Shown here in pieces: positions 1-52,517 of a stretch of DNA of 52,517 nucleotides. Made by a program: the position numbers and the translations under genes. The notes below the pieces were generated by a model. That model was not told where the DNA came from, ran no database searches, and worked only from the letters and a program-made list of their open reading frames with translations. Each line of letters starts with the position of its first letter. The stretch's first letter is position 1. Origin of the DNA: an uncultured Clostridia bacterium (GTDB taxonomy: Bacteria; Bacillota; Clostridia; Christensenellales; Borkfalkiaceae); the NCBI GenBank assembly GCA_930990665.1, contig CAKNQN010000010.1, positions 1-52,517 of the forward strand. Reading direction: 5' to 3'.

Positions 1-1617
<1,617 letters not shown>

Positions 1618-1634
1618 TTGTCGGGAGGATTGAA

Positions 1635-5765
<4,131 letters not shown>

Positions 5766-5781
5766 TCACATCCGATTTTCG

Positions 5782-5815
5782 GCCGCGCGGCATCCGCCGC
5801 GCGGCTTTTGTTTTG
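5782..5815 (+). terminator. rpoC intrinsic terminator 1
   Basis: Perfect 10-bp stem GCCGCGCGGC, loop ATCC, then the same 10-mer (it is self-complementary) and a TTTTGTTTT tract. It begins 16 bases after the rpoC stop. Confidence 0.9.
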
Positions 5816-5898
5816 TCCGTATTGCCCGTGCGGGGATCGCGCCACGCCGCTTTGCCGCGCCGCCTTTGCATGGTCAGTGTGGGGGACATTGCCGTTTT

Positions 5899-5936
5899 GC
5901 CGCGCGGCATCCGCCGCGCGGCTTTTCTTTTTCTTT
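5899..5936 (+). terminator. rpoC intrinsic terminator 2 (near-identical copy)
   Basis: Same hairpin core as the terminator at 5782, with the same ATCC loop, followed by a longer T-rich tract. The core is duplicated 117 bases downstream of the first. Apart from these two hairpins and the promoter at 6058, the 5766-6179 gap holds nothing I recognise. Confidence 0.88.
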
Positions 5937-6057
5937 TGCGCGGGCTTTTGCCGCGAAAGCAGACATTGCGAATCCGAAGAGCGTACAGCTGTTTTCGCCG
6001 CATTACGCCGTTTCGTTATAAAATATATATTTCTTGTCATGAATTTCGGCGTTTCGT

Positions 6058-6086
6058 TTGACAGGAAGTATTTTATCCTTTATAAT
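6058..6086 (+). promoter_or_regulatory. Consensus sigma-A promoter for prepilin-like gene A
   Basis: TTGACA at 6058-6063, 17-base spacer, TATAAT at 6081-6086. Both boxes match the consensus perfectly. Expected transcription start is near 6093, giving a leader of about 87 nt that begins just before the double hairpin. Confidence 0.9.
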
Positions 6087-6104
6087 AAAGACAGACTCGT
6101 AATG

Positions 6105-6145
6105 AAAAAGGGGTACCCCTTTTTCCTTCTGCACGCAGAAGGAAA
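6105..6145 (+). promoter_or_regulatory. 41-nt double-hairpin leader of prepilin-like gene A
   Basis: Two adjoining inverted repeats lie in the 5' leader. Hairpin 1 is the 20-bp perfect palindrome at 6105-6124 (A5 G4 TA C4 T5). Hairpin 2 has an 11-bp stem, TTTCCTTCTGC paired with GCAGAAGGAAA, at 6122-6145. They share bases 6122-6124, so full forms of both exclude each other. Hairpin 1 with its T-run resembles a terminator. The same layout with different sequence precedes the second prepilin-like gene (47290-47330). The function is inferred to be post-transcriptional control; protein binding to the palindrome is an alternative. Confidence 0.7.
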
Positions 6146-6179
6146 TATCGTTATGAGAATACGAGGGAAGGGAGAAAAG

Positions 6180-7922
6180 ATGGCAAAGAAGAGAAGAAAG
6201 GGATTTACGATCACCGAGCTTGTGATCGTGATCGCGGTAGTGGCAATTCTGGCGGCTGTGCTGATACCGACGTTTGCGAACATCATCGACAAGGCACAGG
6301 AATCGTCGGATACGCAGGCGGTGGCGAACATGAATCTGTCACTGCAGAATGCGGAGCAGATCGACGGCAAGCCCGCCACGCTCAGCGAGGTGCTGGACAT
6401 ACTGGAAGGGGACGGAATGAACGCCCATAAGTACTCCACCCTGAAAAAGGGCACGGAGTTTGTGTGGGTCCCTTCGATCAACCGCATATTGTATGTCAGA
6501 CAGAGCGATTACAGTGTACTTTATCCGGAAGAATACAAAAGTTTGAAGTGGTCGGAGCGGAAGGAAGCGTGGCCCACGCTTGAGGGCGCGATCAAGGGCG
6601 ACAACGCATGGCAGGATACCGTTCTGACCGCAGAACAAATGCTGAGACCCGAATCGGGAGAAGATGCGAATCCTTTCGGCGTCGTCAAACAGGATGAAAA
6701 GATCGCGGCGATCAAGGTGGATACGCCCGAAAAACTCGTTTCGGCGGTGGAGTATCTCGACGCGCAGGAAGATAAGGACGTCGATCTGTATCTCGGCGCC
6801 GACATCGACCTCGCGGGCGCCGAGTGGAACTCGATCGACCGCCTCGAGGGCAATTTCAACGGGAACCGCTATAAGGTGAGCAACCTCCGCATGACGGACA
6901 CGACGGCATACAGCGAACAGATCGTGGGTGGAAGCGGAAAGAATTACACCTTCTTTGCGTTTGTCTCCGTTTTCCAGGGAGAGCGCTTTGAAAACGTGAC
7001 GATCGAAAACGTCGACATTCAGAGGCCGGGCATCGCCGGCGACGATAACGACGGAGGTGATTCTTTCGCCAACCACACGGTGGCGGGCGCCATCGGCGGC
7101 ATCTATAAGCTCGGCTCGAAAGGAAGCATCAATACCATCGTGTCGAACGTCACGGTCAGCGGCTATATCTCCGGCCACAGCCGCGTGGGCGGCATCGTCG
7201 GATTTATCGGCGGCGTGGGAGGCAACGATGCCAACGGAAAATCCAATCTCATGACGGGTTCCGTCACCATCGAGAACTGCACGAACAACGCGACGCTTTT
7301 CGCCGATTATACCGATCCCACCAAGGCCGGTCACGCCACGGCGGGCGGCATCGTCTCCATCGTCATTCAGACTGCGAGCAATACGAACAGCGACGGTTTC
7401 AAACTTCTGATCGACGGCTGCACGAACAACGGGTCCGTCACCGGCATGCATGCGGCGGGGATTTTGGCGCGCCTCTCCATGTACGGCGCCGTCCTTGTCA
7501 ACGACTGCACGAACAGCGGCACGATCACCGCGCGCGTGATCGAAGGGGTGATCAATACGAACACCGGCGTAATCGAAAAGAGCCTTCTGAACAGCCAAGG
7601 TACGGATTATCTGGATCTGATCGGCACCGCATCCGGCATCTTCGATACCTTCCAGCAGAAAGATTATTTCAAGGACTTAAACGTATCCTTCACCGTGCCG
7701 GACGAAGAGCCCGTTGACGTCAACGGCGTTCTGCTTCGCAACTGCGCCAACAGCGGCGAGCTCAAAACGGAAGTGCAGCAGAACGGCGGTGCGACGTTTA
7801 CGAGTGAAATCTGCGTGCACGCCCGTGCGGATGCGAATCCCGCTACCTTGCGCGGCGACACCCTCACTTTCGTGAATTGCATCGGAAAAGACGGAGAGTC
7901 CGTCCTCGTCGCGCAGGCGTGA
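6180..7922 (+). CDS. Large secreted protein with type IV prepilin N-terminus and beta-helix-like repeats (A)
   Basis: Encodes 580 residues. The N-terminus MAKKRRKG/FTITELVIVIAVVAILAAVLIPTF is a class III (prepilin peptidase) signal, with Gly at -1, Phe at +1 and Glu at +5, followed by a hydrophobic helix. Processing and surface display through a type IV pilus or pseudopilus machine are expected, but no assembly gene is in the window. From about residue 190 there are GLUG/right-handed beta-helix-like units, such as GNFNGNRYKVSNL, GGIVGFIGG and repeated DGCTNNGSVTG-type motifs. ATG at 6180 follows GGGAGAAAA. An in-frame ATG at 6102 exists but lies close to the predicted transcript start with no ribosome site. 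Likely a surface adhesin or cell-wall protein; the ligand is unknown. A paralogue lies at 47366. Confidence 0.8.
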   Translation: MAKKRRKGFTITELVIVIAVVAILAAVLIPTFANIIDKAQESSDTQAVANMNLSLQNAEQIDGKPATLSEVLDILEGDGMNAHKYSTLKKGTEFVWVPSINRILYVRQSDYSVLYPEEYKSLKWSERKEAWPTLEGAIKGDNAWQDTVLTAEQMLRPESGEDANPFGVVKQDEKIAAIKVDTPEKLVSAVEYLDAQEDKDVDLYLGADIDLAGAEWNSIDRLEGNFNGNRYKVSNLRMTDTTAYSEQIVGGSGKNYTFFAFVSVFQGERFENVTIENVDIQRPGIAGDDNDGGDSFANHTVAGAIGGIYKLGSKGSINTIVSNVTVSGYISGHSRVGGIVGFIGGVGGNDANGKSNLMTGSVTIENCTNNATLFADYTDPTKAGHATAGGIVSIVIQTASNTNSDGFKLLIDGCTNNGSVTGMHAAGILARLSMYGAVLVNDCTNSGTITARVIEGVINTNTGVIEKSLLNSQGTDYLDLIGTASGIFDTFQQKDYFKDLNVSFTVPDEEPVDVNGVLLRNCANSGELKTEVQQNGGATFTSEICVHARADANPATLRGDTLTFVNCIGKDGESVLVAQA

Positions 7923-7960
7923 CGGCGTGCATCTTCGGGAATATCCATAAAATGCAAAAT

Positions 7961-7992
7961 TTCGGCCCGGCTCTGCCGGGCCGAATCTTTTT
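7961..7992 (+). terminator. Terminator of prepilin-like gene A
   Basis: Perfect 11-bp stem TTCGGCCCGGC / GCCGGGCCGAA with loop TCT, followed by TCTTTTT. Confidence 0.92.
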
Positions 7993-8081
7993 ATCGTGCG
8001 GGGCGGAGAATCGCACGGAGCAGCTTCTTAATTTTTCCAATCCGCTTTGAAAAGGATGCGGAAGGGAAAGATCATCTGTGT

Positions 8082-8729
8082 GTGCAGCGGCCGACGGAGT
8101 TTGTCATCGGCCTTGCGCGCGAGGCGGAGAACGACGGCGGGCAAAAACTGGGGAACCTGGCCCTTGCGTTTGCCCGCAGGTATGTGCAGGAAGGCAGGCT
8201 TGCGGAAGGCAGGCGGCTTCTGATCGTGAACGGGACGTATGGCGGAACGGGCTTTGCGCGCAACGAATGGGGGGTGACGGGCTGCCTGTATCTGCGCCTT
8301 TGCGACATGCTCGACGAGCTGTTTGCGCTCGGCGTGTCCCGCCGCGTCGAGGCATTTCTGTGGCATCAAGGGGAGTGCGATTCCTTTGAGAACGCCTCTT
8401 TGACGCCCGAAGAAAGGTACCGCAAGCACCTTTCCGATCTGACCATGCAGATGGAGAACTTCCGCGGAAAATACGGCAAAGTCCCTTTCGTGTGCGGGGG
8501 CTTTACCGACGAATGGACGCAGGCGAACGGGCCGCAGTGCGGTGCGATCCTGCGCGCGATGCAGGAGTATTGTCAGAATGCCGGGAGGGCGGCGTTTGTC
8601 GGAACGCAGGGACTTGCTTCCAACGACAAGGCGACCGGGAACGGGGACAGCCTGCATTTTTGCCGCGCTTCGCTGTACGTGCTGGGTGAAAAATATTATA
8701 ACGCCTATCTTTCGCTGCTGAAAAACTGA
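8082..8729 (+). pseudogene. 5'-truncated sialate O-acetylesterase-like (SGNH/SASA) gene
   Basis: About 215 residues match the middle and end of the SASA/GDSL-like carbohydrate esterase family. Seen are NGTYGGTGF, the family signature FLWHQGECDS, and a C-terminal GDSLHF block carrying the Asp/His of the catalytic triad. The N-terminal GQSN block with the nucleophilic serine is absent. The frame is open upstream only to the stop of the preceding gene, and that stretch contains no such motif in any forward frame. No convincing ribosome site precedes the GTG at 8082. I read it as a degraded gene whose 5' end has been lost. It could still be translated, but should not be catalytic as a normal family member. 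Confidence 0.7.
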
Positions 8730-8739
8730 GTGTCTCTTT

Positions 8740-8773
8740 GCCGCCGCGCATAAGCGCGGCGGCATTTTCTTTT
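8740..8773 (+). terminator. Intrinsic terminator after the esterase remnant
   Basis: 10-bp stem GCCGCCGCGC / GCGCGGCGGC, loop ATAA, followed by ATTTTCTTTT. Confidence 0.92.
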
Positions 8774-8806
8774 CCTTCGGCGGGGCGCGTCTCGCCGTGC
8801 AAAAGA

Positions 8807-8835
8807 TTGACGAAAGGGAAAAAATCGGGTACAAT
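8807..8835 (+). promoter_or_regulatory. Sigma-A promoter of the prmA operon
   Basis: TTGACG at 8807-8812, 17-base spacer, TACAAT at 8830-8835. It sits between the preceding terminator and prmA, so it probably drives prmA-rsmE-mtaB and possibly the HIT gene. Confidence 0.82.
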
Positions 8836-8867
8836 AGTGAGCGAAGAAAAGCGAGACGGAGAACAAT

Positions 8868-9833
8868 ATGAAGTTCATCGAATTTACCGTACACACGACG
8901 ACGGAGGGCAGCGAACTCGTCGCCGATCTTTTGTGGAATTACACGAGTTATGGCGTGGCCGTTCGCGACGCGGCGGATATCATCGCGTTGCAGCGTGACA
9001 AGAGCACCTACTGGGACTACATGGACGAGGACGTGGAAAAGAGCGTTTCCGCCCCGCAGGACGTGCTCGTGAAATGTTTTCTGCCGGTCGACACCGCCGC
9101 TGAGGACATCCGCGGCATCGAACAGGACCTGGCGCAGCTTCGCGCGCGCAGCGAGGGCTTTATCCCGCTCGGCACGCTGGAAACTTCCCGACGGGAGATC
9201 GAGGGGGACGACTGGCTCAACGTCTGGAAGGAGCATTTCCGCCCCTTGCATATCGGCGGGAGGGTGGTCGTCTGTCCCGAATGGATCGCGTACGATCCCG
9301 CGCCCGGCGAGGTGATCATCAAACTCGATTCGAACATGGCGTTCGGCACGGGCGAACATGAAACGACGGCCATGTGCCTGGAACTTCTGCAGAAATATCT
9401 CCGCGAAGGGGATACCCTCATCGACGTCGGCTGCGGCAGCGGCATTCTCGGCATCGCGGGCGTGAAGCTGGGCGCGAAATTCGCCTATCTCACCGACATC
9501 GACTATGTGGCCGTGCAGAGTGCGGCGCACAACGCGGAAAACAACGGCGTGGCCGATCGTGTGCGCGTGGCCAGAAGCGACCTTCTGGAAGATGCGTCCG
9601 TGTGCGGTGAGATCATGACGGCCAACATCACGGCAGATATTCTTTGCCGCCTTTGCGACAGCATCCCCAAAAATCTCAAAGCGGGCGGCACGCTCATTCT
9701 CAGCGGGATCATCGGCTCCAAACTTGCGCTCGTGCGCGAGGCCTACACCGCCATCGGCCTTACCGAGATCGAAGCATGCCGGCGCGGCGAATGGTACGCG
9801 CTCGTCTTTCGCAAAAAGGGAGAAAAGGACTGA
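8868..9833 (+). CDS. prmA: Ribosomal protein L11 methyltransferase
   Basis: 321 residues. The enzyme trimethylates amino groups of ribosomal protein L11 using S-adenosylmethionine. Family blocks are present: DDWLNVWKEHFRPLHIGGR before the domain junction, FGTGEHETTAMCL, and the SAM-binding DVGCGSGILGIAG. A later TANITADIL segment corresponds to the family's NILA-type motif IV. Length matches Bacillus PrmA. It is the first gene of a tight operon with rsmE, whose start lies 4 bases after this stop. This prmA-rsmE order is common in Bacillota, which supports both names. Confidence 0.95.
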   Translation: MKFIEFTVHTTTEGSELVADLLWNYTSYGVAVRDAADIIALQRDKSTYWDYMDEDVEKSVSAPQDVLVKCFLPVDTAAEDIRGIEQDLAQLRARSEGFIPLGTLETSRREIEGDDWLNVWKEHFRPLHIGGRVVVCPEWIAYDPAPGEVIIKLDSNMAFGTGEHETTAMCLELLQKYLREGDTLIDVGCGSGILGIAGVKLGAKFAYLTDIDYVAVQSAAHNAENNGVADRVRVARSDLLEDASVCGEIMTANITADILCRLCDSIPKNLKAGGTLILSGIIGSKLALVREAYTAIGLTEIEACRRGEWYALVFRKKGEKD

Positions 9834-9837
9834 AAAG

Positions 9838-10551
9838 ATGGCGACGTTGCACAGATTTTTTGTAGAGAAGATCGGGCAGGAAACCTATCTGACGGGCGAC
9901 GAATATTCGCACGCAAAGAATGTGCTTCGCCTCAAAGAGGGGGACGAGGTTCTCCTTCTCGACGGGAGCGGCCGCGAGTACGACGCGGTGATCGCGCAGG
10001 TGGGCAAGCGCGAAATGCTGCTCAACGTGTTGGGCAGCAACCCTTCGGACAAGGAGTGTTCGGAAGACGTGCGCCTTCTGATCGGCGCGCTCAAAGGGGA
10101 CAAGACGGAACTGGTCGTGCAGAAGGCGACGGAGCTGGGCGTTTCGGGGATCTGCGTCTTTCATTCCCGTTTCTGCTCGGCGTACATGAACGAGAACAAG
10201 CTTCAGCGCCTGCAGAAGGTCGCGCGGGAGGCGGCCAAACAGTGCCTGCGCGCCACCGTTCCCGAGATCAAATATATGGAACTGCCTGCCGCACTCGATT
10301 CCTGCGCGGGTTATAAAAACAAACTTTTCGCCTGCGAATTTGCCAAGAGCTCGGATGCGGATCTGCACAAACTTTCCGGTTCGTGTGCGCTCGTGGTCGG
10401 CAGCGAGGGCGGGTTTTCTTCGGAGGAGGCGGAAACGGCGAAGGAGAAGGGCTTTGCCCTCATCACGCTGGGCAGGCGCATCCTGCGCGCGGAGACGGCG
10501 GCGATCGCCCTCACGTCCGCGGTCATGTTCGCTCTGGGAGAATGGCAATGA
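9838..10551 (+). CDS. rsmE: 16S rRNA m3U1498 methyltransferase
   Basis: 237 residues. RsmE is a SPOUT-class methyltransferase that modifies U1498 of 16S rRNA in the assembled 30S subunit. An N-terminal PUA-like part (HRFFVEK...HAKNVLRLKEGDEV) is followed by the SPOUT domain, with ALKGDKTELVVQKATELGV, the knot motif VVGSEGGFSSEE and the C-terminal LGRRILRAETAAI. The start at 9838 is chosen because it aligns with the family N-terminus; an upstream in-frame start would run into prmA. The stop overlaps the mtaB start (ATGA), implying translational coupling. Confidence 0.96.
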   Translation: MATLHRFFVEKIGQETYLTGDEYSHAKNVLRLKEGDEVLLLDGSGREYDAVIAQVGKREMLLNVLGSNPSDKECSEDVRLLIGALKGDKTELVVQKATELGVSGICVFHSRFCSAYMNENKLQRLQKVAREAAKQCLRATVPEIKYMELPAALDSCAGYKNKLFACEFAKSSDADLHKLSGSCALVVGSEGGFSSEEAETAKEKGFALITLGRRILRAETAAIALTSAVMFALGEWQ

Positions 10552-11801
10552 AAGCGGTCGTGTTTACGCTCGGATGCAAGGTCAACGGCGTGGAGAGCGC
10601 GTCCATACTGCGCGGACTGCAAGAGCGGGGCTGGGAAGTTTCCGACGAACTGGAGCCTGCAGATCTGTACATTCTCAATACCTGCGCCGTCACGGCGGAG
10701 GCGGAAAAGAAATCCCGCCAGGCCATCGCGCGCATCCGCGCCGTTTCGCCGCACGCGCGCATCGCGGTGTGCGGCTGTGCGGCCGAACGCACCCCCGAGG
10801 TCTTTGCAAAACGGGAGGGCGTCTTTCTCGTCACGGGCGCGCGGCAGAAGGGGGAGATCCTGGACTTTCTCGACGCCGCCTGCACGGGCGTGCGCCTGGA
10901 CGAATCTGATCGCTCTTACGATGAGATGCTCCCGCCCGTCCATCTCAAAACGCGCGCCTTCGTCAAGATCCAGGACGGCTGCAACAACTTTTGTTCCTAT
11001 TGCATCATACCGTATCTGCGCGGTCGGAGCCGCTCGCGCACGCTCGCAAGCGCCGTAGAAGAGATCCTTTCCAGCCCTGCGGAAGAGGTCGTGATCACGG
11101 GCATCGACGTCTCCTCGTACATGGACGGCGAAAAGGACCTTGCCGATCTTCTCCTGGCTGTGAAGGACGCAAAGTGCCGCATCCGCCTGGGTTCGCTCGA
11201 AGCGGGCGTCATTACCCCACGCCTTTTGCAGGCGGCAAAGCAGGTCGCCGACTTCGCGCCGCATTTTCATTTGTCTTTGCAGAGCGGATCGGACGCCGTT
11301 CTCAGAAAGATGAACCGCCATTATACGGGCGAAGAATTTCTTGCGCGGGTGGCGCTCATCCGCGAGTATTTCCCGAACGCCGCCGTCACGACGGATATCA
11401 TCGTCGGCTTTCCGACCGAGACAGAGGAGGACTTTCAGGCGACCCTCTCTCTCGCGCGGCGGGCGGAATTTTCGCAGATTCACTGTTTCGCATACAGCCG
11501 CCGCACGGGCACGGCGGCGGCAAAGCTGGCAGAACTTCCGCCGCAGGTCAAACGGGATCGGCTGCACAGGCTGATGCAGTTGGGCGCACAGCTGCGCGCC
11601 GCCTACGACGAAAAGTTTGTCGGGAAGGTGCTGGAACTCGTGCCCGAAGAGAGAAAGGACGGCTATACCGTCGGTTATTCGGAAAATTATATCCGCCTGT
11701 ATCTGGAAAAAGAGGCGGACAGCCGCTGCCTCGTGCGCGCCCTGCGACCGTATGCGGACGGGCTGCTTGCCGAACGCGCGGAGGAGAGCGGCAAAGAATA
11801 A
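10548..11801 (+). CDS. mtaB: tRNA t6A37 methylthiotransferase
   Basis: 417 residues. MtaB is a radical-SAM enzyme that converts t6A37 to ms2t6A37 in ANN-decoding tRNAs. The N-terminal UPF0004 domain carries cysteines for one Fe-S cluster (FTLGCKVN, LNTCAVT, VCGCAAE). The radical-SAM triad is DGCNNFCSYCIIPYLRGRSRSR-like at about residues 143-150. A C-terminal TRAM-like stretch follows (VGKVLELVPEE...GYSENYIRLYL). ATG at 10548 overlaps the rsmE stop by 4 bases, which fixes the start. The SRSR variant of the motif and the short length favour MtaB over MiaB or RimO. Confidence 0.94.
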   Translation: MKAVVFTLGCKVNGVESASILRGLQERGWEVSDELEPADLYILNTCAVTAEAEKKSRQAIARIRAVSPHARIAVCGCAAERTPEVFAKREGVFLVTGARQKGEILDFLDAACTGVRLDESDRSYDEMLPPVHLKTRAFVKIQDGCNNFCSYCIIPYLRGRSRSRTLASAVEEILSSPAEEVVITGIDVSSYMDGEKDLADLLLAVKDAKCRIRLGSLEAGVITPRLLQAAKQVADFAPHFHLSLQSGSDAVLRKMNRHYTGEEFLARVALIREYFPNAAVTTDIIVGFPTETEEDFQATLSLARRAEFSQIHCFAYSRRTGTAAAKLAELPPQVKRDRLHRLMQLGAQLRAAYDEKFVGKVLELVPEERKDGYTVGYSENYIRLYLEKEADSRCLVRALRPYADGLLAERAEESGKE

Positions 11802-11850
11802 AAAAACGAAGGCGCATATGCGCACGGGATAGAAAAAAGGAGATAAAAAA

Positions 11851-12192
11851 ATGGAAAACTGTATTTTTTGTAAGATCATCGCGGGGGAGATCCCCTCGAA
11901 CAAGGTGTATGAGGATGAAGATATGCTCGCCTTCCGCGACATCAACCCGCAGGCGAAAGTGCACGTTCTGGTCGTGCCGAAGTCGCATTTTGCCATGCTC
12001 GCGGAGATGAACGAAGCGCAGGCGGAGCTTGTCAAAAAGTGCCTGCAAAAGATCCCGGAGATCGCGGGGAAGCTGGGGCTTTCGGGCGGCTACCGCCTGA
12101 TCATCAACCAGGGCAAGGACGCGGGCCAGACGGTGCATCATCTGCACATCCATATCCTCGGCGGGCAGGATATGGGGGAGAAAATGCTGTAA
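11851..12192 (+). CDS. HIT family (HinT-like) nucleotide phosphoramidase
   Basis: 113 residues of the histidine-triad superfamily, likely a purine nucleoside phosphoramidase of the HinT type. Motifs are CIFCKIIAGEIPSNKVYED at the N-terminus and the catalytic histidine triad HHLHIHILGG near the C-terminus. The ATG follows AAAGGAGAT at good spacing, 49 bases after mtaB. The gap holds only a small GCGCATATGCGC palindrome, so it may be co-transcribed with mtaB. Cellular substrate unknown. Confidence 0.93.
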   Translation: MENCIFCKIIAGEIPSNKVYEDEDMLAFRDINPQAKVHVLVVPKSHFAMLAEMNEAQAELVKKCLQKIPEIAGKLGLSGGYRLIINQGKDAGQTVHHLHIHILGGQDMGEKML

Positions 12193-12235
12193 TTTTTTTC
12201 GGCAATGCTTCCGCGTTGTGGGACGCGGTGAAAGG

Positions 12236-12295
12236 AGGGGATGCCGCGTTTGCGGCGTCCCCTATGAGAATTTTTCTGCCGCCCGGGGCGGCAGA
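12236..12295 (+). other. Two hairpins between the HIT gene and the ECF sigma gene
   Basis: The first is a 12-bp stem (AGGGGATGCCGC with one G-T pair, loop GTTT, 12236-12263). The second is a 9-bp stem TCTGCCGCC / GGCGGCAGA with loop CGG (12275-12295). Neither is directly followed by a good T-run; only ATTTTT occurs between them. They may act as weak terminators or in the sigma-gene leader; the role is not decided. Confidence 0.5.
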
Positions 12296-12325
12296 TGCGG
12301 CGGAAAAGGCCGCCAGTGAGGGGAT

Positions 12326-12877
12326 ATGGCGCCTGCGGGCTTGGAACAACTGAATTCGCTCTTGCAGGCGCTGCGCGAAGGAAATGCGGAAGCGCTCGAC
12401 GGCATTTATTTCTGTGTCGGCGGGCGCATGTTTGCGCTCGCGCGCGGCATCGTGAAAAACCGTGCGGACGCCGAAGACGTCGTGAACGAGAGTTTTGTCA
12501 AGCTCGCCCGCGGGATCGGTGGGTATCGCGTCGGGACGAACGGGTATGCGTTCGTCATGCGCATCGTCCGCAACTGCGCTTTTGACCTTCTCCGAAAGCG
12601 GAAGGTGCGCGCGGAAGAGGACATAGACGGGTTTTTCCATCTCACGGACGAACGGTACGACGCATACCGCATGGAGCAGGCCGTCCTGCTCGAAGACGCC
12701 GTGCTCCGACTCACCCCCGAAGAGCGCAGGATGATCTACTATCGTTACTATCTGGATTTTACCGTGCGCGAAGTGGCGAAGGAGACGGGAATGAGCAAGT
12801 CTGCGGTACAGCGGCTGACCGCCCTCGCCGAAGAGAAACTGCGAAAACTTCTTTCCGAGGGACAAAACGAGAGTTAG
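12326..12877 (+). CDS. ECF-type RNA polymerase sigma factor
   Basis: 183 residues. The sigma-70 region 2 spans about residues 20-90 (ALDGIYFCVGGRMFALARGI, NRADAEDVVNESFVKLARG, then FVMRIVRNCAFDLLRKRK). Region 4 lies near the C-terminus (LTPEERRMIYYRYYLDFTVREVAKETGMSKSAVQRL, a helix-turn-helix). Regions 1 and 3 are missing, as in ECF sigmas. It is followed after 12 bases by a single-span membrane protein and then a vWA lipoprotein. A shared promoter-like motif precedes both (12859-12883, 13588-13613), and is proposed here as its target. The stimulus is unknown; an envelope signal is likely given the neighbours. Confidence 0.88.
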   Translation: MAPAGLEQLNSLLQALREGNAEALDGIYFCVGGRMFALARGIVKNRADAEDVVNESFVKLARGIGGYRVGTNGYAFVMRIVRNCAFDLLRKRKVRAEEDIDGFFHLTDERYDAYRMEQAVLLEDAVLRLTPEERRMIYYRYYLDFTVREVAKETGMSKSAVQRLTALAEEKLRKLLSEGQNES

Positions 12878-12883
12878 AACGTT
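12859..12883 (+). promoter_or_regulatory. Candidate ECF promoter upstream of the membrane protein gene
   Basis: GGGACA at 12859-12864, 15 bases, CGTT at 12880-12883, inside the 3' end of the sigma gene. The segment AACGTTGTAATC (12878-12889) recurs exactly at 13608-13619, again about 16 bases after GGGACA. GGGAC-type -35 and CGT-type -10 boxes are usual for ECF sigmas. A start here would fall at or near the ATG at 12890. Confidence 0.55.
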
Positions 12884-12889
12884 GTAATC

Positions 12890-13570
12890 ATGAAAGGGAT
12901 GAAAAAGGACAAGACAATCGAAAGCGCATTCCGCGGCTATTTTGAGGGCGCGGAGCTGCCGCCCTGCGACTTGGAGCGGATCAAGCGCCGATATGTGCGC
13001 AGAAAGAGAGGGATCTTCTGGAAGGTCACCTCTGCCTTCGCGTGCGTTCTTTTCCTGTGCGTACTCTCTGTCGGCATCTTTCTCGGTCGGGGGGCGTCCG
13101 ATCCCGCCCGTACGCCCATAATCTATTACACGCTCGCTTCCGCACAGGCGGAATCCGCGACTTACGCGCAGCTTTCCGATCGATACGAAAATCAGCTACG
13201 CGGGCTTTCGCCCTTCGCGTGGGCGGAGAACGCGCAGGCGAGCTATACCCTCTATTTTGTGGACGGGGAAGAGGCGCTCATCGGCGCGCACCTTCGGTAT
13301 CTGCGCGGTCTCGACTATTGGGAGGGAGAACTTTACATCGATCTTTCGGGCGGAACCCTCCTTCCGGAAGAGCTGCGCACGCTTGCGGCGCTGGAAGAGA
13401 GCGGCAGCATCGGAGGCCGGCCTTACGCCTTGTCGACGGAATACACCGACGGCGAATATCTCTCCGAGGCAAAGCTCACCCTCCCCGCGGGCGAGTATTA
13501 CATGACGATCATGGGTTCGCGGAAGAGCTCTGCCGATTTCCTTTTGCAGCTTCTGGCAAAAAATTCCTGA
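12890..13570 (+). CDS. Single-span membrane protein, candidate anti-sigma factor
   Basis: 226 residues, no family recognised. A basic, presumably cytoplasmic N-terminus (about 43 residues, KRRYVRRKRG) precedes one transmembrane helix (about 43-65, VTSAFACVLFLCVLSVGIFL). An extracytoplasmic domain of about 155 residues without cysteines follows. Topology and position directly after an ECF sigma gene are those of an anti-sigma factor, but the N-terminus is short and no zinc (HxxxCxxC) motif is visible, so function is inferred from context. ATG 12890 and in-frame ATG 12899 are both possible starts; neither has a strong ribosome site. With a promoter at 12859-12883 the shorter form, or a nearly leaderless transcript, would be made. 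Confidence 0.6.
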   Translation: MKGMKKDKTIESAFRGYFEGAELPPCDLERIKRRYVRRKRGIFWKVTSAFACVLFLCVLSVGIFLGRGASDPARTPIIYYTLASAQAESATYAQLSDRYENQLRGLSPFAWAENAQASYTLYFVDGEEALIGAHLRYLRGLDYWEGELYIDLSGGTLLPEELRTLAALEESGSIGGRPYALSTEYTDGEYLSEAKLTLPAGEYYMTIMGSRKSSADFLLQLLAKNS

Positions 13571-13587
13571 AAATTTTTGGATGCAGC

Positions 13588-13613
13588 GGGACAAAGGGAC
13601 GCGAAGAAACGTT
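13588..13613 (+). promoter_or_regulatory. Candidate ECF promoter of the vWA lipoprotein gene
   Basis: GGGACA at 13588-13593, 16 bases, CGTT at 13610-13613, within the same AACGTTGTAATC 12-mer as at 12878. A start near 13620 would leave a short leader containing the AAAGGAGGG ribosome site (13623-13631) before ATG 13639, which is plausible geometry. Confidence 0.6.
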
Positions 13614-13638
13614 GTAATCGTAAAAGGAGGGAAAAAAC

Positions 13639-15210
13639 ATGAAAAAACGTTTTGGTCTGGCAGTCGGTTCCGTGTTCCTCGCGCTTTGTCTGATGAGCGG
13701 TTGCGGCGCAGCTCCGAAAGCCTCGATGGATGGAGCATGGGCGCCTGCGGGAGGGGATAGTTTGCCCTGGATCTCGGAGGGCGAGAATTATCAGTATGAC
13801 AGCGTCATCGAACAGGGATTTTACGATGTTGCGACGCAGCCTTCTTCCTATTTCTCGCTCGATCGGAATACGGCGGGCTATTCGCTGGTCCGCGCGCAGA
13901 TCCGCAGGGGGAGTTCGGTGAGCCCCGATTCGGTGCGGCTGGAAGAGCTCGTCAACTATTTCGATTATGATTATCCTGCGCCCGAAGGGGAGGAGAGCAT
14001 ACGCGTGAGCGCATACCTTTCCGACTGTCCCTGGAATGTAGAGCACAAACTGATGACGCTGGGCATCAGGACGGAAGAGGCGGCCGCCGAGGGGGATGCG
14101 AACTATGTTCTGCTCGTCGACGTGTCCGGTTCCATGAGCGGTTTCGTGAGCGGAACCGAGAAAGCGATGAGCCGTCTCGATCTCGTCCGCTACGGCGCCG
14201 AAAAGCTCGTAGAAGGTCTCGGCGAGAGGGACAGGGTCTCCATCGTGACCTACGCGAGCGGGGTGAAGACGGTATTGGAGAGCACGGCGGCGACGGAGGA
14301 GGGCAAGAAAGAGATACGCAATGCCCTTTCGCGTCTGACGGCGAACGGTTCGACGAGCGGTTCCGCCGGTCTGGAGCTCGCCTACGAGCAGGCGGAGGCG
14401 CATCGGGCGGAAAACGGCAACAACCGCGTGATCATCCTCACCGACGGCGACTTCAACGTCGGGATTTCCGACACCGATGAGCTGACCGAGTTCATACGGG
14501 AAAAGGCGGCAAGCGGCATCGCGCTTTCGGTCGTCGGCGTCGGGCTGGGCAACACCCGCGACGACCTGATGCAGACGCTCGCCCTCAACGGCAACGGAAA
14601 CTATTGCTACATCGATACGCAGCTCGAGGCGGAAAAGGTATTCAAGGAAGAGCTCGCGGGAACGCTGTATACCGTCGCGAAGGACGCAAAAGCCGGCGTG
14701 ACCTTCCGGGAGGATCGGGTCACTTCCTACCGCCTTTTGGGCTACGACACGAAACTGATCTCCGAAGAAGATTTTGAAAATTCGGAAAAGGATGCGGGCG
14801 AGATCGGCAGCAACCTCTGCGTGACCGTCCTGTACGAATTGGAACTGGCCGAACCGGACGCGGAAGGGACCGCCGGTGCGCTCGCGGAGGTCGCCGTGCG
14901 TTACAAGCATACGGAAGGCGAAGACCGCGAGACAGCCCTCACCGTGACGGGAGAGGAGGGCGAAACGGATGACGCCCGCTTTGCCGCCTGCGTCGCGGAG
15001 TTTGCGCTCGTGCTGCGCCGTTCGAAGTACGGGGCGGGCGCCTCGCTCGAAAATGTCCTGTCCCGCCTGGAATCGCTGGAAAGCTACCTTGCCGGCGACG
15101 TCTACAAGCAGGAATTCCGACAGCTGGTATCCGAGGCCGATGCGAGCGGATTTTACCCCGCTCTCCGTCCCGCGGATGCGGCGGGATCGGACGCAGAGGA
15201 CGTAATCTGA
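13639..15210 (+). CDS. vWA-domain lipoprotein (YfbK family)
   Basis: 523 residues. A lipoprotein signal (MKKRFGLAVGSVFLALCLMSGC) places the acylated cysteine at residue 22. A YfbK-type N-terminal region follows (SYFSLDRNTAGYSLVRAQIRRG, RLEELVNYFDYDYP), then a von Willebrand factor A domain with an intact MIDAS. DVSGSMS lies near residue 161, with the NGSTSG threonine and LTDGDFN downstream. The C-terminal domain typical of the family ends the protein. Expected to be anchored outside the membrane and to bind a protein or metal-dependent ligand. Third gene of the sigma cluster, with a strong AAAGGAGGG ribosome site. Substrate unknown. Confidence 0.87.
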   Translation: MKKRFGLAVGSVFLALCLMSGCGAAPKASMDGAWAPAGGDSLPWISEGENYQYDSVIEQGFYDVATQPSSYFSLDRNTAGYSLVRAQIRRGSSVSPDSVRLEELVNYFDYDYPAPEGEESIRVSAYLSDCPWNVEHKLMTLGIRTEEAAAEGDANYVLLVDVSGSMSGFVSGTEKAMSRLDLVRYGAEKLVEGLGERDRVSIVTYASGVKTVLESTAATEEGKKEIRNALSRLTANGSTSGSAGLELAYEQAEAHRAENGNNRVIILTDGDFNVGISDTDELTEFIREKAASGIALSVVGVGLGNTRDDLMQTLALNGNGNYCYIDTQLEAEKVFKEELAGTLYTVAKDAKAGVTFREDRVTSYRLLGYDTKLISEEDFENSEKDAGEIGSNLCVTVLYELELAEPDAEGTAGALAEVAVRYKHTEGEDRETALTVTGEEGETDDARFAACVAEFALVLRRSKYGAGASLENVLSRLESLESYLAGDVYKQEFRQLVSEADASGFYPALRPADAAGSDAEDVI

Positions 15211-15228
15211 TGTGTGAATAAAATGACA

Positions 15229-15259
15229 ATGCCGGCCGGATCATCGATCCGGCCGGCAT
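15229..15259. terminator. Shared hairpin between convergent genes
   Basis: Perfect 13-bp stem ATGCCGGCCGGAT / ATCCGGCCGGCAT, loop CATCG, between the vWA gene and the convergent dehydrogenase gene. T-runs are weak on both sides, so efficiency is uncertain, but position and strength suggest a bidirectional terminator. Confidence 0.65.
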
Positions 15260-15295
15260 CGTTATGGGGGTGGGTTTTGGTATGTACTTTCAAGA

Positions 15296-16513
15296 TCAGA
15301 AATCGACTTCCGTGTCGTAGTAGCAGCACTTGAGGAGTTTTTCCATTTCTTCGACGGAAGGCTGACGAGGGTTCGAACCGGTGCAGGCATCGGCCAGAGC
15401 GTTCACGGCGATGTCATGCAGTTTGGCGAGGAACTCCTCTTCGGGAACCATGCGATCCTTTTCGTCGACGATCACGCCGCCGTTGCCGTAGTTGTGAATG
15501 GACTGCGGGATCTTCAGCTCGTCGTTCATCTTGCGGATGAGGGCGATGAGTTTATCCACTTTCTCGTCGTCGTTTTTGCCGCCGAGGTGCAGGTAGTCAG
15601 CCAGCTGTCCGTAGCGTTTTTTCGCCGTGGCGTCTTTCGAGTTGAATTTGATGACCTTCGGCAGATACATCGCGTTGGCCGCGCCGTGAATGATATGTCC
15701 GTTCGCAAACGCCGCGCCAGTCTTGTGCGCCATCGAATGCACGATACCGAGCAGCGCATTCGAGAACGCCATGCCGGCCAGGCACTGCGCGTCGTGCATC
15801 GTGTCGCGCGCGGCCATGTCGCCGTTAAAGGATTTAACAAGGTTTTTCGTGATCAGCTCGGCCGCGTAAACGGCGAGGGGATCGGTGTACGTGCAGTTGC
15901 AGGTGGAAACGTATGCCTCGATCGAGTGCGTCAGCGCGTCCATACCCGTGTGCGCCGTCAGTTTGGCGGGCATCGTTTCCGCGAGTTCAGGGTCGACGAT
16001 CGCCACGTCGGGCGTGATCTCAAAGTCCGCGATGGGGTATTTGATGCCTTTCTGGTAGTCGGTGATGATGGAAAACGCCGTCACTTCCGTCGCCGTGCCG
16101 GAAGTAGAGGGGATGGCGCAGAAATGCGCTTTCTGGCGCAGTTTGGGCAGCCCGAACACTTTGCACATATCTTCGAAAGTGGTCTCGGGATATTCGTATT
16201 TGATCCACATCGCCTTTGCCGCGTCGATCGGCGAGCCGCCGCCCATCGCCACGATCCAGTCGGGTTGGAACTCTTCCATCTTCTTCGCGCCCGCCATCAC
16301 CGTTTCCACGGAGGGATCGGACTCGATGCCCTCGATGAGGTCTACTTCCATGCCCGCCTCTTTGAGGTAGCCGATCGCCCTGTCGAGGAAGCCGAAACGC
16401 TTCATCGAGCCGCCGCCTACGCACACGATCGCGCGTTTGCCCTGCAGGTTCTTCAGGTTCTCGAGGGCGCCCTTGCCGTGGTACAGATCTCTGGGCAGTG
16501 TGAATCTTGCCAT
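15296..16513 (-). CDS. Iron-containing (group III) alcohol dehydrogenase
   Basis: 405 residues. NAD(P)-dependent dehydrogenase of the Fe-ADH family, reducing an aldehyde or oxidising a primary alcohol in the cytoplasm. Visible are the dinucleotide-binding GGGSPIDAAKAM, the family signatures PSTSGTATEVT and HTGMDALTHSIEAYVS, and metal ligands in DPELAETMP, ALTHSIEAY, GIVHSMAHKTGA and NGHIIHGAANA. It resembles the ADH half of AdhE and butanol-type dehydrogenases, suggesting a fermentative role; the substrate is not determined. Divergent from the lipoprotein gene, with its own promoter and an AAAGGAG site. Confidence 0.93.
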   Translation of the reverse strand: MARFTLPRDLYHGKGALENLKNLQGKRAIVCVGGGSMKRFGFLDRAIGYLKEAGMEVDLIEGIESDPSVETVMAGAKKMEEFQPDWIVAMGGGSPIDAAKAMWIKYEYPETTFEDMCKVFGLPKLRQKAHFCAIPSTSGTATEVTAFSIITDYQKGIKYPIADFEITPDVAIVDPELAETMPAKLTAHTGMDALTHSIEAYVSTCNCTYTDPLAVYAAELITKNLVKSFNGDMAARDTMHDAQCLAGMAFSNALLGIVHSMAHKTGAAFANGHIIHGAANAMYLPKVIKFNSKDATAKKRYGQLADYLHLGGKNDDEKVDKLIALIRKMNDELKIPQSIHNYGNGGVIVDEKDRMVPEEEFLAKLHDIAVNALADACTGSNPRQPSVEEMEKLLKCCYYDTEVDF

Positions 16514-16579
16514 AATCGTTTCTCCTTTTACAGAAATTTTTTCGCTGTGTTTTGCGGTTCCTTGTCTGAAACCATATGT

Positions 16580-16608
16580 ATTATAATACGAATTTTCAAA
16601 AAAGTAAA
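16580..16608 (-). promoter_or_regulatory. Promoter of the alcohol dehydrogenase gene
   Basis: On the minus strand: TTTACT (16608-16603), 17-base spacer, TATAAT (16585-16580). The leader is about 55-60 nt. Confidence 0.82.
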
Positions 16609-16720
16609 CTGTTTGAAGGGTAATAAGTAAATTTTTATCGATAAATTTTTATTGAATTATCGGCGGGCGGAAAGGCGTCCGCGGGGCGGCGTGAGGATGT
16701 GTCCGCGGTCACGAAAAAAG

Positions 16721-16732
16721 GTGAACGTTCAC
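16721..16732. promoter_or_regulatory. Palindromic operator candidate next to the lipoprotein promoter
   Basis: GTGAACGTTCAC is a perfect 12-bp palindrome that ends one base before the -35 box at 16733. The position suits a dimeric regulator that blocks or recruits polymerase. The regulator is unknown. Confidence 0.5.
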
Positions 16733-16761
16733 TTGACTTTTGCACAAAAGCATACTATAAT
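16733..16761 (+). promoter_or_regulatory. Promoter of the secreted lipoprotein gene
   Basis: TTGACT at 16733-16738, 17-base spacer, TATAAT at 16756-16761. Confidence 0.88.
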
Positions 16762-16798
16762 AAAAACAGAAAAACGCAAAAGGAGGCGTTCAAAGATT

Positions 16799-17893
16799 AT
16801 GAAAAAAGGCAAAATTTTGGCGTGGCTCGCGGCGGTTTGCGCGCTGGCGCTCTGCGCGGGCGTGCTCGCGGCCTGCGACGACGGCGGCGAAAACAACGGC
16901 GGCGAGCCGCAAACGTACACGATTACGGCGGCAACGTCGGAAGACTGCACGCTCACGCCCGATAAAACGTCGGCGGCGGCAGGGGACACGGTCACCGTTA
17001 CGGCGGCAATGAAGAATGCGGATAAGTATCTCACCGGCGTAAAGTACAACGAAGAAGACTGCGACGAAGAGAACGGCAAATACACGTTCACCATGCCCGC
17101 CGCAAACGTGACGCTTTCGGCGGTGACGGAGGCGTATGAAGAGGTTCTTGACGACGGCATGGCGACGTTCGCGTCTTCGAATATGAAAACAATCGCGAAG
17201 ACGGAAACCGCCGATACGGCTACGCTTTTGGTCTTGTTCGATCAGAACTATATGACCGGTATCAAATACGAGATCGCGTCGTCAGATGAAAGTGTTATTC
17301 CCGTATCAGCCATTACTGTCAGAGAGGTAAAAAATTCCGATTTGGTGGGTTCGTCCGGCAGCAATACGATTGAGCAGGCAGAAGTCAATATCGATACATC
17401 CAAAGTGTCGCTCGGCTCCACTTGGCTCACGATGTACTTTAAGGGAACGGCAGGTTCTTCCGCCAGCGGCACGATTACCGTAAAAATCACTGTTGCCGAA
17501 ACCGTTACGGTAGAAAAGTGGACGGAAACACTGGTATTCGATGTTTCTTCTCTGCGCTACGGCGAGGACGCACTCTATTATATTAGAGTAAATGATAACA
17601 ATTATATTACAGGCTCCGACGCCAAAGAATCGCAGATATTTGACGAGGTGGCCGCCGTCGATGAAGAAGTTACCGTACAAATCGAATATGTGCCGGGGCA
17701 TACTTACAGTATAACATTTGGGTACATTGATGCGAAAGCAGAGCACGGTTACACCTGGCATAATCTGGACCAGGCGGTAGGACAGGGGAGCAGTGCAACC
17801 GGCGGATTTTCTCAATACAAAGGCGGCGAACTTTCCTTTATAAGCGACGGTCAAAGTTTGAAAATCAAGGTCGCCAAAACGACGCATACCTGA
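16799..17893 (+). CDS. Lipoprotein with InlB-B-repeat-like domain
   Basis: 364 residues. The N-terminus MKKGKILAWLAAVCALALCA..VLAAC is a lipoprotein signal with cysteine near residue 26. An Asn/Gly-rich linker precedes a domain of about 70 residues (YTITAATSEDCTLTPDKTSA, AGDTVTVTA, YTFTMPAANVTLSAV) resembling the divergent InlB B-repeat. The remaining 240 residues are beta-rich and unrecognised. Codon and base use become less GC-rich after about 17165, so the C-terminal part may have a different origin. The start has AGGAGG 12 bases upstream, a little far. Probably surface-exposed; the ligand is unknown. Confidence 0.75.
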   Translation: MKKGKILAWLAAVCALALCAGVLAACDDGGENNGGEPQTYTITAATSEDCTLTPDKTSAAAGDTVTVTAAMKNADKYLTGVKYNEEDCDEENGKYTFTMPAANVTLSAVTEAYEEVLDDGMATFASSNMKTIAKTETADTATLLVLFDQNYMTGIKYEIASSDESVIPVSAITVREVKNSDLVGSSGSNTIEQAEVNIDTSKVSLGSTWLTMYFKGTAGSSASGTITVKITVAETVTVEKWTETLVFDVSSLRYGEDALYYIRVNDNNYITGSDAKESQIFDEVAAVDEEVTVQIEYVPGHTYSITFGYIDAKAEHGYTWHNLDQAVGQGSSATGGFSQYKGGELSFISDGQSLKIKVAKTTHT

Positions 17894-17901
17894 TCGCAAA
17901 G

Positions 17902-17926
17902 CACAAAAAACTTTTGTGTTTCTTTC
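17902..17926 (+). terminator. Terminator of the lipoprotein gene
   Basis: 7-bp stem CACAAAA / TTTTGTG, loop AAC, followed by TTTCTTTC. Short and AT-rich, but correctly placed. Confidence 0.65.
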
Positions 17927-17946
17927 TCAAACCCCTTAAAAACGGC

Positions 17947-17975
17947 TTGACAAACTTTTGCTTTTCCGCTAAAAT
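17947..17975 (+). promoter_or_regulatory. Promoter of rpsU
   Basis: TTGACA at 17947-17952, 17-base spacer, TAAAAT at 17970-17975. Confidence 0.82.
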
Positions 17976-18019
17976 AATACCGTTGAATAAGTGCGTAAGG
18001 CGAAGGAGGGTTGAAAGGA

Positions 18020-18199
18020 ATGTCTACCGTAAAAGTCGGAGAAAACGAGTCGATCGACAGCGCTCTGCGCCGTTTCAAGAGAAAGTGCTCGCGCGACGGC
18101 ATCATCGGAGATCTTCGCCGTAAAGAACATTACGAGAAGCCCTCCGTCCGCAGAAAAAAGAAGTCGGAAGCGGCTCGCAAAAGAAGCAACAAAAATTAA
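18020..18199 (+). CDS. rpsU: 30S ribosomal protein S21
   Basis: 59 residues, [20 protein letters not shown] followed by the family core [22 protein letters not shown] and a Lys/Arg-rich end that binds rRNA. ATG 18020 is chosen over the in-frame TTG at 18011 because AAGGAGGG (18003-18010) lies 9 bases upstream and the family begins with a short Met-Ser/Ala-x-V segment. Monocistronic, with its own promoter and a strong terminator. Confidence 0.97.
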
Positions 18200-18203
18200 C
18201 TAC

Positions 18204-18240
18204 AAAAGCCTGTTATGCAACGATAACAGGCTTTTTGTTT
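18204..18240 (+). terminator. Terminator of rpsU
   Basis: 13-bp stem AAAAGCCTGTTAT / ATAACAGGCTTTT, loop GCAACG, then TTTGTTTT. Confidence 0.95.
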
Positions 18241-18406
18241 TCGCGAAATTTGTCGAAAGTTGTCCGTCCGCGATGGGGCGGTAAAATCCGCCGATTTGCG
18301 GAATGTTTTTGGCGCAAAGCAGCTGCGGCAAAATCCGCCGCTTTGCGAAATCTGCGGAAAGATTTTTTCGCACGGAAACAGGATGATCGGAAAGGGGGAA
18401 TCGGAT

Positions 18407-18820
18407 ATGGAAAAAGCTAAGAGTGCAAAGAGCATCAAAAGTGCCGCCAAGGAGGCAAAGCGGCGCCTCAAGAGCGGATTCTGGGAAAATTGCCGGCACG
18501 AGCTTTCCGCGGAACTGGCGCGTGCGCGCGACGCCGGCGTTTCCGAGAGCCGGGCATGCCGCTACTTCACGGGCAAGATCAGTTGCACCATCCGCGGCGG
18601 CGGGGAGGACGACGCTTTCTACGCGCGAGTGAAGGAGATGCTCCTTTCCGAGGGGGAGGTCTCCGATGCGATCGGCCGCCTCACCGACCGCGCATATTAC
18701 AACACCCTTTCGTACGAGGAGCGCCAGCGCTATACGCTCGCCCTGTCGGAGAGATACCTGCGCGCGCTCGAGCGTTTTCGCCGTGAGCGGGAATTTGAAA
18801 GCATTCGGAAAAACAGTTAG
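18407..18820 (+). CDS. Hypothetical helical protein
   Basis: 137 residues, not recognised. The N-terminus is strongly basic (MEKAKSAKSIKSAAKEAKRR). The rest reads as amphipathic helices ending in YLRALERFRREREFESIRKN, with a central ACRYFTGKISCTIRGGG segment holding two of its three cysteines. No signal peptide or membrane segment. AAAGGGGG lies 8 bases before ATG 18407, supporting this start. No promoter was recognised for it. The 200 bases upstream hold two short, similar GCGGNAAAATCCGCCG segments. Codon use looks native. It lies alone between the rpsU terminator and the promoter at 18828. Confidence 0.65.
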   Translation: MEKAKSAKSIKSAAKEAKRRLKSGFWENCRHELSAELARARDAGVSESRACRYFTGKISCTIRGGGEDDAFYARVKEMLLSEGEVSDAIGRLTDRAYYNTLSYEERQRYTLALSERYLRALERFRREREFESIRKNS

Positions 18821-18827
18821 TCAAAGG

Positions 18828-18856
18828 TTGCCCAAAGCCGCCGTTTGTGGTATAAT
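18828..18856 (+). promoter_or_regulatory. Promoter of the repeat-bearing interval upstream of pcrA
   Basis: TTGCCC at 18828-18833, 17-base spacer, TATAAT at 18851-18856. The expected start is near 18863, about 345 bases before pcrA. Confidence 0.75.
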
Positions 18857-18905
18857 AATTTTGTACCAAACTCCTTTCCGCAAAAGTGCCCCGCGGCAGA
18901 CAACC

Positions 18906-19053
18906 CGCCGGGCGTCGTCCTTTTTAAGAAAGGGATAGTCGAGGAGAGACCCCGCCGCACTTCGCCCTTTAAGAATAAGGATAGACGCGGAGAGTATTCG
19001 CCGGGCGTCGTCCTTTTTAAGAAAGGGATAGTCGAGGAGAGACCCCGCCGCAC
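18906..19053 (+). repeat. 55-bp direct repeat with a degenerate middle unit
   Basis: Bases 18906-18960 and 18999-19053 are identical over 55 positions, offset by 93 bases. The sequence between them (about 18961-18998) is a diverged version of the same unit (CGCCCTTTAAGAATAAGGAT against CGTCCTTTTTAAGAAAGGGA). The whole is therefore about three units of roughly 46 bases. The interval 18821-19208 holds no credible gene. Both strands are open across the repeats, but no ribosome site supports translation. Confidence 0.88.
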
Positions 19054-19092
19054 GGCGCCTTTTTTGGCAGAAAGATTTTGTCGGAAGCGACT

Positions 19093-19128
19093 GCCCCCGC
19101 ACCCTGCCGGCGCGGGGGCGTATTTTTT
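19093..19128 (+). terminator. Terminator or attenuator upstream of pcrA
   Basis: 8-bp stem GCCCCCGC / GCGGGGGC, 11-base loop, then GTATTTTTT. With the promoter at 18828 it would define a transcript of about 265 nt carrying the repeats, or act as an attenuator for pcrA. Confidence 0.7.
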
Positions 19129-19208
19129 CCCGCGGGGAATAGAGTGCAGCCTCTTTGCGCCTTTGCGGCGGAGGCAGGGGATTTATTTGCAAAAGCGGAG
19201 CATACGAA

Positions 19209-21578
19209 ATGGATAAAATTTTGCAGAAACTCAATGAAGAACAACAGAAACCCGTCCTGGATACGGAAGGGGCCGTGCTCGTGCTCGCGGGGGCGGGCAG
19301 CGGCAAGACGCGCGTGCTCACCTCGCGCATCGCCTACCTTGTCGAGGAAAAGGGGGTATATCCTTCGGCCATCCTCGCCATTACCTTTACCAACAAGGCG
19401 GCGGCCGAGATGAAAGAGCGCCTTTCGGCCATGGTCGACGGCGCGGAGAGCATGTGGATCTGCACCATTCACAGCATGTGCGTGCGCATTCTTCGCATGT
19501 TTGCCGACCGTCTTGGTTTCAACAAAAATTTTTCCATTTACAGCGAAACGGAGCGAGCCAGCGTCATCAAAAAATCCTTTGCCGAGTGCGGCTATGACGA
19601 CGAGAAACTGCTCAAAAATGTAAAATTTCACATTGCCAACGCCAAAATGCTGGGGCAGGAACCGAAGGAATATGCCCGAAACAATGCCGACCTGAAGGGG
19701 ATCGCTGAGATCACGGAGGTGTATGCCGCCTATTGCGAACATCTGCGAAAGAACAACGCGATGGACTTCGACGACCTCCTCACGCAAGCGCTCCGCCTTC
19801 TGGAAACGGACAAAGAGGCGCTGGAATACCTTTCCGGGCGCTTCCGCTACATCCATGTGGACGAGTTCCAGGACACCAACGCCGTGCAGTATGAGATCGT
19901 AAAGCTCCTTTCCACCGTGCACGGAAATCTCTTTGCCGTGGGCGACGACGACCAGAGTATCTACGGCTGGCGGGGCGCAAAGATCGAAAACATCCTGGAA
20001 TTTGAAAAGGATTTCCCCGGCGCCAAGGTGTACAAGCTCGAACGCAATTACCGCTCGACGAAAAATATCCTCAAACTCGCCAACACCGTCATACGCAACA
20101 ACGGCCGCCGCAAGGACAAGGTCCTGTGGACGGAAAACGGCGAAGGGGCCCCGGCACAGTACTACCAGGCGGAGACGGAAAACGACGAGGCGCTCTGGGT
20201 GACGCGGACGATCAACGACCTCATGCGCTCGCAGGGCTACAAATTTTCCGATTTTGCCGTGCTCATGCGCATCAACGCCCTGACCCGCGCATACGAGCAG
20301 GAATTCACCAAATATTCCGTACCCTTCAGGGTGTACGGGGGCTTCCGCTTCTACGAACGCAAAGAGGTCAAGGACCTTCTGGCCTACCTTCGCGTCATCA
20401 ACAACCCCTTTGACAGTGAGGCCGTCTCCCGCATCGTCAACGTGCCGAAACGCGGCATCGGCATGCGCACCGTCGAGATCCTCGAAGAGTACGCCGCCGA
20501 AAACGATCTTTCCGTGTACGATGCCGTGCTGGATGCGGACGAGCTTCCGCTGAATGCGGGGGGCCGGCAAAAAGTGCACGCGTTCGGCGCCCTTCTCAAG
20601 AGCCTCGTGCTCAAAGGGGCGGAAATGAGCGCCGACGAACTTATCCGCGACGTCATCAACGATTCGGGCATCCTCTCCATGTACGCCGACGATTCGGACG
20701 AGAGCATCAGCAAAAAGGCGAACATCGACGAGTTTGTCAACTCCGTCGACGAGTTCTGCCGGATGAACAAGGACGCGACCCTTTCCGATTTTCTTAACCA
20801 GGTCACGCTCAGCTCGGACACCGACGACATGGACGAGAGCGACTACGTCACCGTCGCGACCATCCACTCCGTAAAGGGCCTGGAATTCAAGGTCGTTTTC
20901 GTGGTCGGTATGGAGGAGAATATCTTCCCCGTATCGCGCGCGGCTTACGACGATCGGGAGCTGGAAGAGGAGAGGCGGCTCATGTACGTCGCGATCACCC
21001 GCGCCCGCGAACGGCTGTTCTTTACCCGCTCGCGCAGCCGTTATCTGTACGGCGAGCGCAGTATGACGCTGCAATCCCGCTTCATGAACGAACTTTCCTC
21101 CGTCCTCGACATCGAGCCGCCCCGCCGCGCCTATGCCCCTGCCTCCGATTACAGCCGCAGAAGCTACGGCGATCAGAGCAGCTACGGCGGACGCAGCTAC
21201 GGCGGTTACGGCGGCAAAACGTATGGCGGCTACGGCAGCCGCGGCAGCTTTTCGCGCTCTTCCCGCCGCGATGAGGAGGAGTACGGCTACCATAGCGACC
21301 TCCCGCCCGAAGAACCCGCTCCCTCTTCCGGCGCCTATGCCTCGGTCGGGCATTCCAATATCATGGGCGCGCGCAAAGCGGCCGCCGCGCAGGGCGCGGG
21401 CGAAAAAAATTACGCGTCTTTCCGCGCGGGCGTCAAGGTGCAGCACCCCAAGTTCGGCGACGGCGTCATCGTCTCCACCCGCGGCGAAGGCCCTTCGATG
21501 ATCGCCAATGTCAGCTTCCCCGGCGTGGGAATCAAGTCGCTCTCTGTCCAGATCGCGCCCCTGCGCATCCTGCATTAA
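19209..21578 (+). CDS. pcrA: UvrD/PcrA-type ATP-dependent 3'-5' DNA helicase
   Basis: 789 residues of superfamily 1A. PcrA unwinds DNA in repair, clears RecA and polymerase conflicts, and supports plasmid replication. Motifs in order: Q-motif LNEEQQKPVL, Walker A AGAGSGKT, Ia ITFTNKAAAEMKER, Walker B VDEFQDTN, III VGDDDQSIYGWRGA, IV ERNYRST, V TIHSVKGLEFKVVF, VI YVAITRARERLF. The C-terminal Tudor-like end (VQHPKFGDGVIVSTRGEG) is present. Between core and Tudor, at about residues 640-695, is a Tyr/Gly/Ser-rich low-complexity linker with YGG repeats. Start 19209 matches the family N-terminus. The ribosome site is weak. ligA follows after 220 bases, a standard Bacillota pair. Confidence 0.96.
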   Translation: MDKILQKLNEEQQKPVLDTEGAVLVLAGAGSGKTRVLTSRIAYLVEEKGVYPSAILAITFTNKAAAEMKERLSAMVDGAESMWICTIHSMCVRILRMFADRLGFNKNFSIYSETERASVIKKSFAECGYDDEKLLKNVKFHIANAKMLGQEPKEYARNNADLKGIAEITEVYAAYCEHLRKNNAMDFDDLLTQALRLLETDKEALEYLSGRFRYIHVDEFQDTNAVQYEIVKLLSTVHGNLFAVGDDDQSIYGWRGAKIENILEFEKDFPGAKVYKLERNYRSTKNILKLANTVIRNNGRRKDKVLWTENGEGAPAQYYQAETENDEALWVTRTINDLMRSQGYKFSDFAVLMRINALTRAYEQEFTKYSVPFRVYGGFRFYERKEVKDLLAYLRVINNPFDSEAVSRIVNVPKRGIGMRTVEILEEYAAENDLSVYDAVLDADELPLNAGGRQKVHAFGALLKSLVLKGAEMSADELIRDVINDSGILSMYADDSDESISKKANIDEFVNSVDEFCRMNKDATLSDFLNQVTLSSDTDDMDESDYVTVATIHSVKGLEFKVVFVVGMEENIFPVSRAAYDDRELEEERRLMYVAITRARERLFFTRSRSRYLYGERSMTLQSRFMNELSSVLDIEPPRRAYAPASDYSRRSYGDQSSYGGRSYGGYGGKTYGGYGSRGSFSRSSRRDEEEYGYHSDLPPEEPAPSSGAYASVGHSNIMGARKAAAAQGAGEKNYASFRAGVKVQHPKFGDGVIVSTRGEGPSMIANVSFPGVGIKSLSVQIAPLRILH

Positions 21579-21771
21579 ACCTTCGCGTCGCGGCGGCATG
21601 AAAACCCTCCGCGGCAGAATAAAAGCCGCCGAGCCGCGGCCTGCGTCCGTTTTCGGCGCTTACCATCCTGCACGAAAGCCCGCCGCAGGGCAGATCGCGT
21701 CAGTGAATCGCAGGCGGAAGAGGCGGATCTTTTGCAAAAATTTTGCGGGCGGAAGGCCGCGCGGAATTTGA

Positions 21772-23784
<2,013 letters not shown>

Positions 23785-23785
23785 C

Positions 23786-23814
23786 TTGAAATTTTCCGCG
23801 CTTTCTGTTATAAT
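23786..23814 (+). promoter_or_regulatory. Promoter of yicC and downstream genes
   Basis: TTGAAA at 23786-23791, 17-base spacer, TATAAT at 23809-23814, directly after the ligA stop. Confidence 0.85.
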
Positions 23815-23913
23815 GGAATATGCGAAAAAATAGGGCGGAAAGGCGGGAGCGCGGCGCTTCCGGGCAAGAGCGGAAAAATCTTTGTCCGGGCGTCCCTGCA
23901 AAGGAAGGTTTCT

Positions 23914-24789
23914 ATGTTCAGCATGACCGGCTACGGCAAAGGGGAATACAGGCAGGGCGGCATCGAACTGACGGCGGAGATCAAGACGGTGAACAACCGC
24001 TATCTCGACGTATCCGTCAAGAGCCCGCGCATTTTCAGTGCGCACGAAGACGAGATCCGTTCCGCCGTGCGCGAAAAACTCACCCGCGGCCATGCGGATC
24101 TGTTCATCTCCTTTGTGGATAAGCGGGAACGCTCCAAAGATCTGTACATCGACGAGGGCGCGGCGGCAGGGTATGTCGACGCGGCCATCCGGCTTTCATC
24201 CCTTTTCCCGCAACTGCCAAACGATTTCACTCTCTGCGCGCTCATGCGCAGCGCGGACGTGCTGCGGCAGGAGGAGACCCCGGGCGAAGACGAAGAGCTG
24301 TTCGGCGCCCTGAAGAGTGCGCTCGCCGCGGCGCTCGAAAATCTCAACCGTATGCGCGAAAAGGAAGGGGAAAAGCTCGCGGCGGATATGCTCTCGCGCA
24401 TGGATAAGATCGAAAAACTCGTCGAGGAGATCGCCGCGCGCGCGCCGCTCGTCGCGGAAAATTATCGCGTGAAGATGAGCGAACGCATCCGCGAAGTGCT
24501 CGAAGGGGTCGAGATCGACGAAGGGCGCATCCTTGCGGAAGTGGCCGTTTTTGCGGATAAATCCAACATCGACGAGGAGCTGACGCGGCTTCGCTCGCAC
24601 ATTGCGCAGTTCCGTTCCATCTGCAGCGAAGAGCGGGTGGGCAGAAAACTGGATTTTCTCGTGCAGGAATTCAACCGCGAGGCGAACACCATCTGTTCCA
24701 AGAGCAACGACATCGCCGTCACCAACGCCGCCCTCGCTCTCAAAAACGAGATCGAAAAGGTGCGCGAACAGGTCCAGAACGTGGAGTGA
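23914..24789 (+). CDS. YicC/YloC family endoribonuclease
   Basis: 291 residues. Hallmarks are the N-terminus MFSMTGYGKGE, EIKTVNNRYLDVSVKSPR and the C-terminal FLVQEFNREANTICSKSNDI. YicC-like proteins are hexameric endoribonucleases; Bacillus YloC is the nearest named relative. In Bacillota it usually precedes remA-gmk-rpoZ. Here rpoZ follows directly after 56 bases and gmk is not in between. Preceded by AAGGAAGG and its own promoter. Confidence 0.93.
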   Translation: MFSMTGYGKGEYRQGGIELTAEIKTVNNRYLDVSVKSPRIFSAHEDEIRSAVREKLTRGHADLFISFVDKRERSKDLYIDEGAAAGYVDAAIRLSSLFPQLPNDFTLCALMRSADVLRQEETPGEDEELFGALKSALAAALENLNRMREKEGEKLAADMLSRMDKIEKLVEEIAARAPLVAENYRVKMSERIREVLEGVEIDEGRILAEVAVFADKSNIDEELTRLRSHIAQFRSICSEERVGRKLDFLVQEFNREANTICSKSNDIAVTNAALALKNEIEKVREQVQNVE

Positions 24790-24845
24790 TCTCCCGTTTC
24801 CGGACGTGAAATAAAAAACATTGTCAATCGCAAAGAGGTGAAAAT

Positions 24846-25067
24846 ATGATCAACGAACCCGTAGTAGACAGACTGGTTGAAAAACTCGGAACGCCCGAGC
24901 ATCCCGCATCCCGCTATGCGCTCTGCGTGGTGGTCGCCAAGCGCGCCCGCCAGATCATCGATCAGGAACAGAACCAGGGCATCAAAGAGCTCCCCGGCGG
25001 CGTGAAAGAGATCGCGCTCGCCTGCCAGGAGATCGTTTCCGGCAAACTGACCATGGTCAAAGACTGA
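24846..25067 (+). CDS. rpoZ: RNA polymerase omega subunit
   Basis: 73 residues. The omega fold is visible as SRYALCVVVAKRARQI followed by KELPGGVKEIALACQEIVSGKL, the region that clasps the beta' C-terminus. AAGAGGTG precedes the ATG. The name is also supported by position after yicC and before priA. A strong terminator follows. Confidence 0.9.
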   Translation: MINEPVVDRLVEKLGTPEHPASRYALCVVVAKRARQIIDQEQNQGIKELPGGVKEIALACQEIVSGKLTMVKD

Positions 25068-25101
25068 GGCCCCGCCGCCATCGGCGGCGCATCGGCCCGG
25101 C

Positions 25102-25139
25102 GGCTGTTCCGACGCGCGTCGGGGCAGCCCGTTTTTTTT
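25102..25139 (+). terminator. Terminator after rpoZ
   Basis: 12-bp stem GGCTGTTCCGAC / GTCGGGGCAGCC (two G-T pairs), loop GCGC, then CG and eight T. The rest of the 25068-25304 gap, up to priA, is GC-rich and shows nothing else. Confidence 0.92.
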
Positions 25140-25304
25140 GCGCCGCGCATACCGTGCGGGCTCGCTCGTATGCAGTTTCGAGCCGCCCCGCCGATCGGAT
25201 GCGCGCGCCGCGCATTGAACGGTGCGCCGTGTGCGCCATATCGGGCTGCGCCCGCACGGAGCGGGCATTGCTTTTGCGGAGGGCACCAAGGAGAAGAAGG
25301 ATCT

Positions 25305-27470
25305 ATGAAGACGGCGGAAGTGATCGTGGACATCGGTCACAGCGAAGTGGACAAGATATTTGAATACAGCGCGATCGACGGCGTAAAGGAAGGCTGCCGT
25401 GTGCGCGTCCCCTTCGGCCGCAAGGTCATAGACGGGTATGTGATGCGCCTGAAAGAGGGGAGCGAGATCGACCCCGCGCGGCTCAAGCCGGTGGCCGAAG
25501 TGGTGGACGAGGCGCTCACGCCCGAATGTCTGCGCCTTGCAGAGCATCTGGCCGCGCGCTATCATTGCCCGAAGGCGATCGTTTTGCGCCTCTTTCTGCC
25601 GGCGGAAATGCGGCGGGGAGCGGTGCATGCGCGCTATACGCGGCTGGTGGAGATCGGCGCGCCCGCCGAAATTCCCGCCCGCGCCAAGGCGCAGGCGGCG
25701 GCGTATGCCTGGGTGCAGGAAAAGGGCGCTTGCGATTACACGCGGCTGTGCGAGAGGTTCGGCCGCGGCGCGGTGAACGCGCTTTTGGAGAAGGGGGCTC
25801 TTTCCGAGCGGAAAGAGCGCGCCTTCCGCAGACCTTACGAGGGGGCGGAAGGGAACTTTGTGCCCCGCCCGCTCACGCCGTCGCAGCAGGAGGTGATCGA
25901 AAAGATCGGCGCATCCGAAAAGACGGTGCAGCTTCTGCACGGCGTCACGGGCAGCGGCAAGACGGAGGTATATCTCAACCTGATCGCCGCGGCGCTCGCG
26001 GCGGGCAGGAGCGCCATCTTTCTGGTCCCCGAGATTTCGCTGACGCCGCAGATGCTCTCGCAACTGCGCGCCCGTTTCGGGCGGCAGGCGGCCATCCTGC
26101 ACAGCGGGCTGTCGGCGGGAGAAAAGTTCGACGAGTGGCAGAGGCTGCGCATGGGCGAGGCGAAGATCGCCATCGGCGCGCGCAGCGCCGTGTTTGCGCC
26201 CGTCGAGAATGTCGGCGTCATCGTCATCGACGAGGAGCACGACGGCAGCTATTCCAGCGAACAGAACCCGCGTTACAATACGGCGGAAGTCGCGCTCATG
26301 CGCGCGCAGTACAACGGCTGCAAGCTCATCCTCGGCAGCGCCACCCCTTCGGTGGAGACCTATCGGAAGGCGGTGGAAGGGGAGTATGAGCTTCTGGAAC
26401 TTCCGGAGCGCATCAACCGCCGCCCCATGCCCGAGATCGAGATGGCGGACATGCGTCGGGAAGTGCGCCGGGGCAATGATTCCGCCTTCTCATCGGCGCT
26501 CCGCGAAGAACTGGAAAAATGCCTGCAAAGCGGCAACCAGGCCATCATCTTTCTCAACCGCCGCGGCTTTGCCCAGAGCGTGGTCTGCCGCGAATGCGGC
26601 GCCGTGGTCAAGTGCGCCCAGTGCGACGTCCCGCTCACCTATCACAGCGAAGAGGGGTGCCTCAAATGCCACTATTGCGGCACGAGTTACCGCATGCTCA
26701 CCGCCTGTCCCGAATGCGGCGGCGTGCATCTGAGCTACCGCGGCACGGGCACGCAGAAGGTGGTCGGAGAGCTGAAAAAGCTCTTTCCCGCCGCGCGCAT
26801 CCTGCGCATGGACGTGGATACCACAGGCGGCAAGGAGGGGCATTTCCGCATCCTGAAAAAGTTTGCCGCGCACGAGGCGGATATCCTTGTCGGCACGCAG
26901 ATGGTCGCCAAGGGGCATGATTTTCCGTCGGTGACGCTGGTGGGCATCCTCGATGCGGACATGAGCCTGCATTTTTCCGATTACCGCAGCGGCGAGCGTA
27001 CCTTTCAGCTGGTGACGCAGGTCGCGGGTCGGTGCGGCCGTGCCGAAGAAAAGGGGATCGTCATCCTGCAGACGTACGATCCGGAAAATTACATCCTGCG
27101 CTTTGCCGCTCATTACGATTACAAGGGCTTTTTCCGCCACGAGATCGAACTGCGGAAGGCCACCGCTTTCCCGCCGTTTGCGCGCATCGTGCGCGTGATG
27201 GTGGTGGGCGAAGAGGAAAAAAAGGCGCTCGAAGTCCTCAAAGAGGTGTATTTTTCGCTCAAAGAGCTGTTCGACGCTAATCGCGGGGAATTTTTGTTTT
27301 TCAATAAAATGAAATCCCCCGTCAAGATGATCCAGAACAAATTTCGCTATCAGGTGCTCATGCGCCTGAAAAGCGACGCGCTCCTGCCGCAGATCTACGA
27401 CCGTTCGCTCGGCAAAAAGACGCGCGACGTCAACGTCTATGTCGAAGAAGATCCGGCGAATCTGAGCTGA
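25305..27470 (+). CDS. priA: Primosomal replication-restart helicase
   Basis: 721 residues. PriA recognises stalled forks and reloads the replicative helicase. The N-terminal fork-binding domain (VDIGHSEVDKIFEYS...VRVPFGRKVIDGYV) precedes helicase motifs GVTGSGKTEVYL (Walker A), EISLTPQM, IDEEHD (DEEH box) and GSATPSVE. The eight-cysteine zinc-binding insert (CRECGAVVKCAQCD...CHYCG...CPECG) and C-terminal motifs GTQMVAKGHDFP and QVAGRCGRAEE follow. ATG 25305 follows AAGGAGAAGAAGG and matches the family start. No promoter was found in the gap after the rpoZ terminator. Confidence 0.97.
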   Translation: MKTAEVIVDIGHSEVDKIFEYSAIDGVKEGCRVRVPFGRKVIDGYVMRLKEGSEIDPARLKPVAEVVDEALTPECLRLAEHLAARYHCPKAIVLRLFLPAEMRRGAVHARYTRLVEIGAPAEIPARAKAQAAAYAWVQEKGACDYTRLCERFGRGAVNALLEKGALSERKERAFRRPYEGAEGNFVPRPLTPSQQEVIEKIGASEKTVQLLHGVTGSGKTEVYLNLIAAALAAGRSAIFLVPEISLTPQMLSQLRARFGRQAAILHSGLSAGEKFDEWQRLRMGEAKIAIGARSAVFAPVENVGVIVIDEEHDGSYSSEQNPRYNTAEVALMRAQYNGCKLILGSATPSVETYRKAVEGEYELLELPERINRRPMPEIEMADMRREVRRGNDSAFSSALREELEKCLQSGNQAIIFLNRRGFAQSVVCRECGAVVKCAQCDVPLTYHSEEGCLKCHYCGTSYRMLTACPECGGVHLSYRGTGTQKVVGELKKLFPAARILRMDVDTTGGKEGHFRILKKFAAHEADILVGTQMVAKGHDFPSVTLVGILDADMSLHFSDYRSGERTFQLVTQVAGRCGRAEEKGIVILQTYDPENYILRFAAHYDYKGFFRHEIELRKATAFPPFARIVRVMVVGEEEKKALEVLKEVYFSLKELFDANRGEFLFFNKMKSPVKMIQNKFRYQVLMRLKSDALLPQIYDRSLGKKTRDVNVYVEEDPANLS

Positions 27471-27494
27471 TGAACGCTCATTAAAGCCGCTGAT

Positions 27495-27614
27495 AGCACC
27501 GTGCGGCGGTGTCGCCCACGGAATCGGACGAAAGATTTTTGTCAGCACGAAAAGCTCTCGCCGAGAAAGACTCACGGAAAAATCGTGAACTCTATTCACA
27601 ATTTTTCGTGAACA
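27495..27614 (+). ncRNA. Partial copy (3' half) of a structured repeat element, unit 0
   Basis: Bases 27495-27618 match 27776-27899 at the same length (124 bases). Differences in the first 86 bases number only three, with more inside the terminal hairpin. The unit contains the AGCACCGTGCGGCGGTGTCG block, the 44-base module with GACGAAA/TTTTGTC pairing, and the 38-base terminal hairpin (27573-27610), and ends CGTGAACA. Its 5' half is missing. The strand given is the relative orientation of the family, not proof of the transcribed strand. Confidence 0.75.
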
Positions 27615-27895
27615 TAAATTATCTCTCGCGCAAGGCAAAATCACTTTTTTGCCAAAGCGCCCCCGATTAGCCGAAAACGTTCGGCTTTCGGGAAGAGGGT
27701 GAATTTGCGGCTTTGCAATTTTTTGAGCCCATAAAATAAGCCGCAAAGAGGGAGAAAACGCCGACAGGCGCGGGTAGCGCCGTGCGGCGGTGTCGCCCAC
27801 GGAATCGGACGAAAGATTTTCGTCAGCACGAAAAGCTTTCGCCGAGAAAGACTCACGGAAATTTTACGGACTCTTTCCGTAAAATTTCGTGAACA
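27615..27895 (+). ncRNA. Structured repeat element, unit 1 (281 nt)
   Basis: Full unit between two CGTGAACA ends. Stems in order: GGCAAAA/TTTTGCC (27634-27653, loop TCACTT); AGCCGAA/TTCGGCT (27669-27686); TTTGCGGCTT/AAGCCGCAAA (27704-27747) enclosing GAGCCC; an irregular stem GGG..CGCCG / CGGCG..CCC around a GGCGC/GCGCC hairpin; a 44-base extra module with GACGAAA/TTTCGTC; and the 38-base terminal hairpin CACGG-11 bp-ACTCTTT-CGTG (27854-27891). Corresponding stems in units 2 and 3 differ in sequence yet still pair. No protein-coding frame is credible. Function unknown. Confidence 0.75.
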
Positions 27896-28132
27896 TAAAA
27901 TAATATTCGCGTTTCCGCAAACCACGTTTTGCGGAAAAAGCCCCCGATTTGCGCGTTAAGCGCCCCGGGCGGAAAAGGGGAATGCCGCGTTTTCTATAAA
28001 GGAGAGCCCTTGAAAAGAACGCGGCAGAGGAAAAACCGAGCGCCGAGCCGCCGCAAAGCGTGCGGCGAACGGTGGGTTTTTCCTAAAATTCACGGAAAAT
28101 TTAAGAACTCTTTTCTTAAATTTTCGTGAACA
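27896..28132 (+). ncRNA. Structured repeat element, unit 2 (237 nt)
   Basis: Tandem to unit 1 and ending 16 bases before the def start codon, so the conserved GAACA end abuts the AGGAGG ribosome site. Stems: TTTCCGCAAA/TTTGCGGAAA (27912-27937, loop CCACGT); GCGC/GCGC (27951-27963); TGCCGCGTT/AACGCGGCA (27983-28026) enclosing GAGCCC; GGAAAAACC/GGTTTTTCC (28029-28083) around CGCCGCA/TGCGGCG; terminal hairpin 28091-28128 with a perfect 11-bp stem. The 44-base module of unit 1 is absent. The whole 27471-28148 gap is taken up by units 0-2. Confidence 0.75.
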
Positions 28133-28148
28133 ACTTATAGGAGGAATT

Positions 28149-28601
28149 ATGGCGATCAGAAACGTAGTACAGGAAGGCGACGAAGTCTTGCGCAAAAAAT
28201 GTTTTGAGGTGACGGCGTTTGACGAGAAGCTCGGGACCCTGCTGGATGACCTGCGCGACACGGTGCGCAAGGAAGAGGGAGCGGGGCTTGCCGCGCCGCA
28301 GGTGGGGGTACTCCGCCGCGCGGTGGTCGTCGACGTTCCCGAGGGCTTTTTTGAGATGGTCAACCCCGTCATCGTCGAGGCCAAAGGGGAACAGACGGGC
28401 TGGGAAGGCTGTCTTTCCGTGCGCGGGAAGCGCGGCGTCGTCACCCGTCCGAACATCGTCAAAGTGGAATTTTCCGACCGCAAGGGCAAGCGCAAGAAAC
28501 TCACGGCGCGCGGCTTTTTCGCGCGCGCCGTCTGCCATGAGCTCGACCATCTCGACGGCATTCTCTACATCGACAAGGCCGAGCGCATGGACAGGGATTG
28601 A
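28149..28601 (+). CDS. def: Peptide deformylase
   Basis: 150 residues. Removes the formyl group from nascent protein N-termini. The three family motifs are intact: GAGLAAPQVG (near residue 44), EGCLS with the metal-binding cysteine, and HELDHLDG with two metal histidines and the catalytic glutamate. ATG follows AGGAGGAATT. It forms an operon with fmt, 12 bases downstream. The structured repeat elements lie directly upstream and would be part of any leader from the priA side. Confidence 0.97.
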   Translation: MAIRNVVQEGDEVLRKKCFEVTAFDEKLGTLLDDLRDTVRKEEGAGLAAPQVGVLRRAVVVDVPEGFFEMVNPVIVEAKGEQTGWEGCLSVRGKRGVVTRPNIVKVEFSDRKGKRKKLTARGFFARAVCHELDHLDGILYIDKAERMDRD

Positions 28602-28613
28602 GGGGGAGCGGGC

Positions 28614-29540
28614 ATGAAGATCGTTTACGCGGGCGCCAACGCCCTCTCCGTCCTGCCCCTTGCAGCCCTGCGCGAGGCGGGCTTTCAGATCTGCGCCGTG
28701 CTCACGCAGCCCGACCGCCCTGCGGGCAGAAAGGGCACCCTCACGCCCTGCCCGCTGAAGGAATACGCCGCGGCGGAAGGACTTCCCGTCCTGGATTTTG
28801 TGCGCGTGCGCGATCACGTTGCGGAGCTTCTTTCGGTCGGTGCGGATTGCATGGTCACCTGCTCATACGGCCAGATCCTGACGCAGGAGGTGCTGGACGC
28901 GTTTCCCCGCGGGGTCTTCAACGTGCACACCTCCCTCTTGCCTCGCTGGCGTGGGGCGTCTCCCATTCAGCACGCCATCCTGGCGGGCGACGCGGAGACG
29001 GGCGTCACGGTGATGCGTACGGAGGCGGGCCTGGATACGGGCGACATGCTCTTGCAGGAGCGCATCCCCATCGCTGCGGAGGACACGGCGGGTACCCTCG
29101 CGCAAAAGCTGTTCGAACTGGGCTCTGCCTGCATCGTGCGCGCCCTGCGCGCGGTGGAAGGGGGCGACGCGGTCTTTACGCCGCAGGACGGCTCGCGCGC
29201 CACCCTCTGCAAGAAGATCCGCAAAGAGGATTGCTCTGTCGATTTTTCTGAGCCTGCGGAGAAGATCTGCCGCCTCGTGCGGGCGATGAATCCCGAGCCG
29301 CTCGCCTTTACTCGCCTGCACGGAAAGCTGGTCAACCTGTATTTTGCCGCGCCGTCGGAGGGGAGCGGGCCTTGCGGGCAGGTGCTCCGCGCGGATAAGC
29401 GCGGCATCCTCGTGGCGGCAGGCGAAGGGGCGGTGAACATTACGCAGCTGCAATTTGAGGGCGGAAAGCGTCTTGCGGCGGCGGACGCCGTCAACGGCCG
29501 CAAGGTCGCCGTCGGCGACGTATTCGGGGGCGAAGAATGA
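28614..29540 (+). CDS. fmt: Methionyl-tRNA formyltransferase
   Basis: 308 residues. Formylates initiator Met-tRNA using 10-formyl-THF. Seen are the N-terminal Rossmann part, PDRPAGRKGTLTPCPLK (the loop that meets the tRNA), CSYGQILTQEVL, and the catalytic block FNVHTSLLPRWRGASPIQHAI (Asn/His) with the aspartate in TEAGLDTGDM. A C-terminal OB-like domain follows. GGGGGAG precedes the ATG. The end overlaps rsmB by 4 bases. Confidence 0.97.
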   Translation: MKIVYAGANALSVLPLAALREAGFQICAVLTQPDRPAGRKGTLTPCPLKEYAAAEGLPVLDFVRVRDHVAELLSVGADCMVTCSYGQILTQEVLDAFPRGVFNVHTSLLPRWRGASPIQHAILAGDAETGVTVMRTEAGLDTGDMLLQERIPIAAEDTAGTLAQKLFELGSACIVRALRAVEGGDAVFTPQDGSRATLCKKIRKEDCSVDFSEPAEKICRLVRAMNPEPLAFTRLHGKLVNLYFAAPSEGSGPCGQVLRADKRGILVAAGEGAVNITQLQFEGGKRLAAADAVNGRKVAVGDVFGGEE

Positions 29541-30775
29541 CCAATCCCCTCTACGACCCGTACGCGGTCCTGCAAAGGGTGTACGGGGGAGGCGCCTATC
29601 TCAAACAGGCGCTTTCCGAAACCCCGCTCGAAGAACAGCACCGTGCGCGCACGGCGAGCATCTGCTACGGTGTACTGGAAAACGACCTTTATCTCGATTT
29701 CTGCATCCGTTCGTTTGCGCCGAAAAATCCCAAACTTCCCGTGCGCATCCTCCTGAAAGTGGCGCTGTATATGCTTCTCTTTCAGAACAAGCCGCGCTAC
29801 ATGGTCACGGACAACGCCGTATCGCTTGCCAAAAAGCTGGGGAAAGGGGGCGCGGCCGGGTTTATCAACGCCTTTCTGCGCGCATTCGACGCGTCCAGAC
29901 TCGTCCTGCCTGAGGGGCGGGAAGAAAATCTGTCGGTGCGCTATTCCTATCCGCTGTTTGCGGTGAAAAAGCTGCTCGCCCGCTACGGAGACAGCGCGGA
30001 AGAGATCATGCGCCGCTCTCCCGCGCGCACATTCGTGCGGTTTGTCAGCGCCGCGGCGGCGGAAAAATACCTCGCGGCCGAACACGAAGACACCCCCTTT
30101 GAAAATCTCTATGCCTTCCCGCGGTTTAAGAGGGATGCGGGCTACGATGCGGGGGAATACACCTTTCAGTCGGTGGGTTCGGTCGCTATCTGCGGCTGTG
30201 TGCCGGCGGGCGGGGAGCTCCTCGACGCCTGCGCCGCTCCCGGCGGGAAAAGCGTGCTTCTTTCGTGCAAATTTGACCGCGTGACCGCCTTCGAGCTGCA
30301 CCCGCACAGGGCGGAACTTATCCGCAGCTACTGTGCGCGCATGCACGTGCGGAACGTCGGGGTCGTCTGCCGCGATTCCTCCGTTTTTGACGGCGGGTAT
30401 GTTGACAAGTTCGACGCGGTGCTTTGCGACGTTCCCTGTTCCGGCTACGGCGTGGCGGGGGAAAACCCGGACATCCTTCTGTTCCGAAAGGAGGAGGACA
30501 TCCCTTCGCTGTGCAAGGTGCAGAGAGCCATTCTCGAAGCCTGTGCGAGGTGTGTCAGGCCGGGCGGAACGCTCATCTACTCCACCTGTTCGGTGTTCGG
30601 AGAGGAAAACGACGGCACCGTCGGCGCCTTTCTCGGCGAGCATCCGGAATTTGTGACGGAAATGCCGGAAAGCCCGCTCGGGCACATCCGCACGGAATAC
30701 GGCATCCAGTTTCTGCCGCACATTTCGATGGGTGCGGGCTTTTATGTTTCGAAAATGCGGAGGAAACCTTTGTGA
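29537..30775 (+). CDS. rsmB: 16S rRNA m5C967 methyltransferase
   Basis: 412 residues. An N-terminal NusB-like helical domain (about 1-140, RARTASICYGVLENDLYLDF) is fused to a Rossmann methyltransferase. SAM-binding LDACAAPGGKS, the motif IV cysteine in CDVPCSGYG and the catalytic cysteine in YSTCSVF are present. ATG overlaps the fmt stop (ATGA) and the stop overlaps the rlmN start (GTGA). Somewhat shorter than the 440-residue family average, without a visible missing block. Confidence 0.95.
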   Translation: MTNPLYDPYAVLQRVYGGGAYLKQALSETPLEEQHRARTASICYGVLENDLYLDFCIRSFAPKNPKLPVRILLKVALYMLLFQNKPRYMVTDNAVSLAKKLGKGGAAGFINAFLRAFDASRLVLPEGREENLSVRYSYPLFAVKKLLARYGDSAEEIMRRSPARTFVRFVSAAAAEKYLAAEHEDTPFENLYAFPRFKRDAGYDAGEYTFQSVGSVAICGCVPAGGELLDACAAPGGKSVLLSCKFDRVTAFELHPHRAELIRSYCARMHVRNVGVVCRDSSVFDGGYVDKFDAVLCDVPCSGYGVAGENPDILLFRKEEDIPSLCKVQRAILEACARCVRPGGTLIYSTCSVFGEENDGTVGAFLGEHPEFVTEMPESPLGHIRTEYGIQFLPHISMGAGFYVSKMRRKPL

Positions 30776-31854
30776 AAGAGATCCTGCAAGACCTCATGCC
30801 TGCGGAGCTGGCTGTGTTGGTCGAAGAGATGGGCGAGAAAAAATTCCGCGCCGAACAGCTTTACCGCGGCATCATGCAGGGAAAGGCGATCTCGCGCATA
30901 CCCGGGCTTCCGGCCGCATTCCGCCAGAAACTTTTAGAGCGGTTCGAGGACGAGCCGGTGCGCATCCGCGAGGTGTTCACCTCGGCGGACGGCACGGAAA
31001 AATACCTCTTCGAACTTGCGGACGGCAACCTCATCGAGGGGGTGCTCATGCGCTACAAGTACGGCAACACCCAGTGCGTGTCGACGCAGGTGGGCTGCCG
31101 CATGAACTGCGCCTTCTGCGCTTCGGGGCTGAACGGGCTCATCCGCGACCTCACCGCGGGGGAGATCCTCGCCGAGGTGCTCGCCGTCAACGCGCGCGCG
31201 GGCGGAACGATGGAAAAACGCGCCGTCACCAACGTCGTTCTCATGGGCAGCGGCGAGCCGTTGGACAACTACGCGAACACCGTGCGCTTTCTGCGCGCCG
31301 TCTCGGCGCCGGGCGGCATCTGCATCAGCCCGCGCAACATCAGCCTTTCCACCTGCGGGATCGTGCCGAAGATGTACGATCTGGCCGAAGAGGGGCTGCC
31401 CGTCAACCTCACCGTGTCGCTGCACGCCGCGACGGACGAGGAGCGCGCGCGCATCATGCCCGTGGCCAAAGCGTACAAGATCGCGGAGATTCTGAAAGCG
31501 TGCGACTATTATTTTGAAAAGACGGGCCGACGGTATATTTTCGAATATTCGCTGATCGCGGGGGAGAATACGGGCAGGGAACAGGCGGAAAAGCTGATCG
31601 CCCTCCTTGCGGGCAGGCCCTGCCACGTCAATCTCATACGGCTCAACGAGGTGAAGGAGCGGCATCTTTCGGGAATTTCCGAAAAGGAAGCGTATCGGTT
31701 TTTGGGGCTTCTGGAACGGGGCGGGCTGTCTGCCACGCTCCGCCGTCAGATCGGCGCGGACATCGGCGGCGCATGCGGGCAGCTGCGCGCGGGGTATCTT
31801 GCGGGGGAAACGATGAAGACGAAGGAACAAAATACAGCGGAGGACAAGAGATGA
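30772..31854 (+). CDS. rlmN: Dual-specificity 23S rRNA/tRNA m2A methyltransferase
   Basis: 360 residues. Radical-SAM enzyme methylating C2 of A2503 in 23S rRNA and A37 in some tRNAs. CxxxCxxC cluster in VGCRMNCAFCAS (about residues 110-117), then VLMGSGEPLDNY, ISLSTCGIVP and SLHAATDEERARIMP. The C-terminal GADIGGACGQLR holds the second reactive cysteine. The GTG at 30772 is chosen because it overlaps the rsmB stop, GGAGGAAA lies just upstream, and the protein then begins KEILQDLMPAEL like the family. Confidence 0.95.
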   Translation: MKEILQDLMPAELAVLVEEMGEKKFRAEQLYRGIMQGKAISRIPGLPAAFRQKLLERFEDEPVRIREVFTSADGTEKYLFELADGNLIEGVLMRYKYGNTQCVSTQVGCRMNCAFCASGLNGLIRDLTAGEILAEVLAVNARAGGTMEKRAVTNVVLMGSGEPLDNYANTVRFLRAVSAPGGICISPRNISLSTCGIVPKMYDLAEEGLPVNLTVSLHAATDEERARIMPVAKAYKIAEILKACDYYFEKTGRRYIFEYSLIAGENTGREQAEKLIALLAGRPCHVNLIRLNEVKERHLSGISEKEAYRFLGLLERGGLSATLRRQIGADIGGACGQLRAGYLAGETMKTKEQNTAEDKR

Positions 31855-32522
31855 AAAGCAGAGTGATGATTGCGCCGTCCATCCTGTCGGCGGATTTTGC
31901 GGCGATGGGAAACGCGGTGGAAAAACTGGAAAAGTGCGGGGCGGATCTGATTCATTGCGATGTTATGGACGGAACGTTTGTGCCGCGCATCACATTCGGC
32001 TCGCAGATGGTAGAAGCCGTGAAAAGGCACACCTCTCTTCCGCTGGACGTGCATCTGATGGTGGTGAATCCCGCTGCCAAGATCGCAGATTTTGCCGCAG
32101 CGGGGGCGGATTACATCACCGTGCATGCGGAAGCCTGCGGCGATCGGCTTGCCGAAACGCTCAGAGGCATCCGTGCGGCGGGCGTAAAGTGCGGCGCGGT
32201 GATCAGTCCCGATACCCCTTTTGCGGCGGCGGAAGGGGCTTTGGAGCTGTGCGACATCTTTCTCGTCATGAGCGTATATCCGGGACTCGGCGGGCAGAAA
32301 TTCATCGAGCGCACGCTTGCAAAGGCGGAAGAGGCAAAGAACGCTGTCGTCAGGCGTGGGCTTTCCTGCCTCGTGGAGATCGACGGCGGCATCACCGTGG
32401 AAAATGCGGGGCGGGTCGCCGATGCGGGTGTCGACGTGCTGGTGGCGGGAAATACTGTGTTCAAGGCTTCGGATATGGCCGCGACGATCGCCGCGCTCAG
32501 GGGCGGAAAATGCGGGGCGTGA
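31851..32522 (+). CDS. rpe: Ribulose-phosphate 3-epimerase
   Basis: 223 residues. Interconverts ribulose-5-phosphate and xylulose-5-phosphate. TIM-barrel signatures: IAPSILSADFAAMG, HCDVMDGTFVPRITFG (metal and catalytic Asp), LDVHLMVVNP, MSVYPGLGGQKFI and VEIDGGIT. The start overlaps the rlmN stop (ATGA) and the end overlaps thiN by 13 bases. In Bacillus stp, prkC and rsgA lie between rlmN and rpe; here they are absent. Confidence 0.97.
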   Translation: MKSRVMIAPSILSADFAAMGNAVEKLEKCGADLIHCDVMDGTFVPRITFGSQMVEAVKRHTSLPLDVHLMVVNPAAKIADFAAAGADYITVHAEACGDRLAETLRGIRAAGVKCGAVISPDTPFAAAEGALELCDIFLVMSVYPGLGGQKFIERTLAKAEEAKNAVVRRGLSCLVEIDGGITVENAGRVADAGVDVLVAGNTVFKASDMAATIAALRGGKCGA

Positions 32523-33118
32523 TCCTCCTCAACGGCGAGCCGCCCCGCGGGCCCGTCGATACGAAAGACGCCTTCGTCATCTGCTGTGACGGCGCCCTGC
32601 GCTGGGCGCAGGGGAAGGTGCGCATCGACCTTGTCGCGGGGGATTTCGATTCGCTCGGTTACGCGCCGGAGGGTGCGCTCACCTATCCCGTGGAAAAAAA
32701 TTTCACCGACGGCGAGATCGCGCTCGATCTTCTCATCGGCAAGGGGTGCGGCCGCATCGACATTTACGGCGGGGGCGGAGGCAGGGAAGACCACCTTTTC
32801 GGCAACCTGCAGCTCCTGTATGCGGGATTTCTGCGCGGCGTAAAGACGGCGATGCACACGAACTGCACGGATATTTACTGTGCGGCAGGTGAGATTGTCT
32901 GGCGCGGCCTTGCGGGAAAAACTCTCTCGCTTGCACCTGTGGGGCTTTCGGCGCATATAGTGGAGAGTGAAGGGCTGAAATACCCCCTTTGCGATCTCAC
33001 GCTGCGCGCGGGCAGCTGCCGCGGGGTGAGCAACGTCGTCGAGTCGGACGCCGCCCGCATTTTCTGCGACGAGGGCGTCCTGTTCGTATTCGAAGTGCGG
33101 GAGGAAGGAAAATGGTAA
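32510..33118 (+). CDS. thiN: Thiamine pyrophosphokinase
   Basis: 202 residues. Converts thiamine to thiamine diphosphate. ICCDGALRWA, the metal-binding VAGDFDSLG, FTDGEIALDLLIG and GGGGGREDHLFGNLQLL match the catalytic domain. The smaller C-terminal thiamine-binding beta domain (LSLAPVGLSAHIVESEGLKY, SNVV) is present. It begins inside the end of rpe and its last seven bases overlap the spoVM start, so translation is probably coupled across all three. Confidence 0.94.
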   Translation: MRGVILLNGEPPRGPVDTKDAFVICCDGALRWAQGKVRIDLVAGDFDSLGYAPEGALTYPVEKNFTDGEIALDLLIGKGCGRIDIYGGGGGREDHLFGNLQLLYAGFLRGVKTAMHTNCTDIYCAAGEIVWRGLAGKTLSLAPVGLSAHIVESEGLKYPLCDLTLRAGSCRGVSNVVESDAARIFCDEGVLFVFEVREEGKW

Positions 33119-33189
33119 AGATCATCTGTGTCAAGCCGCCGTTGGCGGTGCGCGCCGTTTTGCGCCTTATCGTCGCAAAGGGGCGTTAA
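33112..33189 (+). CDS. spoVM: SpoVM-like coat-anchoring peptide
   Basis: 25 codons, from ATG 33112 overlapping the thiN stop to TAA 33187-33189. The peptide reads MVKIICVKPPLAVRAVLRL then IVAKGR. It has the length and amphipathic-helix pattern of SpoVM, the peptide that marks the convex forespore membrane and anchors SpoIVA, and keeps a proline at position 9 preceded by lysine. GGAGGAAGGAAA directly precedes the ATG. The position thiN-spoVM-rpmB is the same as in Bacillus. Very short, so identification rests on pattern and synteny. If right, the organism or a recent ancestor sporulates. Confidence 0.8.
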   Translation: MVKIICVKPPLAVRAVLRLIVAKGR

Positions 33190-33335
33190 AGGAAGGAAGG
33201 GTTCGCCTCGCGTCTTGTCCGTAAATGCCTCGGAAAGAGCGGCGATATTGCAAAGAAATACAAAGTCTCGTCCGGAAAGACGACGGAAAGGTCGGCGCGG
33301 CGATATTGTAAAGAAAAACAAAAAGAAGAAAAAAC

Positions 33336-33366
33336 AAAAAACGGAACCGAAACGGTTCCGTTTTTT
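33336..33366. terminator. Bidirectional terminator between spoVM and rpmB
   Basis: 14-bp stem AAAAAACGGAACCG / CGGTTCCGTTTTTT with loop AAA. A- and T-runs on both arms serve both strands. In 33190-33335 a GCGGCGATATTG segment occurs twice (near 33239 and 33296) and nothing else is recognised. Confidence 0.94.
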
Positions 33367-33382
33367 CGTTTTCTTAAAAATG

Positions 33383-33571
33383 TTAAGCGCGTTCCACTTT
33401 GTCGCTTTTGAGGCAACGTGCGCACACGTATGCGGATTCCACCTTGCCGTCTTTGACGATCTTCACCTTCTGGACGTTCGCTTTGAAAGTTCTTCTCGTT
33501 TTGCGGTTGCTGTGGCTCACGTTGTTGCCCGAAGTCTGCCCCTTGTTGCAGACGCTGCAAACTCTCGACAT
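33383..33571 (-). CDS. rpmB: 50S ribosomal protein L28
   Basis: 62 residues. MSRVCSVCNKGQTSGNNVSHSN then RKTRRTF is the L28 signature. The CSVC and CARC pairs show the zinc-binding (C+) form. The start at 33571 is fixed by the family N-terminus and by GGAGGTG upstream on the minus strand. The antisense placement between thiN/spoVM and yloU is conserved in Bacillota. It has its own promoter and terminator. Confidence 0.97.
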   Translation of the reverse strand: MSRVCSVCNKGQTSGNNVSHSNRKTRRTFKANVQKVKIVKDGKVESAYVCARCLKSDKVERA

Positions 33572-33647
33572 ATCTTTACACCTCCATCGGTCGTATTCCG
33601 AAAGATTCAGAGCGCAAAAAAAGCGCCCGCCCGAAACGAGCATAGAT

Positions 33648-33676
33648 ACTATACCAAAATATGCACAAAAAAGCAA
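33648..33676 (-). promoter_or_regulatory. Promoter of rpmB
   Basis: Minus strand: TTGCTT (33676-33671), 17-base spacer, TATAGT (33653-33648). Confidence 0.75.
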
Positions 33677-33747
33677 TCGTTTTTGCCCCGTTTTCCGGTA
33701 TTTTTTCGGCCGAAAACAAAAATTTACCGCAAAAGCGGGCATTTCCC

Positions 33748-33776
33748 TTGCAAATTGGGCGAAAATAGTATAGAAT
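33748..33776 (+). promoter_or_regulatory. Promoter of the yloU-yloV pair
   Basis: TTGCAA at 33748-33753, 17-base spacer, TAGAAT at 33771-33776. Divergent from the rpmB promoter about 70 bases away. Confidence 0.72.
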
Positions 33777-33802
33777 AATAGAACGATACGGGAGTGTATG
33801 CT

Positions 33803-34153
33803 ATGTCTGTAAACACAAGCAATGCCTACGGCAAAATTACAATTTCGGATATGGCGATCGCAAAGGTCGCTTCGCAGGCGGCGATGGAATGTTATGGCAT
33901 CGTCGATACCGTTTCACGCCGTTTTACCGACAGTCTCTCGGAATTATTCAAAAAACAATCGCAAGGGCGCGGTGTGCGCGTCACGACGGACGGCGATCGC
34001 ATTTACATCGACGTCTACGTCATCATCAAATTCGGCGTTTCCATCAATGCCGTTGCTGAGTCGCTCAAAGAGAGCGTCAAGTACAGGGTGGAAAAATTCA
34101 CCGGCATGATCGTGGATACGGTCAATGTCAACGTCATCGGCGTACGTCTGTAA
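33803..34153 (+). CDS. Asp23/Gls24 (YloU) family envelope stress protein
   Basis: 116 residues of the Asp23/YloU family: YGKITISDMAIAKVASQAAMECYGIV, DRIYIDVYVIIKFGVSI and VDTVNVNVIGVRL. These proteins are small, membrane-associated and often stress-induced; biochemical role unclear. ATG 33803 with GGGAG eight bases upstream is preferred to the in-frame GTG at 33794. It pairs with the DAK2-domain gene, as in Bacillus yloU-yloV. Confidence 0.92.
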   Translation: MSVNTSNAYGKITISDMAIAKVASQAAMECYGIVDTVSRRFTDSLSELFKKQSQGRGVRVTTDGDRIYIDVYVIIKFGVSINAVAESLKESVKYRVEKFTGMIVDTVNVNVIGVRL

Positions 34154-34183
34154 CACCCTTTCCAAAAGGAGAAAAAGTTTTCA

Positions 34184-35830
34184 ATGCCAAAGTCATTAGG
34201 TGGCACCGAATTTCGTAAAATGATCGTTTCCGGCGCCAAAGTGCTGGAAATAAACAGGTCCAAGGTCGATTCGCTCAACGTGTTTCCCGTGCCGGACGGC
34301 GATACGGGCACGAATATGTCGCTCACCATCCAATCGGCGGTCAAGGAACTTTCTCTGTGTTCCTCCAACCGTCTTTCCGAGCTTTGCGATGCCGTATCGA
34401 AGGGTGCGCTCAAAGGTGCGCGCGGCAATTCGGGCGTCATACTTTCCCAGCTTTTCCGCGGCATCTGCGCGGAGATCAAAAACGGGGAGGAGATCACCGT
34501 AAAGGCGTTTGCCCGGGCCATGGAGAACGGGACAAAAGTTGCCTATGCGGCCGTTTCCAAACCCAAAGAGGGGACCATGCTCACCGTCGCCAGGCTCATG
34601 AGCGAGTTTGCACGGCAATCCTCTTCCAAATATAAAGATCTTTCGCAGTTTCTTGAGGCTGTCATCCAAAAGGGGGAAGAGGCTCTCGCCAAGACGCCGG
34701 AACTTCTGCCCGTTCTCAAAAAGGCGGGCGTGGTCGACGCGGGCGGCATGGGACTTTTGTGCATTTACCGCGGCTTTTTAAGCGTCGTCAACGGCGAAGA
34801 GCTGCCCGAAGAGGTCATGGTCGCGCCCGAAGCGCAGAAATCGGACGAGGACGTCTTCGGCGACAATTCCGACATCATCAACCTTGACCTCGGCGAGATC
34901 GAATTTGCCTATTGTACGGAATTTTTCATCATCAATCTGAAAAAATCGACCACCCTTGCCGACATTGACAAACTCAAAGAAAAACTCATGCAGATCGGCG
35001 ACTGCGTCATCTGCATCGGTGATCTGGAACTCGTTAAGGTGCACGTGCACACCAACAACCCCGGCATGGCATTGCAGGGCGCGCTGGAATTGGGCGAACT
35101 CGACCGCGTGAAGATCGAGAATATGCTCGAACAGAACCGCGCCATGCGCGCCAAGCGCGAGGCGGAGAAAAAAGAGATGGGTATGCTCGCCATCTGCGCG
35201 GGCGAAGGCATCGCGGCGATCTTCAAAGACCTGCTCGTCGACCGCGTCATCGAGGGCGGGCAGACGATGAACCCCAGCGCGGAAGACATCGCCGACGCCG
35301 TGCAAAAGGTAAACGCCGAACACGTTTTCGTGTTCCCCAACAATAAAAACATCATACTGGCGGCGGAGCAGTCGAAGGCGCTGGTCACCGGGCGCACCGT
35401 TCACGTCATCCCCACCAAAAACATACCGCAGGGCTTTGCCGCCGCGCTCGCCTTCAACAGCGAGGCCACGGCCGAAGAGAACAAAACGGATATGATCCAC
35501 GCCATCGACAACGTGCGCGCGGGCCAGGTCACGTATGCCGTGCGTTCCACCAACGTGAACGGATTTTCGCTCAAAGAGGGCGACATCATCGGGCTGGACG
35601 ACAAAAAGATCCTCGCGAAGGGCAAAACCGTCGACGAAACGCTGCTCGCGCTCGTCGATAAGCTCAAAGACAGTTCGCACGAGATCATCACGCTCTACTA
35701 CGGAAAAGACGTCGCGGAAGAAGACGCGGAGGCGCTCGCCGAAAAGTTAGCGGAAAAATTCCCCGATTGCGATGTCGATTATCACTTCGGCGGCCAACCC
35801 ATCTACTATTACATCGTGTCGCTCGAATAA
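34184..35830 (+). CDS. DAK2-domain fatty acid kinase-like protein (YloV/FakA)
   Basis: 548 residues. The N-terminal DAK2 kinase domain binds ATP-Mg through NVFPVPDGDTGTNMSLT and GARGNSGVILSQLFRG. The middle domain starts about residue 230 (EFAYCTEFFI, KVHVHTNNPG) and the C-terminal domain includes VFPNNKNIILAA and the ending ITLYYGKDV...YHFGGQPIYYYIVSLE. FakA phosphorylates fatty acids bound to a FakB (DegV) partner; no fakB is in the window. AAAGGAGAAAAAG lies upstream, rather far. A terminator follows. Confidence 0.93.
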   Translation: MPKSLGGTEFRKMIVSGAKVLEINRSKVDSLNVFPVPDGDTGTNMSLTIQSAVKELSLCSSNRLSELCDAVSKGALKGARGNSGVILSQLFRGICAEIKNGEEITVKAFARAMENGTKVAYAAVSKPKEGTMLTVARLMSEFARQSSSKYKDLSQFLEAVIQKGEEALAKTPELLPVLKKAGVVDAGGMGLLCIYRGFLSVVNGEELPEEVMVAPEAQKSDEDVFGDNSDIINLDLGEIEFAYCTEFFIINLKKSTTLADIDKLKEKLMQIGDCVICIGDLELVKVHVHTNNPGMALQGALELGELDRVKIENMLEQNRAMRAKREAEKKEMGMLAICAGEGIAAIFKDLLVDRVIEGGQTMNPSAEDIADAVQKVNAEHVFVFPNNKNIILAAEQSKALVTGRTVHVIPTKNIPQGFAAALAFNSEATAEENKTDMIHAIDNVRAGQVTYAVRSTNVNGFSLKEGDIIGLDDKKILAKGKTVDETLLALVDKLKDSSHEIITLYYGKDVAEEDAEALAEKLAEKFPDCDVDYHFGGQPIYYYIVSLE

Positions 35831-35845
35831 ATTTTGCAAATACGT

Positions 35846-35880
35846 ACGGCGGGAACACTCCCGCCGTTTTCTGATTTTAA
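35846..35880 (+). terminator. Terminator after the FakA-like gene
   Basis: 9-bp stem ACGGCGGGA / TCCCGCCGT, loop ACAC, followed by TTTCTGATTTT. Confidence 0.82.
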
Positions 35881-35957
35881 GCCCCCTGAACCCGTTTTTT
35901 GGGGCAGAACAGACAAATACGCCGCGAAGGCGGCAGGAGAAAAGGCAGGGTACAGCA

Positions 35958-37970
<2,013 letters not shown>

Positions 37971-38143
37971 TATCCCGTTGCGGTATGCTTTTTCGGAAAT
38001 CCATGCGGCTTTTCGCAAAGCGCGGAAAATTTCGTAAGATCCGCGCGGAATAGTTCTTCGGAAAAGCAAACAAATTTTTTCGCAGGGAGACGGAAAAATC
38101 CGGAATGGCGGCGGGGCATTGCGGCACGGCAAAGTCCGTTTTA

Positions 38144-38173
38144 TTGACAAAGCGCGCCCGCGCGTGGTATAAT
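38144..38173 (+). promoter_or_regulatory. Promoter of the histidine operon
   Basis: TTGACA at 38144-38149, 18-base spacer, TATAAT at 38168-38173, about 65 nt of leader before hisZ. No T-box motif and no run of His codons in the leader. The preceding stretch 37971-38143 shows nothing I can name. Confidence 0.87.
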
Positions 38174-38244
38174 AAAATGGATCGGTGGTTTATGCACAGA
38201 TCTATGGATAAAACGCATAATTATGCGAAACAAGGAAAGAGTTT

Positions 38245-39225
38245 ATGGCTTATGTGAAGTTGCCGGAGGGCGTGCGAGACATTCTGCCCGACGAATGCGA
38301 AAAGCTGGACGCGCTGGAGGAAGTTCTGCGCCGGAAATTTACGGAAGCGGGCTTTCGGTTCGTGCGTTCGGCGGGGCTGGAATATTACGATACCTATGCC
38401 TGCATCGAGAGCACGGTAGAACAGACCAAGATGTTCAAGATGACGGACAAGGACGGCAGGCTCATCGTGCTGCGGCCGGACATGTCGCTCGCGTGCGCGC
38501 GCATTGCGGCGACCAAGCTGCATGAAGAGCGGGCGAAGCTGTGTTATTTTACGCAGGTATATGATTTTTCGGCATCGGGCAATTCCGACCGCGAAGTGAT
38601 GCAGGCGGGGGTGGAAGTATTCGGAGAGGACGGCGCCCTGGCGGATGCGGAAGCCGTGGCTTTTGCCATCGAGTGCCTGCGGGCGGCGGGACTGCGCCGA
38701 TTCATCGTCGACATCGGGCACGTCGGGTTCTATAAGGGCCTGCTCGAAGGGAGCGGGCTGAGCGAAGGGGGCGCGGAGGAGATCCGCGGCTATATCAATG
38801 CGAAGGATGCGGTGAACGTCGAGTTTGCCCTCAAAAAATACGGGGTCAGCGACAAGGCGCAGGCGGCGATCCTCGCCCTTCCCTCGCTATTTGGCGGGGT
38901 GGAGGTGCTTTCCGAGGCGGAAAAACTCACCGACAATGCGCTCGCGCGCGCCTCTCTTTCCCACTTGCAGAAGGTGTACGCTCTCCTTAAGGAAAAGGGC
39001 GTTTCGGAATATGTCTCCTTCGACCTCGGGACGGTCAAGAGCCTTTCCTACTATTCGGGCATGGTCTTTACCGGCCTTGCCGAGGGGGTTGGCTCCGCGG
39101 TTCTGTCGGGCGGAAGGTACGACGGGCTGTGCGCGCAGTTCGGAAAAGATCTGCCTGCCGTAGGCTTTGCGATGGGGCTGGTGCGCGTGCTGCGCGCGCT
39201 GGAATCCAAGGGCGGGCAGGCGTAA
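38245..39225 (+). CDS. hisZ: ATP phosphoribosyltransferase regulatory subunit
   Basis: 326 residues, a class II histidyl-tRNA-synthetase-like protein without the anticodon-binding domain. Family blocks: LPEGVRDILPDE, QTKMFKMTDKDGRLIVLRPDMSL (motif 2), CYFTQVYDF, LSYYSGMVF and GGRYDGL (motif 3). HisZ forms an octamer with short HisG and confers histidine inhibition. The short form and the adjacent short-form hisG support HisZ over HisS. AAGGAAAGAG precedes the ATG. Confidence 0.93.
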   Translation: MAYVKLPEGVRDILPDECEKLDALEEVLRRKFTEAGFRFVRSAGLEYYDTYACIESTVEQTKMFKMTDKDGRLIVLRPDMSLACARIAATKLHEERAKLCYFTQVYDFSASGNSDREVMQAGVEVFGEDGALADAEAVAFAIECLRAAGLRRFIVDIGHVGFYKGLLEGSGLSEGGAEEIRGYINAKDAVNVEFALKKYGVSDKAQAAILALPSLFGGVEVLSEAEKLTDNALARASLSHLQKVYALLKEKGVSEYVSFDLGTVKSLSYYSGMVFTGLAEGVGSAVLSGGRYDGLCAQFGKDLPAVGFAMGLVRVLRALESKGGQA

Positions 39226-39260
39226 GCATACTAAGGCACACTAACAGGAGAATGGGATCT

Positions 39261-39893
39261 ATGCTCAATGTGGCTCTGGCGAAAGGGCGTCTCGCCGAAT
39301 CGTGCGCGGACATATTCATAAAATGCGGCATCCGCGCGGAAGTTCTCAAAGAGGAGACGCGGAAGCTCGTGCTGGAAACGCCGGATAAACTCTTTCGGTT
39401 TTTCTTTGTCAAACCTGCCGACGTGCCCACTTACGTCGAATACGGCATTGCGGATATCGGCATCGTCGGCAAAGACACCCTGCTCGAGGCGGGGGCGGAT
39501 CTGTACGAGATGCTCGATCTGCGCTTTGAAAAGTGCAAACTCTGCGTGGCGGGTTTTCCGGACGCCGGCGAAAAGCTGCGCGGCGGGCACATTCGCGTCG
39601 CGACAAAGTATGCGAATACGGCCAAAAAGCTCTTTTCTTCGCGAGGGGAAGATGCCGAGATCATCAAGCTCAACGGCTCCATCGAGCTTGCGCCGCTCAC
39701 CGGCCTTGCCGACGTCATCTTCGACATCGTGCAGTCGGGCGGAACGCTGCGCGCCAACGGACTGGTCGTTCTGGAAGAGGTCTTCGACATTTCCGCGCGG
39801 CTGGTCGCCAACAAAGTGAGCCTGAAAACCAAGGCTTCGGAAATTTTGCCGCTGATCGCGGAAATGAAAAAATACGTCGGAGAGGGACGATGA
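39261..39893 (+). CDS. hisG: ATP phosphoribosyltransferase, short-form catalytic subunit
   Basis: 210 residues; catalyses the first step of histidine synthesis from ATP and PRPP. Has MLNVALAKGRL at the start, YGIADIGIVGKDTLLE, and the PRPP-binding DVIFDIVQSGGTLRANGL. The C-terminal ACT-like domain of the long form is missing, so HisZ is required. ATG 39261 is preferred over in-frame ATG 39252 because AGGAG (39246-39250) is ten bases away from the former and one base from the latter. The stop overlaps hisD. Confidence 0.96.
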   Translation: MLNVALAKGRLAESCADIFIKCGIRAEVLKEETRKLVLETPDKLFRFFFVKPADVPTYVEYGIADIGIVGKDTLLEAGADLYEMLDLRFEKCKLCVAGFPDAGEKLRGGHIRVATKYANTAKKLFSSRGEDAEIIKLNGSIELAPLTGLADVIFDIVQSGGTLRANGLVVLEEVFDISARLVANKVSLKTKASEILPLIAEMKKYVGEGR

Positions 39894-41167
39894 AACTGAA
39901 AATCTACAACAACGCGGCGGAGGCCGCCGGCATCCTGTCCCGCGGCGGGTTTGAAGACGAAGAGATCGCCGCTTCCGTGCGCGAGATCGTGCGCGGCGTG
40001 CGGGGAGGGGGCGACGAGGCGCTCTTTGCCTATTGCAAGAAGTTCGACGGGAGCGATCTGGATAAAAATTCGCTGTACGTAACGCAAAAAGAGATACAGG
40101 AAGCATACGATGCGCTGGATCCGGCGCTGTTGTCTTCCATGAAAAAGGCGGCGGAAAACGTCTTTGCCTATCACAGCCGCAACCCGATGCGGGAGGATAT
40201 CCGCACCGAGGGCGGGCGCACCACGGGCTACACCGTGCGCGCGGTCGAACGGGCGGGGATCTATGTCCCGGGCGGCACGGCGCCGCTGTTCAGTTCGGTG
40301 ATGATGGGCGTCTTGCCCGCAAAAGCGGCGGGGGTGGAGCACATCTTCGTCGCAACGCCTGCCAAGGGCGGAAAGGTGCATCCGGCCGTCATCGCCGCGG
40401 CCGATCTCTGCGGGGCGGAACGCATACTCAAAGCGGGCGGCGCGCAAGCGATCGCGGCGCTTGCATACGGCACAGAGAGCGTGCCGAAGGTCGACGTGAT
40501 CGCCGGCCCCGGCAACATTTATGTCACGCTCGCCAAGAAAGAAGTGTACGGGCAGGTGGGGCTGGACATGCTCGCCGGGCCTTCCGAGATACTTATCATA
40601 GCCGATGCGCACCAAAACCCCGTGTTTGTCGCGGCGGACGTGCTTTCCCAGGCGGAACACGACCGGCGTTCGCGCGCCATCCTCCTCACGGACAGCCGCG
40701 AACTGGCGGAAAAGGTGCAGGCGGAGGCGGAGAGACAGCTCGGGCTCCTTCCCCGGCAGGAGATCGCATCCTGTTCGCTGGAGAAGGGCGGCGGTATCAT
40801 CCTCGTCAAGGACATGGAGGAGGCGGTGCGGCTCGCCAACGAGATCGCGCCCGAACACCTGGAGATTTCGACGGCAAACTGCGAGGAACTTCTGCCGAAG
40901 ATCCGCAATGCGGGCGCGGTATTTCTGGGCGGGTGGACGCCCGAACCGGTCGGCGATTACTTTGCGGGACCCGATCACACGCTTCCCACGGGCGGATCGG
41001 CGCGCTTTTTCGAAGTTCTGAACCAGGACGTGTTCCTGCGCAAGATGAGCGTCATACGCTATACCCGCGAACAGCTGCAGGCGGACGGGGAAGACATCGT
41101 CCGTCTCGCCGAAAACGAACACCTCGACGCGCACGCGAATGCGGTGCGACTGCGTCTGAAAAAGTGA
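39890..41167 (+). CDS. hisD: Histidinol dehydrogenase
   Basis: 425 residues. Zinc- and NAD-dependent two-step oxidation of histidinol to histidine. Conserved: VERAGIYVPGGTAPLFSSVMM, KAGGAQAIAALAYGTE, VDVIAGPGNIYVTLAKK, GPSEILIIAD, LSQAEHDRRSRAIL with the catalytic/zinc residues, and NEIAPEHLEI. The start overlaps hisG (ATGA). Length is normal. Confidence 0.97.
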   Translation: MKLKIYNNAAEAAGILSRGGFEDEEIAASVREIVRGVRGGGDEALFAYCKKFDGSDLDKNSLYVTQKEIQEAYDALDPALLSSMKKAAENVFAYHSRNPMREDIRTEGGRTTGYTVRAVERAGIYVPGGTAPLFSSVMMGVLPAKAAGVEHIFVATPAKGGKVHPAVIAAADLCGAERILKAGGAQAIAALAYGTESVPKVDVIAGPGNIYVTLAKKEVYGQVGLDMLAGPSEILIIADAHQNPVFVAADVLSQAEHDRRSRAILLTDSRELAEKVQAEAERQLGLLPRQEIASCSLEKGGGIILVKDMEEAVRLANEIAPEHLEISTANCEELLPKIRNAGAVFLGGWTPEPVGDYFAGPDHTLPTGGSARFFEVLNQDVFLRKMSVIRYTREQLQADGEDIVRLAENEHLDAHANAVRLRLKK

Positions 41168-41187
41168 TTTTTCCGGAGGTTAGGCAG

Positions 41188-41763
41188 ATGAGAAAGGCAG
41201 AGATCTCGCGCGAAACGCGCGAAACGAAGATACAGCTTTCCCTCGACCTGGACGGGACGGGCAAGCGTTCCGTCGATACGGGCATCGGCTTTTTTAACCA
41301 CATGCTCGAACTTTTCAGCGTGCACGCGGGCGTCGATCTCGCGGTCCGCTGTGTCGGCGATACCGACGTGGATTTCCATCACAGTGTGGAGGACGTCGGC
41401 ATCTGTCTGGGGCAGGCATTCCGCCAGGCGCTCGGCGATAAGCGGGGCATCGCGCGGTTTGCCGACCGCGTCGTGCCCATGGACGAGTGCGCCGCGATGG
41501 TCGCGCTGGATATTTCCGGGCGGCCCTTCCTCAATTTTGAGGACAAGCTCAGCGGAAAGGTGGGCGAATTCGATGCGGAACTCGTGGAAGAATTTTTCCG
41601 TGCCTTTTCCTTCAACGCGGGCGTCAACCTGTATATCCGCCTGTTGAAAGGCGGCAACATGCACCACGAAGCGGAGGCCATTTTCAAGGCGTTTGCCAAA
41701 TGCGTGCAGGATGCGGTCAGGATCGTCTCGGACGAGGTTCCCTCTTCCAAAGGGGTGCTGTAA
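41188..41763 (+). CDS. hisB: Imidazoleglycerol-phosphate dehydratase
   Basis: 191 residues, monofunctional, lacking the phosphatase half found in enterobacteria. Metal-binding motifs FFNHMLELFSVHAG, DTDVDFHHSVEDVGICLGQA and the second histidine set MHHEAEAIFKAFAK are intact. GGAGG precedes ATG 41188. hisH starts immediately after the stop. Confidence 0.97.
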   Translation: MRKAEISRETRETKIQLSLDLDGTGKRSVDTGIGFFNHMLELFSVHAGVDLAVRCVGDTDVDFHHSVEDVGICLGQAFRQALGDKRGIARFADRVVPMDECAAMVALDISGRPFLNFEDKLSGKVGEFDAELVEEFFRAFSFNAGVNLYIRLLKGGNMHHEAEAIFKAFAKCVQDAVRIVSDEVPSSKGVL

Positions 41764-42351
41764 ATGATCGGCATCGTCGATTACGGGGCGGGAAACCTCC
41801 GTTCCGTGCAGAAGGCTCTGGAGGCGATCGGCGAGCGCGCGGTCATTTCGGGCGAAAGGCAGGTGCTCGACGGCTGCGATAAGCTCATCCTGCCCGGCGT
41901 CGGCTCTTTCGGAGCGGGGATGGCGGAGCTTTCCGCCCGCGGTCTGGACAGCTACATCCGCGAGCGGGTGAAGGACACAAAACTTCTCGGCATCTGCCTC
42001 GGAATGCAGTTCCTGCTGGAAAAAAGTTTCGAAGAGGGGGAGCACCTAGGGCTCGGGCTCATCCGCGGGCAGGTGATCCGCTTTACCGAGGGCAAGATCC
42101 CGCAGATCGGCTGGAACGAGGTGCGGGAAATGAAGACGCCCCTCTTTTTTGGGATTCCCGAAGGCACCTGTTTCTATTTCGTTCACAGCTACCGCGCCGA
42201 CTGTTCCGACGAGTTTTCCTGCGGAAAGACGGAATATCACATCGCCTATCCCTCCGCAGTCTATTGCGGCAACGCTTACGGCGTACAGTTTCATCCCGAA
42301 AAGAGCGGCGCCGCCGGCCTGCGCCTTCTGAAAAACTTCTGCGGCATGTAA
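41764..42351 (+). CDS. hisH: Imidazole glycerol phosphate synthase, glutaminase subunit
   Basis: 195 residues. Class I glutamine amidotransferase delivering ammonia to HisF. Has the family start MIGIVDYGAGNLRSV, oxyanion strand PGVGSFGAGM, the nucleophilic cysteine in LLGICLGMQFLLE, and the catalytic His/Glu in GVQFHPEKSG. It directly abuts hisB. Unusually, hisA is 239 bases away, behind a large hairpin. Confidence 0.96.
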   Translation: MIGIVDYGAGNLRSVQKALEAIGERAVISGERQVLDGCDKLILPGVGSFGAGMAELSARGLDSYIRERVKDTKLLGICLGMQFLLEKSFEEGEHLGLGLIRGQVIRFTEGKIPQIGWNEVREMKTPLFFGIPEGTCFYFVHSYRADCSDEFSCGKTEYHIAYPSAVYCGNAYGVQFHPEKSGAAGLRLLKNFCGM

Positions 42352-42538
42352 CGCCTGCCGCGGCCTGTCCGGATTTTTGCAGGACGTATCCTGGAAAATT
42401 TGTCACAGCGCCGCGACCTGTTCACATTTTTCCGGGCTTTGACTGCGATCCCGGGCAGAACGCGGCCTGTAAAATTTTTGGGCCGCAATCATTTTTTTGC
42501 ATTATTCCCGGCGTCTGCCGGCAAAATAACAGAATGCT

Positions 42539-42573
42539 GCCCCCGCCCGCAGCGTATCGCTGCGGGCGGGGGC
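42539..42573 (+). promoter_or_regulatory. 16-bp GC-rich hairpin ahead of hisA
   Basis: Perfect stem GCCCCCGCCCGCAGCG / CGCTGCGGGCGGGGGC with three-base loop TAT. It ends five bases before the hisA ribosome site (AAGGAG) and has no T-run. May influence hisA translation, act as an mRNA processing or stability element, or be a remnant repeat. The rest of the 42352-42590 gap has a smaller CCGGC/GCCGG hairpin and no gene. Confidence 0.75.
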
Positions 42574-42590
42574 AAAACAAGGAGTTTATC

Positions 42591-43307
42591 ATGATCTTAT
42601 TTCCTGCGATCGACATACTCAACGGCAAGGCCGTGCGCCTCTATAAAGGGGACAAAAATCAGGTGACCGAATACGGCGATCCCCTCCATTTTGCGGAAAA
42701 ATGGGTGGAGTGCGGTGCAAAGTGGCTGCATGTCGTCGACCTTTCGGGTGCATTCACGGGGGAGAGCGGCATCGACTCGATCATCTCCGATATCAAAAAG
42801 CGTTTTGACGTGCGCATCCAGAGCGGCGGCGGGCTGCGGCGCATCGTCGACATCCGCCGCAGGCTGGACGCGGGCGCAGACCGCGCCGTGATCGGCACGA
42901 TGGCGGCCTACCATCCCGACGATTTCGCATTGGCGACTTACCAGTTCCCCGAAAAGATCGTCGCGGGGATCGACGCCAAGGACGGTATGTTTGCCGTGAA
43001 GGGCTGGACGGAAACGACGGAGATCTCCGCCGTCGAATTCGGCAAAAAGTGCCACCATATGCGCATCCGCTGGGCGCTCTTTACCGATATTTCCAAAGAC
43101 GGGGCGATGGAAGGCTGCAACGTGGAGGCTTCCGCCCGCATGCAGGAAGAGACGGGCCTTTCGGTGATCGCCTCGGGCGGCGTCTCTTCGATGAAGGACA
43201 TCGCCGCGCTCAAAGACCGCGGCATCTACGGCGCGGTTCTGGGCAAGGCCATCTACGACGGCAAGCTCGACCTCAAAGAAGCGCTCACCATCGCACACGA
43301 CGAATAA
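42591..43307 (+). CDS. hisA: ProFAR isomerase
   Basis: 238 residues, a TIM barrel that isomerises ProFAR to PRFAR. The two half-barrel phosphate sites are IQSGGGLRR and VIASGGVSSMKDI. Catalytic aspartates occur in FPAIDILNGKAVRL and FTDISKDGAMEG. Close to HisF in fold, but the FPAID start and the VDLSGAFTGE segment identify HisA. The protein is usual in length. Confidence 0.95.
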   Translation: MILFPAIDILNGKAVRLYKGDKNQVTEYGDPLHFAEKWVECGAKWLHVVDLSGAFTGESGIDSIISDIKKRFDVRIQSGGGLRRIVDIRRRLDAGADRAVIGTMAAYHPDDFALATYQFPEKIVAGIDAKDGMFAVKGWTETTEISAVEFGKKCHHMRIRWALFTDISKDGAMEGCNVEASARMQEETGLSVIASGGVSSMKDIAALKDRGIYGAVLGKAIYDGKLDLKEALTIAHDE

Positions 43308-43357
43308 AGAAAATCTTTGCGAAAACCTCTGCAACGGGCGCAAAGGCTTGCAAGAAG

Positions 43358-43452
43358 GCGGGCGCATCCGCAAAGCAACCAGGCGGGCATATCCGCAGAG
43401 CAATAATCGGGCGTATCCGCCAACTAGGCGGGCATATCCGCAAAGCAACAGG
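43358..43452 (+). repeat. Four tandem 20-25 bp units between hisA and hisF
   Basis: Units at 43358-43382, 43383-43407, 43408-43427 (five bases shorter) and 43428-43452. The consensus starts GCGGGCATATCCGC, a GCGG/CCGC mini-hairpin, followed by AAAGCAACAG. The last unit runs into the hisF ribosome site (AGGGAG). Confidence 0.85.
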
Positions 43453-43460
43453 GAGAATTT

Positions 43461-44222
43461 ATGCTTTCCAAACGCATCATTCCCTGCCTGGATATTGACA
43501 AGGGCAGGGTGGTCAAAGGGGTCAATTTTGTCAACCTCGTCGATGCGGGAGACCCGGTCGAGATCGCCAAGGCATACGACAAGATCGGTGCCGACGAGAT
43601 CGTTTTTCTCGACATCACCGCTTCGAGCGACGGCCGCAAGACCGCGACGGAGATCATAAGCCGCGCGAGCGAGCAGGTGTTTATCCCGCTCACCGTGGGC
43701 GGCGGCATCCGCACGGTGGAAGACTTCCGCCAGCTTCTCGCCGCGGGGGCGGACAAGATCGCCGTCAATTCGGCGGCCATCCGCAACCCGCAGCTCATCA
43801 CCGAAGCGGCGCGCAAATTCGGCTCGCAGTGCGTGGTGCTGGCGGTCGACGCCAAACAGAACGATCGCGGCGGCTGGGACGTGTATCTCAACGGCGGACG
43901 GGTGCGCACGGAGCTGGATGCGATCGACTGGATCCGCCGCGCCGAAAAGCTCGGCGCGGGCGAGGTGCTTCTGACCAGCATGGACCGCGACGGGACCAAA
44001 TCCGGCTACGACCTTGCGCTCACGCGCGCGGCGGCGGATGCGGTGAATATCCCCGTGATCGCGTCGGGCGGGGCGGGCAAGATGCAGGATTTTGCAGACG
44101 TACTCACCGAGGGCGGCGCGGATGCGGCGCTGGCGGCTTCTCTCTTTCATTTCGGCGAGATCGAGATGAAAGATCTCAAAGATTACCTGGCGGAGAGGGG
44201 TATCCCCGTGCGCAGGATTTAA
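43461..44222 (+). CDS. hisF: Imidazole glycerol phosphate synthase, cyclase subunit
   Basis: 253 residues. Closes the imidazole ring with ammonia from HisH. Start [31 protein letters not shown], phosphate sites [12 protein letters not shown] and [13 protein letters not shown], and the second catalytic aspartate in [13 protein letters not shown]. Start preceded by GGGAG, donated by the last tandem repeat unit. hisIE follows after 15 bases. Confidence 0.97.
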
Positions 44223-44237
44223 CGGAAGGAGCAGGAT

Positions 44238-44834
44238 ATGGAATTGAAATGGGATGCGCAGGGCCTCGTCTGTGCGATCGCGCAGGACTACGAGAGCGGC
44301 GAAGTGCTCATGCAGGCATATATGAACAAAGAGGCGTTTGAGAAGACGCTGGAAACGGGCTACGCGCACTACTGGAGCCGTTCCCGCCGCAAACTTTGGA
44401 AAAAAGGGGAGGAGAGCGGGCATCTGCAGAAGGTGCGCGGTGTCTTTGTCGACTGTGACAAAGACTGTGTCCTTCTGAAAGTGGAACAGACGGGCGCGGC
44501 ATGCCATACCGGCAACTATACATGTTTTTACACGCCCGTAAAGGAATGCGGCGCAGGCGCGGAGATGCTGGGGCAGCTGCAGCGCATCGTCGAGGACAGG
44601 AAGCGCAATCCCGAAGAGGGGAGCTATACGTCGTATCTGTTTGAAAAGGGCGTGGACAAAATCGCCAAAAAGACGGGCGAAGAGGCGGTGGAACTTGTCA
44701 TCGCCGCGAAAAACGGCAGCAAAGAGGAGATCGTCGGCGAGTGTGCGGACTTGTTCTATCATACCCTCGTGCTGCTCGCGAACGCGGGCGTCAAACTTTC
44801 GGACGTCTGCGCGGAATTGAAGAACAGGCATTGA
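44238..44834 (+). CDS. hisIE: Bifunctional PR-AMP cyclohydrolase / PR-ATP pyrophosphatase
   Basis: 198 residues. The HisI half (about 1-105) has [31 protein letters not shown] and the metal cysteines in VDCDKDC and CHTGNYTCF. The HisE half (about 110-198) has [20 protein letters not shown] and the [12 protein letters not shown] and GECADLFYH metal-binding helices. It catalyses steps 2 and 3. Last gene of the operon; hisC and hisN are absent from it. An inverted copy of the structured repeat begins 4 bases after the stop. Confidence 0.96.
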
Positions 44835-44838
44835 AAGG

Positions 44839-45075
44839 TGTTCTCGAAAATCTCGGCGAGTTGTCGCCTGCGATTTTCCGAGAGTTGAGGGCGACACCGC
44901 CGTTCAAATGCTGACGCATTCTCTGCGGCGTTTTCTCCCTCTTTGCGGCTTATTCTAAGGGCTCCAAACTATTACATAAAGCCGCAAATTCACCCTCTTC
45001 CCACAAGCCAAAGCGTTGGCAAATAGGGGTGCGCTGCGGGAAAGTGTGATTTCCCTTGCGCGAGTAAATAATTAA
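44839..45075 (-). ncRNA. Structured repeat element, unit 3, opposite orientation (237 nt)
   Basis: Read on the minus strand this matches units 1 and 2 at 27615-28132. Shared features are TCGCGCAAGG near the 5' end, AGAGGGTGAATTTGCGGCTT, GAGCCC, AGAGGGAGAAAACGCCG, CGGCGGTGTCGCCC and the end CGAGAACA. Its stems are GGGAAA/TTTCCC (45038-45055), GCCAA/TTGGC (45007-45020), TTTGCGGCTT/AAGCCGCAAA (44942-44988), AATGC/GCATT, and terminal CTCGGAAAATC/GATTTTCGAG with the same unpaired G. It lacks the 44-base module, like unit 2. It fills most of the 44835-45136 gap. Confidence 0.75.
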
Positions 45076-45079
45076 AGTT

Positions 45080-45116
45080 TTCGCGTTTCTCGCGGGGTGG
45101 CGTTGCGAAACGCGAA
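45080..45116 (+). other. Hairpin ahead of the aldolase gene, ending CGCGAACA
   Basis: 10-bp stem TTCGCGTTTC / GAAACGCGAA with a 17-base interior, running into CGCGAACAAAATTT and then the ribosome site AGGAGGA. The end resembles the CGTGAACA end of the structured repeats, but on the plus strand, and sits where unit 2 sits relative to def. Confidence 0.5.
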
Positions 45117-45136
45117 CAAAATTTCAGGAGGATAGA

Positions 45137-46147
45137 ATGTCTACCGCAGAAAACGAGAAAAGTGTGCAGACGGCGCAGAGGAAGGGCTCGCTCCTTTCCT
45201 TCCGTCCGGATATAAAGGTGTTGGACGCCACGCTGCGCGACGGCGGGCTTTGCAACGATTTCCGCTTTACGGACGAATTCGCCAAGGCGCTGTATAAGGC
45301 GAACGTCGCGGCGGGCGTGGATTACATGGAGATGGGTTACAAGGCGTCCAAGGCGCTTTTCGACCCGCAGAAATTCGGGAAATATAAATTCTGCGACGAG
45401 GAAGATCTGCGCGCCGTGGTGGGGGAGAATCCCTCGCCGATGAAACTTTCGGTCATGGCGGACGTGGGCAGAACGGACTTCCGCAAGGACATCGGCCCGA
45501 AAAAGGACAGCGTCGTCGATATGGTCCGCGTCGCCTGCTATGTCAACGAGATCCCGCGCGCCATCGAGATGATCGAGTACTGCGCAAAGCAGGGCTATGA
45601 GACCTGTGCCAACCTGATGGCCGTTTCCAAGGCCAAGGAAGAGGAAATCTGCGCCGCGCTGGATATGCTCGGAAACAGCCCTGCGGACGTCATCTATCTG
45701 GTCGACTCGTACGGATCGCTGTATCCCGAACAGGTGGCGAAGCTCACCCTTCTCTATCTCGAATACGGCGACAAATATAAAAAGAGCATCGGCATGCACG
45801 CGCACAACAACCAGCAGCTCGCCTTCGGCAACACCATCGAGGCGGCGAGCTGGGGCGCTTCGTACCTGGATATGACGATGAACGGCATCGGCCGCGGCGC
45901 GGGGAACTGTTCTTCCGAACTCTTGCTCGGCTTCCTGAAAAACCCCAAATTCCACCTGACCCCCGTCCTGCGCTTTCTCACCGATTATATGCTCCCTCTG
46001 CGCGCACAGGGCACCGTCTGGGGTTACGATATTCCCTATCTTCTGACGGGCAGACTGAACATGCACCCCTCGTCGGCGATCGCCTTCCTGCGCGCCGAGC
46101 GCAGCGACTATGCGGAATTTTACGGGGAATTGCAGGACAGAGACTGA
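45137..46147 (+). CDS. DRE-TIM (HMGL-like) aldolase domain protein
   Basis: 336 residues. The barrel of the HMG-CoA lyase / 4-hydroxy-2-oxovalerate aldolase family: metal-binding VLDATLRDGGLCNDF near residue 28, MEMGYKAS, IYLVDSYGSLYPEQV, metal histidines in IGMHAHNNQQLAF, and MNGIGRGAGNCSSELLL. The substrate is unknown. Proteins of this type without a dehydrogenase partner are often annotated only as aldolase-catalytic-domain proteins; no partner gene is adjacent. AGGAGGA precedes the ATG. Not obviously part of histidine synthesis. Confidence 0.82.
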   Translation: MSTAENEKSVQTAQRKGSLLSFRPDIKVLDATLRDGGLCNDFRFTDEFAKALYKANVAAGVDYMEMGYKASKALFDPQKFGKYKFCDEEDLRAVVGENPSPMKLSVMADVGRTDFRKDIGPKKDSVVDMVRVACYVNEIPRAIEMIEYCAKQGYETCANLMAVSKAKEEEICAALDMLGNSPADVIYLVDSYGSLYPEQVAKLTLLYLEYGDKYKKSIGMHAHNNQQLAFGNTIEAASWGASYLDMTMNGIGRGAGNCSSELLLGFLKNPKFHLTPVLRFLTDYMLPLRAQGTVWGYDIPYLLTGRLNMHPSSAIAFLRAERSDYAEFYGELQDRD

Positions 46148-46189
46148 CCATTTCCTTTGCCGGAAAGTTTCCTCACGGAAGAGAAAAAG

Positions 46190-46260
46190 AACGCCGTTGC
46201 GCGATTTTCTGCCATACGTACAGGCAAAAATTACCGCGCGGCGTTTGTGTTTTTCTGCAC
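46190..46260 (+). terminator. Long imperfect hairpin after the aldolase gene
   Basis: AACGCCG(T)TGCGCGATTTT pairs with AAAAAT(TAC)CGCGCGGCGTT over 46190-46245, with an inner TGCC/GGCA pair around ATACGTACA. It is preceded by an A-rich run and followed by TGTGTTTTTC. Probably the terminator. Confidence 0.65.
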
Positions 46261-46282
46261 ATACTCTTAGCGGAGGAACTTT

Positions 46283-46390
46283 ATGGCACGGTTTATCAAG
46301 GACGACGATGCCGCTGAGATCGTCTGGAAACTTTTCCGGGAGACGGGCAGCCTGTCCTATTACATGCTTTACAAACAGCTGAAAAAGTAA
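46283..46390 (+). CDS. yqzL: YqzL-like small protein
   Basis: 35 residues beginning MARFIKDDDAAEIVWKLFRE. The core VWKLFRETGSLSYYMLYKQL matches Bacillus YqzL (WKFFSQTGNVDTYLLFKEL, recalled), and as there it sits directly upstream of recO. GGAGG lies nine bases before the ATG. Function unknown in the family. Confidence 0.85.
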   Translation: MARFIKDDDAAEIVWKLFRETGSLSYYMLYKQLKK

Positions 46391-46423
46391 AGTTGCCTGC
46401 GCACTTGCGGGCGGGGAGTCTGT

Positions 46424-47140
46424 ATGGAGGTCAAAGTCGACGCGCTCGTGCTGCGCACGGCCGATTATGGGGAGAGCGACAAGATGCTCACCCTGTTTTC
46501 CCTGCAACAGGGCAAGATCTCTGCCGCGATCAAGGGGGTCCGCAAGGCAAGCGCGAAGCTGCGCTTTGCCGCACAGCCCTTCTGTTTTGCGGAGTACGTT
46601 CTCGCCCGCCGCGGCGACAGGTATACGGTCATCGGCGCCACGATGACGGACGGCTTTTATGCCCTGCACGAAAACATCGACAAATTTTATGCCGCGGCTA
46701 CGCTGACGGGGGTGTGCGACGCCCTCCTGTACGGCGGCATCGTGAACGAAGAGCTCTTTTTGCGCGCGGTCAACGCGCTGCGCGAGATGTGCGAGGGGGA
46801 CGAGGCGGAAGCGCTCATCGGTTTTCTGCTGCACGCCCTCGCCCTTTCGGGATACGCGCTCGATCTTTCCGCCTGCGCCGTATGCGGGGCGCCTCTGTCC
46901 GGCAGGACTTATTTCGACCTGGCGCGCGGCTCATTCACCTGCGGGGAGTGCGCGGTGGGCTCGGGCGTCAGCGCTTCCACGCTGGAAATACTCAAAAAAT
47001 GCACCGGCACCCCGTACGACGATTCTCTGATCTGCGCCGACGGGAAAAAACGCGCGCTCAAATTGCTGTATGCCTATTTCCGTTCCAAAACGGACGAAAA
47101 AGTGAAAGCTTTTGCCGACTACATAGCCATGCTGCCATAG
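46424..47140 (+). CDS. recO: DNA repair protein RecO
   Basis: 238 residues. RecO, with RecR, loads RecA on SSB-coated DNA. The N-terminal OB fold (VDALVLRTADYGESDKMLTLFS, GKISAAIKGVRKASAKL) is followed by a helical domain with a four-cysteine zinc site (CAVCGAP...CGEC). Position after yqzL agrees. GGGGAG is near the ATG. A terminator follows. Confidence 0.94.
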   Translation: MEVKVDALVLRTADYGESDKMLTLFSLQQGKISAAIKGVRKASAKLRFAAQPFCFAEYVLARRGDRYTVIGATMTDGFYALHENIDKFYAAATLTGVCDALLYGGIVNEELFLRAVNALREMCEGDEAEALIGFLLHALALSGYALDLSACAVCGAPLSGRTYFDLARGSFTCGECAVGSGVSASTLEILKKCTGTPYDDSLICADGKKRALKLLYAYFRSKTDEKVKAFADYIAMLP

Positions 47141-47167
47141 AATGTCATAGAAACAGCGATTTTGCAT

Positions 47168-47193
47168 AGAGACGGATTTTCCGTCTCTTTTTT
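47168..47193 (+). terminator. Terminator of recO
   Basis: 8-bp stem AGAGACGG / CCGTCTCT, loop ATTTT, then TTTTT. The AGACGG/CCGTCT core recurs in the terminator at 49663. Confidence 0.92.
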
Positions 47194-47245
47194 ACTTTTC
47201 TTAAAGAGAGATGGAGAAAAAGTTGATTTTTATTCTCTTATCAAG

Positions 47246-47274
47246 TTGCTTTTTTTATGTAGAAGTGCTATAAT
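47246..47274 (+). promoter_or_regulatory. Promoter of prepilin-like gene B
   Basis: TTGCTT at 47246-47251, 17-base spacer, TATAAT at 47269-47274. The distance from the -10 box to ATG (97 bases) nearly equals that of gene A (99). Confidence 0.82.
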
Positions 47275-47289
47275 ACTGTAAAAAAGGGT

Positions 47290-47330
47290 AAGAAAGCCGC
47301 GGCTTTCTTTTTCGCAGGGCGAAAAAGAAA
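47290..47330 (+). promoter_or_regulatory. 41-nt double-hairpin leader of prepilin-like gene B
   Basis: Hairpin 1 is the 20-bp palindrome AAGAAAGCCG/CGGCTTTCTT (47290-47309), followed by T-rich sequence. Hairpin 2 is a 12-bp stem TTTCTTTTTCGC / GCGAAAAAGAAA with loop AGG (47304-47330). They overlap by six bases, so they compete. Total span and distance to the start codon (35 bases) equal those of gene A, though the stems are unrelated in sequence. Confidence 0.72.
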
Positions 47331-47365
47331 CTTCTTAACGGCTGAAATACAGGAGGAGAAGAAAG

Positions 47366-49645
47366 ATGGCAAAGAGGCTGAAAAAGGCGTTTACGATCAC
47401 GGAACTTGTGATCGTGATCGCCGTAGTGGCGATCCTTGCGGCGGTGCTGATTCCTACGTTCTCGAACATTATCAAGAAAGCGGATGAAAGCGCGGATACG
47501 CAGCTGGTCAAGAACCTGAACACGATTCTGTCGTCGGAACAGACGGTATCGCAGGAGGCGGCGCCGACGATGAGCAAGGCATTGGAACAGGCGCAGAGCG
47601 GCGGCTACACGGTAGATAAACTCACGCCCACGAGCGACGGCGACATCCTGTGGGAGCAGGATTCCAACCGTTTCGTGCTGGTATCGGGCGGTGAAATTAT
47701 CTTCAAAGACAGCACCACCACGGCCGACATCGCAACCGAACCGTACAAGTTCTGGAAGATCACGAACAAAGAGTCGGAAGTGACGGACGGCGAATACAGT
47801 CACTATTTGGCGGACGGTTTCACCGGCACCGCGTTTACGGTGAAAGCGGGCATCGATACGGGCGAAAACACGACGGTGACCTCGATTACATACAGCAGTC
47901 CGGTCAAGTCTGCGCCCGCGGCGGGTGCGGAGCGCACGGTGATCATCAACACGAACAAAAACAGGTGCAATGTCACCGTCAAAGCGCCGTACGATACGGT
48001 CAAGCGTTACGGCGACGCGGCTACGGTATCGGTGAACGAAACGGCGAGCCAATCGTACCACGAATTTGGCGATGTCAACACGCTTGTTGTGGGCGAAGGG
48101 CACGTATATGTAGACGAAGGCGGATATGTGGGCATACTCGACTGCACGAAAGCGGGCAACGCCACGGTCGGCAAAGCCTCGACGGGAACGATCAATTCGG
48201 TATTGGTAAAAGACGATTCTTCCGCCGAGAGTATATTGGAGGATTCCGTAAAAACGGCCATCGAAAACGGCGAAACCGAACAGGTCAAAGCGAGCGACGT
48301 TCCGGCCGAATCCTCGCTGTTTGCCGGCGGCATCGGCACGGAGAAATCGCCCTTCCTCATCGAAACGGCCGAGCAGTTTAAAAATATTAGTACGCTTTAT
48401 GAGGCAAAAACGGATGAGGGGGTAGAATATTCTGGAAAAGTTTATGCTTTTGAGCAAATCGCGGACATTGAATTACCGGAAATGGATTATCTTATTCCCG
48501 TATTTACAGGTATTTACGACGGCGGTGGATATCAACTATCCTTTGATGAAAGTGTCACATCTACCAGTTTTTTCTATTTCTTTGAAATGATTTTTGATAA
48601 TACGGTAATACGAAATGTAAATATTATGTTGCGTGCTAACCAGCCGGCTTCCTTAATTTATTCGACAGACTGGTATACGGATACGACTGATTTGCTTATT
48701 GAAAATACGACTGTTAATAGCAACGGTGAAATCGTTTTGGCAAATACAACAAACTTTGGTTTTTTCGGATGTTATTCTATAACAAATTTTATTTCTGTCC
48801 GTTTTGTGAATTGTGTGAATAATGCAAACCTTATCAATCAAGGTACGAGTACAGGGGCGTTTGTCGGAAGTGGCTGGATATTCGGACAGGATGAAAAGTT
48901 GACCGGCGCAAAAGTGGAATATGTGAACTGCGTCAACAACGGCAATATAACCGGTGGGCAATACGTCGGTATGCTGTATGGCAATCCGTCGTATACTGGT
49001 ATATATGATTCCATATATGGTAATACCAAAGTTGAACAGGACTATTCGTCCGATCTAATAATCATTGACAATGTACAGAACACAGGAAAAATAATATCCT
49101 TGATTACACCGAGCGGTATTTCTGCTTTTGCTCCGAATAGCACTTATTTGAATACAGCCTATCAAGAAACCTGTGGAGGTACTTATATGGTAGGTGGTTA
49201 TTTCAGCGGTAAAGATGTATATGTTTCACAAAACGGCGGCGAATATTCCACGAATATGGACGGCGCGGATTCGAATATAACATTCAAAATTGCTTTCAAT
49301 ATTAACTTGCTTGATAATGGAGACGGTACGGTTTCCAATACTACAAAGTACTTTTATGATGTGGCGACCGGGGCAAGTGTTGCGGCAACCAATGTGCTCA
49401 CGCATAAAGCCTACGATTCGCAGAAAGCAAAAGAAGTATTCGGGGAAGAGGTCGTAAACGGGCTTTCTTACGACGAAAACGGCATAGCAAAGTATGTTAA
49501 AGATAATGTAATGTACTTTATTTTCCGCTATAAGCAGATTGGCCGTAATCCCGTAAAGAATCCCGCTGGTGAAACGAGTATCGTTGTATATTTGTATGCA
49601 TACGATGCAAGCGGCGGTTGCGTCGGGGTTGCAAGAATCAAATAA
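47366..49645 (+). CDS. Large secreted protein with type IV prepilin N-terminus (B)
   Basis: 759 residues. Class III signal MAKRLKKA/FTITELVIVIAVVAILAAVLIPTF, nearly identical to gene A from FTITE on; the residue before Phe is Ala rather than Gly, which prepilin peptidases tolerate less often. The middle (residues 60-330) is Thr/Ser/Val-rich and unrecognised. The C-terminal half has beta-helix-like units with NCVNNGNITGGQYVGMLYGN-type motifs as in gene A. From about base 48365 to near the 3' end the DNA becomes clearly AT-rich, unlike the first half and the flanks. Start ATG 47366 has AGGAGGAGAAG upstream. Probably a surface protein; the ligand is unknown. Confidence 0.8.
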   Translation: MAKRLKKAFTITELVIVIAVVAILAAVLIPTFSNIIKKADESADTQLVKNLNTILSSEQTVSQEAAPTMSKALEQAQSGGYTVDKLTPTSDGDILWEQDSNRFVLVSGGEIIFKDSTTTADIATEPYKFWKITNKESEVTDGEYSHYLADGFTGTAFTVKAGIDTGENTTVTSITYSSPVKSAPAAGAERTVIINTNKNRCNVTVKAPYDTVKRYGDAATVSVNETASQSYHEFGDVNTLVVGEGHVYVDEGGYVGILDCTKAGNATVGKASTGTINSVLVKDDSSAESILEDSVKTAIENGETEQVKASDVPAESSLFAGGIGTEKSPFLIETAEQFKNISTLYEAKTDEGVEYSGKVYAFEQIADIELPEMDYLIPVFTGIYDGGGYQLSFDESVTSTSFFYFFEMIFDNTVIRNVNIMLRANQPASLIYSTDWYTDTTDLLIENTTVNSNGEIVLANTTNFGFFGCYSITNFISVRFVNCVNNANLINQGTSTGAFVGSGWIFGQDEKLTGAKVEYVNCVNNGNITGGQYVGMLYGNPSYTGIYDSIYGNTKVEQDYSSDLIIIDNVQNTGKIISLITPSGISAFAPNSTYLNTAYQETCGGTYMVGGYFSGKDVYVSQNGGEYSTNMDGADSNITFKIAFNINLLDNGDGTVSNTTKYFYDVATGASVAATNVLTHKAYDSQKAKEVFGEEVVNGLSYDENGIAKYVKDNVMYFIFRYKQIGRNPVKNPAGETSIVVYLYAYDASGGCVGVARIK

Positions 49646-49662
49646 TGCAAAGCAATAGTTAA

Positions 49663-49705
49663 AAAGGGGAGACGGTTTTCCGTCTCCCTTTGCCGTTATT
49701 TTTAC
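49663..49705 (+). terminator. Terminator of prepilin-like gene B
   Basis: Stem AAAGGGGAGACGG / CCGTCTCCCTTT (one G-T pair), loop TTTT, followed by GCCGTTATTTTT. Confidence 0.88.
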
Positions 49706-49764
49706 CCGATTTGCCGCAAGTTGCAAAATCATTGCAAAAAAATTCAAAAAGTGCGCCTTTTCAC

Positions 49765-49793
49765 TTGTATTTTGGGCGAATTTATATTAAAAT
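49765..49793 (+). promoter_or_regulatory. Promoter of ppdK
   Basis: TTGTAT at 49765-49770, 17-base spacer, TAAAAT at 49788-49793; leader about 50 nt. Confidence 0.72.
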
Positions 49794-49849
49794 AGGTATG
49801 TTAGCATAGTCGACAAACTTTTCAAAATTTTTAGGAGGAGAAATTTTTT

Positions 49850-52492
49850 ATGGCAAAAAAGTATTGCTATCTTTTCTCGGAAGGCAATGCAAAAATGCGC
49901 GAACTTCTCGGCGGTAAAGGCGCCAACCTCGCAGAAATGACCAGGATCGGCCTCCCTGTTCCGCAGGGCTTTACCATTTCGACCGAAGCCTGCACCCAGT
50001 ATTACGAGGACGGCAGGCAGATCAACCCCGAAATCCAGGCGGAGATCATGGAGTACATCGCCAAGATGGAAAAGATCTGCGGCAAAAAGTTCGGCGACAA
50101 GGAGAACCCTCTGCTCGTTTCCGTCCGTTCGGGCGCGCGCGCTTCCATGCCGGGCATGATGGACACCATCCTCAACCTCGGCCTCAACGAAGAAGTCGTC
50201 GAAGTCATCGCCAAAAAGTCGGGCAATCCCCGCTGGGCGTACGACTGCTACCGCCGTTTCATCCAGATGTTCTCCGACGTCGTCATGGAAGTCGGCAAGA
50301 AATACTTTGAACAGCTCATCGACAAGATGAAGGAAAAGAAGGGCGTCACGCAGGACGTCGAGCTGACGGCAGAGGACCTCAAAGAGCTCGCCGAGCAGTT
50401 CAAAGCCGAGTACAAAAAACAGCTCGGAAAAGATTTCCCCACCGACCCGAAGGAACAGCTCTTCGAGGCGATCAAAGCCGTGTTCCGTTCGTGGGACAAC
50501 CCCCGTGCGAACGTCTACCGCATGGACCACGACATCCCTTACAGCTGGGGTACCGCGGTCAACGTGCAGATGATGGCGTTCGGCAACATGGGCGACAACT
50601 GCGGCACGGGCGTCGCGTTCACGCGTAACCCCGCTACCGGTGAAAAGGGCCTGATGGGCGAATTCCTTACCAACGCCCAGGGCGAAGACGTCGTTGCCGG
50701 CGTCCGCACTCCGATGCCCATCTCCAAGATGGCCGAAGTCTTCCCGGAAGTGTACAAGCAGTTCCAGGAAGTCTGCAAGATCCTCGAATCGCATTACCGC
50801 GACATGCAGGATATGGAGTTCACCGTCGAGAACGAGAAACTCTATATGTTGCAGACGCGTAACGGCAAGCGCACCGCTGCCGCCGCGATCAAGATCGCTT
50901 GCGACCTCATCGACGAGGGCATGATCACCGAACAGGAAGCGCTCATGCAGATCGACGCCAAGTCGCTCGACATGCTCCTGCATCCGCAGTTCGATCCCAA
51001 AGCGCTCAAAGAAGCGGACAAAAAGAACGTCGTCGGCAAGGGCATTGCGGCCTCCCCGGGCGCAGCTGCCGGCAAGATCGTGTTCACGGCGGAAGATGCC
51101 GTCGAGCATGGCAAGAAGGGCGAAAAGGTCGTCCTGGTAAGGTTGGAGACCTCCCCCGAAGACATCGAGGGCATGAAATACGCGCAGGGTATCCTGACCG
51201 TCCGCGGCGGCCAGACTTCGCACGCGGCCGTCGTGGCGCGCGGCATGGGCACCTGCTGTGTCTCCGGCTGCGGCGATATCAAGATGGACGAGGCGAACAA
51301 ACAGTTCACCCTCAAAGGCAAAGTGTACAAAGAAGGGGATGTTCTCTCCCTCGACGGTTCCACGGGCAATATCTATGACTGCCTGATCCCGACCGTTCCC
51401 GCAGACCCCAACAGCGGATATTTCGGCCGCATCATGGAGCTGGCGGACAAATACAAGGCGCTCGGCGTGCGCACCAATGCGGACACCCCGAAAGACGCCA
51501 AACAGGCTGCCGCGTTCGGCGCGCAGGGCATCGGCCTTTGCCGCACCGAGCATATGTTCTTCGACACCGACAGGATCGCCGCTTTCCGCGAAATGATCTG
51601 CTCGGATACGGTGGAAGAGCGCGAAGCGGCTCTTGCCAAGATCGAGCCGATGCAGCAGAGCGACTTTGAAAAACTCTACGAGGCTCTCGGCGGTTATCCT
51701 GTGACCATCCGTTTCCTCGATCCTCCTCTGCATGAGTTTGTTCCGAACACCGAAGAGGAGATCGCGGCTCTCGCCAAGGCGCAGAAGAAGACGGTTGCGC
51801 AGATCAAACAGATCATCGCTGACCTGCACGAGTTCAACCCGATGATGGGCCATCGCGGCTGCCGTCTGACGGTCACCTATCCCGAGATCGCGCGCATGCA
51901 GACGGCTGCCATCATCAAGGCGGCTATCAACGTCAAGAAAAAGCATCCCGATTGGAAGATCGTTCCCGAGATCATGATCCCGCTCACCGGCGAAGTGAAA
52001 GAGATGAAGTTCGTCAAGAACATCGTCGTCGAAACGGCGGACAAGCTGATCGCAGAAGCGAAGAGCGATCTGAAATATGAAGTCGGCACGATGATCGAGA
52101 TCCCTCGTGCGGCGCTCACCGCCGACGAGATCGCCAAAGAAGCGGAGTTCTTCTGCTTCGGCACGAACGACCTCACGCAGATGACCTTCGGTTTCTCGCG
52201 CGACGATGCAGGCAAATTCCTGCCTTCCTACTATGCGAACAAGATCTACGAGTTTGATCCGTTTGCAAAGCTGGACCAGGTCGGCGTCGGCAAACTGATG
52301 GATATGGCCGTGAAACTCGGCAGACAGACCCGCCCGAACCTGCACTGCGGTATCTGCGGCGAGCATGGCGGCGACCCTTCGTCCATCGAGTTCTGCCACA
52401 ACATCGGCCTCGATTATGTTTCCTGCTCTCCTTACCGTGTGCCGATCGCCCGGTTGGCGGCTGCGCAAGCAAATATTAAACGTCCGAGGTAA
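49850..52492 (+). CDS. ppdK: Pyruvate, phosphate dikinase
   Basis: 880 residues. Interconverts pyruvate + ATP + Pi and PEP + AMP + PPi; in anaerobes it often works with PPi in glycolysis or gluconeogenesis. The N-terminal ATP-grasp part has LLGGKGANLAEMTRIGLPVPQGFTIST-type sequence and SVRSGARASMPGMMDTILNLGL. The swivelling domain carries the phospho-accepting histidine in GGQTSHAAVVARGMG (His458). The C-terminal PEP/pyruvate barrel has GIGLCRTEHMFF, MIEIPRAAL, FCFGTNDLTQM and HCGICGEHGGDP with the catalytic cysteine. AGGAGGAG precedes the ATG. Complete within the window; the last 25 bases hold nothing more. Confidence 0.98.
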   Translation: MAKKYCYLFSEGNAKMRELLGGKGANLAEMTRIGLPVPQGFTISTEACTQYYEDGRQINPEIQAEIMEYIAKMEKICGKKFGDKENPLLVSVRSGARASMPGMMDTILNLGLNEEVVEVIAKKSGNPRWAYDCYRRFIQMFSDVVMEVGKKYFEQLIDKMKEKKGVTQDVELTAEDLKELAEQFKAEYKKQLGKDFPTDPKEQLFEAIKAVFRSWDNPRANVYRMDHDIPYSWGTAVNVQMMAFGNMGDNCGTGVAFTRNPATGEKGLMGEFLTNAQGEDVVAGVRTPMPISKMAEVFPEVYKQFQEVCKILESHYRDMQDMEFTVENEKLYMLQTRNGKRTAAAAIKIACDLIDEGMITEQEALMQIDAKSLDMLLHPQFDPKALKEADKKNVVGKGIAASPGAAAGKIVFTAEDAVEHGKKGEKVVLVRLETSPEDIEGMKYAQGILTVRGGQTSHAAVVARGMGTCCVSGCGDIKMDEANKQFTLKGKVYKEGDVLSLDGSTGNIYDCLIPTVPADPNSGYFGRIMELADKYKALGVRTNADTPKDAKQAAAFGAQGIGLCRTEHMFFDTDRIAAFREMICSDTVEEREAALAKIEPMQQSDFEKLYEALGGYPVTIRFLDPPLHEFVPNTEEEIAALAKAQKKTVAQIKQIIADLHEFNPMMGHRGCRLTVTYPEIARMQTAAIIKAAINVKKKHPDWKIVPEIMIPLTGEVKEMKFVKNIVVETADKLIAEAKSDLKYEVGTMIEIPRAALTADEIAKEAEFFCFGTNDLTQMTFGFSRDDAGKFLPSYYANKIYEFDPFAKLDQVGVGKLMDMAVKLGRQTRPNLHCGICGEHGGDPSSIEFCHNIGLDYVSCSPYRVPIARLAAAQANIKRPR

Positions 52493-52517
52493 ACATATAT
52501 AGTGGTTTAACTAAATT

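Follow-up and report, generated by a model that had tools for sequence, protein, structure and literature searches.

A dispersed non-coding hairpin repeat of gut Clostridia, conserved in shape rather than in stem sequence and probably mobile

Integron attC sites are folded single strands with extrahelical bases and variable stems, traits that the repeat described here appears to share, although no cassettes were seen with it. Among interspersed bacterial repeats, REPINs are inverted doublets of REP sequences and are held to be the mobile form (PMC3116915), and a TnpA-REP enzyme recognizes one strand by its GTAG motif and, in one group, also by a bulge (PMC8266576). The BOX, RUP and SPRITE elements of pneumococcus (PMC3049150) and bacterial MITEs (PMC10969869) are interspersed, intergenic and extensively structured, mostly lack a gene of their own and are probably parasitic, and our repeat resembles them in these respects. 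The consensus of Gut-1 RNA has variable hairpins connected through conserved GUGAAA linkers, and Gut-1 together with the STAXI motif (PMC2864571) offers a parallel of repeated or serial structured units with unassigned function. Finally, the 92 stem-loop sequence families of Cozzuto et al. (2008; PMC2267715) are, like our repeat, repeated sequences with a common secondary structure and a mostly intergenic location.

With REP, REPIN and BIME sequences (PMC3116915; PMC8266576), our repeat has in common an extragenic position, high copy number, inverted doublets, an irregular pair or bulge in some hairpins and, probably, strand-specific folding. It differs in that the unit is several times longer, comprises five hairpins and has nearly free stem sequence, in that a GTAG foot is not the rule, and in that Y1 transposase does not track copy number. 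From BOX elements and MITEs it may be set apart by two ends that share shape more than sequence, and neither a target-site duplication nor a parent IS came to light in the elements read. At gathering score, neither Gut-1 nor any other Rfam family matches the window. One sub-threshold Gut-1 match (28.8 bits, gathering score 50; E 0.0023) that preserves every GUGAAA linker lies near but not in the units of another locus (L343:164-301, genome G219), and a partial sub-threshold T-box match is also near. Among the literature titles listed as matches, none described repeats of this genus.

The window, by which we mean the whole analysed stretch of 52,517 nucleotides from an uncultured Clostridia bacterium (Christensenellales; Borkfalkiaceae), contains a priA-def gap of 678 bp that holds one 5'-cut unit and two full units, all in gene direction, and the AGGAGG and ATG of def stand shortly 3' of the end of unit 2 (Table 1). 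The first-pass annotation had described tandem structured elements at this place, and the motifs and stem pairs it quoted are present in the sequence. Absent from it were a third window copy and the genome-wide spread of the repeat. This third copy has a hairpin at either end, its outermost letters read GTTC...GAAC (by eye), and CAGGAGGATAGAATG is found directly to its right. The eight neighbouring proteins scanned with Pfam are all housekeeping (DNA ligase, YicC, PriA, peptide deformylase, formyl transferase, RsmB/F, a radical SAM protein and ribulose-phosphate epimerase), and for those eight the earlier remark that no transposase gene is near is correct. The outer end of the last hairpin, P6, abuts or overlaps the apparent ribosome-binding site of the next gene in the window (28129-28148) and in genome G016 (L248:10127, L257:15857, L260:4806).

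Table 1. Positions of the repeat units, their parts and the flanking genes in the window
Feature	Position	Strand	Remarks
priA	25170..27470	+	Upstream flank, outside the element; Pfam PriA_3primeBD, DEAD
Unit 0	27486..27614	+	5'-truncated inside P4; D1 84% to unit 1, D2 75%
Unit 0, P4 remnant		+	
Unit 0, extra P6-like hairpin	27525..27563	+	
Unit 0, P6	27571..27614	+	
Unit 1	27626..27895	+	Full; R2 match 27627-27754, E 1.6e-27; fold z -7.3
Unit 1, P1	27628..27660		
Unit 1, P2	27670..27685		
Unit 1, linker	27697..27703		GGGTGAA
Unit 1, P3	27704..27747		
Unit 1, P4	27748..27798		
Unit 1, extra hairpin	27806..27844		
Unit 1, P6	27853..27892		
Unit 2	27908..28132	+	Full; R2 match 27908-28033, E 1.3e-27; fold z -6.4
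Unit 2, P1	27909..27941		
Unit 2, P2	27951..27963		
Unit 2, P3	27983..28026		
Unit 2, P4	28027..28084		
Unit 2, P6	28090..28129		
def	28149..28601	+	Downstream flank, outside the element; Pfam Pep_deformylase
Third window copy	44840..45117	-	Single unit; core 44935-45062

A full unit strings together the hairpins P1 to P4, ends in the 3' hairpin P6 and measures about 225-270 nt. The conserved unpaired and linker parts are the P1 loop (AAA-YCRCRCT-TTT, of the YCRC type), CRATTTG before P2, and GTGAA and GAGG, which frame P3 on its 5' and 3' sides. P4 is long and irregular, with irregular internal loops (by eye). In 191 distinct candidates the P4 arms pair with the true partner at 980 of 1337 positions, compared with a mean of 765 and a maximum of 792 in 200 shuffles, a comparison that favours the observed value because the 3' end was picked for best pairing. 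In its typical form P6 starts with TCNS and a single bulged purine, followed by a stem of about 12-14 bp whose sequence is almost free, a short loop and finally GNGA. Searching for this form gave P6 in 73 of the 110 units; of the 57 distinct ones, 44 have a bulged G and 9 a bulged A, and the 746 cells of their inner stems include 728 Watson-Crick pairs, 10 G-U pairs and 2 A-C mismatches. Genome G016 (1.61 Mb) has 30 P6-form hairpins, 26 of them at most 230 nt downstream of a core, and its reversed sequence has none; 13 of 40 G016 cores lack P6 by the strict pattern, with a variant visible by eye in several. A candidate CACCC/GGGTG helix around P2 would suit many of the copies but not the CCCCC/AGGTG group, and a look by eye gave no support for a pseudoknot of the P3 loop. 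In another genus of the family (G243 and G157; L328-L331, L342), P1, P2 and a P6-like hairpin are kept, and in most copies read a short hairpin of the TTGTC..GACA type takes the place of P3.

Both full units fold far better than dinucleotide shuffles (z in Table 1; none of 200 shuffles was as good for either), and for unit 2 the opposite strand gives a fold almost as good (z -6.1). The covariation of the repeat copies is strong. Over 85 distinct copies and 22 pairs, 95.8% of the cells are standard pairs, against 67.8% after partner shuffling. The paired change of stems around shared loops, first noted in two units between priA and def, thus extends as paired change to the whole set. Changes on both sides of a pair occur in 438 cells of this set, compared with 136 after shuffling, and sliding the partners by 1-3 columns reduces pairing to 34-50%. 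In a second set of 132 distinct copies, partly overlapping the first, 94.4% of the cells are paired; both alignments were fitted to a model and lean towards its structure. The value for 45 copies from other genera and families, weak matches included, is 93.4%, again in an alignment that leans towards the model. The MAFFT alignment A1, made without model fit, yielded only 11 RNAalifold pairs, all in P1 and P3, of which 10 show two-sided changes, with a consensus energy of -6 kcal/mol and stems partly out of register. A1 comprises 74 of 122 nhmmer matches, leaving out partial, duplicate and edge matches and L022, which has a long insert; A2 (23 copies) and A3 (15 copies) are subsets picked by hand, and one of the analyses covered 54 of 115 loci. 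Alignments A4-A7 partly overlap (20 of 323 rows are repeats), and A5-A7 contain weak matches, some from the opposite strand of the same hairpins. The strong covariation together with the conserved unpaired motifs supports the initial description of a selected structured nucleic acid.

The 5213 pair cells of 303 distinct cores, counted without three ragged outer P1 pairs, comprise 4986 Watson-Crick pairs and, on the unit strand, 118 G-U pairs and 33 A-C mismatches; A4 alone, with those outer pairs included, has 29 G-U and 15 A-C. Counted once per locus and pair, and minus one lineage-fixed G-U pair, the numbers are 69 G-U versus 33 A-C (P 0.0005, to be taken as a guide only, since the copies are related; 13 of the 33 A-C cells fall at one loop-closing pair). 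This excess suggests that the unit strand is probably the one that folds, either as RNA or as single-stranded DNA. The G-U share of the cores is 2.3%, below the 7.3% found in the tRNA stems of G016 (48/658), and RNA is thus not favoured over single-stranded DNA. That the repeat is a new ncRNA, one of the two candidates of the first-pass annotation, is possible, and the low G-U share would fit single-stranded DNA equally.

The same counts bear on an origin by mutation alone, in which template switching, arm-to-arm repair and exchange between copies would keep palindromes in register with no selection on shape. The near-perfect Watson-Crick stems are in line with such a process, as is the occurrence of P3 and P6 as whole-stem alleles in G017 units that are otherwise about 95% identical; with P3 present as two whole-stem alleles, two paired changes appear together. 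However, it does not predict the strand asymmetry of G-U over A-C, the loops and linkers are conserved while the stems diverge, and the P6 bulge recurs, and we consider this origin quite improbable. At two G017 loci (L304, L305), the 5' and 3' arms of P6 come from different alleles and the pairing is lost, which may reflect exchange in the loop or mis-assembly.

The family is a dispersed non-coding repeat, present in dozens of gut-lineage genomes and without an entry in Rfam. The window has no match above gathering score in Rfam 15, which agrees, as far as tested, with the earlier failure to place the units in a known RNA class. A relaxed scan of the window region returned only chance-like matches, and with 13 related loci added (11 with units) there was no credible match on the units. 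In the genome of the window (a 1.5-Mb draft, 74% complete) there are 26 BLAST matches to the stretch, itself and many partial pieces counted. Covariance models of P1-P3 were built from 15 copies (R1) and from 86 (R2). R2 core matches number 20 in this genome, and G016 has 53 core matches in 1.61 Mb, a few of them weak or overlapping. The search of related genomes that had been suggested at the outset gave R1 matches in 35 of 37 same-genus genomes, own genome included, and in 1 of 24 genomes of other families; at most 57 candidates were scored per genome, so that high counts are lower bounds. The same-genus genomes G002 and G005 had no R1 match.

Of 297 genomes sampled from the order, with 11 candidates evaluated in each, R2 matched 27, of which 2 belong to the own genus and 25 lie outside it, 15 in other genera of the family and 10 in five other families; two of these ten matches are weak (E 4e-4 and 8e-4). 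Of 391 genomes sampled from the class, with 8 candidates evaluated in each, 5 matched, four within the family and one, weakly, outside the order. An exact-pattern genome scan found 28 stretches, 3 titled Candidatus Borkfalkia and 25 titled uncultured Clostridia bacterium. The plasmid and phage collections had no blastn match to the window stretch at E 1e-5, and viral_contigs had none to one exact 22-base pattern. All data are MAGs or drafts, in which repeats may be mis-assembled. Flanking genes differ widely among the loci read. One locus (L052, G001 C11) is a tandem array of three full units with a 281-bp period that adjoins a tmRNA match, and in G000, G016 and G017 a unit lies upstream of a gene that we take to be rbgA-like.

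The presence of units at one site, priA-def, varies between relatives. Of 22 same-genus genomes in which the priA-def gap was readable, 3 have units there, 1 has only P6 remnants and 18 are unit-free, with gaps of 11 to 177 bp. In G017, ten similar units are spread over nine places, and on the P6 side eight of them pass into flanks that differ; the best 12 of 45 unit pairs are 94.7-97.4% identical over the first 190 nt. The ten similar units at nine places, together with the 18 unit-free priA-def gaps, indicate that the repeat probably moves. The second candidate of the initial reading, a hairpin-based mobile element, gains support from this presence and absence between priA and def, from the dispersal and from very similar copies at separate places. 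Target-site duplications were not seen by eye in four elements (G017 L298, L302 and L303; the third window copy), and seven cases read out of 30 unit-bearing G019 loci mapped on G016 gave no clean empty site, showing replacement, remnant hairpins or unrelated differences.

Units occur singly, in tandem and inverted. The 22 unit adjacencies of G016, weak matches included, are -+ in 12 cases (one pair overlapping), -- in 6, ++ in 4 and +- in none; P6 hairpins therefore face outward in all 12 opposite-strand neighbour pairs. A composite of up to four units (- - + +) with ends GTTCAC...GTGAA(C) recurs whole or in part at several places in G017, and the outer ends of the elements read are GTTCNCG/CGNGAAC with hairpins, the stems of the two ends being different. 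By eye, several arrays have a first unit truncated within P3 or P4 and finish on an intact P6, namely priA-def in the window, L052, L035, L050, L097, the rpsL-rpsG gap of G008, G011 and G012, and four G122 loci. Only 4 of 30 P6 hairpins in G016 have no core upstream (one of them a likely false match), so that 5' truncation is not the rule in that genome, and units cut at the 3' side are found inside arrays in L029 and G017.

These layouts can be set against a functional structured RNA, an RNA gene or leader that has multiplied and is kept for a host role, with mobility secondary. Twenty-two copies from other genera and families, inspected by eye, keep the P1 loop in 22 cases and the GTGAA linker in 14, the internal loops of P4 resemble RNA motifs by eye, and the unit strand has more G-U than A-C, all of which would suit an RNA with a function. 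On the other hand, both orientations occur within one array, the neighbouring genes are many and different, most relatives are unit-free at priA-def, G002 and G005 manage with no match, and the G-U share is low. We regard such an RNA as an unlikely, though substantial, alternative to a mobile repeat.

No enzyme that might move the repeat was identified among Y1_Tnp, RVT_1 and Transposase_20 in 40 genus genomes, since none of the three tracks copy number; the genomes are drafts, and absences of an enzyme are accordingly soft. Y1_Tnp (PF01797) occurs in 23 of the 40, including copy-rich G008, G013, G016 and G018 (1, 4, 2 and 3 genes), was not found in six other copy-rich genomes (G001, G009, G017, G026, G032, G035) and is present in the zero-match genomes G002 and G005 (5 and 3). 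A REP- or REPIN-type element moved by a Y1 (RAYT) transposase, already disfavoured, would fit the extragenic position, the inverted doublets, the hairpin with an irregularity, the high copy number and the Y1 genes of those four carriers. Against it stand the distribution of Y1_Tnp just described and the size of the unit, about 225-270 nt where 20-40 nt would be expected. When both strands are read up to 8 nt 5' of the hairpin, the 30 G016 P6 hairpins show GTAG in 2 cases and GGAG in 2. Of the REPIN features, then, inverted doublets are found here, whereas the 20-40 nt size, the GTAG/GGAG foot and a Y1 gene throughout the copy-rich genomes are not, and we give this identification very little credence. 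The element may still resemble REPINs in its possible mode of working; with this resemblance and these departures in size, GTAG and Y1, we assign it to a new family within a known general kind, the hairpin-based non-coding mobile repeats, in which the shape is conserved and not the stem sequence.

RVT_1 was found in 4 of the 40 genomes (G005, G023, G028 and G036, with 0, 15, 27 and 4 matches, respectively) and in none with at least 50 matches. A retro-element copied from RNA and shortened at its 5' end, as in target-primed reverse transcription, would produce the several arrays that open truncated and close with an intact P6, but rolling-circle copying would give the same picture and RVT_1 was not found in the richest genomes; we hold a retro-element to be highly improbable. 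The IS110 transposase (Transposase_20, PF02371) is present in 6 of 40 genomes, including copy-rich G008 and G013 and zero-match G002, and was rejected as the mover because its presence does not track copy number. An outward pair about 1.6 kb apart in G016 was considered as an autonomous element, and the enclosed genes look host-like by eye; among the loci read there was no autonomous copy carrying an open reading frame.

We consider it likely that the repeat is a non-coding, high-copy mobile element whose recognized feature is its folded shape. We infer that a dedicated enzyme would bind the folded unit strand, as single-stranded DNA at the replication fork or as RNA, and would recognize it by the bulge, loops and linkers rather than by the letters of the stems, so that the stems may drift while staying paired. 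If copying began at the P6 end, this would explain the arrays with a 5'-cut first unit and an intact terminal P6. The match between the two arms would be maintained in part by exchange between copies and perhaps also by hairpin-templated repair. The majority of copies are probably passive, although those within operons should affect the transcripts in which they lie.

Only tentatively do we propose a fuller model, in which a new sort of mobile element, to date found almost exclusively in one Clostridia order, would have its ends read as single-strand folded shapes, namely a 3' hairpin with a bulge and a core of four hairpins whose loops and linkers are fixed and whose stems are near-free. It would spread by means of an enzyme as single, tandem and outward inverted units, copied from the 3' hairpin backwards, leaving 5'-cut copies. 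The family lends itself to a natural test of how recognition by shape could relieve a mobile element of the need to conserve its sequence. Strong covariation side by side with signs of mobility also cautions against taking covariation by itself as proof of a host RNA gene, and copies that sit in operons will probably influence how these genomes are assembled, annotated and expressed.

Two further sequence features were noticed among the loci. The rpsL-rpsG spacer of 17 same-genus loci contains, by eye, a conserved CCTACTTGT..GTAGGCAGTATGCCG..GCAAGCGATAGCTGTACT, for example just after rpsL in L086, L090 and L101; three loci scanned had no Rfam match at E up to 1, and the spacer is possibly a ribosomal-protein leader. 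A second repeat family, with the hairpin AGGGCTCCC-AAAAAGT..ACTTTTTGGGAAGAGGAGGAGCCGCC or alike, is nested by eye in P3 or P4 of some units, in G016 (C14:10400-10900, C6:64130-64650 and C4 near 104100, L249) and in G000 (C3:4235-4353, L006).
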